Source: Piscinibacter sp.
GTDB lineage: Bacteria; Pseudomonadota; Gammaproteobacteria; Burkholderiales; Burkholderiaceae_C
NCBI GenBank assembly: GCA_017983795.1
Contig: JAGOAS010000004.1
Location: 1 to 64,000, forward strand
Direction: 5' to 3'
Length of the DNA stretch: 64,000 bases
Positions 1-64,000 of the stretch are shown here, in pieces. Under the pieces are notes generated by a model. It had not been told where the DNA came from and ran no database searches. It worked only from the letters and a program-made list of their open reading frames with translations. A program made the translations under genes and the position numbers. Position 1 is the first letter of the stretch, and the number at the start of each line of letters is the position of its first letter.

Positions 1-914
<914 letters not shown>

Positions 915-927
915 GGCGAGGCTGTCC

Positions 928-1584
<657 letters not shown>

Positions 1585-1595
1585 GCGCCGGCGGC

Positions 1596-2405
1596 TCAGT
1601 TCAGCCCGAGCACCGCGTCCATGCCGTACAGGCCCGTGGCACGCGAGGCGAGGAAGCGCGCCGCGCGCAGGCTGCCCTGCGCGAAGTTGGCGCGGCTGGT
1701 GGCCTGGTGGCGGATCTCGACGCGCTCGCCGGTGCCGGCGAACAGCACGGTGTGGTCGCCGACGATGTCGCCGCCGCGCACGGTGGCGAAGCCGATCGAC
1801 GAGGGATCGCGCTCGCCGGTGATGCCCTCGCGGGCGTAGACGGCGCAGTCCTTCAGGTCGCGGCCGACCGCGGCGGCCACCACCTCGCCCATCTTGAGCG
1901 CCGTGCCGCTGGGCGCGTCGACCTTGTGGCGGTGGTGGGCCTCGATGATCTCGATGTCGTAGCCCTCCTTGAGCGCGCGGGCGGCGACCTCGAGGACCTT
2001 GAGCACCACGTTCACGCCCACGCTCATGTTGGGCGCGAGCACGATGGCGTTGGCCTTGGCGTACTCGGCGATCTGCGCCTTCTGCGCATCGGTGAAGCCG
2101 GTGGTGCCGATCACCGCCTTCACGCCGAGTTCCTTGCAGGCCGCCAAGTGCGCCAGCGTGCCTTCGGGGCGCGTGAAGTCGATCAGCACCTGCGCGTCGG
2201 CCAGGCCGCTGCGCAGGTCGGAGGTGATGCTCACGCCGCTGGCCGCGCCGAGGAAGGCGCTGGCGTCCTGGCCGAGCGCCGGGCTGGCGGCGATGTCGAG
2301 CGCGCCGGCGAGCACCATGTCGCCGCTGCCGCGCACGGCCTCGATCAGCATGCGGCCCATGCGGCCGGACGCGCCGGCCACGGCGATGCGCAGCTTGGTG
2401 CTCAC
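1596..2405 (-). CDS. dapB: 4-hydroxy-tetrahydrodipicolinate reductase
   Basis: Cytoplasmic enzyme of the diaminopimelate/lysine pathway that reduces the DapA product with NAD(P)H. The 269-residue protein begins with the Rossmann motif [11 protein letters not shown]. It contains the catalytic block [20 protein letters not shown] and the C-terminal [12 protein letters not shown] region. The start is the GTG at 2405, which overlaps the bamE stop by four bases (GTGA), indicating translational coupling. Length and motifs are normal for DapB. Confidence 0.96.
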
Positions 2406-2935
2406 TTGGCCGGCTCCAGCGGCGGATAGCTGCGCGTCGGGCCGATCGGCTCGGCGGCGGGGGCGGCCGGCTTCTCCGGCACCGGCAGGGCCTTGACCTG
2501 CTCCTCGGTGAGCGCCAGCGGCGGCGCCTTGCGCGAGGTCTTGAAGGTGTCGATCGAGGCGACGAACTCGCGCTCCTCGGGCAGCTCGGCGTTGCTGTCC
2601 ACGCTCTTGAGCGTCTCGCCCTCGAAGCGCGCGACGATGCGGCGCAGCTGCGGCTCGGCGCCCTGGCGCCGGATCGTGAAGACGTAGTCCCAGCGGTCGG
2701 CGTGGAAGGCGTCGGTGAGCAGCGGCGAGCCGAGCACGTCGCGCACCTGGGCGCGAGTCATGCCGGGCTTGACCAGCGCGAGCTGCTCCTTGGTGACCAC
2801 GTTGCCCTGCACCACCTCGACGCGGTAGGGGGTGATGACGCCGAAGATGTTGTCGGAGGACTGCAGCGAGGCGCAGCCCGAGACGGCGAGCGCGGCGGCC
2901 AGCAGGCAGGCCGGGCGGCGAAAGCGTGAGGGCAT
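2402..2935 (-). CDS. bamE: Outer membrane assembly lipoprotein BamE (SmpA)
   Basis: Small lipoprotein of the BAM complex that inserts beta-barrel proteins into the outer membrane. The N-terminal signal peptide ends in a lipobox (AVSGC, Cys about residue 21). The BamE core follows, with [20 protein letters not shown] and [18 protein letters not shown]. At 177 residues it is longer than the E. coli protein because of a proline/alanine-rich C-terminal tail after about residue 140, as often seen in Betaproteobacteria. It is divergently transcribed from fur and coupled to dapB. Confidence 0.93.
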
Positions 2936-3036
2936 GATGGCTTCTGGGGGCTGCGCGCCGAGGGCGGGGCAAGCTCGATATGATCGCTGGATTCTAGCGT
3001 TCGGCGTCGTCCAGGCCGACCTGCAAGCATGCTGCC
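2936..3036. promoter_or_regulatory. Divergent bamE/fur promoter region
   Basis: 101-base gap between oppositely oriented starts. On the plus strand TATGAT at 2979-2984 is a good -10 candidate for fur. On the minus strand TAGAAT (complement of 2991-2996) could serve bamE. No convincing -35 elements and no clear 19-base Fur-box palindrome were seen. The -10 assignments rest on reading only. Confidence 0.45.
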
Positions 3037-3465
3037 ATGACCCACGCCGAAGAGCTCAAGAACAGCGGCCTGAAGGCCACCCTGCCGCGCCTCAAGGTGC
3101 TCGAGGTCTTCCAGAAGAGCTCGCAGCGCCACATGAGCGCGGAGGATGTCTACAAGCACCTCCTCGCCGAGGGCGCCGACGTCGGCCTCGCCACCGTCTA
3201 CCGCGTGCTGATGCAGTTCGAGCAGGCCGGCATCCTCTCGCGCAACCACTTCGAGGCCGGCAAGGCGGTGTTCGAGCTCAACGAGGGCAAGCACCACGAC
3301 CACCTCGTCTGCCTGGACTGCGGCCGCGTCGAGGAGTTCTTCGACCCCGAGATCGAGAAGCGCCAGCGCGCGGTGGCGCAGGCGCGCGGCTTCGAGCTGC
3401 AGGAACACTCGCTGGCGCTGTACGCCGCCTGCACCAAGAAGCACTGCCCGCACCGCGGCAAGTAG
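3037..3465 (+). CDS. fur: Ferric uptake regulator Fur
   Basis: 142-residue DNA-binding metalloregulator that represses iron-uptake genes when loaded with Fe2+. It has an N-terminal winged helix ([20 protein letters not shown], then [18 protein letters not shown]). The dimerisation domain has the histidine cluster [17 protein letters not shown], the CxxC pair, and a C-terminal cysteine/histidine ending [11 protein letters not shown]. Length and motifs are standard. It is divergent from bamE and converges with hprK across a two-base gap, so no terminator fits between them. Confidence 0.97.
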
Positions 3466-3467
3466 AA

Positions 3468-4421
3468 CTACTCCGAGGTCTTCTGCATCGCGCGCTGGTG
3501 GCGCTCGATGAACTCCTGGTAGGTGTCGATGCCGCGCAGCTGCAGGATGGTGTTGCGCACCGCGGCCTCCACCAGCACCGCGAGGTTGCGGCCGGCGTCC
3601 ACTGCGATCACCGCCTTGCGCACCTGCACGCCGAGGATGTCCTCGTACAGCGGCTCGTAGGGCAGGCGCTCGAACTCGCGGTCCATCGTCTCCTTGCGCA
3701 CCAGGTGGACGATCAGCTTCAGGCGCATCTTCCGCCGCACCGCCGTCTCGCCGAAGATCGCCTTGATGTCCAGGAGGCCGATGCCGCGCACCTCGAGCAG
3801 GTTGAGCAGCAGCTCGGGGCAGCGCCCCTCCAGCGCGGTCTGCGAGACGCGGAACAGGTCGACCGCGTCGTCGGCCACCAGGCCGTGGCCGCGCGAGATC
3901 AATTCCAGCCCGAGTTCGCTCTTGCCCAGGCCCGATTCGCCGGTGAGCAGCACGCCCAGGCCGAGGATGTCCATGAATACGCCGTGGCGCGTGGTGCGCT
4001 CGGCGAAATGCTGGCTGAGGTAGCCGCGCACCACGTCGATCACGTGGCCGGCCGACTCGGCGGTGGCGAACAGCGGGATGTCGGCGCGGTCGCACATCGC
4101 CACCAGCTTGTCGGGCGCGACCTGCGCGTCGGCGACGATCAGCACCGGCGGCTCGAGCGTGACGATGCGCGAGATGCGGCGCTCGGCCACGTCCGGCGTG
4201 GCGTCGCTCAGGTAGGCCACCTCGCGGCGGCCGACGATCTGCACCCGGTAGGGGTGGATGTAGTTCAGGTAGCCGACCAGGTCGGCGGCCGACTGCGCGT
4301 TGCGCACCGCGGCCTCGTCGAAGCGCCGCTCCGGGTGCGCATGGCCGGCGATCCATTCCCACTGCAGCGCGGGGCGGTGCTCCTCGAAGAGTGCCTCGGC
4401 GCTGATGACGGTGGGCTTCAC
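3468..4421 (-). CDS. hprK: HPr kinase/phosphorylase
   Basis: 317-residue bifunctional enzyme that phosphorylates and dephosphorylates HPr on serine. The C-terminal kinase half contains the P-loop [19 protein letters not shown], the following acidic VADDAVDLF segment, and the HprK signature near [10 protein letters not shown]. The N-terminal half is the Mur-like domain. It follows ptsN by seven bases. In Proteobacteria this pair belongs to the nitrogen-PTS regulatory branch rather than sugar transport. Confidence 0.95.
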
Positions 4422-4428
4422 AGGCTGC

Positions 4429-4899
4429 TCAGGCCACCGACTTGAGCGGTTCCCAGTTGGCGATCAGCTCATGCACCTTGGCGGCGTCGGGCTCGGTCTT
4501 GAGGCGCTCGCGCAGCTCGCGGTCGGAGAGCATCTCGGCGATCTCGGAGAGGATCTCGAGGTGGCGCTGCGTCGCGGCCTCGGGCACGAGCAGGAAGATC
4601 AGCAGCAGCACCGGCTCGTCGTCCGGCGCGTCGAAGGGAATCGGCTGCTGCACGCGGATCACCGCCGCCAGCGGATTCTTCAGGCCCTTGATGCGGCCGT
4701 GCGGAATCGCCACCGCGTGGCCCAGGCCCGTCGAGCCCAGGCGTTCGCGCGCGAACAGGTTGTCGGCCACGATGGCGCGGGCGATGGCGTGCTGGTTCTC
4801 GAACAGCAGGCCCGCCTGCTCGAAGACGCGCTTCTTGCTGGTGGCGTCCACGTCCACGAGCACGTTGCTGGCGGGCAGGATGGCGGCGAGGCGGTTCAT
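4429..4899 (-). CDS. ptsN: Nitrogen-PTS EIIA component (EIIA-Ntr)
   Basis: 156-residue phosphocarrier of the PTS-Ntr chain. The phosphorylated histidine is H67 in [14 protein letters not shown]. The N-terminus [20 protein letters not shown] is typical. The ATG at 4899 was chosen because the family alignment starts there; the frame stays open upstream but reads as non-homologous sequence. It is coupled to hprK. A terminator-like hairpin separates it from hpf, so its promoter should lie between about 4900 and 5090. Confidence 0.94.
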
Positions 4900-5090
4900 C
4901 GGTGATTCGTGTGACCCCCGGGGCTCGTGGCCGCGGCAGCCGCGTGGCAATGCAGGTGGCGGAATTATGAAGTCGCGTGCCTGGGCTGTAAGGACCCTTG
5001 TCGCGCGAAGGGCATCATTCTGCGCCTGCTGCTGCGTCGCAGCAACGCGGCACAACCCCCGGGACACGGGCGCCGCCCCGCCGGCCCACG

Positions 5091-5114
5091 AAAAAGCGGC
5101 CCCGCAGGGCCGCT
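5091..5114 (-). terminator. Rho-independent terminator downstream of hpf
   Basis: AGCGGCCC (5095-5102), loop CGCA, GGGCCGCT (5107-5114). Read on the minus strand the 8-bp GC-rich stem is followed by a run of T (A5091-A5095 on the plus strand). It lies 24 bases past the hpf stop codon, well placed to end hpf transcription before ptsN. Confidence 0.85.
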
Positions 5115-5137
5115 CGTTTCCGGGGAGGGGAAATACC

Positions 5138-5479
5138 TCAGGACGCCGACTGCTCGATGCGCTTGCCGGCGGTGTGGTGATGGTCCTGCAGCTTGTCCTT
5201 GTGGCGGCAGACCTGCCGGTCCAGCTTGTCCATCAGCATGTCGATGGCGGCATAGAGATCCTCGTGCGACTGCTCCACGAAGATGTCCTTGCCCTTCACG
5301 TGAACGGTCACCTCGGCCTTCTGGCGGCGCTCCTTCTCCTTCAGCTTCTCGACTGACAACAGCACGCTGATGTCCACCACCTGGTCGAAATGTCGCGTGA
5401 CGCGATCAAGCTTTGTGAGCACGTACTCTCGCAAGGCCGGCGTCACTTCGAGATGGTGACCGCTGATCGTCAGGTTCAT
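5138..5479 (-). CDS. hpf: Ribosome hibernation-promoting factor, short form
   Basis: 113-residue sigma-54 modulation/RaiA-family protein. It binds the 30S decoding region in stationary phase and favours inactive 100S ribosomes. It begins [20 protein letters not shown] and has the basic [26 protein letters not shown] region and ending typical of short HPF. In many Proteobacteria rpoN lies directly upstream; here the upstream neighbour is a divergent signalling operon instead. It has its own terminator. Confidence 0.93.
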
Positions 5480-5750
5480 AGGGACTACTCCTTTGGCAGG
5501 GGTGGGGAAAGCGGGAGGAGGGGGAGGCGGGGCGAAGGGCGGGCCGGAGGGGCGCTCGACATGGGTCGTTCAAAACCAGTTTGCCCCCGATCCAGGGTGC
5601 TGGCAAGCCGAGGGCCGGCTGTCGCGGCCGCCTGTCTTCCCCGGGCCTTCCAGGCTGGCCGCGAGCGTGACGAAGGGCACAAAACCAGGCTGGGTCCGAA
5701 GTGGAATCAAATGCTAAAAATGATTACAGTGCGTATACGGAGTCGACAAA

Positions 5751-6863
5751 ATGCACGCAACACTATCGGAGCTGCTGGAAAATCTGCAAACAGGGATGTT
5801 GTGGCTGTCCCGTGATGGCCTCGTCCGATTCGCCAACACCCAGGCCGTCGCCAAGCTGCGGCTGAACGCGGGCTCGCGCGTGCAGGAGCCCACGCTGGTC
5901 AACGCCGTCAACGGCACGGTGCTCGAGCAGAGTGCGCGCGTGGTGACGATCGCCGGCCACCCGGCGAGCCCCGGCGCGCCGGTGCCCGAGCTGCGCTGCA
6001 AGGTGCTGCCGGGGCTGTCGCGCGACGACGCGATGGTGCTGGTCGCCGACAGCGCCGACGAGCATGCCGACGTCGGCTTCGACAATCTGATGATGATGCT
6101 GCGCTCCGACCTGCGCGACCCGCTGCACCGGGTCGGCCAGGCGCTGGGCATGGCGCGCCACGAGCGCGATGCGCATGCGCTGGACGCGCTGTGCGACCAG
6201 GTCGACGAGCTCACGCAGGTGCTCGACCGGCTGATCGACCTGGCCTCGGTGTGGGGCAGCGAATCGCTGGCGGCCAACGACCGCATCGAGCTGTGGCCGC
6301 TGCTGCAGCAGGCCTGGGCGCGCGTCGAGCCGCTGGCGCGCGCGCGCAACCTGAAGGCGCGCTTCACCGCCCAGGGCCCGAAGTCGCAGCTGGCGGCGAT
6401 CTACGGCAGCGAGCCCTGGCTGCTGCGCGTATTCGTCGAGTGCCTGGAGGCGGCCATCCGTGCCGCGCGGCCCGGCGGCATGCTCGACATCGAGCACCGC
6501 CAGATGGGGCCGCGTGCGCTGGTCGTGCTGCGCGACAGCGGCGCCTTCGTCGCCGCGCGCGCCGGGGCCACGCCGATGGAAAGCGGCGCGCCGCGCACGA
6601 ACGCCGGCACGAGCGCGGCGCGCCTCGCCTCACGCGATCTGATCGGCCTGAAGCTGTGCCAGCAGATCGTCGCCCAGCACGGCGGCCAGCTGCGCGAGGA
6701 GCACGACGACGGCCAGCGCAACTTCCTGATCGACCTGCCCACCGGCGCGCCGTTCCGCACCGAGGTCAGCGCGGCGGACATCGCGCAGGCGCAGGCCTAC
6801 GCGCGCGACCTTGCCGCGCTGATGGCGCGGCGCCGCGACAGCCGGCCTGCCACGACCGCCTGA
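5751..6863 (+). CDS. Degenerate PAS/histidine-kinase-like protein
   Basis: 370-residue cytoplasmic protein, first gene of a signalling operon. The N-terminus (residues 1-95) resembles a PAS domain (LLENLQTGMLWLSRDGLVRFANTQA). Residues 105-165 look like a HisKA dimerisation helix pair, but the expected H-box reads LRSDLRDPLHRVG, with no phospho-accepting histidine at the usual place. Residues 215-330 look like a remnant HATPase domain: the N-box asparagine is missing (VFVECLEAAIRAA), while a late GLKLCQQIVAQHGGQL segment remains. It may be a pseudokinase acting as a scaffold or regulator. TAAAAAT at 5713-5719 and GGAG at 5739-5742 are plausible promoter and ribosome-binding elements. Confidence 0.72.
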   Translation: MHATLSELLENLQTGMLWLSRDGLVRFANTQAVAKLRLNAGSRVQEPTLVNAVNGTVLEQSARVVTIAGHPASPGAPVPELRCKVLPGLSRDDAMVLVADSADEHADVGFDNLMMMLRSDLRDPLHRVGQALGMARHERDAHALDALCDQVDELTQVLDRLIDLASVWGSESLAANDRIELWPLLQQAWARVEPLARARNLKARFTAQGPKSQLAAIYGSEPWLLRVFVECLEAAIRAARPGGMLDIEHRQMGPRALVVLRDSGAFVAARAGATPMESGAPRTNAGTSAARLASRDLIGLKLCQQIVAQHGGQLREEHDDGQRNFLIDLPTGAPFRTEVSAADIAQAQAYARDLAALMARRRDSRPATTA

Positions 6864-6886
6864 ATCCCCCCTGAGAGGAGCCCCCG

Positions 6887-7258
6887 ATGAAGAAGATCCT
6901 GATCGTCGAAGACCAGCCCGACATCCGCAAACTGATCCGCATGACGCTGGAGTTCGAGGACTACGAAATCCACGAGGCCGCCGACGGCGCCTTCGGCCTG
7001 CGCATGGCTTCGGCCGTCGGCCCCGACCTGGTGCTGCTCGACGTGATGATGCCCGGCGAGCTCGACGGGCTGCAGGTCTGCCAGCGCATCAAGTCCGACC
7101 CGCGGCTCGCGCACATCAAGGTGGTGCTGCTGACCGCGCGCGGCCAGGCGCGCGACCGCGAGGCCGGGCAGCAGTCGGGCGCCGACGACTACCTCGTCAA
7201 GCCCTTCAGCCCGCTGCAGCTGATCGAGACCATCGAGCGCCTGGTCGCGGTGGCCTGA
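6887..7258 (+). CDS. Single-domain CheY-like response regulator
   Basis: 123-residue stand-alone receiver. The acidic pocket (VEDQPD) and phospho-acceptor aspartate at about residue 52 (VLLDVMMPGELDGLQ) are present, as are the Thr (VLLTARG) and Lys (LVKPFSP) of the active site. There is no output domain. It starts 23 bases after the degenerate kinase gene with a GAGGAG ribosome-binding site, and lies 31 bases before the HD-GYP gene. The order suggests it relays phosphate from the LOV kinase to the HD-GYP enzyme, a split version of an RpfG-like protein. That link is inferred. Confidence 0.88.
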   Translation: MKKILIVEDQPDIRKLIRMTLEFEDYEIHEAADGAFGLRMASAVGPDLVLLDVMMPGELDGLQVCQRIKSDPRLAHIKVVLLTARGQARDREAGQQSGADDYLVKPFSPLQLIETIERLVAVA

Positions 7259-7289
7259 GGCCCGTCGCGCCCGCCCTCGAAAGAGCTCC

Positions 7290-8081
7290 ATGCCCACGAT
7301 CATCGACGCCGACAGTGACTACGCGCCGCTGGGCCTGGCCGACCGGGCCATGGCCCAGGCCCAGCTCGAGCGCGTGACCGCCGACTTCGGGCGCATGTAC
7401 CGCGAGCGCAACGAGGCGCTGCGGGCGCTGGCGCGCGCGCACCACGAGGCGCTGCTGCGCCTGTCGATCGCCGCCGAGTTCCGCGACGACGACACCGGCA
7501 CGCACATCGTGCGCATGGGCTTCCTCGCCGAGGCGCTGGCGCTGGCGATGGGCCAGAGCCCGCCGTGGGCGCGCCTGCTGCGCATGGCCGCGCCCATGCA
7601 CGACGTGGGCAAGATCGGCGTGCCCGACAACGTGCTCAAGAAGCCCGGCCCGCTGACGCCCGAGGAGCGTGCGGTGATGAACCGCCACGCCGCGATGGGG
7701 GCCGAGATCCTCGGCGCCTCGGACGTGCCGCTGTTCCGCCTCGCCAGCGAGGTGGCGCTGTCGCACCACGAACGTTTCGACGGCGCGGGCTACCCGCGCG
7801 GGCTGGCCGGCACCGACATCCCGCTGTCGGGCCGCATCGTCGCCGTGGTCGACTACTTCGATGCCCTGACGATGGACCGCTGCTACCGGCCCGCCATCGC
7901 CGACGACACCGCGCTGGCCATGCTCGAGCGCGAGCGCGGCCGCCTGTTCGACCCCGCCGTGGCGGATGCCTTCCTCGCCCGCGCCGACCAGATGGTGGCG
8001 CTGCGCGAGCGCATCAACCAACGCCGCCCGCAGTTCTCGGCGTTGATCGACGACGAAACGCTGTCCCTGTCGCTCGCCTGA
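7290..8081 (+). CDS. HD-GYP domain phosphodiesterase
   Basis: 263-residue protein with a complete HD-GYP domain, a family that hydrolyses cyclic di-GMP. An N-terminal helical stretch (about 20-55) precedes TGTHIVRMG. The metal-binding HD pair is at 104-105 (MHDVGKIGVPDNVLKK). The HHE motif and GYP at 167-169 (HHERFDGAGYPRGLAG) are intact, so it should be catalytically competent. No receiver is fused to it; the receiver is the preceding gene. Confidence 0.9.
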   Translation: MPTIIDADSDYAPLGLADRAMAQAQLERVTADFGRMYRERNEALRALARAHHEALLRLSIAAEFRDDDTGTHIVRMGFLAEALALAMGQSPPWARLLRMAAPMHDVGKIGVPDNVLKKPGPLTPEERAVMNRHAAMGAEILGASDVPLFRLASEVALSHHERFDGAGYPRGLAGTDIPLSGRIVAVVDYFDALTMDRCYRPAIADDTALAMLERERGRLFDPAVADAFLARADQMVALRERINQRRPQFSALIDDETLSLSLA

Positions 8082-8102
8082 GCGAAGCCGCCGGAGCCTG
8101 TC

Positions 8103-10697
8103 ATGACCGCATTCCTCCGCCGGCTGCCGCTAGCCGCCTGGCCGCGCCGCCTGCGCCACCAACTGCTGGTGCTGCTGGCCGGCGTGATGCTGGTGGCGAT
8201 GGGCGCGCTCTACGCGCTGTCCAGCCAGCGTGCCGCCGACGCGGGCCTGCAGGCCTCCACGCAGTGGGCGGTGGCGCTGGCGCGCGCCGCGGCCAGCGCC
8301 ACCGCGCCGCTGCTGGTGCGTTCCGACCAGGAGGGCATGGAGAAGGCGCTGCGCGACATCGCGCGCCTGCCCGGCGTGCTGCGCATCGACGTGCGCGACC
8401 ACGCCGGCGTCGCGCTGCTGTCGCTGCGCGCGCTCGGCGACGGCAGCGTGGTCGCGCTCCACCTGCCGGCCGGCATGGCGCCGGCGCCCAGCGACGCCTC
8501 GGCGCGCGTGCGGCCGGTTCAGGTCGGCGGCATCGAGGCCCTGCAGGTCTGGCTGCCGGTCGATCCCATCATGCCGCTCGGCCAGGTCGGCGTGCTGTTC
8601 AGCCAGGACGGCGAGCGCGAGCAGCTGCTGCGCCTGCAGCGCGAGCTGTTCCTCGCCATCGCCCTGGTGGGAGCGCTGACCATCGGCGGCGTCTATGCCT
8701 TCATGCTGCGCTCGCTCGCGCCGCTGCAGCGCGTGGTGCGCTTCTCGCGCGATCTCGGCCAGAACATCGGCCGCACGCTGCACGAGAAGAGCGGCAGCCG
8801 GGAGGTGGCCGAGCTGACCGAGGCGCTCAACCACGCCTCGCGCACGCTGCAGCAGCAGCTGGTGGCCATGCGCGACGGCGAGGCGCGCGTGCACTCGCTG
8901 CTCGACGCCACGCCCGACGCCATCCTCGCCCTGGACGGCCAGGCGCGCATCACCATGATCAACCCCGCGGCCACCAGCATCTTCGGCGTCGAGCCGGCGC
9001 AGGCGCTCGGCCAGCCGCTGCAGATGCTGCTGCCGCAGATGGACCTCGCCGAGCTCGAGCGCATCACCAGCGAAGGCATGCTGATCCGCGCCAGCCGCCT
9101 GGCGCGCCTCGAATCGAGCGCGCTGCGCCGCGACGCGACCGAGTTCCCGGTCGAGGTGGCGATCTCGCGCGTCGAGGACGAGCGCGGCACGCGCTTCACC
9201 TGCGTGGTGCGCGACGTCACCGACCAGCGCTGGATCGACTCCATGCTGCGCCTGTACAACCGCGCGCTCGAATGCGCCACCAGCGGCGTGGTGATCATCG
9301 ACGTGCGCACGCCCGGCCATCCGGTCTTCTACGCCAACCCGGCCTTCGAGAGGATCACCGGCTACGCGGCCGGCGAGGTGATCGGGCGCAACTGCAGCTT
9401 CCTGCAGGGCGAGGACCGCGAGCAGCCCGAGATCGCGGTGCTGCGCGAGGCGGTGCGCCGCGGCGAGGCGGCCACCGTGGTGCTGCGCAACTACCGCAAG
9501 GACGGCACGCTGTTCTTCAACGAGCTGGCCATCGCGCCGGTGGCCAGCCCGGACGGCGAGCTCACGCACTACGTCGGCGTGCAGTCGGACGTCACCGAGC
9601 GCGAGCGCGCCCGCTTCGCGCTGGCCGAGCGCAGCGCACGCCTGAACGCGGTGTTCGACCTCAGCCCGGACGGCTTCGTGGTGTTCGACCGCGAAGGCCA
9701 GATGGTCTACTGCAACCAGGCCTTCGTGCAGATGACCGGCTGGGACGCCGGCCTGGCCTGCGACCTGAGCGGTTTCGACCGCCGCTTCGGCGCGCTGTGC
9801 AGCACCGCGCAGGCCTACGCGCCGGTGGCCGCGGCGGCCGGCGAGGCGGGCACGCACGCCGACACGCTCGAGCTGGTCCGCCCCGAGCGGCGCGTGCTGG
9901 CCCGGCTGGCGCGCCTGAACCTGGGCGGCCACGGCGAATCGATCCTCTACTTCCGCGACGTGACGCACGAGACCGAGGTCGACCGCATGAAGAGCGAGTT
10001 CCTGACCACCGCCGCGCACGAGCTGCGCACGCCGATGGCCAGCATCTTCGGCTTCGCCGAGCTGATGCTGGCGCGGCCGGTGCCGCCGGAGCGCCAGCGC
10101 GACGTGCTGGAGACCATCCACCGCCAGGCCGCGCTGCTCATCAACATGGTCAACGAGCTGCTCGACCTCGCCCGCATCGAGGCGCGCCAGGGCAAGGACT
10201 TCCGCATCACCGAGCACGGCCTCGGGCCGCTGATCGAGGAGACGGTGGGCGCGCTGATGGTGCACGGCGACCCGCGCCGCGTCGAGGCCTGGGTGAGCCA
10301 CGCCGACGCGCGCGTGATGGTCGATGCCGACAAGACGCGCCAGGCGCTCACCAACGTGCTGTCCAACGCCTACAAGTACTCGCCGCAGGGCGGGCCGATC
10401 CGGCTGCACACGCTGGAGCGGGCGTTCGACGGGGTGGCGCACGTCGGCGTGGCCGTCACCGATTCGGGCATCGGCATGACGCCGGCGCAGAAGGCGCGCC
10501 TGTTCGAGCGCTTCTACCGCGCCGACCCTTCGGGCAACATCCCGGGCACCGGGCTGGGCATGAGCCTGGTGCACGAGATCATGGAGCTGCAGGGCGGCCG
10601 CATCGAGGTCGACAGCGAGCCGGGCATCGGCACCCGCGTGACGCTGTGGTTCCCGCTCGCCGAGCTGCCGCGCCTGGCCACGGCCGGCGCAGCGTGA
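8103..10697 (+). CDS. Membrane histidine kinase with PAS and LOV (blue-light) domains
   Basis: 864-residue hybrid sensor. Transmembrane helices near residues 20-42 and 185-205 flank a periplasmic domain. A cytoplasmic PAS domain follows at about 260-375 (LLDATPDAILALDGQARITM). Residues 385-500 match a LOV domain: GRNCSFLQGEDRE carries the flavin-reactive cysteine (Cys431), and NYRKDGTLFFNELAIAPV carries the flavin-contacting asparagines. The usual NCRFLQ arginine is serine here. A third PAS (about 510-620) precedes HisKA with the phospho-histidine at 639 (AAHELRTPM) and a complete HATPase (NVLSNAYKYSP, DSGIGMTP, GTGLGMSL). It probably feeds the receiver two genes upstream. Confidence 0.88.
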   Translation: MTAFLRRLPLAAWPRRLRHQLLVLLAGVMLVAMGALYALSSQRAADAGLQASTQWAVALARAAASATAPLLVRSDQEGMEKALRDIARLPGVLRIDVRDHAGVALLSLRALGDGSVVALHLPAGMAPAPSDASARVRPVQVGGIEALQVWLPVDPIMPLGQVGVLFSQDGEREQLLRLQRELFLAIALVGALTIGGVYAFMLRSLAPLQRVVRFSRDLGQNIGRTLHEKSGSREVAELTEALNHASRTLQQQLVAMRDGEARVHSLLDATPDAILALDGQARITMINPAATSIFGVEPAQALGQPLQMLLPQMDLAELERITSEGMLIRASRLARLESSALRRDATEFPVEVAISRVEDERGTRFTCVVRDVTDQRWIDSMLRLYNRALECATSGVVIIDVRTPGHPVFYANPAFERITGYAAGEVIGRNCSFLQGEDREQPEIAVLREAVRRGEAATVVLRNYRKDGTLFFNELAIAPVASPDGELTHYVGVQSDVTERERARFALAERSARLNAVFDLSPDGFVVFDREGQMVYCNQAFVQMTGWDAGLACDLSGFDRRFGALCSTAQAYAPVAAAAGEAGTHADTLELVRPERRVLARLARLNLGGHGESILYFRDVTHETEVDRMKSEFLTTAAHELRTPMASIFGFAELMLARPVPPERQRDVLETIHRQAALLINMVNELLDLARIEARQGKDFRITEHGLGPLIEETVGALMVHGDPRRVEAWVSHADARVMVDADKTRQALTNVLSNAYKYSPQGGPIRLHTLERAFDGVAHVGVAVTDSGIGMTPAQKARLFERFYRADPSGNIPGTGLGMSLVHEIMELQGGRIEVDSEPGIGTRVTLWFPLAELPRLATAGAA

Positions 10698-10865
10698 TGC
10701 GATAATTTCCTGATCGCACTTTTGCGGAGTTCGACTTGGACGTGCCCCCTTCTCGGTGACCGTCCGCTCCACGCAGGCCCGGCGCCCCTTGCCCGGCCCT
10801 GCCCGGGGCGAGGCGGCGACGAGGATTCCACCCGACGCTTTCCCCCGGGCCATGCTGGAGCCCCC

Positions 10866-11828
10866 ATGCTGAACGTGTTCTCGCTGGCCAACGGCCGGCT
10901 GTTCCAGGAAGAGATCGAGAGCCTCGACGCGCTGGCGCGCGTCAAGCCGATCTGGGTCGACCTCGACGCGCCCACGCCCGAGGAGAAGGGCTGGATCGCC
11001 CAGCACTACGGGCTGACCATCCCGCAGGACGTGGTCGACGAAGACCTGGAGGAATCCGCCCGCTTCTACGAGGAAGACAACGGCGAGCTGCACATCCGCT
11101 CCGACTTCCTGATCGACGACGACGAGCGCTCGCGCAACGTGCGCGTCGCCTTCATCCTCTACAAGAACGTGCTGTTCTCTGTGCACGGCGAGGAGCTGCC
11201 GGTGTTCCGCTTGCTGCGCCTGCGCGCACGGCGCATCCCGGCGCTGATCGAGGACGCCAAGGACGTGCTGCTCAAGCTCTACGACGCCGACGCCGAGTAC
11301 AGCGCCGATGCGCTGGAAGGCGTCTACGACAGCCTGGAGGCGGTCAGCGCGCGCGTGCTCAAGCAGGACGTCAACGACCAGATCGCCGCCGAGGCGCTGT
11401 CGGCCATCGCCAAGGAGGAAGACCTGAACGGCCGCATCCGCCGCAACGTGATGGACACGCGCCGCGCGGTCAGCTTCATGATGCGCAGCCGGCTGCTCAA
11501 CGCCGAGCAGTTCGAGGAGGCGCGCCAGATCCTGCGCGACATCGACTCGCTCGACTCGCACACCACCTTCCTGTTCGACAAGATCAACTTCCTGATGAAC
11601 GCCACGGTCGGCTTCATCAACATCAACCAGAACAAGATCATCAAGATCTTCTCGGTGGCCAGCGTCGCGCTGCTGCCGCCGACGCTGATCGCCAGCATCT
11701 ACGGCATGAACTTCCAGGCCATGCCGGAGCTGAACTGGCGCTACGGCTACCCGTTCGCGATCGGGGTGATGGTGGCCTCGGTGGCCGCGCCATTCATCTA
11801 CTTCCGCCGCAAGGGCTGGCTGCGCTGA
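10866..11828 (+). CDS. corA: CorA-family magnesium/cobalt transporter
   Basis: 320-residue inner-membrane divalent-cation channel. A long acidic cytoplasmic domain is followed by two C-terminal transmembrane helices. The pore signature is IYGMNFQAMPELNWRYGYP (GMN then F). The C-terminus is basic (YFRRKGWLR). The ATG at 10866 fits the family N-terminus; the frame is open further upstream without homology. A 168-base gap separates it from the kinase gene, including GATAAT near 10702-10707, so it probably has its own promoter. Confidence 0.93.
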   Translation: MLNVFSLANGRLFQEEIESLDALARVKPIWVDLDAPTPEEKGWIAQHYGLTIPQDVVDEDLEESARFYEEDNGELHIRSDFLIDDDERSRNVRVAFILYKNVLFSVHGEELPVFRLLRLRARRIPALIEDAKDVLLKLYDADAEYSADALEGVYDSLEAVSARVLKQDVNDQIAAEALSAIAKEEDLNGRIRRNVMDTRRAVSFMMRSRLLNAEQFEEARQILRDIDSLDSHTTFLFDKINFLMNATVGFININQNKIIKIFSVASVALLPPTLIASIYGMNFQAMPELNWRYGYPFAIGVMVASVAAPFIYFRRKGWLR

Positions 11829-11842
11829 GGTTCAGCGCAGCC
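11818..11842 (+). terminator. Perfect hairpin across the corA stop codon
   Basis: GGCTGCGCTGA (11818-11828) pairs perfectly with TCAGCGCAGCC (11832-11842) around a three-base loop, and the first arm contains the stop codon. No U-tract follows, so it is either a weak terminator or a structure protecting the 3' end. The function is inferred. Confidence 0.5.
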
Positions 11843-11860
11843 GGCCGGGGCGAAGAAGAG

Positions 11861-12010
11861 GGTTGCGAAGCGCCCCCGGGCGAAGAGGGAGGAGGGAGGG
11901 AGGAGGAGAACCGCCCGGAGATTGCACTCCAGCCGGGCTGGAAGGCTCCGCAACACGAAACGTCCATCTCTGACGCGCCCGCGGCTGCCGAGTTCCCTCG
12001 CTTCGCAACC
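11861..12010. repeat. 12-bp inverted repeat flanking a purine-rich tract
   Basis: GGTTGCGAAGCG at 11861-11872 recurs inverted as CGCTTCGCAACC at 11999-12010, between the convergent corA and peroxidase genes. Between the arms is a G/A-rich run at about 11886-11910 with several GGG and GG groups that could form a G-quadruplex. Nothing coding was recognised in this gap. Confidence 0.5.
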
Positions 12011-12023
12011 GAACGTGACGGCC

Positions 12024-12617
12024 TCAGGCGGGCGCGGCCAGCAGCGCCTCGAGCTGCGTGACGAACGCGCGCTCCAGCGGATCGACCTGGCTGGCGAAGC
12101 TCACGGCCGTGCTGCCGTCGCGCGCCACCAGGTATTTGTGGAAGTTCCACTTCGGCCACTGGCCGGTGCGGCGCGCGAGCTCGGCGAACAGCGGGTTGGC
12201 CGCGTCGCCGGCCGAGGCCGTGACGCGCGACTTGGCGAACATCGGGAACTTGACGCCGAAGGTGTTTTCGCAGAACTCGGCGATCTCCTTGCCCGTGCCC
12301 GGCTCCTGCTGGCCGAAGTCGTTCGAGGGGAAGCCCAGCACCACCAGGCCGCGCTCGCGGTAGCGCGCGTAGAGCGCCTCCAGCGACTTGTACTGCGGCG
12401 TGAAGCCGCAGTAGCTGGCGGTGTTGACCACCAGCAGCACGCGGCCGGCGTACTGGCAGAGATCCTGCGGCTTCTCGTCCTGCAGGCGCGCGAAGCTGCG
12501 CGACAGCAGCGGCGTGCAGGCGGCCGCCGCAGCGCGCCGGGCTGCGCCCGCGCCGCAGGTGCCGAGCGCCGCGGCGAGAACCAGCCGGCGCCGGGCCGGC
12601 GAGAGCAGACTGTCCAT
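12024..12617 (-). CDS. Glutathione peroxidase, probably exported
   Basis: 197-residue thiol peroxidase of the glutathione/thioredoxin peroxidase family. The reactive cysteine lies in VVNTASYCGFTPQYKSLE; the FPSNDFGQQEPG motif and the WNFHKYLV tryptophan motif complete the catalytic set. The N-terminal 30 residues (SPARRRLVLAAALGTCGAGA) look like an export signal with paired arginines, which suggests a periplasmic location. A selenocysteine is not used. It converges with corA. Confidence 0.88.
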   Translation of the reverse strand: MDSLLSPARRRLVLAAALGTCGAGAARRAAAAACTPLLSRSFARLQDEKPQDLCQYAGRVLLVVNTASYCGFTPQYKSLEALYARYRERGLVVLGFPSNDFGQQEPGTGKEIAEFCENTFGVKFPMFAKSRVTASAGDAANPLFAELARRTGQWPKWNFHKYLVARDGSTAVSFASQVDPLERAFVTQLEALLAAPA

Positions 12618-12661
12618 GCAAGGATGCTAGGCGCGCCGCTGACGCCCTGCAAGGCGCGACC

Positions 12662-12667
12662 TAGAAT
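12662..12667 (+). promoter_or_regulatory. Candidate -10 box for the ferritin-like gene
   Basis: TAGAAT lies 28 bases before the ATG at 12696, between divergent genes, at a suitable distance for a sigma-70 promoter. No strong -35 was seen. Confidence 0.4.
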
Positions 12668-12695
12668 CCCGCGACTTCATCAAGGCAGTACCACG

Positions 12696-13550
12696 ATGAT
12701 CTACCCCGAACTCTTCAAGCAGCTCGAAGCCGTTCGCTGGAACATGGACAAGGACATCCCCTGGGACCAGTTCGACGCGAACAAGCTCAGCGACGAGCAG
12801 GCGCAGACCATCAAGATGAACGCCATCACCGAGTGGGCGGCGCTGCCGGCCACCGAGATGTTCCTGCGCGACAACCGCGACGACAGCGACTTCTCGGCCT
12901 TCATGAGCGTGTGGTTCTTCGAGGAGCAGAAGCACTCGCTGGTGCTGATGGAGTATCTGCGCCGCTTCCGCCCCGAGCTGGTGCCCAGCGAGGCCGAGCT
13001 GCACGAGGTGCGCTTCGAGTTCGACCCGGCGCCGGCGCTGGAGACGCTGATGCTGCACTTCTGCGGCGAGATCCGCCTCAACCACTGGTACCGCCGCGCC
13101 GCCGAGTGGCACACCGAGCCGGTGATCAAGGCGATCTACGAGACGCTGGCGCGCGACGAGGCGCGCCACGGCGGCGCCTACCTGCGCTACATGAAGCGCG
13201 CGCTGCAGACCTTCGGCGACGAGGCGCGCGCCGCCTTCGCCAAGGTCGGCGTGCTGATGGCCAGCGCGCGCCGCACCGCGCAGGCGCTGCACCCGACCAA
13301 CCTGCACGTCAACGTCAAGCTGTTCCCGCGCGACACCGTGCAGAGCCGCCTGCCCAACCCCGAGTGGCTGGAGCAGTGGCTGGACAAGCAGATCCAGTTC
13401 GATGCCCTGTGGGAGGGCAAGGTCGTCGAGCGCATCCTGCACAACATGAGCCTGCTGATGGAGCGCAGCTTCGCCAGCGTGCAGGAGCTCAACCGCTTCC
13501 GCAAGGAGATGGCCGCGCGCCTGGCAGCGCCCGGCGCCGCGCCGGCCTGA
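12696..13550 (+). CDS. Ferritin-like di-iron protein
   Basis: 284-residue cytoplasmic protein, all-helical by appearance. Glutamate/histidine motifs are spaced as in ferritin-like or acyl-ACP-desaturase-like di-iron proteins: EWAALPATEMF, FFEEQKHSLV, FCGEIRLNHWY and LARDEARHGGAYLRYM. No signal peptide or membrane segment is seen. The substrate is unknown; reactions in this fold include desaturation, hydroxylation and iron storage. The ATG at 12696 starts the conserved MIYPELFKQLEAVRWNMD. The neighbours give little help. Confidence 0.75.
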   Translation: MIYPELFKQLEAVRWNMDKDIPWDQFDANKLSDEQAQTIKMNAITEWAALPATEMFLRDNRDDSDFSAFMSVWFFEEQKHSLVLMEYLRRFRPELVPSEAELHEVRFEFDPAPALETLMLHFCGEIRLNHWYRRAAEWHTEPVIKAIYETLARDEARHGGAYLRYMKRALQTFGDEARAAFAKVGVLMASARRTAQALHPTNLHVNVKLFPRDTVQSRLPNPEWLEQWLDKQIQFDALWEGKVVERILHNMSLLMERSFASVQELNRFRKEMAARLAAPGAAPA

Positions 13551-13558
13551 GCCGGCCG

Positions 13559-14209
13559 CTACTTGGCGGCCAGGCGCTCCTGCTCGGCCTTGCGGTCGGC
13601 ATTGATGCGCTGCGCGCTCGGGCGCTCGCCGACCACCTTCACGTAGGCCTTCCAGTCCACACCCGCCGCGGCCAGCAGGTCTTCGCCCAGCACGATGCGC
13701 GAAGCCAGGCCCACCAGCGGCAGGCTCACGAAGGCGGCGCAGTCGGCCTGCGTGAAGCTGTCGCCCGCCACGTAGGGCGAGAACTTCGCGAGCCGCTTGA
13801 AGGCGGCGATGTTCTTGATCAGCAGCTTGCGCACGCGCTCGGCGTTGGCCTCGCTGATGTCGCCGCCGAAGAAGGCCTTGCCGTAGAGCTCTCGCGCCGC
13901 CAGCTCGAGGTGCAGATCGACGAAGGTGGTGAGCTCGCGCACCTTGGCCGCCGCCCAGGGATCGGCCGGCAGCAGGCGCGGCTCGGGCTGCAGCGCCTCG
14001 AGGTAGTCGACGATGGCCTGGCTCTCGCACAGCGAACCCTGCGCGGTGCGGATGAAGGGCACCTTGGCCAGCGGCGAGCACGACAGCACGGCCTCCTCCT
14101 TGCTGCCGGTGCGAACGAACTCCTCCTCGAAGGGCATGCCCTTCTCGAGCAGCACCATCTTCACCTTGTTGTAGTAGTTCGAGAGGCACATGCCGCACAG
14201 CGTGATCAT
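13559..14209 (-). CDS. Glutathione S-transferase family protein
   Basis: 216-residue cytosolic GST. The thioredoxin-like N-terminal domain begins MITLCGMCLSNYYNKVKMVL, with the SNYY segment at the expected catalytic position. It includes the cis-proline loop (AKVPFI) and the SQAIVDYLEAL glutathione-binding motif. The helical C-terminal domain starts around residue 90. Substrate unknown. It converges with the ferritin-like gene eight bases away and diverges from rfaE2. Confidence 0.9.
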   Translation of the reverse strand: MITLCGMCLSNYYNKVKMVLLEKGMPFEEEFVRTGSKEEAVLSCSPLAKVPFIRTAQGSLCESQAIVDYLEALQPEPRLLPADPWAAAKVRELTTFVDLHLELAARELYGKAFFGGDISEANAERVRKLLIKNIAAFKRLAKFSPYVAGDSFTQADCAAFVSLPLVGLASRIVLGEDLLAAAGVDWKAYVKVVGERPSAQRINADRKAEQERLAAK

Positions 14210-14286
14210 CGTCGTCTCCTTGTCGTGATGGCCGCAGTTTACGGACGCCGCGCGCCGCTGGTTGACCCGCAGGCGACAATCGCACC

Positions 14287-14760
14287 ATGAGCGATTTTCT
14301 CGACAAGCTCTGCCCGCGCGAGCAGCTCGCCGCGCGCGTGGCGGCGCTGCCCCGGCCCATCGTCTTCACCAACGGCGTGTTCGACATCCTGCACCGCGGC
14401 CACGTGAGCTATCTGGCGCAGGCGCGGGCGCTGGGCGCCAGCCTCGTCATCGGCTTGAACAGCGATGCCTCGGCGCGCGGCCTGGGCAAGGGGCCGGATC
14501 GCCCGCTCAACGCCGAGGCCGACCGCGCCTGCGTGCTGGCGGCGCTGGAGAGCGTCAGCCTGGTCACGCTGTTCGACGAGCCGACGCCGGTCGAGCTGCT
14601 CAAGCTCGTGCGGCCGCAGCTCTACGTCAAGGGCGGCGACTACGACATCGAGGCGCTGGAGGAGACCAAGTGGGTGCGCAGCTGGGGCGGCGAGGCGCGC
14701 GCGCTGCGCTTCGTCGACGGCTACTCGACCACCGCGCTGGTCAAGCGCATCCGCAGCTGA
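14287..14760 (+). CDS. rfaE2: D-glycero-beta-D-manno-heptose 1-phosphate adenylyltransferase
   Basis: 157-residue nucleotidyltransferase that makes ADP-heptose for the lipopolysaccharide core. It has the HxGH-type motif (FTNGVFDILHRGHVSYLAQA) and the GGDYDIEALEETKWVRSWGG region. It is the stand-alone equivalent of the C-terminal half of HldE. The sugar-kinase half is not adjacent. It converges with an EamA transporter gene. Confidence 0.93.
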   Translation: MSDFLDKLCPREQLAARVAALPRPIVFTNGVFDILHRGHVSYLAQARALGASLVIGLNSDASARGLGKGPDRPLNAEADRACVLAALESVSLVTLFDEPTPVELLKLVRPQLYVKGGDYDIEALEETKWVRSWGGEARALRFVDGYSTTALVKRIRS

Positions 14761-14770
14761 TCCGCTCGCC

Positions 14771-15667
14771 TCAGGAGCGGTTCACGAGCACGATGCCGCC
14801 GGCCACGGCAGCCAGCGCCACCACCAGCCGCGCGGTGATCGGCTCGCCCAGCAGCAGTGCGCCCAGCAGCAGGCCGAACACCGGCGTCAGCAGCGTGAAC
14901 GAGGCCAGCCGCGTGGCCGGGTAGTGGCGCACCAGCCAGAACCACAGCAGGTAGCTGGCGAAGGTGACGATCACGACCTGGAAGAACAGCGAGGCCCAGG
15001 TCAGTGCAGAGAGCGTCGGGGCCCAGGGCTGGCCGCGCAGCGCCGCCGCCACGGCGAGCGCGAGGCCCGAGATGGCCAGCTGGTAGAGCAGTGTCTTCTC
15101 GGCCGAGGCGGCCGAGAGCCGGCTGCCGCGGATCGCCAGCGTGGTGGCGCCCCACAGCACGCCGGCGGCCACGCCGAGTGCGTCGCCCAGCCATTGCCGC
15201 TCGCCCGCCGCCGGCTTGCTGAAGCCCTCGGCGAAGCCCCAGGCCACGCCGGCGAAGGCGAGCACGAGGCCGGCCATCTGCGCCGGCTTGAGCCGTTCGG
15301 TGTGGGCGATGAAGGGCATGCCCAGCGCCACGACGAAGGGCGAGATGTAGATGAACACCGCCATGCGCGAGGCGGTCGTGTACTGCAGGCCGAGGAAGAT
15401 GCAGCCGAACTCGGCGGCGAACAACGCTCCGGCGGTGAGGCCGCCGCGCAGCGAGCCGTCGCGCTCGAACAGCGGAATGCCGCGCCAGCGGGCCCACAGG
15501 AATACCAGCGCCGCGCCGCCGAGCGAGCGCAGCGCGGCCTGCGCGAGCGGCGGCACTTCCGCGATCGCCACCTTGGCGGCAACCTGGTTCAGGCCCCAGA
15601 GAAAACAGCACAGCACCAGCGAGGCGATCGCCACGCCGTCGAGGCGGGTCTTGCGTTCAGTCGTCAT
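14771..15667 (-). CDS. EamA-family (DMT) transporter
   Basis: 298-residue inner-membrane protein with ten predicted helices in two EamA repeats (about residues 10-140 and 155-290), typical of drug/metabolite exporters. The substrate cannot be predicted. The ATG at 15667 gives MTTERKTRLDGVAIASLVL and overlaps the upstream rhombosortase stop by 11 bases, so the two are probably co-transcribed. A longer start at 15751 would lie deep inside the rhombosortase gene and is less likely. Confidence 0.85.
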   Translation of the reverse strand: MTTERKTRLDGVAIASLVLCCFLWGLNQVAAKVAIAEVPPLAQAALRSLGGAALVFLWARWRGIPLFERDGSLRGGLTAGALFAAEFGCIFLGLQYTTASRMAVFIYISPFVVALGMPFIAHTERLKPAQMAGLVLAFAGVAWGFAEGFSKPAAGERQWLGDALGVAAGVLWGATTLAIRGSRLSAASAEKTLLYQLAISGLALAVAAALRGQPWAPTLSALTWASLFFQVVIVTFASYLLWFWLVRHYPATRLASFTLLTPVFGLLLGALLLGEPITARLVVALAAVAGGIVLVNRS

Positions 15668-16268
15668 GTCGGGAGTCGGATGCGAAGAGCAGTGCCAGGC
15701 GCGCGCACAGCAGCCCGGCGAGTGCGCCGCTGGCGTGCGCGAAGGGTGCAATGTTGATATCCCAGCCCGCGCGGCGCTGCAGGGCCGGGCCCCAGGGCGA
15801 TTCGCCGAGGATCTTGATCAGCAGCACGGCAAGGATCGCCGCGCCGATCAGCTGGCGCCGGCCGCGCTCGCGTGCGACCAGCCAGAGCGCCGCGGCCGCC
15901 ACGCCGGCGTGCAGCACGCCGGACAGCCCGCCGTAGTGCAGCAGGTCGGGCCGCATCAGCAGGCCCAGTTGCGTCAGCGGCCAGGCCAGGCCCCAGGCCA
16001 GAGCCATGGCCAGCGGCACGCGCGCCGCCACGCCGAGCGCGCCCACCAGCGCCGTGCCGGCGAGGTTGGCGGCCAGGTGCAGGGTGCTGTAGTGCACCGC
16101 CACGGCCGACAGCGCGCGCCAGGGCTCGCGTGCGGCGAGCGCGGGCTGCCAGTCGAGCGCGCTGCGCGGCAGCCACCAGCCGGCCAGCGCGGCCAGCGCC
16201 AGCAGCAGCGTCAGCGCGAGCCAGGCGCGCGGTGAAGGCGCGGTGCTCAACCGAACACCGTGCGCCAC
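15657..16268 (-). CDS. rrtA: Rhombosortase (rhomboid-family intramembrane protease)
   Basis: 203-residue polytopic membrane protein with about six helices. The serine-protease dyad of rhomboids is visible: Ser116 in HYGGLSGVLHAGVAA and His178 in IAPFAHASGALAGLL, with the WRALSAVAVHYSTLHLAANLAG segment that precedes them in the family. The short form and the GLSGVLH motif match rhombosortase, which cleaves proteins carrying C-terminal GlyGly-CTERM tails. Two such proteases are encoded at 44606-48138. The GTG start at 16268 overlaps glnE by 22 bases. A general short rhomboid is the alternative. Confidence 0.82.
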   Translation of the reverse strand: MAHGVRLSTAPSPRAWLALTLLLALAALAGWWLPRSALDWQPALAAREPWRALSAVAVHYSTLHLAANLAGTALVGALGVAARVPLAMALAWGLAWPLTQLGLLMRPDLLHYGGLSGVLHAGVAAAALWLVARERGRRQLIGAAILAVLLIKILGESPWGPALQRRAGWDINIAPFAHASGALAGLLCARLALLFASDSRHDD

Positions 16269-18997
16269 AGCGCCAGCACGGCATCGCGGTGTTCAGCCAG
16301 CGTCTCCGGGTCGACCTGCGTCGGCTGCTCGTCCAGGCGCGCGCGGTGCTGGGCGCGGCGCAGCTCGCGGTAGGCGTCGGCGGCGCGCGCGCCGATCTGG
16401 TCGGGCAGCAACCCGGCCTCCTGCGCGCGCAGCAGCAGCGCGATGTTGCCCTTGTTGTCGAGCAGGCCGGGGTGCGCCGCGCTGTGCGCCAGCACCAGGT
16501 ACTGCACCGCGAACTCGACGTCGACCATGCCGCCCGGGCTGTGCTTGACGTCGAAGCGGCCTTCCTTCACCGGGCGCGCGGCGCGCAGCTTCTCGCGCAT
16601 CGCACGCACCTCCTCGCGCAGCGCGGCGTGGTCGCGCGGCGCGGCCAGCACGGCGCGGCGCACCGCCTCGAAGCGCGGCTCGAGCTCGGCCAGCCCGGCG
16701 CACCAGCGCGCACGCGTGAGGGCCTGGTGCTCCCAGGTCCAGGCGGTGTTGCTGCCGCGGCCGCTCTGGTATTTCTCGAACGAGCTCATCGAGGTGACCA
16801 GCATCCCCGAGTTGCCGTTCGGCCGCAGCGCGGTGTCGATCTCGAACAGCTCGCCGGCCGCGGTGCGCAGCGTCAGCCAGCCGATCAGCTTGCGTGTGAA
16901 GGCGCCGTAGACCTCGGCGGCGCGCTCGTCCTCGTCGTCGTAGAGGAAGACGACGTCGAGGTCGCTGCCGTAGCCGAGCTCCTTGCCGCCCAGCTTGCCG
17001 TAGGCGATCACCGCGAAGCGCGGCTCGGGGCGGTGCGCCTGCTTGAGATGCTTCCAGGCCCAGGCGAGCGTGCGTGCCAGCGTGGCGTCGGCCAGCGCCG
17101 AGAGTTCGTCAGCCACCTCTTCGACGGTGATGTGCGATTCGACGTCGCGCACCAGGGTGCGGAATACCTCGGCGTGGTGGGCGCGGCGCAGCGTGTCGAG
17201 CAGCGCCTCGGGGTCGGCCTGGCCGGAGCGCTCCCAGGCCTCGTGGCGCGCCTCCAGCTCGGCGGCGAACTCGGCGGCGTCGAAGCGGCTGTGCAGCAGG
17301 CGCTCGTCCGCGAGCTCGTCGATCACGCCGGGGTGGCGCATCAGGTAGCGCATCGGCCAGCGCGCCAGGCCGAGCAGGCGCAGCAGCCGCTGCTGCACCT
17401 CGGCGCGCTCGACCAGCAGCGCGAGGTAGCTCTCGCGGCGCAGCAGCGGCTCCACCCAGTCGACGAAGCGCGTCGCCGCCTCCATCGTGCAGTCGCCGCG
17501 CTGCGCGGCCTGCGCGGCGCGTGCGATCAAGCGCGTCAGGCGCGCCTTGCTCTCCTCGCGCAGCGCCTGCACCTTGGGCAGCGCGCACAGGTGGCGCACG
17601 CGCTCGGCGAGCTCGGGCGGCAGCTTTTCGGCGAAGGCTTCGCTGTCCAGCGGCGGGGGCGTGCCGCCGCAGCTCTTGCAGCCGCCGTTGCCGGATGGGC
17701 TCGTGGAGTCGCGCCCGTCGTGCAGCAGCGCGTCGAACTCGAGCGCGACGAACTCGCGCATCTCGCCCAGGCGATCCAGCAGCTCGCAGGCGTCGGCGTT
17801 GCAGGCCAGGCCCAGGCTGCGCGCGATCCAGTTGAGGTCGCCGTCGCCGGTGGGCAGCAGGTGCGTCTGCTGGTCGTCGAGAAACTGGATGCGGTGCTCG
17901 ACGCGGCGCAGGAAGACGTAGGCCTCGGCCAGCCGCGTGGCGCTCTCCGGCTTCATCAGCCCGCTGGCGGCCAGCCGCGACAAGGCCTTCAGCGTCGAGC
18001 GCGTGCGCATCTCGGGGAATTGCCCGCCGCGCACCACCTGCAGCAGCTGCACGATGAATTCGATCTCGCGGATGCCGCCGCGCGAGAGCTTGACATCGTT
18101 GGCGCGCTCGGGGCGGCCGGCGGCGCGGCGCTGCGCCTCGTCGCGCACCTTGCGGTGCAGCTGGCGCAGGCCCTCGAAGACGCCGTAGTCGAGGTATTTG
18201 CGGTAGACGAAGCTGTTGATGATGTCGCGCAGCGGCAGGGCGCGGCCATTGCTCACGCTGGCGCGCGGCGCCACCACGCGGCTCTTCAGCCAGGCGAAGC
18301 GCTCCCACTCGCGGCCCTGGATCTGCAGGTAGTCCTCCAGCATCGCCAGGCTCACCACCGGCGGGCCGGAGTTGCCGTTCGGCCGCAGCATGAGGTCGAC
18401 GCGGAAGACGAAGCCGTCGTCGGTGGTGTCGCCGATCAGCGTGTAAAGCCCGCGCGCCACCTGGGCGAAGAACTCGTGCGCGCTGATGGGCACGGCGCCG
18501 TCGGTCTGGCCGTCTTCCTCGTAGACGTAGACCAGGTCGATGTCGGAGGAGACGTTGAGCTCGCGCGCGCCGAGCTTGCCCATGCCGACCACCCAGAACT
18601 CGATGTCGCCGCCGCCCTCGCTGCGCGGCAGGCCGTGGCGCACGGACTGGTCGGCGATCGCCTGGGCGAGCGCGAGATCCAGCGTGGCCTCGGCGAGCTC
18701 GGTCATGGCCAGCGTGACGTCTTCCATCGCGCAGCCCCGCTCGACGTCGAGCACCGCCAGCCGCTCCAGCACGAGGTGGCGCGCCACGCGCAGCGCGCTG
18801 GCCAGCGTGCGGCCGCGCTCGCGCAGCGTGGCCACCAGGGCGGTGACGGTGTCGCGGCGCGGCAGGCCGCTCGGCAGCAGCGCCAGCTCGTCGGCGTAGC
18901 GGCGGCGGATGCGTTGTACGAAACGGCTGTGCTCCGCGAGCGCCGGCGGCGTCACAGGGGGTTGCGTATGTGAGGCGGTTTGCGAGGCGGAACCCAT
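16247..18997 (-). CDS. glnE: Glutamine synthetase adenylyltransferase/deadenylase
   Basis: 916-residue bifunctional cytoplasmic enzyme that adenylylates and removes AMP from glutamine synthetase in response to PII and glutamine. Two nucleotidyltransferase domains are seen, with acidic motifs SSDIDLVYVYEEDG (N-terminal half) and GYGSDLDVVFLYDDEDE (C-terminal half), each followed by an RPNGNSG loop. The ATG at 18997 is preferred; a TTG at 19015 would add six residues. It diverges from yhdP and runs into the rhombosortase gene. Confidence 0.95.
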   Translation of the reverse strand: MGSASQTASHTQPPVTPPALAEHSRFVQRIRRRYADELALLPSGLPRRDTVTALVATLRERGRTLASALRVARHLVLERLAVLDVERGCAMEDVTLAMTELAEATLDLALAQAIADQSVRHGLPRSEGGGDIEFWVVGMGKLGARELNVSSDIDLVYVYEEDGQTDGAVPISAHEFFAQVARGLYTLIGDTTDDGFVFRVDLMLRPNGNSGPPVVSLAMLEDYLQIQGREWERFAWLKSRVVAPRASVSNGRALPLRDIINSFVYRKYLDYGVFEGLRQLHRKVRDEAQRRAAGRPERANDVKLSRGGIREIEFIVQLLQVVRGGQFPEMRTRSTLKALSRLAASGLMKPESATRLAEAYVFLRRVEHRIQFLDDQQTHLLPTGDGDLNWIARSLGLACNADACELLDRLGEMREFVALEFDALLHDGRDSTSPSGNGGCKSCGGTPPPLDSEAFAEKLPPELAERVRHLCALPKVQALREESKARLTRLIARAAQAAQRGDCTMEAATRFVDWVEPLLRRESYLALLVERAEVQQRLLRLLGLARWPMRYLMRHPGVIDELADERLLHSRFDAAEFAAELEARHEAWERSGQADPEALLDTLRRAHHAEVFRTLVRDVESHITVEEVADELSALADATLARTLAWAWKHLKQAHRPEPRFAVIAYGKLGGKELGYGSDLDVVFLYDDEDERAAEVYGAFTRKLIGWLTLRTAAGELFEIDTALRPNGNSGMLVTSMSSFEKYQSGRGSNTAWTWEHQALTRARWCAGLAELEPRFEAVRRAVLAAPRDHAALREEVRAMREKLRAARPVKEGRFDVKHSPGGMVDVEFAVQYLVLAHSAAHPGLLDNKGNIALLLRAQEAGLLPDQIGARAADAYRELRRAQHRARLDEQPTQVDPETLAEHRDAVLALWRTVFG

Positions 18998-19135
18998 CGT
19001 TTCGGCAGGGGTCAATGTGCTAGATTGCCTTCAGCGCTGCGGCCGCGGGCCGACCGAAGAAGAAATGGCGCTGCGCGGCCGGTCCGTGCCGCTGCGTCAC
19101 CGCGCCCTGAGCCTCGTTGGCATCGCGTCGTTCTC

Positions 19136-22100
19136 ATGCCCCTGAACCAGCCCGTCGTCGGCGCTGCTCCCTCGCAGCTTCGCCCGCCCACTCCGCCCCG
19201 GCGGCCGCTGCGCTCGATGCTGCGGTTTTCGCTCGGGCTCGTGCTGGTGCTCGCGGGCCTGTGCCTGACGCTCTGGTTGACTGTCTACTGGGGCATTCTG
19301 CCCCGAATCGAACAATGGCGTCCCCAGCTCGAGGCACAGGCGACTCGCGCGCTGGGGGTTCCGGTGCGCATCGGAGCGATCCGCGCCGAGAGCCGCGGCT
19401 GGGTGCCCGGCTTCGAGCTGCGCGACGTCACCCTGCTCGACGCCCAGCAACGTCCGGCGCTGCAGCTGCCGCGCGTGGAGGCGCGACTCTCGCCCGCCTC
19501 GCTGCTCGCGTTCGAGTTGCGCTTCGACCAGCTGCTGATCGAAGGCCCGCAGCTGGAGATCCGCCGCGACGCGCAGGGCCGCGTGTTCGTCGCCGGCCTG
19601 GACATGAGCGTCGGCGATGGTGGCGACGGCGCCTTGCGCGACTGGTTCTTCCGCCAGCACGAATTCGTCATCCGCGACGGCAGCCTGTACTGGACCGACG
19701 AGCTGCGCGACGCGCCCACGCTGGCGCTGACCAATGTGCAGTTCGCGCTGCGCAACGGCCTGCTGCACCACGAGCTGCGCCTGGACGCCACGCCCGACGA
19801 TCCCTGGGGCGACCGTTTCAGCGTGCGCGGCCGCTTCACCCAGCCGCTGCTGGCGCGCCCCGGCGAGCTCGAGCGCTGGAGCGGCACCGCCTTCGTCGAC
19901 CTGCCGCGTGCCGACGTGAAGGAACTGCGCCGCTACGTGAGCCTGCCTTTCGAGCTCAACGAGGGCGACGGCGCGCTGCGCGCCTGGATCGAGCTCGAGC
20001 ATGGCCGGCCCAAGAGCGGCACCGTCGACCTGGCGCTGCGTGCGGTGGCCATGCGGCTGGCGGGCAACGTCGAGCCGCTCGTCGTCGAGCAGGTGCAGGG
20101 GCGCCTCGCGGCGCGCCGCGACGAGAACGGTGTCGCCATCGCGCTGCAGAACTTCGGCTTCGTCACCGGCGATGGCGTGCGCTGGCCGCAGGGCGACCTG
20201 TCGCTGGCCTGGAAGCAGCGCGAGGGGCAGGAGGTGAGCGGCGGCGAGTTCAACGCGCAGCGCCTCGATCTCGACGTGATGGCGCAGATCGCCGGGCGCC
20301 TGCCGCTGGGCGATGCGCTGCGCCGGCTGCTCGGCGAGCTGAGCCCGCAGGGCGTGGTCACCGGGCTCGCGGCGACCTGGGCCGGCCCGCTCGACGCGCC
20401 CACCAAATACCAGGCCAAGGCGCTGTTCAGCGGCCTCTCGCTGGCCGCCAAGCCCGCCGCGCAGGCCGACAGCGTGGGCCGCCCGGGCCTGCGCAACGCC
20501 ACGCTGCAGGTGACGGCCAGCGAGGCCGGCGGCCAGGCGCGCCTGGACATCGCCGACGGCGCGCTCGAATTCCCCGGCGTGTTCGACGAGCCTGTGGTGC
20601 CTTTCGACAGCCTGGGCGCGCAGCTGGCCTGGACCGTCACGCCGCGCGCCGGCGGCGCGCCGCCGCAGATCAGCGTCAGCGTCAAGGACGTGCGCTTCGC
20701 CAATGCCGACGCGCAAGGCGAGGCGAGCGCGAGCTGGGCCACCGGGCCGGGCGAGGGCTTCGCGCGCGGCGGGCGGCTGCCCGGGCAGTTCGAGCTCAAC
20801 GGGCGCATCGCCAAGGGCGACGCCGCGCAGGTGCCGCGCTACCTGCCGCTGCACCTGGTCGACACGCGCAACTACCTCGGCCGCGCCATCCGCGCCGGCA
20901 CCGTGCGCGATGTCGGCTTCCGCGTCAAGGGCGACCTGTTCGACTTCCCCTACGTCGCCGCGCGCAACGCCAAGGAGGGCGAGTTCCGCATCGCCGGGCG
21001 CGTCGAGGGCGCGACCTTCGACTACGTGCCCAGCGAGCCGGCCGTCGCCGACAAGCCCGCCTGGGTCTCGCCCTGGCCGGCCTTCACGCAGGTGGCCGGC
21101 GAGCTGGTGATCGACCGCTCGGTGCTGGAGATCCGCGATGCCCGCGCGCAGCTCGGCGGCGTGGCGCTCGCCCAAGTCAACGGCGGCTTCCGCAACCTCG
21201 TCGACAAGCCCGTGCTCGCGCTGGACGGCGTGGCGCGCGGGCCGCTCGCCGACATGCTGCGCTTCGTCAACGCGACGCCGGTCGGCCAGTGGACCGGCGC
21301 GGCGCTGGCCAAGGCGAGCGCGACCGGCAGCGCCGAGCTCAAGCTCGCACTGGCGCTGCCGTTGCACGAGCTCGCCGCGAGCACGGTCAAGGGCAGCCTC
21401 GCACTGGCCGGCAACGATGTGCGCATCACGCCCGACACGCCGCTGATGGCCGGTGCCAAGGCGCGCATCGAGTTCACGCACAAGGGCCTGACGGTGAGCG
21501 GCGCGAGCGCCAAGCTGCTCGGCGGCGACGCCAGCTTCGACGGCTCGACCCAGCCCGACGGTTCGCTGCGCTTCAGCGGCCAGGGCACGGCCAGCGCCGA
21601 GGGCCTGCGCCGCGCCGTCGAGCTCGGTCCGCTGGCGCGGCTGGCCAGCCACCTGAGCGGCCAGACGAGCTACCGCGCCAGCCTCGGCTTCGTGCACGGC
21701 CAGCCGGAGCTGGCCATCACCAGCAACCTCGTCGGCCTGGCCTCCGACCTGCCCGTGCCGCTGCGCAAGGCGGCCGAGACGGCGTTGCCGCTGCGCTACC
21801 AGACCACGCTGGCGGCCGACACACCGGCCAACGCCAACCCGCGCGACACGCTGCGCTTCGAGCTCGGCAGCCTGGTGCAGGCGCAGTACCAGCGTGAACT
21901 GGCGCCCGAGGGCCCACGCGTGCTGCGCGGCGGCATCGGCATCAACGAGGAAGCGCCGCTGCCGGCCAGCGGCGTGCGCGCCAGCGCCAACCTCGCGGCC
22001 CTGCCGCTGGACGCCTGGGAAGGCGTGGCCTCGCGCCTGGCCGGCGGCAGCGGCGCCGGCAAGGATCTGGGCGAGGCCGGCGGCTACCTGCCGACGCAGA

Positions 22101-23287
22101 TCGCGCTGCGCGCGCAGACCCTGGACACCTCGGCGCGCCAGTTCAACCGCGTGGTGATCGGCGCCTCGCAGGAGGAGGGCCGCTGGCGCGCCAATATCGA
22201 GGCCGAGCAGTTCGGCGGCTACGTCGAATACCGGCCGGCGCGCGCCGGCGCGGCCACGGCGGCCGGGCGCATCTACGCGCGGCTGGCGCGCCTGTCGCTG
22301 CCCAAGAGCGACGTGGCGCAGGTCGAGACCCTGCTCGACCAGCAGCAGCCCTCCAGCGTGCCCTCGCTGGACATCGTCATCGACGACTTCGAGCTGCGCG
22401 GCAAGAAGCTCGGCCGCGTCGAGGTCGATGCGGTCAACCGGGTCACGGGCGAGGGCCGCGAGGCGGTGCGCGAGTGGCGCCTGAACCGCCTCGCGCTGGT
22501 GATGCCGGAGGCGCAGCTGGTGGGCAGCGGCCAGTGGGCCGAGGTCGGCGGCACCTTCATGACTGCGCCGGGCGCCGCCGCCACGGCACGGCGCCGCGCC
22601 GTGCTCGACTTCAAGCTCGACGTGAGCGATGCCGGCGCGCTGCTCGAGCGGCTCGGCACCGGCAAGGCCGTGCGCGGCGGCAAGGGCCAGCTCACCGGCC
22701 AGGTGGCGTGGCTGGGCTCGCCGCTCGCGCTCGACTACCCGACGCTGTCGGGCAACGTCGCCGTGGCCATCGAAGCCGGCCAGTTCCTCAAGGCCGAGCC
22801 GGGCGCCGCGCGGCTGCTGTCGGTGCTCAGCCTGCAATCGCTGCCGCGCCGCCTGGTGCTGGACTTCCGCGACGTCTTCCAGGAGGGCTTCGCCTTCGAT
22901 GCGCTCACCGGCGACCTGAAGATCGCGCAGGGCGTGGCCAGCACCAACAACCTGCGCATGCGCGGCGTGCAGGCCGCCGTGCTGATGGAAGGCCAGGCCG
23001 ACATCGCCCGCGAGACGCAGGACCTGCGCGTGATCGTGGTGCCCGAGATCAATGCCGGCACCGCCTCGCTGGCCTACGCGGCCATCAACCCGGCGGTGGG
23101 CCTGGGCACCTTCCTCGCCCAGGTGTTCCTGCGCCGGCCGCTCACCGCGGCGGGCACGCGCGAGTTCCACGTCAGCGGCTCGTGGGCGGACCCGAAGGTC
23201 GAGAAGATCGAGCGCAAGCCGGATGCGCCGCTGCCCGATCTCGACGCCGCTGCGCCGGCCTCGGCACCGCGCGGCAACGTGCAGTAG
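19136..23287 (+). CDS. yhdP: YhdP-family AsmA-like envelope protein
   Basis: 1383-residue protein with one N-terminal transmembrane anchor (about residues 28-50, LRFSLGLVLVLAGLCLTLWL) and a very long periplasmic region. The C-terminus has the conserved LPRRLVLDFRDVFQEGFAFD and VVPEINAGTASLAYAAINP blocks. E. coli YhdP helps carry phospholipids between the membranes as a bridge-like beta structure, and this homologue probably does the same. The ATG at 19136 directly precedes the anchor. It is followed 11 bases later by the nitrilase gene. Confidence 0.9.
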   Translation: MPLNQPVVGAAPSQLRPPTPPRRPLRSMLRFSLGLVLVLAGLCLTLWLTVYWGILPRIEQWRPQLEAQATRALGVPVRIGAIRAESRGWVPGFELRDVTLLDAQQRPALQLPRVEARLSPASLLAFELRFDQLLIEGPQLEIRRDAQGRVFVAGLDMSVGDGGDGALRDWFFRQHEFVIRDGSLYWTDELRDAPTLALTNVQFALRNGLLHHELRLDATPDDPWGDRFSVRGRFTQPLLARPGELERWSGTAFVDLPRADVKELRRYVSLPFELNEGDGALRAWIELEHGRPKSGTVDLALRAVAMRLAGNVEPLVVEQVQGRLAARRDENGVAIALQNFGFVTGDGVRWPQGDLSLAWKQREGQEVSGGEFNAQRLDLDVMAQIAGRLPLGDALRRLLGELSPQGVVTGLAATWAGPLDAPTKYQAKALFSGLSLAAKPAAQADSVGRPGLRNATLQVTASEAGGQARLDIADGALEFPGVFDEPVVPFDSLGAQLAWTVTPRAGGAPPQISVSVKDVRFANADAQGEASASWATGPGEGFARGGRLPGQFELNGRIAKGDAAQVPRYLPLHLVDTRNYLGRAIRAGTVRDVGFRVKGDLFDFPYVAARNAKEGEFRIAGRVEGATFDYVPSEPAVADKPAWVSPWPAFTQVAGELVIDRSVLEIRDARAQLGGVALAQVNGGFRNLVDKPVLALDGVARGPLADMLRFVNATPVGQWTGAALAKASATGSAELKLALALPLHELAASTVKGSLALAGNDVRITPDTPLMAGAKARIEFTHKGLTVSGASAKLLGGDASFDGSTQPDGSLRFSGQGTASAEGLRRAVELGPLARLASHLSGQTSYRASLGFVHGQPELAITSNLVGLASDLPVPLRKAAETALPLRYQTTLAADTPANANPRDTLRFELGSLVQAQYQRELAPEGPRVLRGGIGINEEAPLPASGVRASANLAALPLDAWEGVASRLAGGSGAGKDLGEAGGYLPTQIALRAQTLDTSARQFNRVVIGASQEEGRWRANIEAEQFGGYVEYRPARAGAATAAGRIYARLARLSLPKSDVAQVETLLDQQQPSSVPSLDIVIDDFELRGKKLGRVEVDAVNRVTGEGREAVREWRLNRLALVMPEAQLVGSGQWAEVGGTFMTAPGAAATARRRAVLDFKLDVSDAGALLERLGTGKAVRGGKGQLTGQVAWLGSPLALDYPTLSGNVAVAIEAGQFLKAEPGAARLLSVLSLQSLPRRLVLDFRDVFQEGFAFDALTGDLKIAQGVASTNNLRMRGVQAAVLMEGQADIARETQDLRVIVVPEINAGTASLAYAAINPAVGLGTFLAQVFLRRPLTAAGTREFHVSGSWADPKVEKIERKPDAPLPDLDAAAPASAPRGNVQ

Positions 23288-23298
23288 GCTTCGGTGCC

Positions 23299-24111
23299 AT
23301 GAAGATCGCCGCCTTGCAGATGGTCTCGGGCGCTTCGCTCGAGGCCAACCTCGACAGCGCGCGCCGCCTGATCGCGCAGGCCGCCGCCGAAGGCGCACGC
23401 CTCGTCGCGCTGCCCGAATATTTCTGCTTCATGGGCCGCGCCGACAGCGACAAGCTCGCCATCGCCGAGCATCCCGGCGACGGCGCCATCCAGCGCATGC
23501 TGGCCGAAGCTGCCGCGCGCCACGGCGTGTGGCTGGTGGGTGGCACGCTGCCGCTGCGCAGCCCGGATCCGCAGCGCGTGCTCAACAGCTGCTGCGTCTA
23601 TGCGCCCGACGGCGCGCCCGCGGCGCGCTACGACAAGATCCACCTGTTCCGCTTCGAGCGCGAGAGCGGCGGTGTCCGCGAGAGCTACGACGAGGGCCGC
23701 GCCATCCTGGCCGGCACCGGGCCGGTGGCCTGCGATGCCGACGGCCTGCGCGTCGGCCTGAGCGTCTGCTACGACCTGCGCTTTCCGGAGCTGTACCGCG
23801 CACTGATGGCGCCGCCCTGCGATCTGCTGTGCGTGCCCTCGGCCTTCACCTACACCACCGGCCAGGCGCACTGGGAGCTGCTGCTGCGCGCGCGCGCCGT
23901 GGAGAACCAGTGCTACGTGCTCGCGCCCGCGCAGGGCGGCCGGCACGAGAACGGCCGCCGCACCTGGGGCCACAGCATGATCGTCGACCCCTGGGGCGAG
24001 GTGCTGGCGGTGCGGCCCGAAGGCGAGGGCGTGGTGCTGGCCGAGATGGATGCCGCGCGCATCGCCGAAGTGCGTGCGCAACTGCCGGCGCTGACGCACC
24101 GGCGGCTCTGA
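23299..24111 (+). CDS. Carbon-nitrogen hydrolase (nitrilase superfamily, Nit-like)
   Basis: 270-residue cytoplasmic amidase. The Glu-Lys-Cys triad is visible: Glu in [12 protein letters not shown], Lys in [10 protein letters not shown], Cys in [16 protein letters not shown]. The order of motifs and the length match the Nit1/Nit2-like branch, several members of which repair deaminated glutathione or hydrolyse omega-amides; the substrate here is not proven. It follows yhdP in the same direction, a common arrangement in Burkholderiales. Confidence 0.9.
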
Positions 24112-24939
24112 TCAGTCGGGGTCGACCTCGGCGTACTGCCGCGCCAGGTCGGGCGGCATCGGTGAATCGAGCAGCAGCGAGCTCAGGCGCAGCGCGTCGG
24201 CCGCGACGGGGTCGAGCGCTCCCGGAGTGATCTGCTTGGCGGCCGCCACCCAGGTGCGCACCACCTGCGGCCGCTGCATCCACGACATCAGCTGCAGGCC
24301 GTTGAGCGCGTGCACCAGGGCGTCGACGTCGGGGCGCTGCCAGGGCGGCGTCTCGGCCGGCTTGAGCCAGCGCGACATCACCACCTGGTACCAGGCTTGG
24401 CCATGGGTCGGATCCTCGCTGGGCACCATGCGCGCCAGATGGGCGCTGAAGTGCGCCACGTGCAGCACCTCGGCGATGGTCAGGCGCGACACGTCGGGGT
24501 CGGGCGTGACGTGCGCCTTCGCATCGGGGTGCTCGCCGAACTGGCGCCGCATCGCCAGCCACAGCAGCCGGTCGATCGGCTGGCCGGGCGGGCCGAGCAC
24601 GCGGCGCGCCGAGCGCAGCAGCGCCTGGCGCTCCTGCAGCGGCGAGGCGCCCATGCGCGCCAGCAGCAGCTCGAACCAGGGCAGGCGCGTCGTCGGGCCG
24701 AGCCGTTCGACGTCGGCGCGCACCTCCTCGGCTTCGGGCATGGGAGCGGTTTCCTCGCGCCAGATGCGCAGCCGGCGCGGCAGCGCGGGCGAGAGCAGCA
24801 GCGCCAGCAGCGCGGCCTTCATGCCGCCGATGCCGCGCACCCGGTCGAGGCGATCCATGGCCTCGGCCTCGGCCTCGCCCACGGCGGGGCCGGACAGGGC
24901 GGGGGTCACCTTGCCGGTCATGATGCGCGTCTCGAGCAT
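24112..24939 (-). CDS. Uncharacterised protein next to LemA, possible TerB-like domain
   Basis: 275 residues, function not recognised. No HExxH zinc site, signal peptide or clear transmembrane helix is present. The segment FELLLARMGASPLQERQALL with the following alpha-helical stretch resembles the helical C-terminal regions seen in some M48 metallopeptidases and TerB-like proteins, which are often encoded beside lemA. It could be a partner or relic of such a peptidase. It starts two bases after the lemA stop codon on the minus strand, so it is probably co-translated with it. ATG codons at 24939 and 24921 are both possible. Confidence 0.6.
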   Translation of the reverse strand: MLETRIMTGKVTPALSGPAVGEAEAEAMDRLDRVRGIGGMKAALLALLLSPALPRRLRIWREETAPMPEAEEVRADVERLGPTTRLPWFELLLARMGASPLQERQALLRSARRVLGPPGQPIDRLLWLAMRRQFGEHPDAKAHVTPDPDVSRLTIAEVLHVAHFSAHLARMVPSEDPTHGQAWYQVVMSRWLKPAETPPWQRPDVDALVHALNGLQLMSWMQRPQVVRTWVAAAKQITPGALDPVAADALRLSSLLLDSPMPPDLARQYAEVDPD

Positions 24940-24941
24940 CC

Positions 24942-25448
24942 TCAGAGTGTGCCTGCCTTTCGGAAGCCGAACAGGCCCGCGATGACCCAGGTCGGGAACT
25001 GCGACACGGCACGGTTGTACACCTGGGCCGATTCGTTGAACTGGCGGCGCGCAAAGGCCAGCGCCGTGTCCGCCTCGGCCAGCTCGGCGCTGAGCGGGTC
25101 GCCGCTCGGGCGCAGGGCCGCGCGCGCCTGCCCCAGGATCTCCTCGGCCAGCCGCAGGCTCACCACCGTGCCGCTGCGCGCCGGCCGGGCGCGGGCGTGG
25201 GCGCAGGCCGTCTCGGCCTGCCGGCAGGCGGCCTGCAGCGCGGCCAGTGCCTGGGCATCGGCGCGCCCGGCCAGGCCCTCGGCCCATTGCCCCAGCACGG
25301 CCTGGCGGGCGTGGAACTGCGCATCGACCGCCGCGATGGCGCGCAGCAGCTCGCTGCGCAGGCCGACCAGGCGGTTGTAGGCGCCCACGGCCCAGAACAC
25401 CAGCACGGCCGCGCTGAGCAGGGTGAACAGGCTCAGGCGTGCATCCAC
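24942..25448 (-). CDS. lemA: LemA-family membrane protein
   Basis: 168-residue protein with one N-terminal membrane helix ([19 protein letters not shown]) and a long coiled, helical domain. The family signature is present: [19 protein letters not shown] near the start and [21 protein letters not shown] near the end. The molecular role of LemA is not settled. The likely GTG start at 25448 overlaps the end of queC by 16 bases. It is short of the usual 185-200 residues. Confidence 0.85.
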
Positions 25449-26134
25449 GCGTTGTAGCCGGCGCGGCGCAGGTCGCAGGCCGGACACAGGCCGCAGCCGT
25501 AACCCCACTCGTGGCGGCGCGAGCGGTCGCCGACGTAGCAGGTGTGGGTGTGCTCGGCCACCAGGTCGATCAGCGCCTCGCCGCCGAGGCGCTCGGTGAG
25601 TGCCCAGGTCTGCGCCTTGTCGTACCACATCAGCGGTGTCTCGATCGTCATCGGCGCATCGAGCCCGAGGCTGAGCGCCACCTGCAGCGCCTTGAGCGTG
25701 TTGTCGCGGCAGTCGGGGTAGCCGGAGAAATCGGTCTCGCACATGCCGCCCACCAGCACGTTCAGGCCGCGCCGGTAGGCCACGGTGGCGGCGAAGGTGA
25801 GGAACAGCAGGTTGCGGCCGGGCACGAAGGTGTTGGGCAGGCCGCTCTCGGTCATCTCGATCTCGCGCTGCTGGGTGAGCGCAGTGTCGGAGATCTGGCC
25901 GAGCAGGGCGAGGTCGAGCAGATGGTCGTCGCCGAGGCGCTTGCCCCACTTGGGGAACTGCGTGCGCAGCTCCTCGCGCACCTTCTGCCGGCACTCGAGC
26001 TCGACCTCGTGGCGCTGGCCGTAGTCGAAGCCGATGGTCTCGACCTGGCGGAAGCGGTTCAGCGCCCAGGCCAGGCAGACGGTGGAATCCTGCCCGCCGG
26101 AGAAGAGCACGAGGGCGCGGCGCTCGTCCTTCAT
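25433..26134 (-). CDS. queC: 7-cyano-7-deazaguanine synthase
   Basis: 233-residue ATP-dependent enzyme that makes preQ0 for queuosine biosynthesis. The PP-loop reads [17 protein letters not shown], and zinc-binding cysteines cluster at the C-terminus in [17 protein letters not shown]. The folE gene of the upstream pathway is at 54.6-55.3 kb; queD and queE are not in the window. The ATG at 26134 lies 11 bases past the proA stop. Confidence 0.95.
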
Positions 26135-26145
26135 GGCGTCGGGCT

Positions 26146-27426
26146 TCAGGTTCGCACCTCGCCCTGCCCGAGCACCACCCACTTCATCGAGGTGAGGCCT
26201 TCCAGGCCGACCGGCCCACGGGCGTGGAACTTGTCGGTGCTGATGCCGATCTCGGCGCCCAGGCCGTACTCGAAGCCGTCGGCGAAGCGCGTGCTGGCGT
26301 TGACCATCACGCTGGCCGAATCGACCTCGCGCAGGAAGCGCATCGCGTTGGCGTGGCTGTCGGTGAGGATGGCGTCGGTGTGGTGCGAGCCGTAGCGGTT
26401 GATGTGCGCGATCGCCTCGTCGAGCGAGCCCACCACCTTCACGCTGATGACGGCGGCGAGGTATTCCTCGCTCCAGTCGGCCTCGCTGGCCTCGACGAGC
26501 TTCGCGCCGCCGACCGCCGCGAGCAGCGCCCGCGCGCGCGGCTCGCAGCGCATCTCCACGCCCTTGGCGGCGAACACGGCGCCGATGCGCGGCAGGAAGG
26601 CCGGCGCGATGGCCTCGTGCACCAGCAGCGACTCGGCGGCATTGCAGGGGCTGTACTTCTGCGTCTTGGCGTTGTCGGTGACCTTCACCGCGAGTTCCAG
26701 GTCGGCGCTCGCGTCGACGTAGACGTGGCAGTTGCCGTCCAGGTGCTTGATCACCGGCACCCTGGCCTCGCGGGCAATGCGCTCGATCAGGCCCTTGCCG
26801 CCGCGCGGGATGATCACGTCCACCGCTTCGGGCGAGGCGATCAGGTGGCCGACGGCGGCACGGTCGGTGGTCTGCACCAGCTGCACCGCATCGGGCGGCA
26901 GGCCGGCCTCGGCCAGCGAGGCCTGCACGCAGCGCCACAGCGCGAGGTTGGAGTGGATCGCCTCCGAGCCGCCGCGCAGGATGCAGGCATTGCCGCTCTT
27001 GATGGCCAGCGACGCGGCCTCGATGGTCACGTTCGGCCGGCTCTCGTAGATCATGCCGAAGACGCCCAGCGGCACGCGCATCTGGCCGACGCTGATGCCG
27101 CTCGGCCGCCGGCGCACGTTCGTGATCTCGCCGATCGGATCGGGCATGGCGGCGATCTGCTCGCAGCCTTCGGCGACGGTGGCGATGACCTTCTCGGTGA
27201 GCTTGAGGCGGTCGACCATGGGCTCGGCCAGGCCGGCCTCGCGCGCCGCGGCGAGATCGTGGTGGTTGGCCTTCTGCAGTTCGGCCACGCCGCCGCGCAG
27301 GCGGCGCGCAAGTGCCAGCAGCGCGGCGTTCTTGGCAGCGGTGGAGGCCCGCGCCATCGCGGTGGCGCTGGCGCGCGCGGCCACGCCCATGTGGGCGATC
27401 GTCGCCTGCAGATCGGTGGAGCTCAT
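26146..27426 (-). CDS. proA: Gamma-glutamyl phosphate reductase
   Basis: 426-residue NADPH-dependent enzyme, second step of proline synthesis from glutamate. The aldehyde-dehydrogenase fold is clear, with the catalytic cysteine in [15 protein letters not shown] and the family segments [16 protein letters not shown] and [16 protein letters not shown]. The proB partner is not adjacent. It is followed closely by queC in the same direction. Confidence 0.95.
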
Positions 27427-27449
27427 GAGGGCGGATTATCCCGGAACGC

Positions 27450-28427
27450 CTATCCCAGCACGGCGAGCACGGCCAGCCAGACCGAGGCCGTTGCCACGAA
27501 AGCCACGGTCGAGAACACGATCGCCGCCGTGGCCTCCGCCTCCAGCGCCGCGTAGCGCTGCGAGAAGATCAGCGCGTTGCTGCCCACCGGCAGCGAGGCC
27601 ATCATCACCACCACGGCCAGCGGCAGGCCGGTGAGGCCGAAGCCCCAGTGCGCCGTGGCCAGCACCAGCGCCGGCAGCACGACCAGCTTGAGCACGCTGA
27701 TCACCACCGCGCCGCGCGCCGCGCCCTTCACGCCGTAATAGGCCAGCGACATGCCGATCAGCACCAGGCACAACGGCACCACCGCCTGCGCCAGCGTGGC
27801 GAGGATCTCGTCGGCGATGGCGGGCAGCGGCGCCCGCGCGAGGTTCCAGGCCAGGCCGGCGAGCACCGGCAGCACCACCGGGTGGATGATGGTGTTGCGC
27901 ATGGTGCGCGCCAGCGTCGTGAAGAGATGGGCGTTGGAGTGGCCGAGGCTGCGCCGCTCGCGCGCGAGGTCGAGCTCGACCAGTGCGGTGAGCACGGTCA
28001 GCAGCGTCAGCGCGTGCAGGCTGACCAGCGCGACGTGGATGGCCAGGCCCGCCTCGCCGAACAGTGCCGCCGCGAAGGGGATGCCCACCTGCACCGAGTT
28101 GCCGAAGGTGGCCGAGATGGCGCGCACGCTGGGCGCCGCGGTGGGCAGGCCGCGCTCGCGGTGCGTGCGCCGCTCCCAGGCGTAGACCAGCAACAGCAGC
28201 GCCAGCACCGGCACGAAGAAGGCGATCACCGTGCCCCAGGGCATGGCCGCCAGATCGATGCGTGCGGTGGTGCGGAACAGCAGCGCCGGCACGAAGATGT
28301 AGTAGGCGGCGTTGGCGAGCACGCGGGCCGGGTCGTTCTCACCCAGCCAGCGCGCCTTGCCCACCACCCAGCCCAGCGCCACCACCACGAAGATGGCGAC
28401 CAGCTTGAGGAACACGCCCGTCGACAT
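27450..28427 (-). CDS. AEC-family (auxin efflux carrier type) transporter
   Basis: 325-residue inner-membrane protein with about ten transmembrane helices in two halves, starting [20 protein letters not shown]. The AEC-family segments [20 protein letters not shown] and [14 protein letters not shown] are present. Family members export organic acids or similar anions in bacteria; the substrate here is unknown. The ATG at 28427 places the first helix correctly. Confidence 0.85.
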
Positions 28428-28446
28428 GGGCGGCGAGTATGCCGCC

Positions 28447-29370
28447 CTACAGCTCCGCGCGTCGCGGCAGATCGGCGCCGCGGCGCGAGCAGGTGATCGC
28501 GGCGGCGCGCGCCGCGAAGCCGAGCGCCTCGGCGAGCGCGTCTTTCGACAGCGCGGCCAGCGACGCCGCGGCGAGCGCATCGTGCTCCGCCAGCCAGGTC
28601 AGCAGCGCCGCCTGGAAGGTGTCGCCCGCGCCGACGGTGTCGACCACCGCCACCTTCACCGGCGGCACGTCTACCTGCGCGGCGGCCGTCCAGCCGCTCG
28701 CGCCTTCGCCGCCGCGCGTCACCACCACCAGGGCCACGCCCTGCGCCAGCGCGCGTGCGGCGAACTCGGCCGGCGCGAGGCCGGGCCAGACCAGGCGCAG
28801 ATCCTCGTCGCTCACCTTGAGCAGCTGCGTGCGCGGCAGCATCCACTCGATCTGCGTGCGCCAGACCTCGAGCTGCGGCTCGACGTTGAGGCGGATGTTG
28901 GGGTCGTAGGCGATCAGCGCGCGGCCCTGGCTGCGCTCGACCAGCGTGCGCTGCGTGGCCGCGGTGCGGCCCACCACGGTGGCATAGGAGCCGAAGTTGA
29001 TCGCCTTCACGCCCGCGGGCAGCGCGGCCAGCGCCGATTCGTCGAGCAGCCGGTCGGCGCAGCCCTCGCCGTAGAAGGCGTAGGAGGGCACGCCCTGCGC
29101 GTCCACGCCGATCAGGCTGAGCGTGGTGGGCGCATCGGAGCGCTGCACGGTGGAGGCGCCCACGCCCTCGGCGGCCAGTGCATGCATCAGCCGCTCGCCC
29201 AGGAAGCCGCGCGAGATCTGCGAGAGAAAGGCCACCGGCTGGCCGAGCCGCGCCAGCCCGATGGCCACGTTGAAGGGCGAGCCGCCGATGCGGGCGTCCA
29301 TCGCCATGCCGGTGGGCGTCTCGCCGGTGGCGAATACGTCGAACAGCGCTTCGCCGCAGACCACGAACAT
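28447..29370 (-). CDS. PfkB-family carbohydrate kinase (fructokinase-like)
   Basis: 307-residue ribokinase-fold kinase. The N-terminal substrate-binding motif is GGSPFNVAIGLARLGQPVAF, and the ATP-binding/catalytic motif VDTVGAGDTFQAALL carries the base aspartate. The GEALFDVF start and the overall length resemble fructokinases, but the sugar is not certain. No sugar transporter gene is nearby. Confidence 0.85.
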   Translation of the reverse strand: MFVVCGEALFDVFATGETPTGMAMDARIGGSPFNVAIGLARLGQPVAFLSQISRGFLGERLMHALAAEGVGASTVQRSDAPTTLSLIGVDAQGVPSYAFYGEGCADRLLDESALAALPAGVKAINFGSYATVVGRTAATQRTLVERSQGRALIAYDPNIRLNVEPQLEVWRTQIEWMLPRTQLLKVSDEDLRLVWPGLAPAEFAARALAQGVALVVVTRGGEGASGWTAAAQVDVPPVKVAVVDTVGAGDTFQAALLTWLAEHDALAAASLAALSKDALAEALGFAARAAAITCSRRGADLPRRAEL

Positions 29371-29397
29371 CTTCTTCTCCTTGCAATCGTGGGCGGC

Positions 29398-30600
29398 TCA
29401 GCGCCGCCCGAACATCATCTGCCGCGCCAGCGCCGACTTGAGCGCCGGCAGCGCCTGCAGGGCCGCGAGGCCGAGGCCGCGCGCCGCGCCGGCGCCGGGC
29501 AGCACCCAGGTGAAGCTGCGCGCGAGGAAATCGGTGGTGGCGATCAGCGCCCAGCGGTCCGGGCCGCGCTGCCATTCGAGGCTGCGCAGCGCGGCGTCGA
29601 GGTCGCCACCGCGGCGCAGCAGGTTGACCAGCTCCGCGGCATCGCGCAGCCCGAGGTTGAGGCCCTGGCCGGCCACCGGGTGCAGCGTCTGCGCCGCATT
29701 GCCGATGCGCACCGTGCGGCCTTCCGTCAACGTGCGTTCGGCGTTCAGGCCCAGCTCGAAACGCTTGAGCGGCGTGATCGAACGCAGCGGCGTCAGCGCG
29801 GCGGGGAAGATGGTGTTCAGCACCGCGAGGCGCTGCGCATCGGCTAGCGCGGCCACCGGGTCGTCATCGCTCTCCACGCACCACACCAGCGAAGCACGCC
29901 CGTCCGGCAGCGGCAGCAGCGCCGCCGGGCCGTGACGCGTGAAGCGCTCGTAGGCCACGCCGCGCGGCGCCCCGGGCGCGAGCTCGACCGTGCCGACCCA
30001 GGCCGCCTGGCCGTAGTCGCGCCGGATCGCCTTGCGCGCCTGATCGGCGAAGACGCCGCCCTCGGCGATCACGGCCAGGTCGAAGGCCTCGGCGATGCCG
30101 GCGTCGATCTCCACGCCGCCGGCCACCGGCTTGACCGCGCCCACCGGCGTGCCGAAGCGCGTGTGCAGCCGCTGCGGCTGCGCGGCCTCGGCGGCGAACC
30201 AGGCCTGCTGCAGCGTCGTCACGATGCGGCCGTAGCTCAGCACCGCGCCCAGCATGGGCACGGCTTCGTCGTGCGCGGCGATGCGCACTTCCGGCTCGCC
30301 GAACAGCGCGGAAAAAACCGGCGGCGCCGAGGGCGGCTGCTGCGACACGTTGACTTCCAGGATGGGCTGCACGCCTTCGGCCGGCCAGGCGCCGAGGCGC
30401 TGCAGCCACTGCACGCTGCCCAGCGAGAGCGCCAGGGTGCGCGGGTCGGCGCTCACGTCGCGCTGCGGCGAGCGGGCGTCGAAGAGGCTGATGTCGGCCT
30501 CGGGCAGGCGCTGCGCGGCGTCCAGCGCCAGCGCCAGGCCGACCGGGCCGGCGCCGACGACGGCCAGGCGCAGCGGCGTGCGGGAGAGTGGCGAATTCAT
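29398..30600 (-). CDS. FAD-dependent monooxygenase, UbiH/COQ6 family
   Basis: 400-residue flavoprotein hydroxylase. The N-terminal FAD fold reads LRLAVVGAGPVGLALALD; the DPRTLALSLGSVQWLQRLG and GNAAQTLHPVAGQGLNLGLRD motifs are diagnostic of the ubiquinone-ring hydroxylase family. Which ring position it acts on cannot be told from sequence alone. The ATG at 30600 puts the FAD motif at the expected distance; an ATG at 30630 would add ten residues. Confidence 0.88.
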   Translation of the reverse strand: MNSPLSRTPLRLAVVGAGPVGLALALDAAQRLPEADISLFDARSPQRDVSADPRTLALSLGSVQWLQRLGAWPAEGVQPILEVNVSQQPPSAPPVFSALFGEPEVRIAAHDEAVPMLGAVLSYGRIVTTLQQAWFAAEAAQPQRLHTRFGTPVGAVKPVAGGVEIDAGIAEAFDLAVIAEGGVFADQARKAIRRDYGQAAWVGTVELAPGAPRGVAYERFTRHGPAALLPLPDGRASLVWCVESDDDPVAALADAQRLAVLNTIFPAALTPLRSITPLKRFELGLNAERTLTEGRTVRIGNAAQTLHPVAGQGLNLGLRDAAELVNLLRRGGDLDAALRSLEWQRGPDRWALIATTDFLARSFTWVLPGAGAARGLGLAALQALPALKSALARQMMFGRR

Positions 30601-30655
30601 CGCGGAAGGGGTGTGGAAGTGCCGCGACATTCTGCGCCAGCGCCGGCGGTGGCCC

Positions 30656-30661
30656 TATGAT
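30656..30661 (+). promoter_or_regulatory. Candidate -10 box for the SPFH-polyamine operon
   Basis: TATGAT is placed 42 bases upstream of the ATG at 30704, in the 103-base gap between divergent genes. A GGGAGG ribosome-binding sequence precedes the start. Confidence 0.45.
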
Positions 30662-30703
30662 CCTCGCGCCGGATTTCGGCTGCGATATCGACCGGGAGGC
30701 CCC

Positions 30704-31741
30704 ATGGCGCTGATGGATTTCGTCAAGAAACAGTTCATCGACATCATCGAGTGGATGGAGGCGGGCGATGGCACGCTCGCCTGGCGCTTCCCGATGGCCG
30801 ACCGCGAGATCCAGAACGGCGCCTCGCTGACGGTGCGCGAATCGCAGATGGCGGTATTCGTCAACGAAGGCAAGGTGGCCGACGTATTCGGCCCCGGCAT
30901 GTACAAGCTGACGACGCAGACGCTGCCGGTGCTGACCTACCTGAAGAACTGGGACAAGCTCTTCCAGAGCCCGTTCAAGAGCGACGTCTACTTCTTCAGC
31001 ACGCGCCAGCAGGTCGACCAGCGCTGGGGCACGACCCAGCCGGTGACCATCCGCGACAAGGATTTCGGCGCCGTGCGCCTGCGTGCCTTCGGCAACTACG
31101 CATACCGCATCGCCGACCCGAAGGCCTTCCACACCGAGATCTCCGGCACGCGCGACACCTATACCGTCGCCGAGCTCGACGGCCAGCTGCGCGCCACCAT
31201 GCTGCAGCACATCTCGGATGCGGTGGCCTCCAGCGGCATCGCCTTCCTCGACCTCGCCGCCAACCAGATCGAGTTTGCCAGCCAGCTGCAGCAGGCCACC
31301 GCGCCGGCCTTCGAGAAGCTCGGCCTCAAGCTGGAAGCGGTGACGGTGCAGAACGTCTCGCTGCCCGAGGAGCTGCAGAAGATCCTCGACCAGAAGATCG
31401 GCATGGGCATGGTCGGCAACGACATGGGCAAGTTCATGCAGTACCAGACCGCGCAGTCGCTGCCCGAGTTCGCCAAGGGCGCGGCGGGCGGCGGCGTGGT
31501 CGGCGATGCGATGGGCCTGGGCGCCGGCGTGGCGCTCGGCCAGGTGATGGCGCAGCAGCTCAACCAGGGCCTGCAGGGCGCCGGCGCGGCTGGTGCTGCC
31601 GCGGCAGCGCAGGCGGCCGGTGTGCGGCCCGACGAGGTGATGGCGACCCTCGAGAAGCTCGCCGAGCTGAAAGCCAAGGGCATCCTCACCGGCGAGGAAT
31701 TCGACGCCAAGAAGGCCGAGCTGCTGAAGAAGCTCGTCTGA
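30704..31741 (+). CDS. SPFH-domain protein with C-terminal SHOCT domain
   Basis: 345-residue protein, first of a five-gene operon. Residues about 20-230 form an SPFH/band-7-like domain of the type annotated as virion-core-like (GASLTVRESQMAVFVNEGKV, FFSTRQQVDQRWGT). A Gly/Ala-rich linker follows (about 255-300). The C-terminus is a SHOCT module (LEKLAELKAKGILTGEEFDA). There is no signal peptide or transmembrane helix, so membrane association would be peripheral. Genes of this type sit with DUF4178, DUF350 and polyamine enzymes in other genomes; the shared function is unknown. Confidence 0.82.
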   Translation: MALMDFVKKQFIDIIEWMEAGDGTLAWRFPMADREIQNGASLTVRESQMAVFVNEGKVADVFGPGMYKLTTQTLPVLTYLKNWDKLFQSPFKSDVYFFSTRQQVDQRWGTTQPVTIRDKDFGAVRLRAFGNYAYRIADPKAFHTEISGTRDTYTVAELDGQLRATMLQHISDAVASSGIAFLDLAANQIEFASQLQQATAPAFEKLGLKLEAVTVQNVSLPEELQKILDQKIGMGMVGNDMGKFMQYQTAQSLPEFAKGAAGGGVVGDAMGLGAGVALGQVMAQQLNQGLQGAGAAGAAAAAQAAGVRPDEVMATLEKLAELKAKGILTGEEFDAKKAELLKKLV

Positions 31742-31754
31742 TCGCCGCGCTGTC

Positions 31755-33365
31755 TTGGCCACCGAAGACAGAGCGCAACGCGGCTACCGGGCCGCCTGCC
31801 CGAACTGCGGCGCGCCGGTCGAGTTCCGCTCGGCCGCGTCGGCCTTCGCCGTCTGCAGCTACTGCCGTTCGAGCATCGTGCGCGACGGCGATGCGCTGCA
31901 GCGCATCGGCCAGGTCGCCGAGCTGTTCGACGACCACTCGCCGCTGCAGCTCGGCGCGGCCGGCCGCCACCAGGGCGCGCCCTTCGTGCTGGTCGGCCGG
32001 CTGCAATACCGCTACGCCGAGGGCACCTGGAACGAGTGGCATGCGCTGTTCGACAACGGACGCTCCGGCTGGCTGAGCGAGGACAACGGCCGCTACGTCT
32101 TCGCCTTCGACGCGCCGCTGGACGCGGCCGTGCCGGCACCCGAGACGCTGCGCCCGGGCCAGTCGGTCAGCGTCGCCGGGCAGGCCTGGGCCGTGGCCTC
32201 GGTCGCCGCCGCCAAGCTGATCGCGGCGCAGGGCGAGCTGCCCTTCAAGCCGAATCTCGAACGCGGCTTCGTCGTCGCCGATGTGCGCAACACGCGCGGC
32301 GAGGTCGGCACGCTGGACTACGGCGACCCGGCCGCGCCCAAGTGGTCCATCGGCCGCTCGGTGGCGATCAGCGAGCTGGCGATGACGGGCCTGGCCGAAA
32401 GCAGCGAGAAGACGCTCAAGGCGCGCGGCGTCGAATGCCCGAGCTGCGGCACCGCGCTGGAGGTGAAGCTCTCGAGCACGCAGAGCATCGTCTGCCACAA
32501 CTGCCATGCGGTGGTCGACGTCTCGCAGGGCGTGGGCGGCGATCTGCAGCATTACGCGCAGGCCAACGGCAGCGAGCCGCAGATCCCGCTCGGCAGCGTG
32601 GGCACGCTGGCGCTCTCGCTCGCGCCGGGCGAGAAGAAGGCGCTGCCCTGGCAGGTGGTCGGTTATGCCGAGCGCTGCGAGGTCGACACCGGCGAGGACG
32701 AGCAGACGTTCTGGCGCGAGTACCTGCTCTACCACCGCACCGAGGGCTTCGCCTTCCTGGTCGACGCCGAAGACGGCTGGAGCTGGACGGCGCCCGTCAC
32801 CGGCGTGCCCGAACGCGCCGGCGAGGGCGTGAAATACCAGGGCGTGCTCTACCGCAAGCTGTACGACTACGTCGGCAAGGCGACCTACGTGCTGGGCGAG
32901 TTCTACTGGCGGCTCGAGCGCGACGCGAAGACGTACAACACCGACTACATCGGCAGCGGCGCCTTCTCGGCGCGGCGCATCAACCGCGAGCGCACCGGCT
33001 CGGGCGACACGCAGGAGATCACCTGGTCGGCCGGCGAGACGCTTTCCGCCGATGCGGTGCTCAAGGCCTTCAAGCTCGCGCCCGAGAAGAGCGCGGCGCT
33101 GCAGCGCGACGCCATGCCGGGCTCGGGCAACGCGGCCTCGCTGCTGGCCAAGGTGTTCTTCTGGGGCTTCGTGGTCGTGGTGCTGCTGATGATGTTCCGC
33201 TGCGACGGCGACGAGCGGCGCGATTGCGAGCCGCTGCGCGCCACCTACGGCGAGGCCTCGGCCGAGTACCAGAATTGCCTGCGCAGCGCGCGCAGCGGCA
33301 GCGGCCGCGTCGGAGGCGGCTCCTGGGGCGGCTGGTCCAGCGGCGGTGGTGGCAGCCACAAGTGA
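31755..33365 (+). CDS. DUF4178-domain protein with zinc ribbons
   Basis: 536 residues. The N-terminus has a CxxC...CxxC zinc ribbon (CPNCGAPVEF, then CSYC), and a second occurs at about residue 230 (CPSCGTALEV, CHNCHAVVDV). Two DUF4178-like beta-rich repeats follow the ribbons (FVLVGRLQYRYAEGTWNEWH; WQVVGYAERCEVDTGEDEQT). A single transmembrane helix near 465-485 (FFWGFVVVVLLMMF) and a Gly/Ser-rich tail end the protein. The start is a TTG, 13 bases after the SPFH gene stop. No biochemical function is established. Confidence 0.82.
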   Translation: MATEDRAQRGYRAACPNCGAPVEFRSAASAFAVCSYCRSSIVRDGDALQRIGQVAELFDDHSPLQLGAAGRHQGAPFVLVGRLQYRYAEGTWNEWHALFDNGRSGWLSEDNGRYVFAFDAPLDAAVPAPETLRPGQSVSVAGQAWAVASVAAAKLIAAQGELPFKPNLERGFVVADVRNTRGEVGTLDYGDPAAPKWSIGRSVAISELAMTGLAESSEKTLKARGVECPSCGTALEVKLSSTQSIVCHNCHAVVDVSQGVGGDLQHYAQANGSEPQIPLGSVGTLALSLAPGEKKALPWQVVGYAERCEVDTGEDEQTFWREYLLYHRTEGFAFLVDAEDGWSWTAPVTGVPERAGEGVKYQGVLYRKLYDYVGKATYVLGEFYWRLERDAKTYNTDYIGSGAFSARRINRERTGSGDTQEITWSAGETLSADAVLKAFKLAPEKSAALQRDAMPGSGNAASLLAKVFFWGFVVVVLLMMFRCDGDERRDCEPLRATYGEASAEYQNCLRSARSGSGRVGGGSWGGWSSGGGGSHK

Positions 33366-33393
33366 AACGAACGGCATTGAACGAGGAGCAAAC

Positions 33394-33618
33394 ATGATGG
33401 GCATCGAGTGGCTCAAACCCGCGGTCTTCTTCGGCTCCATGCTCTACGCCGTGATCGGCGTCGGCGTGTTCTGGATCAGCTTCGTCATCGTCGACAAGCT
33501 CACCCCCTACGACCTGTGGGAGGAGATCGTCGAGAAGAAGAACGTCGCGCTGGCCATCGTGGTCGGCGCCACCGCGATCGCGATCGGGCTGATCGTCGCC
33601 GCCGCCATCCATGGTTGA
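33394..33618 (+). CDS. DUF350 small membrane protein
   Basis: 74-residue protein with two membrane helices (about 10-32 and 50-72) separated by a short charged loop, VDKLTPYDLWEEIVEKKN. The motif TPYDLWEEI is typical of DUF350, the family of E. coli YjfL. An AGGAG ribosome-binding site precedes the ATG at 33394. Its end overlaps the next gene by eight bases. Function unknown; the recurrent partner set suggests a membrane complex. Confidence 0.85.
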   Translation: MMGIEWLKPAVFFGSMLYAVIGVGVFWISFVIVDKLTPYDLWEEIVEKKNVALAIVVGATAIAIGLIVAAAIHG

Positions 33619-35167
33619 CGGCGAGGGCGCCGCACGCGCGGCGCCCATCCGCCCCGCCGAGGTGGCGCTGCTCGCCTCGGTATTCGTCGTCGCGGCCTGC
33701 GGGCTGCTCTACGAGCTGGCGGCCGGCGCGCTGGCCAGCTACCTGCTGGGCGACTCCGTCCTGCAGTTCTCCACCGTCATCGGCACCTACCTGTTCGCGA
33801 TGGGGCTGGGCTCCTGGCTGTCGCGCTTCCTCGAGCGCCAGCTGGTGGCGCAGTTCCTGCGCATCGAGCTGCTCGTCGGCCTGGTCGGCGGGCTGATGCC
33901 GGCGGCGCTGTTCGCGCTGCACAGCGTCGCCGCCGGCTCCTTCCGCTTCGCGCTCTACGCGCTGGTGCTGGCGGTCGGCACCCTGGTCGGGCTGGAGATC
34001 CCGCTGGTGATGCGCATCCTCAAGCGCCATTTCCGCGAGCGCTACGCGCTCAAGGATCTGGTCTCGCAGGTGCTCACCTTCGACTACCTCGGCGCGCTGG
34101 CGGTGGCCATCGCCTTCCCGCTGCTGCTGGTGCCGCAGCTCGGGCTGATCCGCACCGGGCTCTTCTTCGGCCTGCTCAACGCCGGCGTCGCGCTGTGGGC
34201 GCTGTGGCTGTTCCGCGCCGAACTGCGCGGCCTGATGGCGCATGCGCTGGCCTGCGGGCTCACGGTGGCGGTGCTGGCCGCTGCCTTCGCCGGGGCGGAC
34301 GGGATCACGCGCTGGGCCGAGGACCGCTTCTACGGCGACGCCATCGTCTACGCCGAGAGCAGCGCCTACCAGCGCGTGGTGGTGACCTCGGGCCGCGCCG
34401 GCGTGCGCCTCTTCCTCAACGGCAACCTGCAGTTCCATTCGCGCGACGAGTACCGCTACCACGAGGCCCTGGTGCACCCGGCGATGGCCGCGCAGGGCGC
34501 GCCCCGGCAGGTGCTGGTGCTGGGCGGCGGCGACGGCATGGCGCTGCGCGAGATCCTGAAAGTTCCGAGCGTCGAGCAGGTGACGCTGGTCGAGCTCGAC
34601 CCGCACATGACGCAGCTGTTCTCGACCGCACCGATGCTCACGGCGCTGAACGGCAATGCGCTGAACTCGCCCAAGGTACGCATCGTCAACGAGGACGCCT
34701 TCGGCTGGCTGGAGCGCAACCCGGGCCACTTCGACGTGATCGTGGTCGACTTCCCCGATCCGACCAACTTCGCCATCGGCAAGCTCTACACCACCAGCTT
34801 CTACGAACGCGTCGACGAGCACCTCGCCGCCGGCGGTTATGCGGTGGTGCAGACCACCTCGCCGCTGCTCGCGCGGCGCAGCTTCTGGACGGTGGCCGCG
34901 ACGATCGAGGCCGTCGGCCTCACCGCCACGCCCTACCACGTGCATGTGCCGAGCTTCGGCGAGTGGGGCTTCATCCTCGCCAGCCGGCGGCCCTGGCGCA
35001 TGCCGAGTGTGCTGCCCGCAGGCCTGCGCTTCCTCGATGTGGCCGGCCTGAGCGCGCTGTTCCACTTCCCGCCCGACATGGCACGCGTGGAGGCGCAGCC
35101 CAACCTGCTGTCCAACCAGCGCCTCGTGCACCTGTTCGAGGAAGAGTGGGGCAAGGTGCACCAGTGA
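33611..35167 (+). CDS. Membrane-anchored spermidine synthase-like aminopropyltransferase
   Basis: 518 residues. The N-terminal half (about 15-225) has some seven transmembrane helices; the cytosolic C-terminal half is a spermidine-synthase fold. VLVLGGGDGMALREIL binds the aminopropyl donor, LVELDPHMTQLF follows, and FDVIVVDFPDPTNFAIGKLY occupies the catalytic aspartate region. In soluble SpeE this last motif usually reads DSTDP, so the acceptor may differ. It overlaps DUF350 upstream and the oxidase gene downstream (GTGA). The decarboxylated SAM donor would come from SpeD at 40.5 kb. Confidence 0.87.
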   Translation: MVDGEGAARAAPIRPAEVALLASVFVVAACGLLYELAAGALASYLLGDSVLQFSTVIGTYLFAMGLGSWLSRFLERQLVAQFLRIELLVGLVGGLMPAALFALHSVAAGSFRFALYALVLAVGTLVGLEIPLVMRILKRHFRERYALKDLVSQVLTFDYLGALAVAIAFPLLLVPQLGLIRTGLFFGLLNAGVALWALWLFRAELRGLMAHALACGLTVAVLAAAFAGADGITRWAEDRFYGDAIVYAESSAYQRVVVTSGRAGVRLFLNGNLQFHSRDEYRYHEALVHPAMAAQGAPRQVLVLGGGDGMALREILKVPSVEQVTLVELDPHMTQLFSTAPMLTALNGNALNSPKVRIVNEDAFGWLERNPGHFDVIVVDFPDPTNFAIGKLYTTSFYERVDEHLAAGGYAVVQTTSPLLARRSFWTVAATIEAVGLTATPYHVHVPSFGEWGFILASRRPWRMPSVLPAGLRFLDVAGLSALFHFPPDMARVEAQPNLLSNQRLVHLFEEEWGKVHQ

Positions 35168-36795
35168 GCCTGCGGCTGACGCGGCGGGCGGCGCTGGCGT
35201 TGGCTGGCTCGGCGCTCGTTGGCTGCACGCGCGAGAGCGAAGCGCGCTGGACTGCGCAATGGGTTGGCGCCGCGCACGAGCGTGGCCATCGCCTGCGCGA
35301 CTCGAAGAGCGGCAGTCTCGGCATGCCGGCCGTGACGCAGCGCGCGAGTGTGATCGTGGTCGGCGCCGGCATCGCCGGCCTGGCGGCCGCGCGCGGCCTC
35401 ATGCGCGCCGGCATCGCCGATCTGCGCGTGCTCGAGCTCGAAGACGTGGCCGGCGGCAACAGCCGTGGCCATCAGATCGCCGGCATGGGCTGCCCGCTGG
35501 GCGCGCACTACCTGCCCGTGCCCGGGCCGCACGCGCACGAGGTGGCGCAACTGCTCGACGAACTGGGCCTGCGCCGCGTCGAGCAGGGCCGCGTGCTCTA
35601 TGACGAACGCCACCTGTGCCACAGCCCGCAGGAACGCCTCTTCATCGAAGGGCAGTGGGTGGAGGGCCTGCTGCCGCCGGTCGAAGCCCTGCCCGCCGCC
35701 GAGCGCGAATCCACGCTGGCGCAGTACCGGCGCTTCGCGCGCGAAGTGCAGCGCTGGGTGGATGACCATGCCTTCCGCATGCCGACGGCGCGTGCGGCCT
35801 GGCGTGCCGAGCTGGCGGCGCTGGATGCGCAGCGCTTCGACGACTGGCTGGCGCACGAAGGCCTGGATGCGCCGGCGCTGCGCTGGTACCTCGACTACTG
35901 CTGCCGCGACGACTACGGCGCCGGCAGCGCGCAGGTGTCGGCCTGGGCCGGGCTGCACTACTTCGCCAGCCGCCACGGCTTTCACGCGCCCGGCGAAGGC
36001 GAGGCCGAGCGCGACGGCGTGTTGACCTGGCCTGAAGGCAACGGCTGGCTGAGCGCCAAGCTGGCCGCGCCGCTGGGCGAGCGGCTGCGCACGGGCTGCG
36101 TCGCCATGCGCCTGCGCGAGCTGCGCGAGGGTGTCGAGCTCGACGTGTGGAACGAGCGCGAGCACCGCGTCGAGCGCTGGCAGGCGGCGCAAGTCGTGCT
36201 GGCCTTGCCGCTCTTCGTCGCCGCGCGGCTCGTCGAGCAGGCACCCGCCGCGCTCGCCGAGGCCGCGGCCGCGCAGCGCCATGCGCCCTGGCTGGTCGCC
36301 AACCTGCACTGCGAACGCCCGCCCATCGACCGCGGCGGCGCGCCGCCTTCGTGGGACAACGTGCTCTACCGCAGCCCCGCGCTCGGTTATGTCGATGCGA
36401 TGCACCAGAGCCTGCGTCCGCACCCGGGGCCGACCGTGCTCACCGCCTACTGGGCGCTGGGCGGCGACGATGCGGCGCAGGCCGCCGCCGCGCGCCGCGA
36501 GCTGCTGGAGCGCGATGCCGCAAGCTGGGCCGAGCGTGTGCTGGCCGACCTCGCACGCGCCCACCCCGACCTGCCGCGCCACGTGCGCCGCATCGAGCTG
36601 ATGCGCTACGGCCACGCCATGAGCATTCCCGTGCCGGGCCTGCGCGGGCATGCGGCGCTGCAGGCCTTGGCGCGGCCGCAGCGCCGCATCCACTTCGCGC
36701 ATGCCGACCTGGCCGGCTATTCGGTGTTCGAGGAGGCCTTCTTCCACGGCAGCCGCGCCGCGGCCGACGTGCTGCGCGCCTTCAGCCGCGCATGA
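35164..36795 (+). CDS. Exported FAD-dependent amine oxidoreductase
   Basis: 543 residues. The N-terminus SLRLTRRAALALAGSALVGC combines a twin-arginine-like signal with a lipobox cysteine, so the protein should be a periplasmic or outer-leaflet lipoprotein. The FAD-binding motif is VIVVGAGIAGLAAARGLMRA, and the C-terminal HFAHADLAGYSVFEEAFFHG completes the amine-oxidase-type FAD site. The GTG at 35164 overlaps the aminopropyltransferase stop by four bases, implying coupled translation. Oxidation of a polyamine or polyamine-modified product outside the membrane is a reasonable guess. It ends overlapping the convergent pepP gene by 14 bases. Confidence 0.82.
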   Translation: MSLRLTRRAALALAGSALVGCTRESEARWTAQWVGAAHERGHRLRDSKSGSLGMPAVTQRASVIVVGAGIAGLAAARGLMRAGIADLRVLELEDVAGGNSRGHQIAGMGCPLGAHYLPVPGPHAHEVAQLLDELGLRRVEQGRVLYDERHLCHSPQERLFIEGQWVEGLLPPVEALPAAERESTLAQYRRFAREVQRWVDDHAFRMPTARAAWRAELAALDAQRFDDWLAHEGLDAPALRWYLDYCCRDDYGAGSAQVSAWAGLHYFASRHGFHAPGEGEAERDGVLTWPEGNGWLSAKLAAPLGERLRTGCVAMRLRELREGVELDVWNEREHRVERWQAAQVVLALPLFVAARLVEQAPAALAEAAAAQRHAPWLVANLHCERPPIDRGGAPPSWDNVLYRSPALGYVDAMHQSLRPHPGPTVLTAYWALGGDDAAQAAAARRELLERDAASWAERVLADLARAHPDLPRHVRRIELMRYGHAMSIPVPGLRGHAALQALARPQRRIHFAHADLAGYSVFEEAFFHGSRAAADVLRAFSRA

Positions 36796-38188
36796 GGCGT
36801 TCGATCTCGCGCGGGTCGACCGGCACGTCGCGGCTGATCAGCTCGCAGCCGGTGGCGGTGATCACCGCATCGTCCTCGATGCGGATGCCGATGTTCCAGA
36901 AGCGCTCCGGCACGCCCTCGGCCGGGCGCACGTAGAGCCCGGGCTCGACGGTGATCACCATGCCCGGGCGCAGCACGCGCGAGGGCTTCTTGAGCACGCG
37001 CGCGCCGTAGCCGTCGCGCTGCTCGACCGGCGGCTCGTCGAGCGCCAGCACCTCGCCCACGTCGTGCACGTCGCGGCCCAGCCAGTGGCCGGTGCCGTGC
37101 ATGTAGAAGGCGCGGTAAGCGGCGCTCTCGATCACCGCTTCGACGTCGCCGACCTTGTTGCGCTCGAGCAGGCCGGCATCGAGCATGCCTTGCGCGAGCA
37201 CGCGCACCGCGGCCCAGTGCGCGTCCTGCTTGCGCGCGCCGGGGCGCGTGACGGCGATGGCGGCCTGCTGCGCCTCCAGCACGATGTCGTAGAGCTCGCG
37301 CTGCGCCGGCGTGAAGCGGCCATCGGCGGGGAAGCTGCGGGTGACGTCGCTGGCGTAGCCGTCGAGCTCGCAACCGGCGTCGATCAGGCACAGCTCGCCG
37401 GCGCGCAGCTCGGTGTCGCCGGCGGCGTAGTGCAGCACGCAGGCGTTGCGTCCCGCCGCGACGATGGCGCCGTAGGCCGGCGACTGCGCGCCGTGGCGGC
37501 GGAACTCGTGCAGCAGCTCGGCTTCGAGGGCGTACTCGGGCAGGCCCGCCTGCGGCGCGGCGCGGAAATGCGCGGCGGCGAAGCGCATCGCGCGCACATG
37601 CGCGCCGGCCGAGATGCGCGCGGCGCGGCGCATGGTGGCGAGTTCGCCCTCGTCCTTGACGAGGCGCATCTCCGCCAGCAGCGGCGCCAGGTCGTGCTGG
37701 CTCTGCGGGCTGCGGATGCCGAGATGGCTGCGGCCGCGCAGTGCCGCCAGCCAGCCGTCGACGCGCGCCACCAGGCCGTCGTGCACGCCGAAGGGCAGCC
37801 ACACCGCCGCGGCGCCGGCCAGCTTGTCGATGGCCACGCGGTCGAGCGCCTCGACCGCATGCGCTTCGTCCACGCCCAGCACCGCCGGCGCGGCCTCGGG
37901 GCCGAGGCGGTGGCCGTCCCAGATCTCGCGCTCGGCGTTCTTCTCGCGGCACAGCAGCGTGCTGTGGCCGCTGTCGTCGAGCAGCAGCCAGGCCTGCGGC
38001 TCGTCGAAGCCGCTCAGGTAGTGGAAGTGGCTGCAGTGGCGATAGGGGTGGTCGTTGTCGCCGTTGCGCTGGCGCTCGGGCGCGGTGGGCAGCACGGCGA
38101 TGCCGCCGCCCTGCGCCGCCATCGCCGCGGCCAGGCGGCGGCGGCGCTCCGCGCAGCGGGCCGGGGAGGCCGCTTCGTCGCGCCTCAT
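36782..38188 (-). CDS. pepP: Xaa-Pro aminopeptidase (aminopeptidase P)
   Basis: 468-residue metallopeptidase that removes N-terminal residues before proline. The five metal ligands are visible: two Asp in LIDAGCELDGYASDVTRSFP, His in HGTGHWLGRDVHDVGE, Glu in ITVEPGLYV, and Glu in NIGIRIEDDAVIT. The N-terminal domain contains the HFHYLSGFDEPQAWLLL block. The ATG at 38188 overlaps the stop of the upstream membrane-protein gene by four bases (ATGA). Confidence 0.95.
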   Translation of the reverse strand: MRRDEAASPARCAERRRRLAAAMAAQGGGIAVLPTAPERQRNGDNDHPYRHCSHFHYLSGFDEPQAWLLLDDSGHSTLLCREKNAEREIWDGHRLGPEAAPAVLGVDEAHAVEALDRVAIDKLAGAAAVWLPFGVHDGLVARVDGWLAALRGRSHLGIRSPQSQHDLAPLLAEMRLVKDEGELATMRRAARISAGAHVRAMRFAAAHFRAAPQAGLPEYALEAELLHEFRRHGAQSPAYGAIVAAGRNACVLHYAAGDTELRAGELCLIDAGCELDGYASDVTRSFPADGRFTPAQRELYDIVLEAQQAAIAVTRPGARKQDAHWAAVRVLAQGMLDAGLLERNKVGDVEAVIESAAYRAFYMHGTGHWLGRDVHDVGEVLALDEPPVEQRDGYGARVLKKPSRVLRPGMVITVEPGLYVRPAEGVPERFWNIGIRIEDDAVITATGCELISRDVPVDPREIERLMRG

Positions 38189-38946
38189 GTTTCGTCGCGC
38201 AGCTTGACGGCCTTGGGCACGTTGGGCGCCAGCGCGCCGGCGCGCAGCTTGTTGAGCGCGCGGCGCAGCTCGTCGTCGCCGCCGCTGGGCGTGTCGGCCG
38301 CGCGGCGCGCCGCTTCGTGCGCCGCCGCCTCGGAGCGCTGCATGGCCTCGCGGTCTTCCATGTGGCGCAGGCGCTGGCGCAGCTGGTTGGCGACTTCCTC
38401 GACATCGCCCAGGCCCGAGAACGCATCGGTCTTGGGCAGGGCGACGATGCGCTTGTCCTTCATGCGCACCTGCAAGCGGCAGACGCGGTTGTTGCGGCCG
38501 TGGCGCAGCGTGAAGCCGCCGGCCTCCTTTTCCTCGACGTGCACGTCGCGGATGTTCTCGTAGGCGATCTGGTGCACGCGCTCGCGCAGGCCGCGCTGGA
38601 ACCACAGGTTGCTGGCGCTGACGGCGACGCGCTCCCAGCGCAGCAGGTCGAGCGCCAGCGCGCCGAACCACGCCGCCACGCCCAGGCCCATGAGCCAGTG
38701 CCAGCCCATCACGGCGCCGATCCAGACGAGGAGGCCGGAAGCCAGCACGGCGATCACCACCTGCAGCATCTCGGGCTCGGCGCTGCGCCAGACATCGCGT
38801 TCGTAGGTGTAGGCCTGCGGCTCGCCGGTGGCCAGCGGCGACACCGACCACAGCACCGCCTTGACGCCGCGCGAGAGCAGAAAATGCGCCGCGCCGGCCG
38901 CGGCCAGCGACATCGGCAGGGTGAGCGCGGACGAGAGCATGTCCAT
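38185..38946 (-). CDS. Membrane protein with PH-like domain, unknown function
   Basis: 253 residues with two or three hydrophobic segments in the first 110 residues. A beta-rich stretch follows (WERVAVSASNLWFQRGLRER, then VCRLQVRMKDKRIVALPKT) that resembles bacterial PH-like membrane proteins. The C-terminal 70 residues are charged and helical. The function is not recognised. It lies between murU and pepP and is coupled to pepP. Confidence 0.65.
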   Translation of the reverse strand: MDMLSSALTLPMSLAAAGAAHFLLSRGVKAVLWSVSPLATGEPQAYTYERDVWRSAEPEMLQVVIAVLASGLLVWIGAVMGWHWLMGLGVAAWFGALALDLLRWERVAVSASNLWFQRGLRERVHQIAYENIRDVHVEEKEAGGFTLRHGRNNRVCRLQVRMKDKRIVALPKTDAFSGLGDVEEVANQLRQRLRHMEDREAMQRSEAAAHEAARRAADTPSGGDDELRRALNKLRAGALAPNVPKAVKLRDET

Positions 38947-39023
38947 GGGCCGGATCCTTAGCGATTTCTCGCGCCGAATCAATGCTTCGTGCGGCGAGCG
39001 GCGAGTTTCGGCCGCCGAACGGT

Positions 39024-39728
39024 TCAGGCCGCGTCGAGCGCGCGCAGCCGCTCGGGCGTGCCGACGTCGGCCCAGTCGCCCGTCCAGCGTGTCGCGCCGA
39101 GGCGGCGCCGGGCGATGGCGGCGTCCAGGTAGGGGCGCAGGCGCGCCTTGGCACCGGCCTCGAAATCGCCCATCAGTTCGGTGACGAAGCCGGGCCGGAA
39201 GATGCCGATGCCCGACCAGGTGAAGCTTGCGCCCGACCGGCCGGCCAGCGCGAGGCCGTCGTCGGCGATGCCGAAGTCGCCGCCCGGATGCTGCGGCGGG
39301 TTGGCCACCATCCACAGATGGCCGAGCTGGCCGGGGCGGACCGCCGCGGCCGCCGCGGCGCCGAAGTCGAAGGCGGGCGCGAAGACATCGGCGGCGACGT
39401 ACCAGAACGGCTCGTCGGCGGCTAGCGCCAGCAGCGGCAAGGCCTTCTTGAGCCCGCCGGCGGTTTCGAGCGCGCCGCCGTGGTCGCGGCCTTCGAGCGA
39501 GTAGCGGATGGCCAGGCCGAAGCGCGCGCCGTCGCCCAGCGCCGCGACGATCTGTTCCTCCAGCCAGGCGGTGTTGATCACCACCTCGCGCACGCCGCCG
39601 CGCGCCAGGCGTTCCAGATGCCACTCGATCAGCGCCTTGCCGCGCACGCGCAGCAGCGGCTTCGGGCAGGCGTCGGTCAGCGGCCGCATGCGTTCGCCAC
39701 GGCCGGCGGCGAGGATGATCGCTTTCAT
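39024..39728 (-). CDS. murU: NDP-sugar nucleotidyltransferase, probably MurU
   Basis: 234-residue sugar-nucleotidyltransferase beginning MKAIILAAGRGERMRPLTDA with CPKPLLRVRGKALIEWHL, the signature of the family. Its size and position beside pepP match MurU, which converts MurNAc-1-phosphate to UDP-MurNAc in cell-wall recycling. The kinase AmgK that normally works with MurU is not adjacent, so other NDP-sugar substrates remain possible. Confidence 0.82.
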   Translation of the reverse strand: MKAIILAAGRGERMRPLTDACPKPLLRVRGKALIEWHLERLARGGVREVVINTAWLEEQIVAALGDGARFGLAIRYSLEGRDHGGALETAGGLKKALPLLALAADEPFWYVAADVFAPAFDFGAAAAAAVRPGQLGHLWMVANPPQHPGGDFGIADDGLALAGRSGASFTWSGIGIFRPGFVTELMGDFEAGAKARLRPYLDAAIARRRLGATRWTGDWADVGTPERLRALDAA

Positions 39729-39788
39729 CCGCAGAAGTCTAGACGGCCGCGAACCGCGAGCCGAGCCAAGCAGTCGCCGCGGAACCGG

Positions 39789-39846
39789 CTTTGCCGGGCC
39801 GCTGGCGGCGCCCCCTGGGGGGAGCGCCGCAGGCGCTACGGGGGGG
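39789..39846. repeat. REP-like GC-rich palindromic element
   Basis: Between murU and the hemerythrin gene. Nested inverted repeats include GGCTTTGCCGGGCC followed by GCGCCCCCTGGGGGGAGCGC and a closing run of seven G (39840-39846). The layout resembles short intergenic palindromes scattered in Burkholderiales genomes; one copy only was seen here. It could also end transcription of the hemerythrin gene. Confidence 0.45.
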
Positions 39847-40434
39847 TCAATTCAGCGCTGGCCCCAGCCCGATCGGCGCCGGCGCTTCCTGCACGATCTT
39901 GCTGAACAGCGGGCGGTACAGGTCGTTGGGTTCGTGGCCGGTGAGCGGGTCGCGGTTGGCGAGGAAGGCGGTGTCGAGCTCCTTCCAGTCCGCGGCGGTG
40001 AGGTGCTTGAGCGCCAGCGGCAGCACTTCCTCCTCCTCGATGCGCATGTGGCTGAGGTAGAAGTCGATGTAGCGGTCCACCGCCTGCTCGAAGGCGGCGC
40101 GGCGCGGCTCGCCGAGCACCTCGAAGGCGAGCAGGTCGTGCTCGAGGTCGCGGATCGCCTTCTCGCCGCGCGCGTGCTCGCGGTCCAGCCGGTCGAGCAC
40201 GCTGGCGATCTGCGGGCAGCGCTCGCGCAGCTTGGGGAACAGCAGCTGGGTCTCCTTGCTGTGGTGCAGCTGCTCGGGGAATTCGTCGACGTAGAAGAGC
40301 ATCGCGCGCAGCACGCTGAAATCGGGCAACGAGCCGTGGCGGCGGTGCTCGGCCAGCAGCATGGACAGCGAACGCAGCATCGCCGACAAGGCGCCGTGCT
40401 CGTCGCGGATGATGTTCAGGGCGGGGTGGGACAA
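39847..40434 (-). CDS. Hemerythrin-like domain protein
   Basis: 195-residue helical-bundle protein with hemerythrin-type iron ligands: His in NIIRDEHGALSAML, His pair in EQLHHSKETQLLFPKL, His in DREHARGEKAI, and His/Glu in YLSHMRIEEEEVLPLA. Such proteins bind oxygen or respond to redox and nitric oxide. A TTG start at 40434 with GGAG seven bases before it is preferred; a GTG at 40479 is the alternative. Partner unknown. Confidence 0.83.
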   Translation of the reverse strand: MSHPALNIIRDEHGALSAMLRSLSMLLAEHRRHGSLPDFSVLRAMLFYVDEFPEQLHHSKETQLLFPKLRERCPQIASVLDRLDREHARGEKAIRDLEHDLLAFEVLGEPRRAAFEQAVDRYIDFYLSHMRIEEEEVLPLALKHLTAADWKELDTAFLANRDPLTGHEPNDLYRPLFSKIVQEAPAPIGLGPALN

Positions 40435-40504
40435 GGCAGAACTCCGGGCCGTTTCGGCAGGTCTGCAGGTTCGCACCACCAGGCGGGCGCTGGCTTGAGC
40501 TCTG

Positions 40505-40909
40505 TCAAGCGGGTGCGATGGGCCTGCGCGCGCCGCGTGCGATCTCGTGGCGCTCGGCCTGGGCCGGCGCGAAGGCCTGTTCCAGCGCGGCCAGCAGGGC
40601 GCGCGCGCGCGCCGAGTTGTCGGCGCCGAAGTTGCACACGTAGACGTCCAGCGTCACCGCGCCGAGCTCGGGCCAGGTGTGCACCGCCAGGTGCGATTCG
40701 GCCAGCAGCACCACGCCGGTGACGCCGGCGGGCTCGCCGGGGCCGGCGGGTTCGAAGCGGTGGAACAGCTCGCCCACCGGCGCCAGGCCGCTGCGCCGCA
40801 CGGCCGCGAGGCACAGCTCGCGCAGCGCGGTGCGATCGGTCATCGCCGCGTGCGCCCGGCCGTGGGGAAGGCAGCCGTGCAAGTCGGCGGTGAGGTGCAG
40901 CCCCTGCAT
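40505..40909 (-). CDS. speD: S-adenosylmethionine decarboxylase proenzyme
   Basis: 134-residue class I bacterial AdoMet decarboxylase. It self-cleaves to a pyruvoyl enzyme at the serine of [20 protein letters not shown], and [15 protein letters not shown] follows as in the family. Its product is the aminopropyl donor for spermidine-type synthesis, which links it to the membrane aminopropyltransferase at 33.6 kb. The start is ATG 40909 or ATG 40921. It diverges from tktA. Confidence 0.93.
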
Positions 40910-40944
40910 GCGGCCGATCATACGGAGGGTCCGGGGCGGGGCTC

Positions 40945-40950
40945 TAAAAT
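40945..40950 (+). promoter_or_regulatory. Candidate -10 box for tktA
   Basis: TAAAAT lies 46 bases before the tktA ATG in an otherwise GC-rich divergent gap. Confidence 0.45.
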
Positions 40951-40996
40951 CCGCAGTTCCCGCCCGCCCGCCACCCTTCAAGCCGCCGCGAACGCC

Positions 40997-44084
<3,088 letters not shown>

Positions 44085-44108
44085 ACATCTTCGTTTCCGC
44101 GCATGACC

Positions 44109-44133
44109 AAAGGGCCCCGCACGGGGCCCTTTT
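44109..44133 (+). terminator. Rho-independent terminator after gapA
   Basis: AAAGGGCCCCG (44109-44119), two-base loop region CA, CGGGGCCCTTTT (44122-44133). An eleven-base perfect stem ends in T residues, 25 bases after the gapA stop. The symmetric A/T flanks could let it work on both strands. Confidence 0.9.
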
Positions 44134-44245
44134 CGTTGGTGCTGTTGCGGCTGCTCACGTCTTGCGACGCCCGGGCAACAAACGTTTACCGGGCCGCGTC
44201 GACTCCGCACGCGGGCGCGCGAAGGGGCGCACCTACACTGCCGCC

Positions 44246-44578
44246 ATGCTCGCGCTCGCCCGCTCCGCCTCGCTCGGCCTGGCCGCCATCGCGCTCGTTG
44301 CCTGCGCGGCCGAGCCGGTGCCCTCGGTCAGCGGCATGAGCGTGCTGGTCAAGCTCGTCGAGCCGAGCGCCGACCCGGCCAAGGTGGCGGCGCAGGTGGG
44401 CGCGGCGGCCGGGCGGCCGGTGCGCTACCTCGCGGCGATGAGCGAAGCCTGGCACAGCGTCTATCTGCGCTGCGAGGGCGCGGCCGATTGCGATGCGCTG
44501 CTGCAGCGGCTGCGCGCCGACAGTGCACGCATCGCCGCCGTGCAGCGCGACGAGCGCAAGCGCATCGTCAGCCCCTGA
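44246..44578 (+). CDS. Small lipoprotein resembling a free-standing protease propeptide
   Basis: 110 residues. A signal peptide ends in a lipobox (LAAIALVAC, Cys about residue 20), predicting a lipid-anchored protein. The mature part (MSVLVKLVEPSADPAKVAAQ to VQRDERKRIV) has the length and pattern of the propeptide of the next gene, where RVIVKF starts and DIEYAVPDRRKTRAV ends the corresponding stretch. The similarity is by eye and weak, but it suggests an I9-like inhibitor or folding chaperone for the adjacent proteases. It lies 27 bases upstream of the first protease and probably shares its transcript. Confidence 0.7.
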   Translation: MLALARSASLGLAAIALVACAAEPVPSVSGMSVLVKLVEPSADPAKVAAQVGAAAGRPVRYLAAMSEAWHSVYLRCEGAADCDALLQRLRADSARIAAVQRDERKRIVSP

Positions 44579-44605
44579 ATACAAGACCGTAGTCCGGAGA
44601 CATCC

Positions 44606-46372
44606 TTGAAGTCCAACGTCTCGCGCCTGGCCGGCGCTCTTGCCCTGAGCTTGTTCGCATCGCTGGCGGCGGCCGCGGTGGATGCGCCCGCGGGTGCGCA
44701 GTCGGCGCGCGTGATCGTCAAGTTCAAGGCCGATTCCGGCCTGCTGCGCAAGCAGGCGGCCAGCGCGGGCGACCGCCACGCGGCGCAGGCGCAGGCGCTC
44801 GCCGCGCGCGTCGGCTTCGCCATGTCGGCTGGCCGCGGCGTGGGCGAGAACACGCAGGTGATGTTCGCCAGCGGCATGAGCTCGGCGGCGCTGGCCGAGC
44901 GCTTGGCCAAGGAGAAGGACATCGAGTACGCGGTGCCGGATCGGCGCAAGACGCGTGCGGTGGTGGCCACCGACCCGCTCTACGCCGCCGGGCCGGCGGT
45001 CAACCAGGCGAACCTCAGCGGCGGCCCCGTGGCGGGCCAGTGGTACCTGCGCGCGCCCACCAGCGCGGTGCTCTCGGCCATCAATGCCGAAGCGGCCTGG
45101 GACGTGCCGGCGGCCACGGCCACGCCGGTGGTGGTGGCGGTGCTCGACACCGGCGTGCGCAAGGATCACCCGGATCTGGTGGGCCAGCTGCTGAACGGCT
45201 ACGACATGGTCGGCGAGGACAAGACCGACCAGGGCCAACTGCTCGGCACCTTCCTGACCTCCAAGGACGGCGACGGCCGCGACGCCGATGCGAGCGACAT
45301 GGGCGACGGCATCACGGCCGCCGAAGCCAACGATCCGGCCGGCCTGTTCTACCAGTGCACCACGCTCGATTCGACGACCGGCAAGTACCTCGAGGAGCTC
45401 AGCTCCTGGCACGGCACGCAGGTCAGCGGCATCATCGGCGCGGCCACCGACAACGGCATCGGCATGGCCAGCGTCGGCCGCGAGCGCGTGCGCGTGCTGC
45501 CGGTGCGCGTGCTGGCCAAGTGCGGCGGCTGGGACTCGGACATCATCGCCGGCATGAACTGGGCGGCGGGCGTCACGGTTCCCGGCGTTCCGGACAATCC
45601 GGCGCCCGCCAAGGTGCTGAACCTCAGCCTGGGCGGCACCGGAAGCTGTTCGGCGGCCTATCAGTCGACGGTCTCTGCGCTGAACGCGCGCGGCGTGGTC
45701 GTCGTCGCCTCGGCCGGCAACGGCAGCGGCCATGCGGCCTCGGAGCCGGCCAACTGCGCGGGCGTGATCGGCGTGGCCGGCGTGCGCCACGAAGGTGACA
45801 AGGTCGGCTACTCCGACATCGGCCCCGAACTGAGCATCGCCGCACCGGCCGGCAACTGCGTCAACACCAGCGGCAGCCTGCCCTGCCTCTACCCCATCCT
45901 CACCACCGCCAACAGCGGCAACTTCAATCCCGTGGCGGGCGCTGCCGGTGCGATCTACACCGATGCGTACAACGCCACCATCGGCACCAGCTTCTCCGCG
46001 CCGCTGGTCTCGGGCACGGCCGCGCTGATGTTGTCGGTGAAGCCGGACCTCACGCCGGCGCAGATCCGCCAGGTTCTGATGAGCACGGCGCGCGCCTTCC
46101 CCGCGTACATCGGCACCGCCGACTGCCATGCGCCCGACGGCAATGCGCAGAGCCAGTGCAACTGCACCACCAGCACCTGCGGCGCCGGCATGCTCGACAC
46201 CTCGGCCGCGGTGCGCGCCGCGGCCAACGTCGGCAGCGGTGGTGGCGGCGGTGGTGGTGGCGGCGGTGGTGGCGGCGGCGGTGCCCTCGGCCTGGTCTGG
46301 CTGGCCGCGCTGGCGCTGGCCGTGGCCGCGCTGGGCTGGCGGCGCGGGCGTCAAGGCGCCGAGGCGCCGTGA
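44606..46372 (+). CDS. S8 (subtilisin-family) serine protease with GlyGly-CTERM-like tail
   Basis: 588 residues. Signal peptide (1-23), I9-like propeptide (about 30-115), then a catalytic domain with Asp181 (VAVLDTGVRKDHPDL), His269 (SSWHGTQVSGIIG) and Ser462 (GTSFSAPLVSGTAAL), all intact. Paired cysteines suggest disulphides. The C-terminus is 15 consecutive glycines, a hydrophobic helix (ALGLVWLAALALAVAALGW) and an arginine-rich end (RRGRQ), the layout of a GlyGly-CTERM sorting signal removed by rhombosortase. The start is TTG 44606 with GGAG before it. It overlaps the next gene by four bases. Confidence 0.9.
   Translation: MKSNVSRLAGALALSLFASLAAAAVDAPAGAQSARVIVKFKADSGLLRKQAASAGDRHAAQAQALAARVGFAMSAGRGVGENTQVMFASGMSSAALAERLAKEKDIEYAVPDRRKTRAVVATDPLYAAGPAVNQANLSGGPVAGQWYLRAPTSAVLSAINAEAAWDVPAATATPVVVAVLDTGVRKDHPDLVGQLLNGYDMVGEDKTDQGQLLGTFLTSKDGDGRDADASDMGDGITAAEANDPAGLFYQCTTLDSTTGKYLEELSSWHGTQVSGIIGAATDNGIGMASVGRERVRVLPVRVLAKCGGWDSDIIAGMNWAAGVTVPGVPDNPAPAKVLNLSLGGTGSCSAAYQSTVSALNARGVVVVASAGNGSGHAASEPANCAGVIGVAGVRHEGDKVGYSDIGPELSIAAPAGNCVNTSGSLPCLYPILTTANSGNFNPVAGAAGAIYTDAYNATIGTSFSAPLVSGTAALMLSVKPDLTPAQIRQVLMSTARAFPAYIGTADCHAPDGNAQSQCNCTTSTCGAGMLDTSAAVRAAANVGSGGGGGGGGGGGGGGGALGLVWLAALALAVAALGWRRGRQGAEAP
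46238..46282 (+). repeat. Polyglycine GGT/GGC tract
   Basis: Fifteen consecutive glycine codons, mixed GGT and GGC, code for the linker just before the C-terminal helix of the first protease. Slippage would change linker length without a frameshift. The second protease has only four glycines at the same place. Confidence 0.9.
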
Positions 46373-48138
46373 GCCCGACGCGCGCGCAGAGTCTTGCGCT
46401 TCGTCTCGCCGTCATCGCCCTCGCGGTCTTCGGCATCGCTGCGCCGGCGGCGGCCGAGCCGGGGCGCGGCTCGGTCAACGGCCTGATCGTCAAGCTGCGC
46501 GACGGCGCCGACGCGAGCGAGCCCGCCCACAAGGATCGCCTCGACCGCGTGCTGCGCGCGGCCGGCCTGAGCGCGAAGTCGCGCCACCTGGGGCCGCGCT
46601 CGCGCCACCTGGATTTCGGCGGCCGCCTGCCGCGCGAGGAGGCTCAGCGCCTCGCGCAACGCCTGGCCGAATCGCCCGAGATCGAGTGGGTGGTGCCCAA
46701 CGAGCGCGAGCGGCGCCTGGCCGTGCCGCAGGATCCGTTGTTCGCCGCCAGCGTGTCGAGCAGCGGGCAGTGGTGGCTGTTCCCGGCCAGCGGCAGCAAC
46801 GTCAACGACATCGAGGAGCGGCGCCGCGGCGTGGCGGGCGTGCAGACGGCCTGGCAGATCGGCACCGGCACGGCCGCGCCCGTGGTCGCCATCCTCGACA
46901 CCGGCATCACCAGCCATCCGGACCTGGCCAGCGCCGTGCTGCCGGGCCGCGACTTCGTCTCCACCGTCGAGTACGCCAACGACGGCGACGGCTGGGATGC
47001 CGACGCCAGCGACCCGGGCGACTGGGTCAGCGAGGCCGACCGCAGCGCCAGCGCGGCGCTGTTCGGTGATTGCGAGGTGGGCGACAGCTCCTGGCACGGC
47101 ACGGTGATCGCCGGCCTGCTGGCGGCCGGCACGAACAACTCGCGGGGCGTCGCCGCCATCAACTGGAGCGGCCGCGTGCTGCCGGTGCGCGTGGCCGGCA
47201 AGTGCGGCGCCGAAGTGGCCGACATCGTGGCCGGCATGCGCTGGGCGGCCGGCTTGCCGGTCTACGACGGGCAGGGCCGTGTCCTGCCGCTCAACCCCAA
47301 TCCGGCGCGCGTGCTCAACATCAGCTTCGGTGGCAGCGCCGCGTGCAACGCCGCCTACCAGGATGCGATCGACGAGCTCGCGGCCAAGGGCGTGGTGGTG
47401 GTGGCCGCGGCCGGCAACGAGCATGGCGCGGTGACGCGGCCGGCGAACTGCCGCGGCGTGATCGGCGTGGCCGCGCTCAATCGCGACGGCTTCAAGTCCA
47501 GCTACTCGAACTTCGGCACCGGCGTGGCGATCGCCACGGTGGGTGGCGACCCGCGCCTGCTCGGCAACTGGGGCATGGCGCTGGGCGACGACGGCCTGCT
47601 CACGCTGGGCAACGCCGGCACCACCGGCCCGCGCAGCGGCATCTACACGCGTGAGGCGGGCACGAGTTTCGCCGCGCCGGTCGTCGCCGGGGTGATCGGG
47701 CTGATGCTGAGCGTCAACCCTTCGCTGAGCGCGGCGCAGATCGTCCAGGGCCTGCAACGCAGCGCGCGGCCGCACGTGGTGTCGCCGAAGATCGCCGCCT
47801 GCTCCGATCAGAACCCGGGGCGCTGCATCTGCAGCACCGCCACTTGCGGCGCGGGCATCCTCGACGCCGATGGCGCGCTGCGCTATGCGCTCGATCCGGC
47901 TGCCTACGTCGCGCCGGCGCGGCAGGCCGAGGTGATCGACAACATCGACGTCACCGATGCCATCGCGCTGGGCGCCGACCGGCCCGCCAACGCCGTCACG
48001 CCGGTGGCGGCCTCGGACAGCGGCGGCGGCGGCGCCCTCGGCCTCGTCTGGCTGGCCGCCCTGGCGTTGGCCGTGGCCGCGCTCAGTTCGCGCAGGCCAC
48101 GAAGCCGCGGCCCAGCGCCGGAGCGCGCAGCGCGCTGA
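46369..48138 (+). CDS. Second S8 serine protease with GlyGly-CTERM-like tail
   Basis: 589 residues, a tandem paralogue of the preceding protease. Signal peptide (about 1-29), propeptide ending IEWVVPNERERRLAV, catalytic Asp177 (VAILDTGITSHPDL), His243 (SSWHGTVIAGLLA) and Ser433 (GTSFAAPVVAGVIGL). The C-terminus has SGGGGALGLVWLAALALAV and an arginine-rich end (SSRRPRSR). The tail is almost identical to that of the first protease, also at DNA level, although the catalytic domains differ widely. The GTG at 46369 overlaps the upstream stop (GTGA). Its 3' end overlaps the convergent SPOR gene by 56 bases. Confidence 0.9.
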   Translation: MSPTRAQSLALRLAVIALAVFGIAAPAAAEPGRGSVNGLIVKLRDGADASEPAHKDRLDRVLRAAGLSAKSRHLGPRSRHLDFGGRLPREEAQRLAQRLAESPEIEWVVPNERERRLAVPQDPLFAASVSSSGQWWLFPASGSNVNDIEERRRGVAGVQTAWQIGTGTAAPVVAILDTGITSHPDLASAVLPGRDFVSTVEYANDGDGWDADASDPGDWVSEADRSASAALFGDCEVGDSSWHGTVIAGLLAAGTNNSRGVAAINWSGRVLPVRVAGKCGAEVADIVAGMRWAAGLPVYDGQGRVLPLNPNPARVLNISFGGSAACNAAYQDAIDELAAKGVVVVAAAGNEHGAVTRPANCRGVIGVAALNRDGFKSSYSNFGTGVAIATVGGDPRLLGNWGMALGDDGLLTLGNAGTTGPRSGIYTREAGTSFAAPVVAGVIGLMLSVNPSLSAAQIVQGLQRSARPHVVSPKIAACSDQNPGRCICSTATCGAGILDADGALRYALDPAAYVAPARQAEVIDNIDVTDAIALGADRPANAVTPVAASDSGGGGALGLVWLAALALAVAALSSRRPRSRGPAPERAAR

Positions 48139-48778
48139 GGCGTTCGGCCAGCGCCGCGTCGGCGTGGTCGGCGCGCAGCAGGTGCTGCGTGGCCGGCGCG
48201 GCCAGCTCGACGACGCGTGCGCTGCGCACGCCACGCTGGCCCAGCTGTTCGAGCGCGCGATCGGCGGCGGCGCGCTCGTCGAAGCGGCCGAGCGAGAGGC
48301 CCAGGGCGTACTCGGCGGGCTCGTTCACTTCCTGGAAGCTCACGCGCGTGCGCTTGAGCTCGTCGATCTTCTTGGCCAGCGCCTCGCGGTTCGGGTAGCG
48401 GCCCATGTAGAGCATCCAGCTGCCGGGCCGCTCGACCACCACGTCCTGCCAGCTGCCCGGCGGCAGCGGCGGCTGCAGGGCCTGCAGCGCGGCCACGGCC
48501 GACACCGAGGCGCCGGTGGCGAAGGGGCCGGCCTCGAGGCAGGCGCCGCGTTGCGGCGGCGCGCTGGCCGGTGCGTCCGGTGCCCGTGTTGCCGCCGCGG
48601 CGCTCGCCGCGCCGGGAGGCAGCACGACGATGCGGTCGGCGTTGATCTGGCGCGTCAGCCGTTCGGGCTCGCGCTCGGCATGCGGTTTCGAGCCCGTCAC
48701 GCCTTCCAGCCAGCCCTGCGTCCAGGCGAAGAACAGCGCGTTGGCGAGCACCAGCAGCAGGACGACGGTGCGCAGCAT
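48083..48778 (-). CDS. SPOR-like domain protein
   Basis: 231 residues with a single N-terminal membrane anchor (LRTVVLLLVLANALFFAW), a low-complexity Ala/Pro linker, and a SPOR-like repeat region (CLEAGPFATGASVSAVAALQ, MLYMGRYPNREALAKKIDEL, ALGLSLGRFDERAAADRAL). SPOR domains bind denuded peptidoglycan glycan strands. The position after birA is usual in Burkholderiales. Unusually, its last 18 codons are antisense to the end of the second protease gene. Confidence 0.8.
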   Translation of the reverse strand: MLRTVVLLLVLANALFFAWTQGWLEGVTGSKPHAEREPERLTRQINADRIVVLPPGAASAAAATRAPDAPASAPPQRGACLEAGPFATGASVSAVAALQALQPPLPPGSWQDVVVERPGSWMLYMGRYPNREALAKKIDELKRTRVSFQEVNEPAEYALGLSLGRFDERAAADRALEQLGQRGVRSARVVELAAPATQHLLRADHADAALAERLSALRAPALGRGFVACAN

Positions 48779-48783
48779 GCTCG

Positions 48784-49677
48784 TCAGGCTTGCACGTCGA
48801 GCCGCACGCTGACCTCGCCGCTGTGGATGGCCACGAGGCCGGCGTCCGTCTGCAGCTGCAGCGCGCCGCTGGCGTCGACGCCGCGTGCGATGCCTTCGCT
48901 CACGCCCTGCTGCGTGGTGCGCACCGTGTGGCCGGCGAGCAGGTCGCGCCGCGCATAGTCGGCCACGAAGGCGGCGAAGCCTTCGGCCTCGAAGCGGCGC
49001 AGCGCCCGCGCCAGCGGCAGCGCCGCGCGGTGCAGCACGGCCGGCGCGTCAGGCTGCGCATCGATCTCCTGCAGGCAGGCGAAGCCGCTGCCGGCATCCA
49101 CCTCGCCGATCGGCTGCAGGTTCAGCCCGATGCCGATCACCGCCAGGCGCACGCGGGCGGCCGAGACCGTCTCGATCAGCACGCCGCCGAGCTTGCGGCC
49201 GCGTGCCGGGGCGTCCATCAGCCACAGATCGTTGGGCCATTTCAGGCCCAGGCGCGGCGCGGCGCCGGCCGCGGTCTGCGGATCGAGCGCGTCGGCCAGT
49301 GCCACGCCCACCGCCAGCGACAGGCCCGACCAGTCCTCGCGCGCGATCGGCAGCGAGAGCGAGAAGGTCAGCGAAGCGCCGGGCGCCGAGCTCCAGCCGC
49401 GGCCCATGCGGCCGCGCCCGCCGGTCTGGTGCTCGGCCACCAGCAGGCAGGGCTGCACGTCGGCGGCGCGGCGGCCGAAGGCGGCGCTCTCCACGCTGCG
49501 CTGCACCAGCACGTCGGCGTTGTCGGGCTCGGGCCGCACCTCGACGCGCGCGCGTTCGAGCAGCGCCGTGTTGGTCGACGCGCAGCGCTCCACCACCTCG
49601 ACGCTCAGGCCGGGCAGCAGCTCGCGCAGCTCCAGCCACAGCGCTTCGGCTCCCCACTGCAGGTGCGGTGCGCTCAT
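48784..49677 (-). CDS. birA: Biotin-[acetyl-CoA-carboxylase] ligase
   Basis: 297-residue biotin protein ligase. The biotinyl-AMP loop reads GGRGRMGRGWSSAPGASLTF, and LGLKWPNDLWLMD is the conserved biotin-site motif. No N-terminal helix-turn-helix is visible, so it should be a ligase without the repressor function of E. coli BirA. The coaX gene that often follows birA is absent; the SPOR gene comes directly, five bases later. Confidence 0.93.
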   Translation of the reverse strand: MSAPHLQWGAEALWLELRELLPGLSVEVVERCASTNTALLERARVEVRPEPDNADVLVQRSVESAAFGRRAADVQPCLLVAEHQTGGRGRMGRGWSSAPGASLTFSLSLPIAREDWSGLSLAVGVALADALDPQTAAGAAPRLGLKWPNDLWLMDAPARGRKLGGVLIETVSAARVRLAVIGIGLNLQPIGEVDAGSGFACLQEIDAQPDAPAVLHRAALPLARALRRFEAEGFAAFVADYARRDLLAGHTVRTTQQGVSEGIARGVDASGALQLQTDAGLVAIHSGEVSVRLDVQA

Positions 49678-49705
49678 GTCGGTGTCGTCGCGCGCGGGAG
49701 CGGGC

Positions 49706-50206
49706 TCAGCGCTTCGGCGAGAGCATGGTGCCGCGGCACTTCTTCGAGCCGCAGTGGCAGGCGAATTCCTTCTTCAGCTTGGGCGTGTACTTGTCGTCGA
49801 TGATCAGCCCGTAGTCGTAGAAGAGCTCTTCGCCCGGCTTGATGGCGCGGCGCGCCTTGATGAAGATGCGGCCGTCGACCTCGTCGGCCTCGCAGTTCGG
49901 GTCGCAGGCGTGGTTGATCCAGCGTGCCGCGTTGCCGCCCACCTTCGCGTCGATGACGTGCTGCTCGTCGATGTGGAAGTAGAAGGTGTGGTTGGGATCG
50001 CTGGGGTCGTGCGGGTGGCGGCGCAGCGCCTCGGGCCAGGCTATCACCTCGCCCTTGTACTCGATCACCACCTCGCCCTTCTTGAGCGGCTGGAGCGCGA
50101 ACACCCCCTTGCCGTGCACGCCCGAGCGGCGCACCTGGATGCGCCGCCCGCCGGCTGCTGCGTTGGCGGCCGGGTGGGTCTTGCCGTTGCTTGCTTGCGC
50201 CTTCAT
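49706..50206 (-). CDS. SET-domain protein (putative lysine methyltransferase)
   Basis: 166 residues. A complete SET domain is visible: RRSGVHGKGVFALQPLKKGE at the start, the catalytic WINHACDPNCEADEVDGRIF and GEELFYDYGL, and a post-SET zinc motif CHCGSKKCRGTM. Such proteins use SAM to methylate lysines; the bacterial target is unknown. The ATG at 50206 follows a short AT-containing promoter region shared with the divergent topB. Confidence 0.88.
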   Translation of the reverse strand: MKAQASNGKTHPAANAAAGGRRIQVRRSGVHGKGVFALQPLKKGEVVIEYKGEVIAWPEALRRHPHDPSDPNHTFYFHIDEQHVIDAKVGGNAARWINHACDPNCEADEVDGRIFIKARRAIKPGEELFYDYGLIIDDKYTPKLKKEFACHCGSKKCRGTMLSPKR

Positions 50207-50232
50207 CGTCTTTATGTACATTGAATTCATGG

Positions 50233-50261
50233 GCGCGCGCGCGTATGTGTGCGTGCGCGCG
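50233..50261. promoter_or_regulatory. Alternating purine-pyrimidine (Z-DNA-prone) tract in the SET/topB promoter
   Basis: 29 bases of perfect purine-pyrimidine alternation, mainly GC and GT steps (GCGCGCGCGCGTATGTGTGC onward), in the 112-base gap between the divergent SET-domain and topB starts. Such tracts flip to Z-DNA under negative supercoiling. Any regulatory role is inferred. Confidence 0.6.
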
Positions 50262-50318
50262 AGCCCGGATTGTAGGGATGCGGCCGCCGGCCGCCGCCAG
50301 ACGCACCAGATGGAAGCC

Positions 50319-52895
<2,577 letters not shown>

Positions 52896-52905
52896 GCGGC
52901 GCGGC

Positions 52906-53232
52906 GTGGCCGACGCGCTGCCCGAATGCCTGACGCGCCACGGCGAGCGCCTGTGGCTGGCCGTGAGCGTGGTGCCGAACGCCAAGCGCAGCGGCGCCGA
53001 CGGCCTGCACGACGGCGCCTTGCGCGTGCGCCTGGCCGCCCCGCCGGTGGACGGCAAGGCCAACGAGGCGCTGCTGGCCTGGCTGGCCGACACGCTGGGC
53101 CTGCGGCGCCGTGACTTGGCGCTGGTGCGCGGGCAGACGGCGCGGCGCAAGTGGGTCGAGATCGACGCTTCCGCGTCATCTGTGATCGAGGTGGTGCAAC
53201 GCCTGCTCGCCGATTCGTCGCTGTCGCGCTGA
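52906..53232 (+). CDS. DUF167 family protein (YggU-like)
   Basis: 108-residue small protein with the family signature VVPNAKRSGADGLHDGALRV and the central APPVDGKANEALLAWLA, ending near the RRKWVEI segment. Function unknown. The GTG at 52906 is ten bases after the topB stop, so it is likely co-transcribed. Confidence 0.9.
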   Translation: MADALPECLTRHGERLWLAVSVVPNAKRSGADGLHDGALRVRLAAPPVDGKANEALLAWLADTLGLRRRDLALVRGQTARRKWVEIDASASSVIEVVQRLLADSSLSR

Positions 53233-53286
53233 ACCTGCCAACTTTGTCAGTGCACACGCGTGAGGAATGTCCGTAATCTCGCGCAC

Positions 53287-54114
53287 ATGAAAATGATCAC
53301 CGCTTCGTTGCGCGCGCGCGGCCTGCTGGCCGCGTTGCTGTTGGCGGCCGCGCCCTGGGCGCAGGCGCTCACCTTCGCCGTCAACGAGGGCGTCACCTAC
53401 CGCGTGCCGCTCGAGGAGGTGCGCGGGCGCTACGCGGCGATCGCGGCCGACCTGTCCAAGATCCTCAAGCAACCGGTGACGATCGAGCCGATCGGCGACT
53501 ACAACCAGCTGCGCCGCGGCCTGCAGGCCAAGACCTACGACCTGGCGATGATCCACCCGGCCCATGTGTCGATCCAGGCGATCAAGGGCAGCGGCTACAA
53601 GCTGGTCGCCGTCACCAAGGGCTACCAGAAATACACGGCGAGCTTCCTCGTCGCGGCCGATTCGCCGCTGACCTCGCTGGCCGAGTTGAAGGGCCGCAAG
53701 CTCGGCGCGCCCGACGAAGATTCGATCACCTCGTGGATGGTGCGTGCCACGCTGCGCGATGCGAAGGTCGAGCCGGCGCAGATCCACATCACCTACACGC
53801 GCTACCAGGACGCCGTGCCCTTCTTCGTCGAGAACCGGCTCACCGATTCGGGCGCCACCGCGGCCAACGCGCTGGTCAAGGCCTGGCAGGCCAAGGGCGG
53901 CAAGATCCTGGCGCAATCGAAGGCGGTGCCGATCAAGCACATCGTCGCCAGCCCGAACCTGAGCGCGGCCGACGTCGAGAAGGTGCGCGACTACCTCGTC
54001 GGCCTGGACACCCACGACGAGGGCAAGAAGAAGCTCGAGCCGACCAAGTACAGCGGCTTCGAGAAATTCGACGAGGCGAAGATGCTGGAGATCGGGGCCT
54101 GGCTGGGCGTGTGA
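53287..54114 (+). CDS. Periplasmic binding protein, PhnD/SsuA-like
   Basis: 275 residues with a clear signal peptide (LLAALLLAAAPWAQA, cleaved about residue 28). The PhnD-type fold includes AIAADLSKILKQPVTIEP, GLQAKTYDLAMIHPAHVSIQ and LAELKGRKLGAPDEDSITSW. The family binds phosphonates, phosphite or similar ligands for ABC transporters, or senses them. No permease or ATPase gene is adjacent. ATG 53287 was chosen for the signal peptide; ATG 53260 is possible. Confidence 0.85.
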   Translation: MKMITASLRARGLLAALLLAAAPWAQALTFAVNEGVTYRVPLEEVRGRYAAIAADLSKILKQPVTIEPIGDYNQLRRGLQAKTYDLAMIHPAHVSIQAIKGSGYKLVAVTKGYQKYTASFLVAADSPLTSLAELKGRKLGAPDEDSITSWMVRATLRDAKVEPAQIHITYTRYQDAVPFFVENRLTDSGATAANALVKAWQAKGGKILAQSKAVPIKHIVASPNLSAADVEKVRDYLVGLDTHDEGKKKLEPTKYSGFEKFDEAKMLEIGAWLGV

Positions 54115-54130
54115 GCCGGCCCGCCGTTGC

Positions 54131-54556
54131 TCAGGGCGAGCAGCTCACCGAGGCGGTGGCGATCAGTTCCTCGAACAAGGCCATGGCCACCCGGCCCGAG
54201 AGTGCGTAGGGGTCGAGCACGGCGGCCTCGGAGTATTTCAGCAGCAGCGCCGGGTTGAGGCGCGACAGCTCGATCATCCCCATCGCCCAGCCCGCGAAGC
54301 GGCGCTCGCTGATCTCCTCGTAGCTGAGCAGCACCACGTCGCGGTGCCGCGCGTCGGCGGCGATGCGGTTGTACAGCGCGCTGACCTGCGCGCGCCCGCC
54401 CTCGAGCACCTGCAGGAAGCTGCCGCCCGACAGGCACAGCAACCCGGTGATGCCGCTGGCCTGGTTGTCCTGGCGCGAGCGGCGCAGGATCGCGCCGAGC
54501 GCATCGGTGCTCACCGAATCGGCGGCGCGGCTGGCGTACATCAAACGCACGAGCAT
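54131..54556 (-). CDS. BLUF-domain blue-light sensor
   Basis: 141-residue FAD-binding photoreceptor consisting of a BLUF domain and a short helical tail. The photoactive residues are all at their expected positions: Tyr7 (RLMYASRAAD), Asn31 (DNQASGITGLLC), Gln49 (SFLQVLEGG), with Trp90/Met92 in GWAMGMIEL. No output domain is fused, so it must signal through a partner. It starts two bases after the folE stop, so both come from one transcript. Confidence 0.92.
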   Translation of the reverse strand: MLVRLMYASRAADSVSTDALGAILRRSRQDNQASGITGLLCLSGGSFLQVLEGGRAQVSALYNRIAADARHRDVVLLSYEEISERRFAGWAMGMIELSRLNPALLLKYSEAAVLDPYALSGRVAMALFEELIATASVSCSP

Positions 54557-54558
54557 GA

Positions 54559-55293
54559 TCAGTTCCCGTTCTTCTTGGAGAGGAGCGACAGGAATTCTCG
54601 CCGCAGGTTGGCGTCCTTCAGGAAGGCGCCGCGCATCACCGAATTGGTCATCGCCGATTCGTCGTCCTTCACGCCGCGCCAGTGCATGCAGAAGTGGTCG
54701 GCCTCCATCACGATGGCCAGGCCGTCGGGCTTGACGCGCTCCTGCAGTTCGGCGGCGAGCATGGTCACGGCCTCCTCCTGGATCTGCGGCCGGCTCATGA
54801 CCCAGTCGCAGATGCGCACGTATTTCGACAGCCCGATCAGATTGGAGAACTCGTTCGGCAGCACGCCGATCCAGACCTTGCCGAGGATGGGGCAGAGGTG
54901 GTGCGAGCAGGCGCTGCGCACCTTGATCGGCCCGACGATCATCAGCTCGTTCAGGCGCGCGAAATTGGGAAACTCGGTCACCGAGGGCGCGGCGGTGTAG
55001 CGGCCGACGAAGACCTCGTCGATGAACATCTTGGCGACGCGCTTGGCGGTCTCCTGCGTGTTGTGGTCGCTGTCGGTGTCGATCACCAGCGCGCGCAGCA
55101 CCTCCTGCACCTTGGCCTCGACCTCGGCCTTGAGCTCCTCGAGCTCGCCCGGCCGCACCTGCTCGGCGATGTTGTCGTTGGCGTGGAAGCGGCATTGCGC
55201 GCCGACCAGCCGGTAGCGGATGCGCTCCGAGGCCGGCAGGCGCGCGAGCTCCTCCTCGGTGCGGAAGATCGGGGTGGCTTGTTCGGCGGGCAT
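54559..55293 (-). CDS. folE: GTP cyclohydrolase I
   Basis: 244-residue enzyme that converts GTP to dihydroneopterin triphosphate for folate and queuosine synthesis. The zinc-site motif reads RSACSHHLCPILGKVWIGVL, with the C-S-H-H spacing kept but Ser in place of the usual Glu. The second zinc cysteine lies in ADHFCMHWRGVKD. The N-terminal 60 residues are longer than in E. coli FolE. It is the first gene of a folE-BLUF pair. Confidence 0.9.
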   Translation of the reverse strand: MPAEQATPIFRTEEELARLPASERIRYRLVGAQCRFHANDNIAEQVRPGELEELKAEVEAKVQEVLRALVIDTDSDHNTQETAKRVAKMFIDEVFVGRYTAAPSVTEFPNFARLNELMIVGPIKVRSACSHHLCPILGKVWIGVLPNEFSNLIGLSKYVRICDWVMSRPQIQEEAVTMLAAELQERVKPDGLAIVMEADHFCMHWRGVKDDESAMTNSVMRGAFLKDANLRREFLSLLSKKNGN

Positions 55294-55384
55294 GGTCCGG
55301 TCGGCGGCGATGCAGGGCCGGCAAGGGTAGCGCAGGCGGCGCGAGCGCGCAGCGGGGTGCCGCCCAGCCCGTAGACTGCGCGCG

Positions 55385-56656
55385 GTGAATGCTCCGGCCT
55401 CTCTTCCGCTCGCCCAGCTGCTGACCCATGCCGCCGCCGCCGTGCAGGCGGTGCGCGGCGGGCGCAACCTCGACACCGCGCTGGCAGCCTGCCCCGCCGC
55501 GGCGCGGCCGGGCGCGCAGGCGCTGGCCTTCCACGCGCTGCGCTGGCTGGGCGGCGCGCAGGCGGTGCGCGCTGTGCTCGTGCCCAAGGCTCCGCCGGCG
55601 GCGCTCGATGCGCTGCTGCTCACGGCACTCGCCCTGCTGTGGCCGGGCTCCGGCCCGCCCTATGCCGAACACACGCTGGTCGATCAGGCCGTGGCCGCGG
55701 CCAGGCAGCGCGGCGGCTTCGTCAACGCGGTGCTGCGCCGCTTCCTGCGCGAGCGCGAGGCGCTGCTGGCGGCGCTGGCCTCCGACCCGGCGGCGCGCTT
55801 CAACCATCCGCGCTGGTGGGTGGAGCGGCTGCAGCGCGACTGGCCGGCGCAATGGCAGGCCGTGCTCGAAGCCGACCAGCAGCGCGCCCCGCTGACGCTG
55901 CGCGTGAACGCGCGGCGCGGCAGCGCCGAGGCCTATGTGGCTCGCCTGGCCGAGGCCGGCCTCGCGGCCCAGGCGCTGCCCGGCACGCAGGCGGTGGTGC
56001 TGGCGCAGCCGGTGCCGGTGACGCAGCTGCCCGGTTTCGCCGACGGCGACGTCTCGGTGCAGGACGCCGCCGCGCAGCGTGCCGCGCCCTTGCTGATCGG
56101 TGCCGGGCTGCCGGCCGGCGCGCGCGTGCTCGACGCCTGCGCCGCGCCGGGCGGCAAGACGGCGCACCTGCTCGAGCTGGCCGATCTCGACGTGCTGGCG
56201 CTGGACAGCGAGGCGCAACGCCTCGAACGCGTGCACGACACCCTGCAGCGCCTCGGCCTGCGCTCACGCACGCTGGCGGCCGATGCCGGCGACCCATCGG
56301 CCTGGTGGGACGGCGTGCCCTTCGACGCCATCCTGCTCGACGCACCCTGCAGCGCCTCGGGCATCGTGCGCCGCCACCCCGACGTGCGCTGGCTGCGCCG
56401 CGCCAGCGACATCACTGCCCTGGCGCGCACCCAGGCGCGCCTGCTCGACGCGTTGTGGCCCACGCTCAAGCGCGGCGGCCGCCTGCTCTACTGCACCTGT
56501 TCGGTCTTCAAGGCCGAGGGGCAGGACCAGATCGACGCTTTTTTGCAACGCCACGGCGACGCAGCACCGCTGGCCGAGCCCCGCTCGCCCGGCCACCTGC
56601 TGCCGCTGCCCGACAATGGGGACGGCTTCTTCTACGGCCTGCTTCACAAGACCTGA
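55385..56656 (+). CDS. rsmB: 16S rRNA m5C967 methyltransferase
   Basis: 423-residue SAM-dependent rRNA methyltransferase. The N-terminal NusB-like domain (about 1-140) is followed by the catalytic domain with VLDACAAPGGKTAHLLELAD (SAM site), LLDAPCSASGIVRRHPD (motif IV cysteine) and LLYCTCSVFKAEGQD (motif VI, catalytic cysteine). The GTG start at 55385 lies eight bases from a TAGACT -10-like box, so the mRNA may have a very short leader. Confidence 0.95.
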   Translation: MNAPASLPLAQLLTHAAAAVQAVRGGRNLDTALAACPAAARPGAQALAFHALRWLGGAQAVRAVLVPKAPPAALDALLLTALALLWPGSGPPYAEHTLVDQAVAAARQRGGFVNAVLRRFLREREALLAALASDPAARFNHPRWWVERLQRDWPAQWQAVLEADQQRAPLTLRVNARRGSAEAYVARLAEAGLAAQALPGTQAVVLAQPVPVTQLPGFADGDVSVQDAAAQRAAPLLIGAGLPAGARVLDACAAPGGKTAHLLELADLDVLALDSEAQRLERVHDTLQRLGLRSRTLAADAGDPSAWWDGVPFDAILLDAPCSASGIVRRHPDVRWLRRASDITALARTQARLLDALWPTLKRGGRLLYCTCSVFKAEGQDQIDAFLQRHGDAAPLAEPRSPGHLLPLPDNGDGFFYGLLHKT

Positions 56657-56665
56657 CCTCGGCCC

Positions 56666-57241
56666 ATGCGCAGCGCGGCATTCACGACTGGACAACCAGC
56701 TCTCCGCGCGATGCGGCGGTGGCTGGCGCTGGCGCTGCTGGTCGCGACGAGCCTGCTGCACGCCGCCGGCGCCGAGCTGGCCGCTTTCGAGGTGCAGCGC
56801 GGCGAAGACGGCGTGAGCATCGACTACGCGCTCAACTTCGAGCTGCCGCGCGGCGCCGAGGAGGCGCTCGCCAAGTCCGTGCCGCTGTACTTCGTGGCCG
56901 AGGCCGAGGTCTTCCGCGACCGCTGGTACTGGCGCGACAAGCGCATCGCCAGCGCCTCGCGCGTCTGGCGCATCGTCTACCAGCCGCTCACCTCCAACTA
57001 CCGCGTCACCTTCGCCGGCCTGAGCCAGAGCTACGCCACGCGCGCCGAGGCCTTCGCCGCGATCCGGCGCGGCGTGAGCTGGAAGATCGCCGACGCGGGG
57101 CAGATCGAGGAAGGCGCGCGCCACTACGTCGAGTTCAGCTTCCGCCTCGACACCTCGCTGCTGCCGCGGCCGATGCAGATCGGCATCGCCTCCCAGTCGG
57201 ATTGGGCGCTGTCGGTCGAGCGCATGCAGCGCTTCGATTGA
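56666..57241 (+). CDS. DUF4390-family exported protein
   Basis: 191 residues with an N-terminal signal (MRRWLALALLVATSLLHAAG), then a domain with FRDRWYWRDKRIASASRVWR and SLLPRPMQIGIASQSDWAL typical of DUF4390. It regularly lies between rsmB and ntrY in Betaproteobacteria; its role in signalling is unproven. ATG 56711 may be the true start, as it begins exactly at the signal peptide. Confidence 0.85.
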   Translation: MRSAAFTTGQPALRAMRRWLALALLVATSLLHAAGAELAAFEVQRGEDGVSIDYALNFELPRGAEEALAKSVPLYFVAEAEVFRDRWYWRDKRIASASRVWRIVYQPLTSNYRVTFAGLSQSYATRAEAFAAIRRGVSWKIADAGQIEEGARHYVEFSFRLDTSLLPRPMQIGIASQSDWALSVERMQRFD

Positions 57242-57272
57242 CCCTGCGTCGCGACATCGGGGCTGCTGCGGC

Positions 57273-59618
57273 ATGACCAAGGCGAGGCGCTGGGCCTGGA
57301 TCGTCGCCCTGGTGGCCGCCACTGGCGCCGGCCTGGTGCTCGCCTTCCTGCTCTCGGTGGCCACCAACAGCCCGGCGCTGTACGAGCGCCACTACGTGTG
57401 GCTGTTCTGGGTCAACGTCACCGTGGCGGCGCTGCTGCTGCTGGTGGTGGGCATCGCTTCGGTGCGGCTGGTGATCCGCGTGCGGCGGCGCAAGTTCGGC
57501 AGCCGGCTGCTGCTCAAGCTGGCGGCGATCTTCGCGCTGGTCGGGGTGCTGCCGGGCCTGCTCATCTACACGGTCAGCTACCAGTTCGTTTCGCGCAGCA
57601 TCGAGAGCTGGTTCGACGTGAAGGTGGAGAGCGCGCTCGACGCCGGCCTCAACCTCGGCCGCGGCACGCTCGACGCGCTGGTCAACGAACTGGCACAGCG
57701 CACCCGCCTGGCCGCCGAGAAACTGGCCGAGAGCGGCGCCGGCAGCACCGCGCAGGCGCTGATCGAGGGCCGGCCCGGCAGCGCCACCACGCTGGCGCTG
57801 GAGCGCCTGCGCGAGCAGCTCGCGGCGCAGGAGGTGGCGATCGTCAACAGCAACGGCCAGACGCTGCTGGCCGCCAGCAGCACGGCCGCGCTGCTGCCCG
57901 ACCGGCCCGGCGCGACCCTGCTGCGCGTGGCACGGCTGCAGCGCGTGGTCGGCCAGCTCGAAGGCCTGGACGAGGACGCCGGCAGCGCCGCGCAAGGCCG
58001 CATCCGCGTGCTCGCGCTGGTGCCCAGCGCCAACTTCGCGCTCGCCGAGCAGGAGCGTTACCTGATGGTGCGGCAGCTCCTGCCTGCCACGCTGTCGGCC
58101 AACGCGCTGGCGGTGCAGGCCGCCTACCGCGAGTACCAGCAGCGCGCGCTGGCGCGCGACGGCCTGCGCCGCATGTACATCGGCACGCTCACGCTGGCGC
58201 TGGTGCTGGCGGTGTTCGGCGCGGTGCTGCTGGCGGCCCTGCTGGGCAACCAGCTGGCCCGCCCGCTGCTGCTGCTGGCCGAGGGCGTCGATCAGGTGGC
58301 GCACGGCGACCTCAGCACCAAGCCGGTGTTCGCCTCGGGCGACGAACTCGGCGGCCTGACGCGCTCCTTCGCCGACATGACCGAGCAGCTCTCCGAGGCG
58401 CGCGCGCTGGTGCAGCGCAGCGTGCGGCAAGTGGAGGGCGCGCGCGCCAACCTGCAGACCATCCTCGACAACCTGACCGCCGGCGTGATCGTGTTCGACC
58501 GCGAGGGCCTGATCGAGACCGTCAACCCCGGCGCCACGCGCATCCTCAAGTTGCCGCTGTCGGCCTACCGCGGCCGCCGCCTCGAGGAAGTGGCCGGCCT
58601 GGAGAGCTTCGCCAAGGCCGTGTGGCAGCGCTTCGAGCTTCACGCCAGCAGCCCCGAGGCCGGCGAGCGCGACCAGTGGCAGGACAGCTTCGAGCTGCAG
58701 ACGCAGGACGCGCAGGGCCGCGACCGCGACACGCTGACGCTGCTGGTGCGCGGCGCCGCCATGCCGCAGGGCGCGCGCCTGATGGTGTTCGACGACATCA
58801 CCGAGGTCGTCTCGGCGCAGCGCACCCAGGCCTGGGGCGAGGTGGCGCGGCGCCTGGCGCACGAGATCAAGAACCCGCTCACGCCCATCCAGCTCTCGGC
58901 CGAGCGCCTGCAGCACAAGCTCGAGGCCAAGCTCGAGGCGACGGACCAGGCCATGCTCGCCCGCTCGGTGGCCACCATCGTCAACCAGGTGCAGGCGATG
59001 AAGACGCTGGTCAACGAGTTCCGCGACTACGCACGCCTGCCGGCCGCGCAGATGAAGGCGCTCGATCTCAATGCGCTGGTCTCGGAGGTGCTCGGCCTGT
59101 ATGTCACGGCGCACGACGCCGGGCGGCTGCACGCCGAGCTCGGCACCGAGCTGCCGCACATCGTCGGCGACAGCACGCAGCTGCGCCAGGTGATCCACAA
59201 CCTCGTGCAGAACGCGCTCGACGCGGTGGTAGACCGGCCCGACGGCAGCGTGCGCGTGCGCACCGAGGTTGCGCGCACCGAGCAGGGCGACGTGCGCGCC
59301 GTGCGCCTGCAGGTGATCGACAACGGCCACGGCTTCGCCGACAAGGTGCTCAAGCGCGCCTTCGAGCCCTACGTCACCACCAAGAGCAAGGGCACGGGCC
59401 TGGGCTTGGCCGTGGTCAAGAAGATCGCCGACGAGCACGGCGCGCGCATCCGCATCGCCAACCTGGGGGTGGCGCGCGAGGCCGCCGGCGGCGACACTGC
59501 CGCGCCCCCGGGCGCCGCGCCGGTGACCGGGGCGCAAGTTTCGCTATCATTTTCCAAGTTCGCTCCGGCCGACGGCACAACCGCCGTCGCAGCGGCCACC
59601 GCGAGCCGGACGCACTGA
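57273..59618 (+). CDS. ntrY: NtrY-like membrane sensor histidine kinase
   Basis: 781 residues. Four transmembrane helices (about 8-28, 45-70, 80-105, 305-330) surround a periplasmic region. A HAMP domain (LARPLLLLAEGVDQVAHGDL) and a PAS domain (TILDNLTAGVIVFDREGLIE) follow. HisKA has the phospho-histidine at about 530 (RLAHEIKNPLTPIQLSAERL), and the HATPase domain has NLVQNALDAVVDRP and GTGLGLAVVKKIADEHG. It pairs with the receiver gene six bases downstream; the family senses nitrogen or redox state. Confidence 0.93.
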   Translation: MTKARRWAWIVALVAATGAGLVLAFLLSVATNSPALYERHYVWLFWVNVTVAALLLLVVGIASVRLVIRVRRRKFGSRLLLKLAAIFALVGVLPGLLIYTVSYQFVSRSIESWFDVKVESALDAGLNLGRGTLDALVNELAQRTRLAAEKLAESGAGSTAQALIEGRPGSATTLALERLREQLAAQEVAIVNSNGQTLLAASSTAALLPDRPGATLLRVARLQRVVGQLEGLDEDAGSAAQGRIRVLALVPSANFALAEQERYLMVRQLLPATLSANALAVQAAYREYQQRALARDGLRRMYIGTLTLALVLAVFGAVLLAALLGNQLARPLLLLAEGVDQVAHGDLSTKPVFASGDELGGLTRSFADMTEQLSEARALVQRSVRQVEGARANLQTILDNLTAGVIVFDREGLIETVNPGATRILKLPLSAYRGRRLEEVAGLESFAKAVWQRFELHASSPEAGERDQWQDSFELQTQDAQGRDRDTLTLLVRGAAMPQGARLMVFDDITEVVSAQRTQAWGEVARRLAHEIKNPLTPIQLSAERLQHKLEAKLEATDQAMLARSVATIVNQVQAMKTLVNEFRDYARLPAAQMKALDLNALVSEVLGLYVTAHDAGRLHAELGTELPHIVGDSTQLRQVIHNLVQNALDAVVDRPDGSVRVRTEVARTEQGDVRAVRLQVIDNGHGFADKVLKRAFEPYVTTKSKGTGLGLAVVKKIADEHGARIRIANLGVAREAAGGDTAAPPGAAPVTGAQVSLSFSKFAPADGTTAVAAATASRTH

Positions 59619-59624
59619 CCACCC

Positions 59625-60332
59625 ATGGCGATCATTCTTGTTGTTGACGACGAACTCGGCATCCGCGCGCTGCTCTCGGAGATCCTGACCGACGAGGGCC
59701 ATACGGTCGAGATGGCGGAGAACGCCGCCGAAGCGCGCGCCGCGCGCGAGCGGCTGCGGCCCGACCTGGTGCTGCTGGACATCTGGATGCCCGACGTCGA
59801 CGGCATCACGCTGCTCAAGGAATGGGGCGCCACCGGCATGCTCACCATGCCGGTGATCATGATGAGCGGGCACGGCACCATCGACACCGCGGTGGAAGCC
59901 ACCAAGTTCGGCGCCATGGCCTTCCTCGAAAAGCCGGTGACGCTGCAGAAGCTGCTGCGCGCCGTGGAGCAGGGCCTGGCCAAGCCGAGCGCGGCGGCGC
60001 GGCCCGCCACGCCGGTGAACCACCCGCACCACAACCACCACCTTGGCGACACCACGCTGACCGTGGAAGCCGCGATGACCGGCGGCCAGGGCCTGCCGAC
60101 CGCGCCGCTGCTGCTCGGGCCGCAGGCCGAGCAGAGCTTCGACCTCGACCGCCCGCTGCGCGAGGCGCGCGACGCCTTCGAGAAGAGCTATTTCGAGTTC
60201 CACCTCGCGCAGGAGAACGGCAGCATGACGCGCGTGGCCGAGAAGACCGGCCTGGAGCGCACCCACCTGTACCGCAAGCTCAAGCAGCTCGGCGTGGACC
60301 TCTCGCGCAACAAGCGCGGCGGATCGCTCTGA
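59625..60332 (+). CDS. ntrX: NtrX-like response regulator without an AAA+ domain
   Basis: 235 residues. The receiver (about 1-125) has the acidic pair VVDDELG, phospho-aspartate at about 52 (VLLDIWMPDVDGITL) and Lys in FLEKPVTL. A flexible histidine-rich linker (HPHHNHHLG) leads to a C-terminal Fis-type helix-turn-helix (MTRVAEKTGLERTHLYRKLK). The central sigma-54 AAA+ domain of classical NtrX is missing, so it should not activate sigma-54 promoters by itself. It is co-transcribed with ntrY. Confidence 0.92.
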   Translation: MAIILVVDDELGIRALLSEILTDEGHTVEMAENAAEARAARERLRPDLVLLDIWMPDVDGITLLKEWGATGMLTMPVIMMSGHGTIDTAVEATKFGAMAFLEKPVTLQKLLRAVEQGLAKPSAAARPATPVNHPHHNHHLGDTTLTVEAAMTGGQGLPTAPLLLGPQAEQSFDLDRPLREARDAFEKSYFEFHLAQENGSMTRVAEKTGLERTHLYRKLKQLGVDLSRNKRGGSL

Positions 60333-60356
60333 GCCGGCCGGGCCGCCAGCCTCGGC

Positions 60357-60362
60357 TATAAT
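60357..60362 (+). promoter_or_regulatory. -10 box of the tRNA-Phe promoter
   Basis: A consensus TATAAT sits 13 bases before the tRNA 5' end, placing the transcription start near 60369. The -35 region is GC-rich and poorly matched. Confidence 0.7.
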
Positions 60363-60375
60363 CTGCGGTTCTCGC

Positions 60376-60451
60376 GGCCAAGTAGCTCAGTTGGTAGAGC
60401 AGCGGATTGAAAATCCGCGTGTCGGTGGTTCGATTCCGCCCTTGGCCACCA
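60376..60451 (+). tRNA. tRNA-Phe (GAA)
   Basis: 76-base tRNA. The acceptor stem GGCCAAG (60376-60382) pairs with CTTGGCC (60441-60447). The anticodon arm CGGATTGAAAATCCG gives anticodon GAA, and the T-loop GTTCGATTC is canonical. CCA is encoded (60449-60451). Accessory genes begin directly downstream, so it is a candidate integration site. Confidence 0.97.
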
Positions 60452-60459
60452 AACGCATC

Positions 60460-60490
60460 AAGGGGTCAGCTCGGTTCGGGCTGACCCCTT
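60460..60490. terminator. Hairpin terminator between tRNA-Phe and hipA
   Basis: AAGGGGTCAGC (60460-60470) pairs with GCTGACCCCTT (60480-60490) around a nine-base loop. Downstream on the plus strand is GTTCATTTTT, so it ends tRNA transcription well. It also sits directly after the convergent hipA stop. Confidence 0.85.
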
Positions 60491-60492
60491 GT

Positions 60493-61803
60493 TCATTTTT
60501 CGGCCAGGAAGCGCGCCGCCTCGCTCCTCATGCCGGCCGAGATGCTCTCCCAGGTGTGGGCGGGGAAGTCCTTCGGCAGCCGTCGCTCCAGCCGGGCGAG
60601 TGCGCTGTCGACGCTCGCAACAAGCTCGATCATCGCCGCCCATACCGGTGCCCCGCCGTGCCTGGCCGCCAGTTGCCGCCAGTGGCGCGCCTGGATCGTG
60701 TGGAACAGGTAGTGCGCGTTCTTCGAGCGCACGGCCATCGCCAGCCCCGCCTTGCGCGGCCGGAACTGATTGGCGCCATCGCCGTAGTAGGGCCATATCG
60801 ACAGCACGTCGTAGAGCGGCGTCACGCGATAGGTATCGCCCCGATCGATGTGGATGGAGAAGTTCTTGGCGTGCCCGTCTGTGGCGGCCAGCAGCACGAA
60901 GGCGAGCTGCGTGAGCAGGAAGAGGGTCGTATCCGCCCGGTCGGCACTGCCTTGCAGCAGCTGCAGGCACTTCTGCATGCCGGGGCCGCCGCCTTGTTCG
61001 TACTTCCGGTCCGGCCCGACGCCGAGCGCCTGACAGAAGTCTTCCTGGGGCAATCGTGCGATCCACGTGCCCTTGTCCATCCACTCGCGGTCGAAGCGTT
61101 CGACGATCAGCACGGTCTGGTCGCCGAAGGTCTCCATCGACGTGGAGGCGACGGGCAGCCCGAGCTCCGCGACGATCTGCGCGCACAGCCACTCGTTCTG
61201 GACCGAGTCCGACGCATCGACCCGCCTGGAGCCGCCGATGAGGCCCAGCGGCAGCTTGATGATGTGCGTGGTGGGCGTGGCCCCATGCGGCCGGCACCAC
61301 TTGCCCTTCCACCGGGTGAGCGCGGTCTTCTCCTGGGCACCGGCGATGGAGATGCGGAACGGGTCGTCGTCGTGGATCGAGCCGGGCTCGGTGTCCGACG
61401 GCACGGCCTGCAGCAGCTCGACGATCTGCTCCTCGCTCAGCGGATCGCAGTCGATGCGATTCCAACCCTTCGGGCTGACGCCCTCGGGCAGCAGTTGCAC
61501 GGCGCCGACGCAGTCGCGGCCGATGGCCTCCAGCAGCTCGAAGATCTCGCTCGAGCGCAGGCCGAAGCGCCGGCGCAGCCGCGAGCGGATCCTGTCGTTG
61601 TCCGGCAGGAGATTGTCGAAGTAGTTGCGGACTTCCTGGCCCTTGAGCTCCAGCGACCCGCTGATGGGCAAGGAGAGCGAAAGCGAGCGCCGACGCGGCG
61701 ACTCCAGCCAGGAGGCCTCATAGCGGAAGGCGTGTGAGTTTCGATCGACGAGCCAGGTGCCGACCAGCTCGCCGTTCATCCAGGCCTTGAGCGACTGGCT
61801 CAC
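60493..61803 (-). CDS. hipA: HipA-family toxin kinase
   Basis: 436-residue serine/threonine kinase of a type II toxin-antitoxin pair. In E. coli HipA phosphorylates glutamyl-tRNA synthetase and induces persistence. The HipA N-terminal domain (MNGELVGTWLVDRNSHAFRY), the ISIAGAQEKTAL glycine-rich segment, and the catalytic/metal motif AATDGHAKNFSIH are intact. The GTG at 61803 overlaps the hipB stop (GTGA), so translation is coupled; GTG 61806 is one codon earlier. The target here is unknown. Confidence 0.93.
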   Translation of the reverse strand: MSQSLKAWMNGELVGTWLVDRNSHAFRYEASWLESPRRRSLSLSLPISGSLELKGQEVRNYFDNLLPDNDRIRSRLRRRFGLRSSEIFELLEAIGRDCVGAVQLLPEGVSPKGWNRIDCDPLSEEQIVELLQAVPSDTEPGSIHDDDPFRISIAGAQEKTALTRWKGKWCRPHGATPTTHIIKLPLGLIGGSRRVDASDSVQNEWLCAQIVAELGLPVASTSMETFGDQTVLIVERFDREWMDKGTWIARLPQEDFCQALGVGPDRKYEQGGGPGMQKCLQLLQGSADRADTTLFLLTQLAFVLLAATDGHAKNFSIHIDRGDTYRVTPLYDVLSIWPYYGDGANQFRPRKAGLAMAVRSKNAHYLFHTIQARHWRQLAARHGGAPVWAAMIELVASVDSALARLERRLPKDFPAHTWESISAGMRSEAARFLAEK

Positions 61804-62105
61804 CACGAGCCCTTCCTGGGGCGGGCCGCGAGGGTTCGCCTCGAGGCCTTGGCCTCAGGGGCGCGGGTGGCGGCCGGTGCGGCCGCTGCCTCCTGCAGAG
61901 TCAGCGAGACACCCAGCACCGACAGCAACTTCATCAACTGCTCGAAGTTGACCAGCCCCGGGTTCGCTTCGATCTCCGCGATCCGGGCCTGGCTGACACC
62001 GATGAGTGCGCCGAGCTGGGCCTGCGTCAGGCCATGCCGCTTTCTCAACGCCCGCAGATGCTGGCGGAGTTGATTCGGGAAGCGGACGGGGAAGGCGTCG
62101 GCCAT
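61800..62105 (-). CDS. hipB: HipB-like XRE antitoxin
   Basis: 101-residue helix-turn-helix antitoxin that binds its own operator and neutralises HipA. The HTH spans about residues 14-65 (LRALRKRHGLTQAQLGALIG, SQARIAEIEANPG), with a basic, Ala-rich tail. The start is ATG 62105; an in-frame ATG at 62114 lies inside the -10 box and cannot be used from that promoter. Confidence 0.9.
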   Translation of the reverse strand: MADAFPVRFPNQLRQHLRALRKRHGLTQAQLGALIGVSQARIAEIEANPGLVNFEQLMKLLSVLGVSLTLQEAAAAPAATRAPEAKASRRTLAARPRKGSW

Positions 62106-62112
62106 GGCGCAC

Positions 62113-62142
62113 ATTATAAGTCGTGGCCTGTGCCTGCAACAA
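62113..62142 (-). promoter_or_regulatory. hipBA promoter
   Basis: Minus-strand TTGTTG (-35, 62142-62137), 18-base spacer, perfect TATAAT (-10, 62118-62113). The ATG of hipB is seven bases after the -10 box, so transcription should begin at or next to the start codon and give a leaderless mRNA. Confidence 0.75.
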
Positions 62143-62421
62143 ATAAGCTACAGCAAGTCTGGTGAAGCTATCGGCCAAAGCAAGTGCCTTCACAACATAG
62201 CCTGGAGGTTGTGCGGCGAGGGTGCGGTGCCTGTGCGGCCGCCGAAGCGTCGCTCGACCACCAGCACTTGGCTGCCACGCAGCCGCTCAGAGGACGGTTT
62301 GCGCGGTCGGCAGCTTGCGATGCATCTCCAGTGGTCCGCCCGCCGTCACGTGACGCCCAGAACGGCATCGCCCGGCGCACCTGGTAGGCTTCACCGCAAC
62401 AACACAGCACCGTTGCCGGGG
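62143..62421. other. Intergenic region upstream of the fusion gene
   Basis: Together with the hipBA promoter this makes a gap of about 316 bases between divergent genes. No convincing coding sequence, RNA or repeat was seen; a 67-codon plus-strand frame (62184-62387) has no family features. TAGGCT at about 62384-62389 is a weak -10 candidate for the downstream gene, and GGGGATG gives a modest ribosome-binding site. Confidence 0.4.
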
Positions 62422-64000
62422 ATGAGCGACAACGTCGAGTACTACCGACAGTTCGCTGCCGAGTTCTTTCGCACCACAGTCGCCGTCGACATGACGGCGC
62501 TTCGGCAGCGGTTTCTCGCTGGCATCCCTGCCGGTGCTCGCATCCTTGACGCAGGCTGCGGCTCGGGACGGGACGCCAAGGCGTTCGCCGAACAGGGGTT
62601 CGAGGTCACCGCGTTCGACGCCACGCCCGAGCTTGCCGCCCTAGCCACAGAGCATTGCGGCTTTCCAGTCAGCGTCCGCCGATTCGAGGATGTCGCGGAG
62701 ACTTCCGCCTATGACGGGATCTGGTGTTGCGCGAGCCTGCTCCATGTCCCGGTCTCCGAGATGCACGACGCGCTGTCGCGGCTTTGGGCCGCACTGGCGC
62801 CGGGCGGCACGCTCTACGTGAGCCTCAAGCACGGCCGAGGCGAGCGACTGCACAACGGGCGGCGCTTCACGGACGCCGACGAAGAGACGATCCGGACCTG
62901 GTTCAGGCCTTTCGCCGAAGTACGCGGCGTAGAGCTCTGGCTGACACGAGATCAGCGCCCCGAGCGCGACGAGGTATGGACCAACGCGCTCATCACGAAG
63001 GAACCGTCGAGCGGCCGGCGACTCGTCACCGGCGAGACTGATCACTTCCTGCCACACCTCTCGGCTGCGATCGCAAGCGCCACGGAAGTCGAACTGGCCG
63101 TCGCCTTCATCAAGACTACGGGGTTGCGGCTACTGCTGCCTGACCTGCAGGCTGCCCTCGCACCGGAGTCGAAGCGTCGTGTCCGTGTCCTGACCAGCGA
63201 CTATCTGGACATCACCGACCCTGAAGCACTGCGCCTGCTACTGCTGCTGCGCGACCAGGGTGCCGACGTGCGCGTCTTCGTGACGCAGGGCAGCAGCTTC
63301 CACCTGAAGGCGTACATCTTCGCCGTCACGAACGATGACCAGCTAGTCAAGGGTACGGCCTTCATCGGGTCGAGCAACATCAGCCGCCAGGCCCTGCAAG
63401 AAGGTCTGGAGTGGAACTATCGTGTCGTCTACCCAGGCGACCTCGGCTTCTTGGAGGCGCGCGACCGCTTCGAGGCGCTCTTCGCCCATACCCGGACCGT
63501 CCCGCTGTCGGATGCCTGGATCGAAGCGTACGAGCAGCGTCGGCTACCGCCGCCGCGGGCCGTCGCGCCTGGCAGTCAGGAGCAGGAGGCCCCGCCGGTG
63601 CCCAACGCCATTCAGGTGGCGGCGCTGACGGCGCTTGAGGAGACGCGCGAGGAAGGCTTCCGGCGCGGCCTCGTGGTTTTGGCAACAGGTTTGGGGAAGA
63701 CCTGGCTGGCCGCGTTCGATGCTTCTCGAATTGGCGCACGGCGGGTGCTGTTCGTTGCACACCGGGAAGAGATCCTCGATCAGGCCGCTGCGACGTTCCT
63801 GCGCATCTGGCCGCGGGCGAGAGTCGGGTTCTACACAGGTCGCGCTCGCGACGCCGAGGTCCAGGTACTCTGCGCGTCGGTGCAGACGATCGGGAAGTCC
63901 GAGCATCTGGAGCGCTTCTCGCCGCAGCACTTCGACTATGTCGTGGTCGACGAATTCCACCATGCAGCGGCCACAACGTACCGCCGACTGTTAGCGCACT
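62422..64000 (+). CDS. Methyltransferase-PLD nuclease-SF2 helicase fusion (3' end outside window)
   Basis: A single uninterrupted frame of 526 codons that runs off the window. Residues 1-190 are a class I SAM methyltransferase (ILDAGCGSGRDAKAFAEQGF, APGGTLYVSLKHG) without a DNA-methylase NPPY motif. Residues about 195-385 match a PLD-like nuclease: H294xK296 in SSFHLKAYIF and GSSNISRQALQEGLEWNYRV, lacking the usual Asp of HKD. From about 400 an SF2 helicase begins, with Walker A Lys426 (VVLATGLGKTWLAAF) and DEFH at 510-513 (DYVVVDEFHHA). PLD-SF2 proteins, often with a C-terminal DUF3427, occur in restriction or defence islands; the N-terminal methyltransferase is unusual. The AT-richer codon use and its position after tRNA-Phe and hipBA suggest transfer. 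Confidence 0.86.
   Translation, partial: MSDNVEYYRQFAAEFFRTTVAVDMTALRQRFLAGIPAGARILDAGCGSGRDAKAFAEQGFEVTAFDATPELAALATEHCGFPVSVRRFEDVAETSAYDGIWCCASLLHVPVSEMHDALSRLWAALAPGGTLYVSLKHGRGERLHNGRRFTDADEETIRTWFRPFAEVRGVELWLTRDQRPERDEVWTNALITKEPSSGRRLVTGETDHFLPHLSAAIASATEVELAVAFIKTTGLRLLLPDLQAALAPESKRRVRVLTSDYLDITDPEALRLLLLLRDQGADVRVFVTQGSSFHLKAYIFAVTNDDQLVKGTAFIGSSNISRQALQEGLEWNYRVVYPGDLGFLEARDRFEALFAHTRTVPLSDAWIEAYEQRRLPPPRAVAPGSQEQEAPPVPNAIQVAALTALEETREEGFRRGLVVLATGLGKTWLAAFDASRIGARRVLFVAHREEILDQAAATFLRIWPRARVGFYTGRARDAEVQVLCASVQTIGKSEHLERFSPQHFDYVVVDEFHHAAATTYRRLLAH

Follow-up and report, generated by a model that had tools for sequence, protein, structure and literature searches.

The 64,000-nucleotide stretch of DNA analysed here (the window; positions 1-64000 of contig C43, which has 206,001 bases, in a genome of 4.24 Mb) ends inside a gene that fuses a class I SAM methyltransferase (MT) and an S24-like domain to a restriction enzyme core of a known kind, that of SauUSI. 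The reading we favour, to which we give a probability of about 0.62 with the exact role of the MT left out of the figure, is that of a SauUSI-type core to which accessory modules have been added, restriction by the SauUSI route being the best-supported function of the core.

The reading frame (1278 amino acids, plus strand) continues on the contig beyond the window end to a stop codon at 66256-66258. It encodes five recognised domains and a coupler which follow each other, from N- to C-terminus, as MT, PLD nuclease, SF2 ATPase, coupler, Peptidase_S24-like domain and DUF3427, the latter of SRA type (Table 1). In the whole protein, Pfam matches Methyltransf_25 at residues 41-129 (58.6 bits), PLDc_2 at 248-335 (28.4 bits against a cut-off of 27), ResIII at 394-541 (122.3 bits), Helicase_C at 618-714 (49.0 bits), Peptidase_S24 at 1012-1130 (31.7 bits against a cut-off of 23.3) and DUF3427 at 1142-1263 (76.0 bits against a cut-off of 27.7). 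The original prediction, which had read an MT, a PLD nuclease and an SF2 helicase in one open frame from the part within the window, is confirmed by the ORF and the Pfam matches, and extension of the contig past position 64000 brought both Helicase_C and the DUF3427 domain that had been predicted there. Its description of a three-domain protein stands for these three domains and missed both the S24 domain and the exchangeable partners of the MT described below. An alternative in-frame ATG is located at 62104; the alignments with homologues begin at the ATG at 62422.

Table 1. Features of the fusion gene and of its neighbourhood (contig positions; those past 64000 lie beyond the window)
Feature	Position	Strand	Basis
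tRNA-Phe, apparent attachment site of variable island	60376..60451	+	Genus comparison
HipA-like kinase gene, on the same tRNA-Phe island	60493..61806	-	ORF, profile matches
HipB-like HTH gene, divergent neighbour	61800..62114	-	ORF, profile matches
Fusion gene	62422..64000, cut by window end, to 66258	+	ORF, Pfam
Class I SAM methyltransferase domain, residues 1-196	62422..63009	+	Pfam, motif conservation, model
PLD-type nuclease domain, about residues 200-375	63019..63546	+	PLDc_2, conservation, SauUSI alignment
SF2 ATPase, first part; residues about 390-740	63589..64000, ends 64641 past window	+	ResIII, Helicase_C
Coupler, residues 741-999	about 64642-65418	+	Residue counts
S24-like domain, residues 1000-1138	65419-65835	+	Pfam, hhalign
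DUF3427/SRA-type domain, residues 1143-1278	65848-66255	+	Pfam, SauUSI alignment

The characteristic residues of each enzymatic domain are in place. They comprise DAGCGSGRD (43-51), D66, H108, K136 and W173/D177/R179/W186 in the MT; H294, K296 and GSSN (316-319) in the PLD domain, aligned with H119/K121 of SauUSI; and the Walker A motif GLGKT (423-427), DEFHH (510-514) and motif VI (707-714, beyond the window) in the SF2 ATPase. The survey of the architecture that had been proposed for this protein found the fusion at 27 other loci from different assemblies. In the alignment of these with the protein under study (28 sequences, the 27 being 57-74% identical to it; L055 ends before the SRA domain), the motifs D(A/V)GCGSGRD, SFHxKAY, GSSNIS, GLGKT, DEFHH and QQxGRGLR are kept in every sequence, as are H294, K296 and N319, and DUF3427 is present in 27 of the 28 (Pfam). 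Because these motifs are kept throughout, the fusion is neither a product of chance nor of a joining error. An artefact of sequencing (considered in the original prediction itself) or of assembly could have joined two genes, and a minority of lineages do encode MT and PLD-helicase in adjacent genes, but it is ruled out by the fused frames at the 27 other loci and by the single supported clade that the fused proteins form, which together reduce its probability to a negligible value.

PADLOC assigns the protein to its model of type IV methyl-directed restriction enzymes, mREase_IV (E 8.6e-117), and among solved structures SauUSI (7clg, E 6.6e-89) is nearest in sequence, with an HMMER alignment that spans residues 216-837 and 1143-1260. 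A PLD-helicase of restriction type had thus been correctly foreseen; since the core is known as a type IV restriction chassis, however, the fusion is not the wholly undescribed machine that had been envisaged. According to PMC7913695, SauUSI is an ATP-driven, modification-dependent type IV enzyme whose N-terminal PLD domain carries HxK(x4)E at 119-126 and is combined with an SF2 ATPase, a coupler and an SRA-type domain (overview in PMC3874153), and DUF3427 is predicted to bind modified DNA (PMC7159879). SauUSI and the fusion protein share, in one chain, the PLD HxK nuclease, the SF2 ATPase, the coupler and a C-terminal SRA domain; the fusion adds an MT at the N-terminus and, between coupler and SRA, an S24 domain. 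They also differ in the base pocket, in which, according to PMC7913695, Tyr831 of SauUSI is placed for contact with the methyl group, Asp858 contacts the base and Trp868 stacks. Asp858 and Trp868 correspond to D1199 and W1209 of the fusion protein and are kept in all 27 aligned rows that have a letter at these positions, which makes it likely that base flipping is retained. Tyr831 corresponds to H1171 and is replaced by His in 27/27 such rows, suggesting that the modified base recognised may be other than m5C; Phe841 and Ile842 are Leu and Val, respectively, again in 27/27. No match to a C5 DNA methylase (PF00145) was obtained in the genome that carries the fusion gene (0/1; the control search was positive in 10/14 genomes), so that a nuclease reading m5C would spare the cell's own DNA.

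The other kinds of helicase-nuclease considered fit less well. The DNA-repair machine of the original prediction finds nothing in its favour beyond weak matches of RadD and XPB models to the ATPase; the RadD NCBIfam equivalog reaches 102.3 bits against a cut-off of 720, the mREase_IV match is strong, and the gene is intact in only one of eight genomes of the genus (two of them <90% complete), on a variable tRNA island, all of which makes a repair or housekeeping function very improbable. Mokosh, which also combines helicase and PLD, was rejected as the PADLOC families matched at E 0.01 or better, 20 in number, include no Mko model.

The structure of the MT is predicted with confidence by AlphaFold2 (pLDDT 95). 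Its best PDB match by Foldseek is 3e23 (RPA2492; TM 0.92, 33% identity), the next ranks being taken by MTs of small molecules and peptides, e.g., toxoflavin N1-MT and NTMT1, and the Pfam and NCBIfam models matched by the N-terminus are all those of small-molecule, peptide or generic class I MTs. It has the MT fold of RPA2492, and the two align in the SAM motif region and at LLHVP and YxSxK; it differs in that the HMMER alignment stops at residue 165 of 196, leaving unmatched the C-terminal W-x-T-x-D-x-R-P / W-x-N signature of the restriction-linked MTs. The 3e23 entry names no function for RPA2492. The domain is acidic (net charge -7) and, with about 196 residues, too short for a target recognition domain. 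Fold, acidity and length speak against a DNA methylase; by its fold and profile matches the MT is of small-molecule or peptide type, as had been anticipated from the motif; for the cap-like or nucleotide substrate proposed at the same time, nothing in the analysis shows one. The SAM-binding residues D43-D51 and D66 are nearly invariant, and H108, K136, R147, W173, D177, R179 and W186 are also conserved and may form a substrate pocket. PADLOC matches the MT region to residues 284-414 of the 492 of MADS mad2 (E 2.2e-14), a partial, generic class I similarity, and the matches reported for the protein include no further MADS model; in three MT-family members scanned, no PADLOC model other than mad2 matched the MT part. 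The MT of type ISP and type IIG enzymes (LlaGI/LlaBIII, MmeI) is a DNA methylase with target recognition. These enzymes resemble the fusion protein in carrying nuclease and MT in one chain, together with an ATPase in type ISP, but the MT of the fusion is not of the DNA-methylase type, and a type IIG/ISP restriction-modification enzyme was rejected because the chain contains no DNA methylase domain. A comparison of SauUSI with type ISP/IIG enzymes is made in the discussion of PMC7913695.

The S24 domain is detected by Pfam in 28/28 aligned sequences. Ser1052 is invariant, and Arg1100 occupies in 28/28 the position of the catalytic Lys, an equivalence that comes from an hhalign comparison with an HTH-S24 repressor from locus L139 (59% probability); at that probability, the Ser-Lys dyad of a self-cleaving S24 peptidase is broken by Arg in place of Lys. 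Assignment of the domain rests on Pfam, hhalign and conservation, the structure model of the S24-SRA part being poor (mean pLDDT 57.5), and against PDB sequences only weak UmuD matches were obtained (best E 0.091). The domain has in common with the S24 domains of LexA and UmuD the G-x-S-M serine and the sheet pattern, and differs from them in the Arg at the catalytic Lys, in having no HTH and in being embedded in nucleases. As the Ser is present without the Lys, the domain is taken to be non-cleaving, and we infer from its sequence that it serves in sensing or docking. The fusion raises the question of a LexA-like fold without its lysine inside a restriction enzyme.

Matches to the protein at 1e-30 occur in 26 of 300 genomes of the order, the own genome included, and only one other of the 300 (G284, 72%) has an end-to-end match. 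The search of genome contigs gave 43 loci, mostly from Burkholderiales-type betaproteobacteria, with Marinobacter, Microbulbifer, Thiohalomonas, Chromatiaceae and a few metagenome bins of other names among the remaining hosts. In Thiohalomonas, Chromatiaceae and some others the architecture is split, the MT gene being located directly upstream of the PLD-helicase gene; in Pseudoalteromonas (L031) the two abut in one frame with a stop between them, and in Lamprocystis (L075) they overlap. A midpoint-drawn maximum likelihood tree of 58 rows, built on the PLD-SF2 part, places all MT-linked SauUSI-like rows (30 fused, 7 split and 1 with another MT) in one clade (98/97), within which the fused rows form a clade of their own (97/96). 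S24 was found in all 29 other fused rows, in all six complete split pairs and in L162, but in none of the 20 SauUSI-like rows without an adjacent MT (flanks of 1.5 kb at most of these loci; in L034 an MT gene lies farther downstream). Neither L032, interrupted by an IS, nor L075, cut by the contig end, gave an S24 match. By the clade pattern and the distribution of S24, MT and S24 appear together on one branch, with fusion as the later step; the trees fit a single gain of the MT linkage, initially as neighbouring genes, and then a single fusion. Five split pairs (L031, L070, L071, L138 and L140) end at S24 and yielded no SRA domain (the Pfam run covered L071 among the five), so modified-base reading cannot cover the whole MT-linked group. 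A phage origin was rejected, as the 10 loci found on viral contigs each match the helicase part only and no record of the phage collection covers 80% of the query.

The MT extends beyond these enzymes, and the nuclease with which it is associated is exchanged. Among 45 plasmid records with MT matches, 12 were selected by hand for inspection, and the whole-protein search led to another 3; the plasmid MT relatives that are 41-53% identical have an HNH gene next door in 7 of 10 full-length cases (L093, L094 and L096-L100, not L092, L095 or L101), while 0/2 more distant ones have an HNH neighbour. Across 398 genomes from the phylum, 51 matches of the MT profile reach E 1e-30 or better, and a gap divides them into 10 at >=188 bits and 41 at <=149 bits. 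Of the nine high scorers other than the own protein, seven have a recognised nuclease as fusion partner or neighbour: PLD-helicase-S24 in two, HNH-S24 in one, HNH in three and the full fusion in one. An eighth, L139, adjoins a restriction-type helicase that ends in S24 and has no recognised nuclease domain (its N-terminus looked nuclease-like by eye, a candidate dropped as it has no Pfam support and no PDB match at E 1 or better), and the ninth, L141, has neither a nuclease nor a restriction-type helicase as neighbour. Low scorers served as controls: 11 of the 41 loci were fetched, three (L144, L145 and L147) were lost because the gene caller did not call the MT, and 0/8 readable ones lie beside a recognised nuclease (Pfam, best 25 of 37 families, with some sequences read). 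MT homologues without an adjacent nuclease include L141, L092, L095, L101 and the distant L102 and L103. The S24 profile matches 7 of the 398 genomes, at 8 places, and at every one of these a class I MT is fused to the S24 protein or encoded next to it, the MT of G314 belonging to another subfamily; S24 is found in only 1 of 13 HNH-partner loci (L023 not counted). In the MT tree, the HNH label requires 7 changes, of which well-supported branches force at least 5 (L135 counted as HNH), with the fused MTs on one side of a branch (97/97). These values are for the tree without L023, which was given up as an HNH-only pair because its MT reaches the end of the contig, where the sequence resembles an adapter; if L023 is included with the label HNH, the changes are 9, at least 7 forced, and the fused rows are split.

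The exchange can be seen most clearly in Pseudoalteromonas, in which strain CuT4-3 (L031) and strains HL-AS1 and HL-AS2 (L093 and L094) have MTs that are 82% identical, flanked on the left by sequence that is 88-90% identical over about 1.7 kb and on the right by short stretches of 78-90% over 40-213 bases. The effector is a PLD-helicase-S24 protein in L031 and an unrelated HNH protein in L093 and L094. HNH + class I MT gene pairs share with the fusion the MT family and the neighbouring or overlapping arrangement of the genes, and differ in the fold of the nuclease; no paper on such pairs was found in the open-access PMC literature. One MT family with swappable nucleases, often encoded by abutting or overlapping genes, is also the pattern of restriction-modification, and the MT could accordingly be a modification half that marks a host component (a DNA end, a nucleotide or a protein) so that the nuclease spares the cell. 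Against this, the MT of about 196 residues is without a target recognition domain, its fold resembles that of small-molecule and peptide MTs and not of DNA methylases, its net charge is -7, and a nuclease of SRA type should cut DNA that is modified and leave unmodified DNA intact (PMC7913695). We consider this marking role unlikely. As MT and S24 stay while the nuclease changes, they look like shared control elements, and this is the role carried forward in the SauUSI-type reading.

In that reading, by homology with SauUSI, a modified base of the invading DNA would be flipped out by the SRA domain, with translocation by the SF2 ATPase and cutting of both strands by paired PLD active sites, both the cleavage chemistry and the base reading being taken over from SauUSI; the DNA restricted would presumably be that of phages or plasmids. 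The MT would use SAM to switch the nuclease off or on, with S24 as the non-cleaving sensing or docking part, and MT and S24 would be recurring control parts of swappable effectors, i.e., a PLD-helicase, an HNH nuclease or a restriction-type helicase. Restraint or licensing of the nuclease is put first among the roles of the MT, ahead of SAM sensing and nucleotide clean-up, and is held tentatively, at odds somewhat better than those of any single competitor. Some phages encode SAM-degrading enzymes. The MT might therefore act as a gauge that binds SAM without the need of turnover and frees the nuclease once the SAM pool has been destroyed or drained by a phage, which would agree with the near invariance of D43-D51 and D66 and with the independence of the MT from its partner, as in a shared sensor; a pure gauge, however, would have no need of the conserved residues of the putative pocket (H108, K136, R147, W173, D177, R179 and W186), and this possibility appears even less probable than the marking of a host component. 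Equally improbable is that the accessory enzymes act on modified nucleotides from shredded DNA, with MT, HIT and NUDIX as alternative partners. A HIT domain does replace the MT in a fusion at L005, a NUDIX gene lies between the SauUSI-like and MT genes of L034, and MutT homologues occur beside SauUSI homologues (PMC7641849), but HIT and NUDIX are a single case each and the HNH cutters that have the same MT would release no mononucleotides by themselves.

Returning to control by the MT, the exchange of partners raises the prospect, which we put a little short of even odds, of an undescribed class of immune systems made of a constant SAM-dependent module (the restriction-linked MT, often with a non-cleaving S24 domain) and plug-in effectors: HNH nucleases, helicase-S24 proteins, and PLD-helicases that may or may not have an SRA reader. 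It would then be the module, rather than the nuclease, that holds the rule by which self is told from phage or an infected from a healthy cell. In the open-access PMC literature searched, no MT or S24 domain in SauUSI-like enzymes and no assay results for MT-bearing members were found. If the control reading is right, a SAM-dependent layer of control is added to a well-known class of restriction enzymes that limit gene transfer, and the MT family would be a marker for finding many MT-nuclease pairs. The natural swap locus of Pseudoalteromonas offers a handle on what the conserved MT does for unrelated nucleases.

The fusion gene is located on a variable island at tRNA-Phe. The ntrX-tRNA-Phe site is found in all eight genomes of the genus (two of them <90% complete), of which only the own genome has the gene intact; G672 contains an integrase, hipBA and a copy of the gene that ceases to match at about residue 303, G675 and G673 contain hipBA (broken in G673) without the fusion gene, and the remaining four have no copy of it. 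HipBA was considered as a part of the system and discarded, since it persists at tRNA-Phe in two congeners without the fusion gene and in one with a broken copy; at the other homologue loci scanned, hipBA matches are restricted to L033 (HipA-like, 24%) and L072 (HipB-like, 37%). It is treated as a co-resident of the island. The VOC gene downstream of the fusion gene does not adjoin ntrX or tRNA-Phe in the four congeners examined.

Association with defence islands, which the original prediction had proposed to survey, is suggested by defence genes near several relatives. In the neighbour scan, which covered 114 of 123 ORFs (9 short, overlapping or distal ones were left out by hand) and considered the best 25 of 117 Pfam and 25 of 70 PADLOC families, the families listed near 22 fused or split homologues include 6 Fic, 5 HNH, a CBASS-type cyclase, a Lamassu-type LmuB and a Mokosh-like helicase. 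Housekeeping genes, e.g., gyrB and dnaN, are also among the neighbours of fused loci. HNH and HKD nucleases have been found near BREX (PMC12839542).

Genes of one HNH restriction-type family lie near the fused methyltransferase-nuclease-helicase gene in 5 of the 22 fused or split homologous loci whose neighbouring ORFs were scanned (L046, L050, L051, L058 and L063), and in L046 and L063 the HNH gene is located immediately upstream of it. An HNH gene that by eye resembles those of these five loci in sequence is also found upstream of the methyltransferase in homologue locus L023. The methyltransferase frame of this locus is truncated at the contig end by an adapter-like sequence, and this end is probably an assembly artefact of that genome.

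Members of the same methyltransferase family also occur in other gene runs (see table). On MT836554.1 the order is a SauUSI-like PLD-helicase-SRA protein, a NUDIX hydrolase, the methyltransferase and an HNH protein, and this stretch may come from a bacterium or a mobile element and not from the core of a phage genome. On MT836124.1 the row consists of genes for a GmrSD N-terminal domain, the methyltransferase, a ResIII helicase and a subtilase. The SauUSI-like protein of G179 carries a HIT domain fused where the methyltransferase would be, and its S24 position is taken by a different insert in which no family was recognised.

The copies of the Polaromonas plasmid pW11NP2 (L033) and Aeromonas caviae KAM479 (L032) are broken by or beside transposase genes, the Polaromonas match stopping at residue 578. 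In G506 (L139/L163), the methyltransferase-paired helicase-S24 gene is broken within S24, the remaining part of which lies ~37.5 kb away, close to an smpB-like gene; the stretch examined there contains genes of phage-like appearance, as judged by eye.

The HipA-HipB pair of the window has close relatives in three congeners, also at tRNA-Phe. The same tRNA-Phe island is present in congener G672, where it carries a tyrosine integrase together with hipBA and a copy of the fused gene that loses similarity past about residue 303.

Coordinates of the window hipBA pair and of the compared loci
Feature	Source	Positions	Strand
HipA-HipB pair	window	60493-62114	minus
Run of four genes (L034)	MT836554.1, human faecal 'phage' contig	4267-9504	
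Gene row with methyltransferase (L035)	MT836124.1	3106-10027	
SauUSI-like protein (L005)	G179	1090-4692	
tRNA-Phe island (L186)	G672, C1	403000-417600
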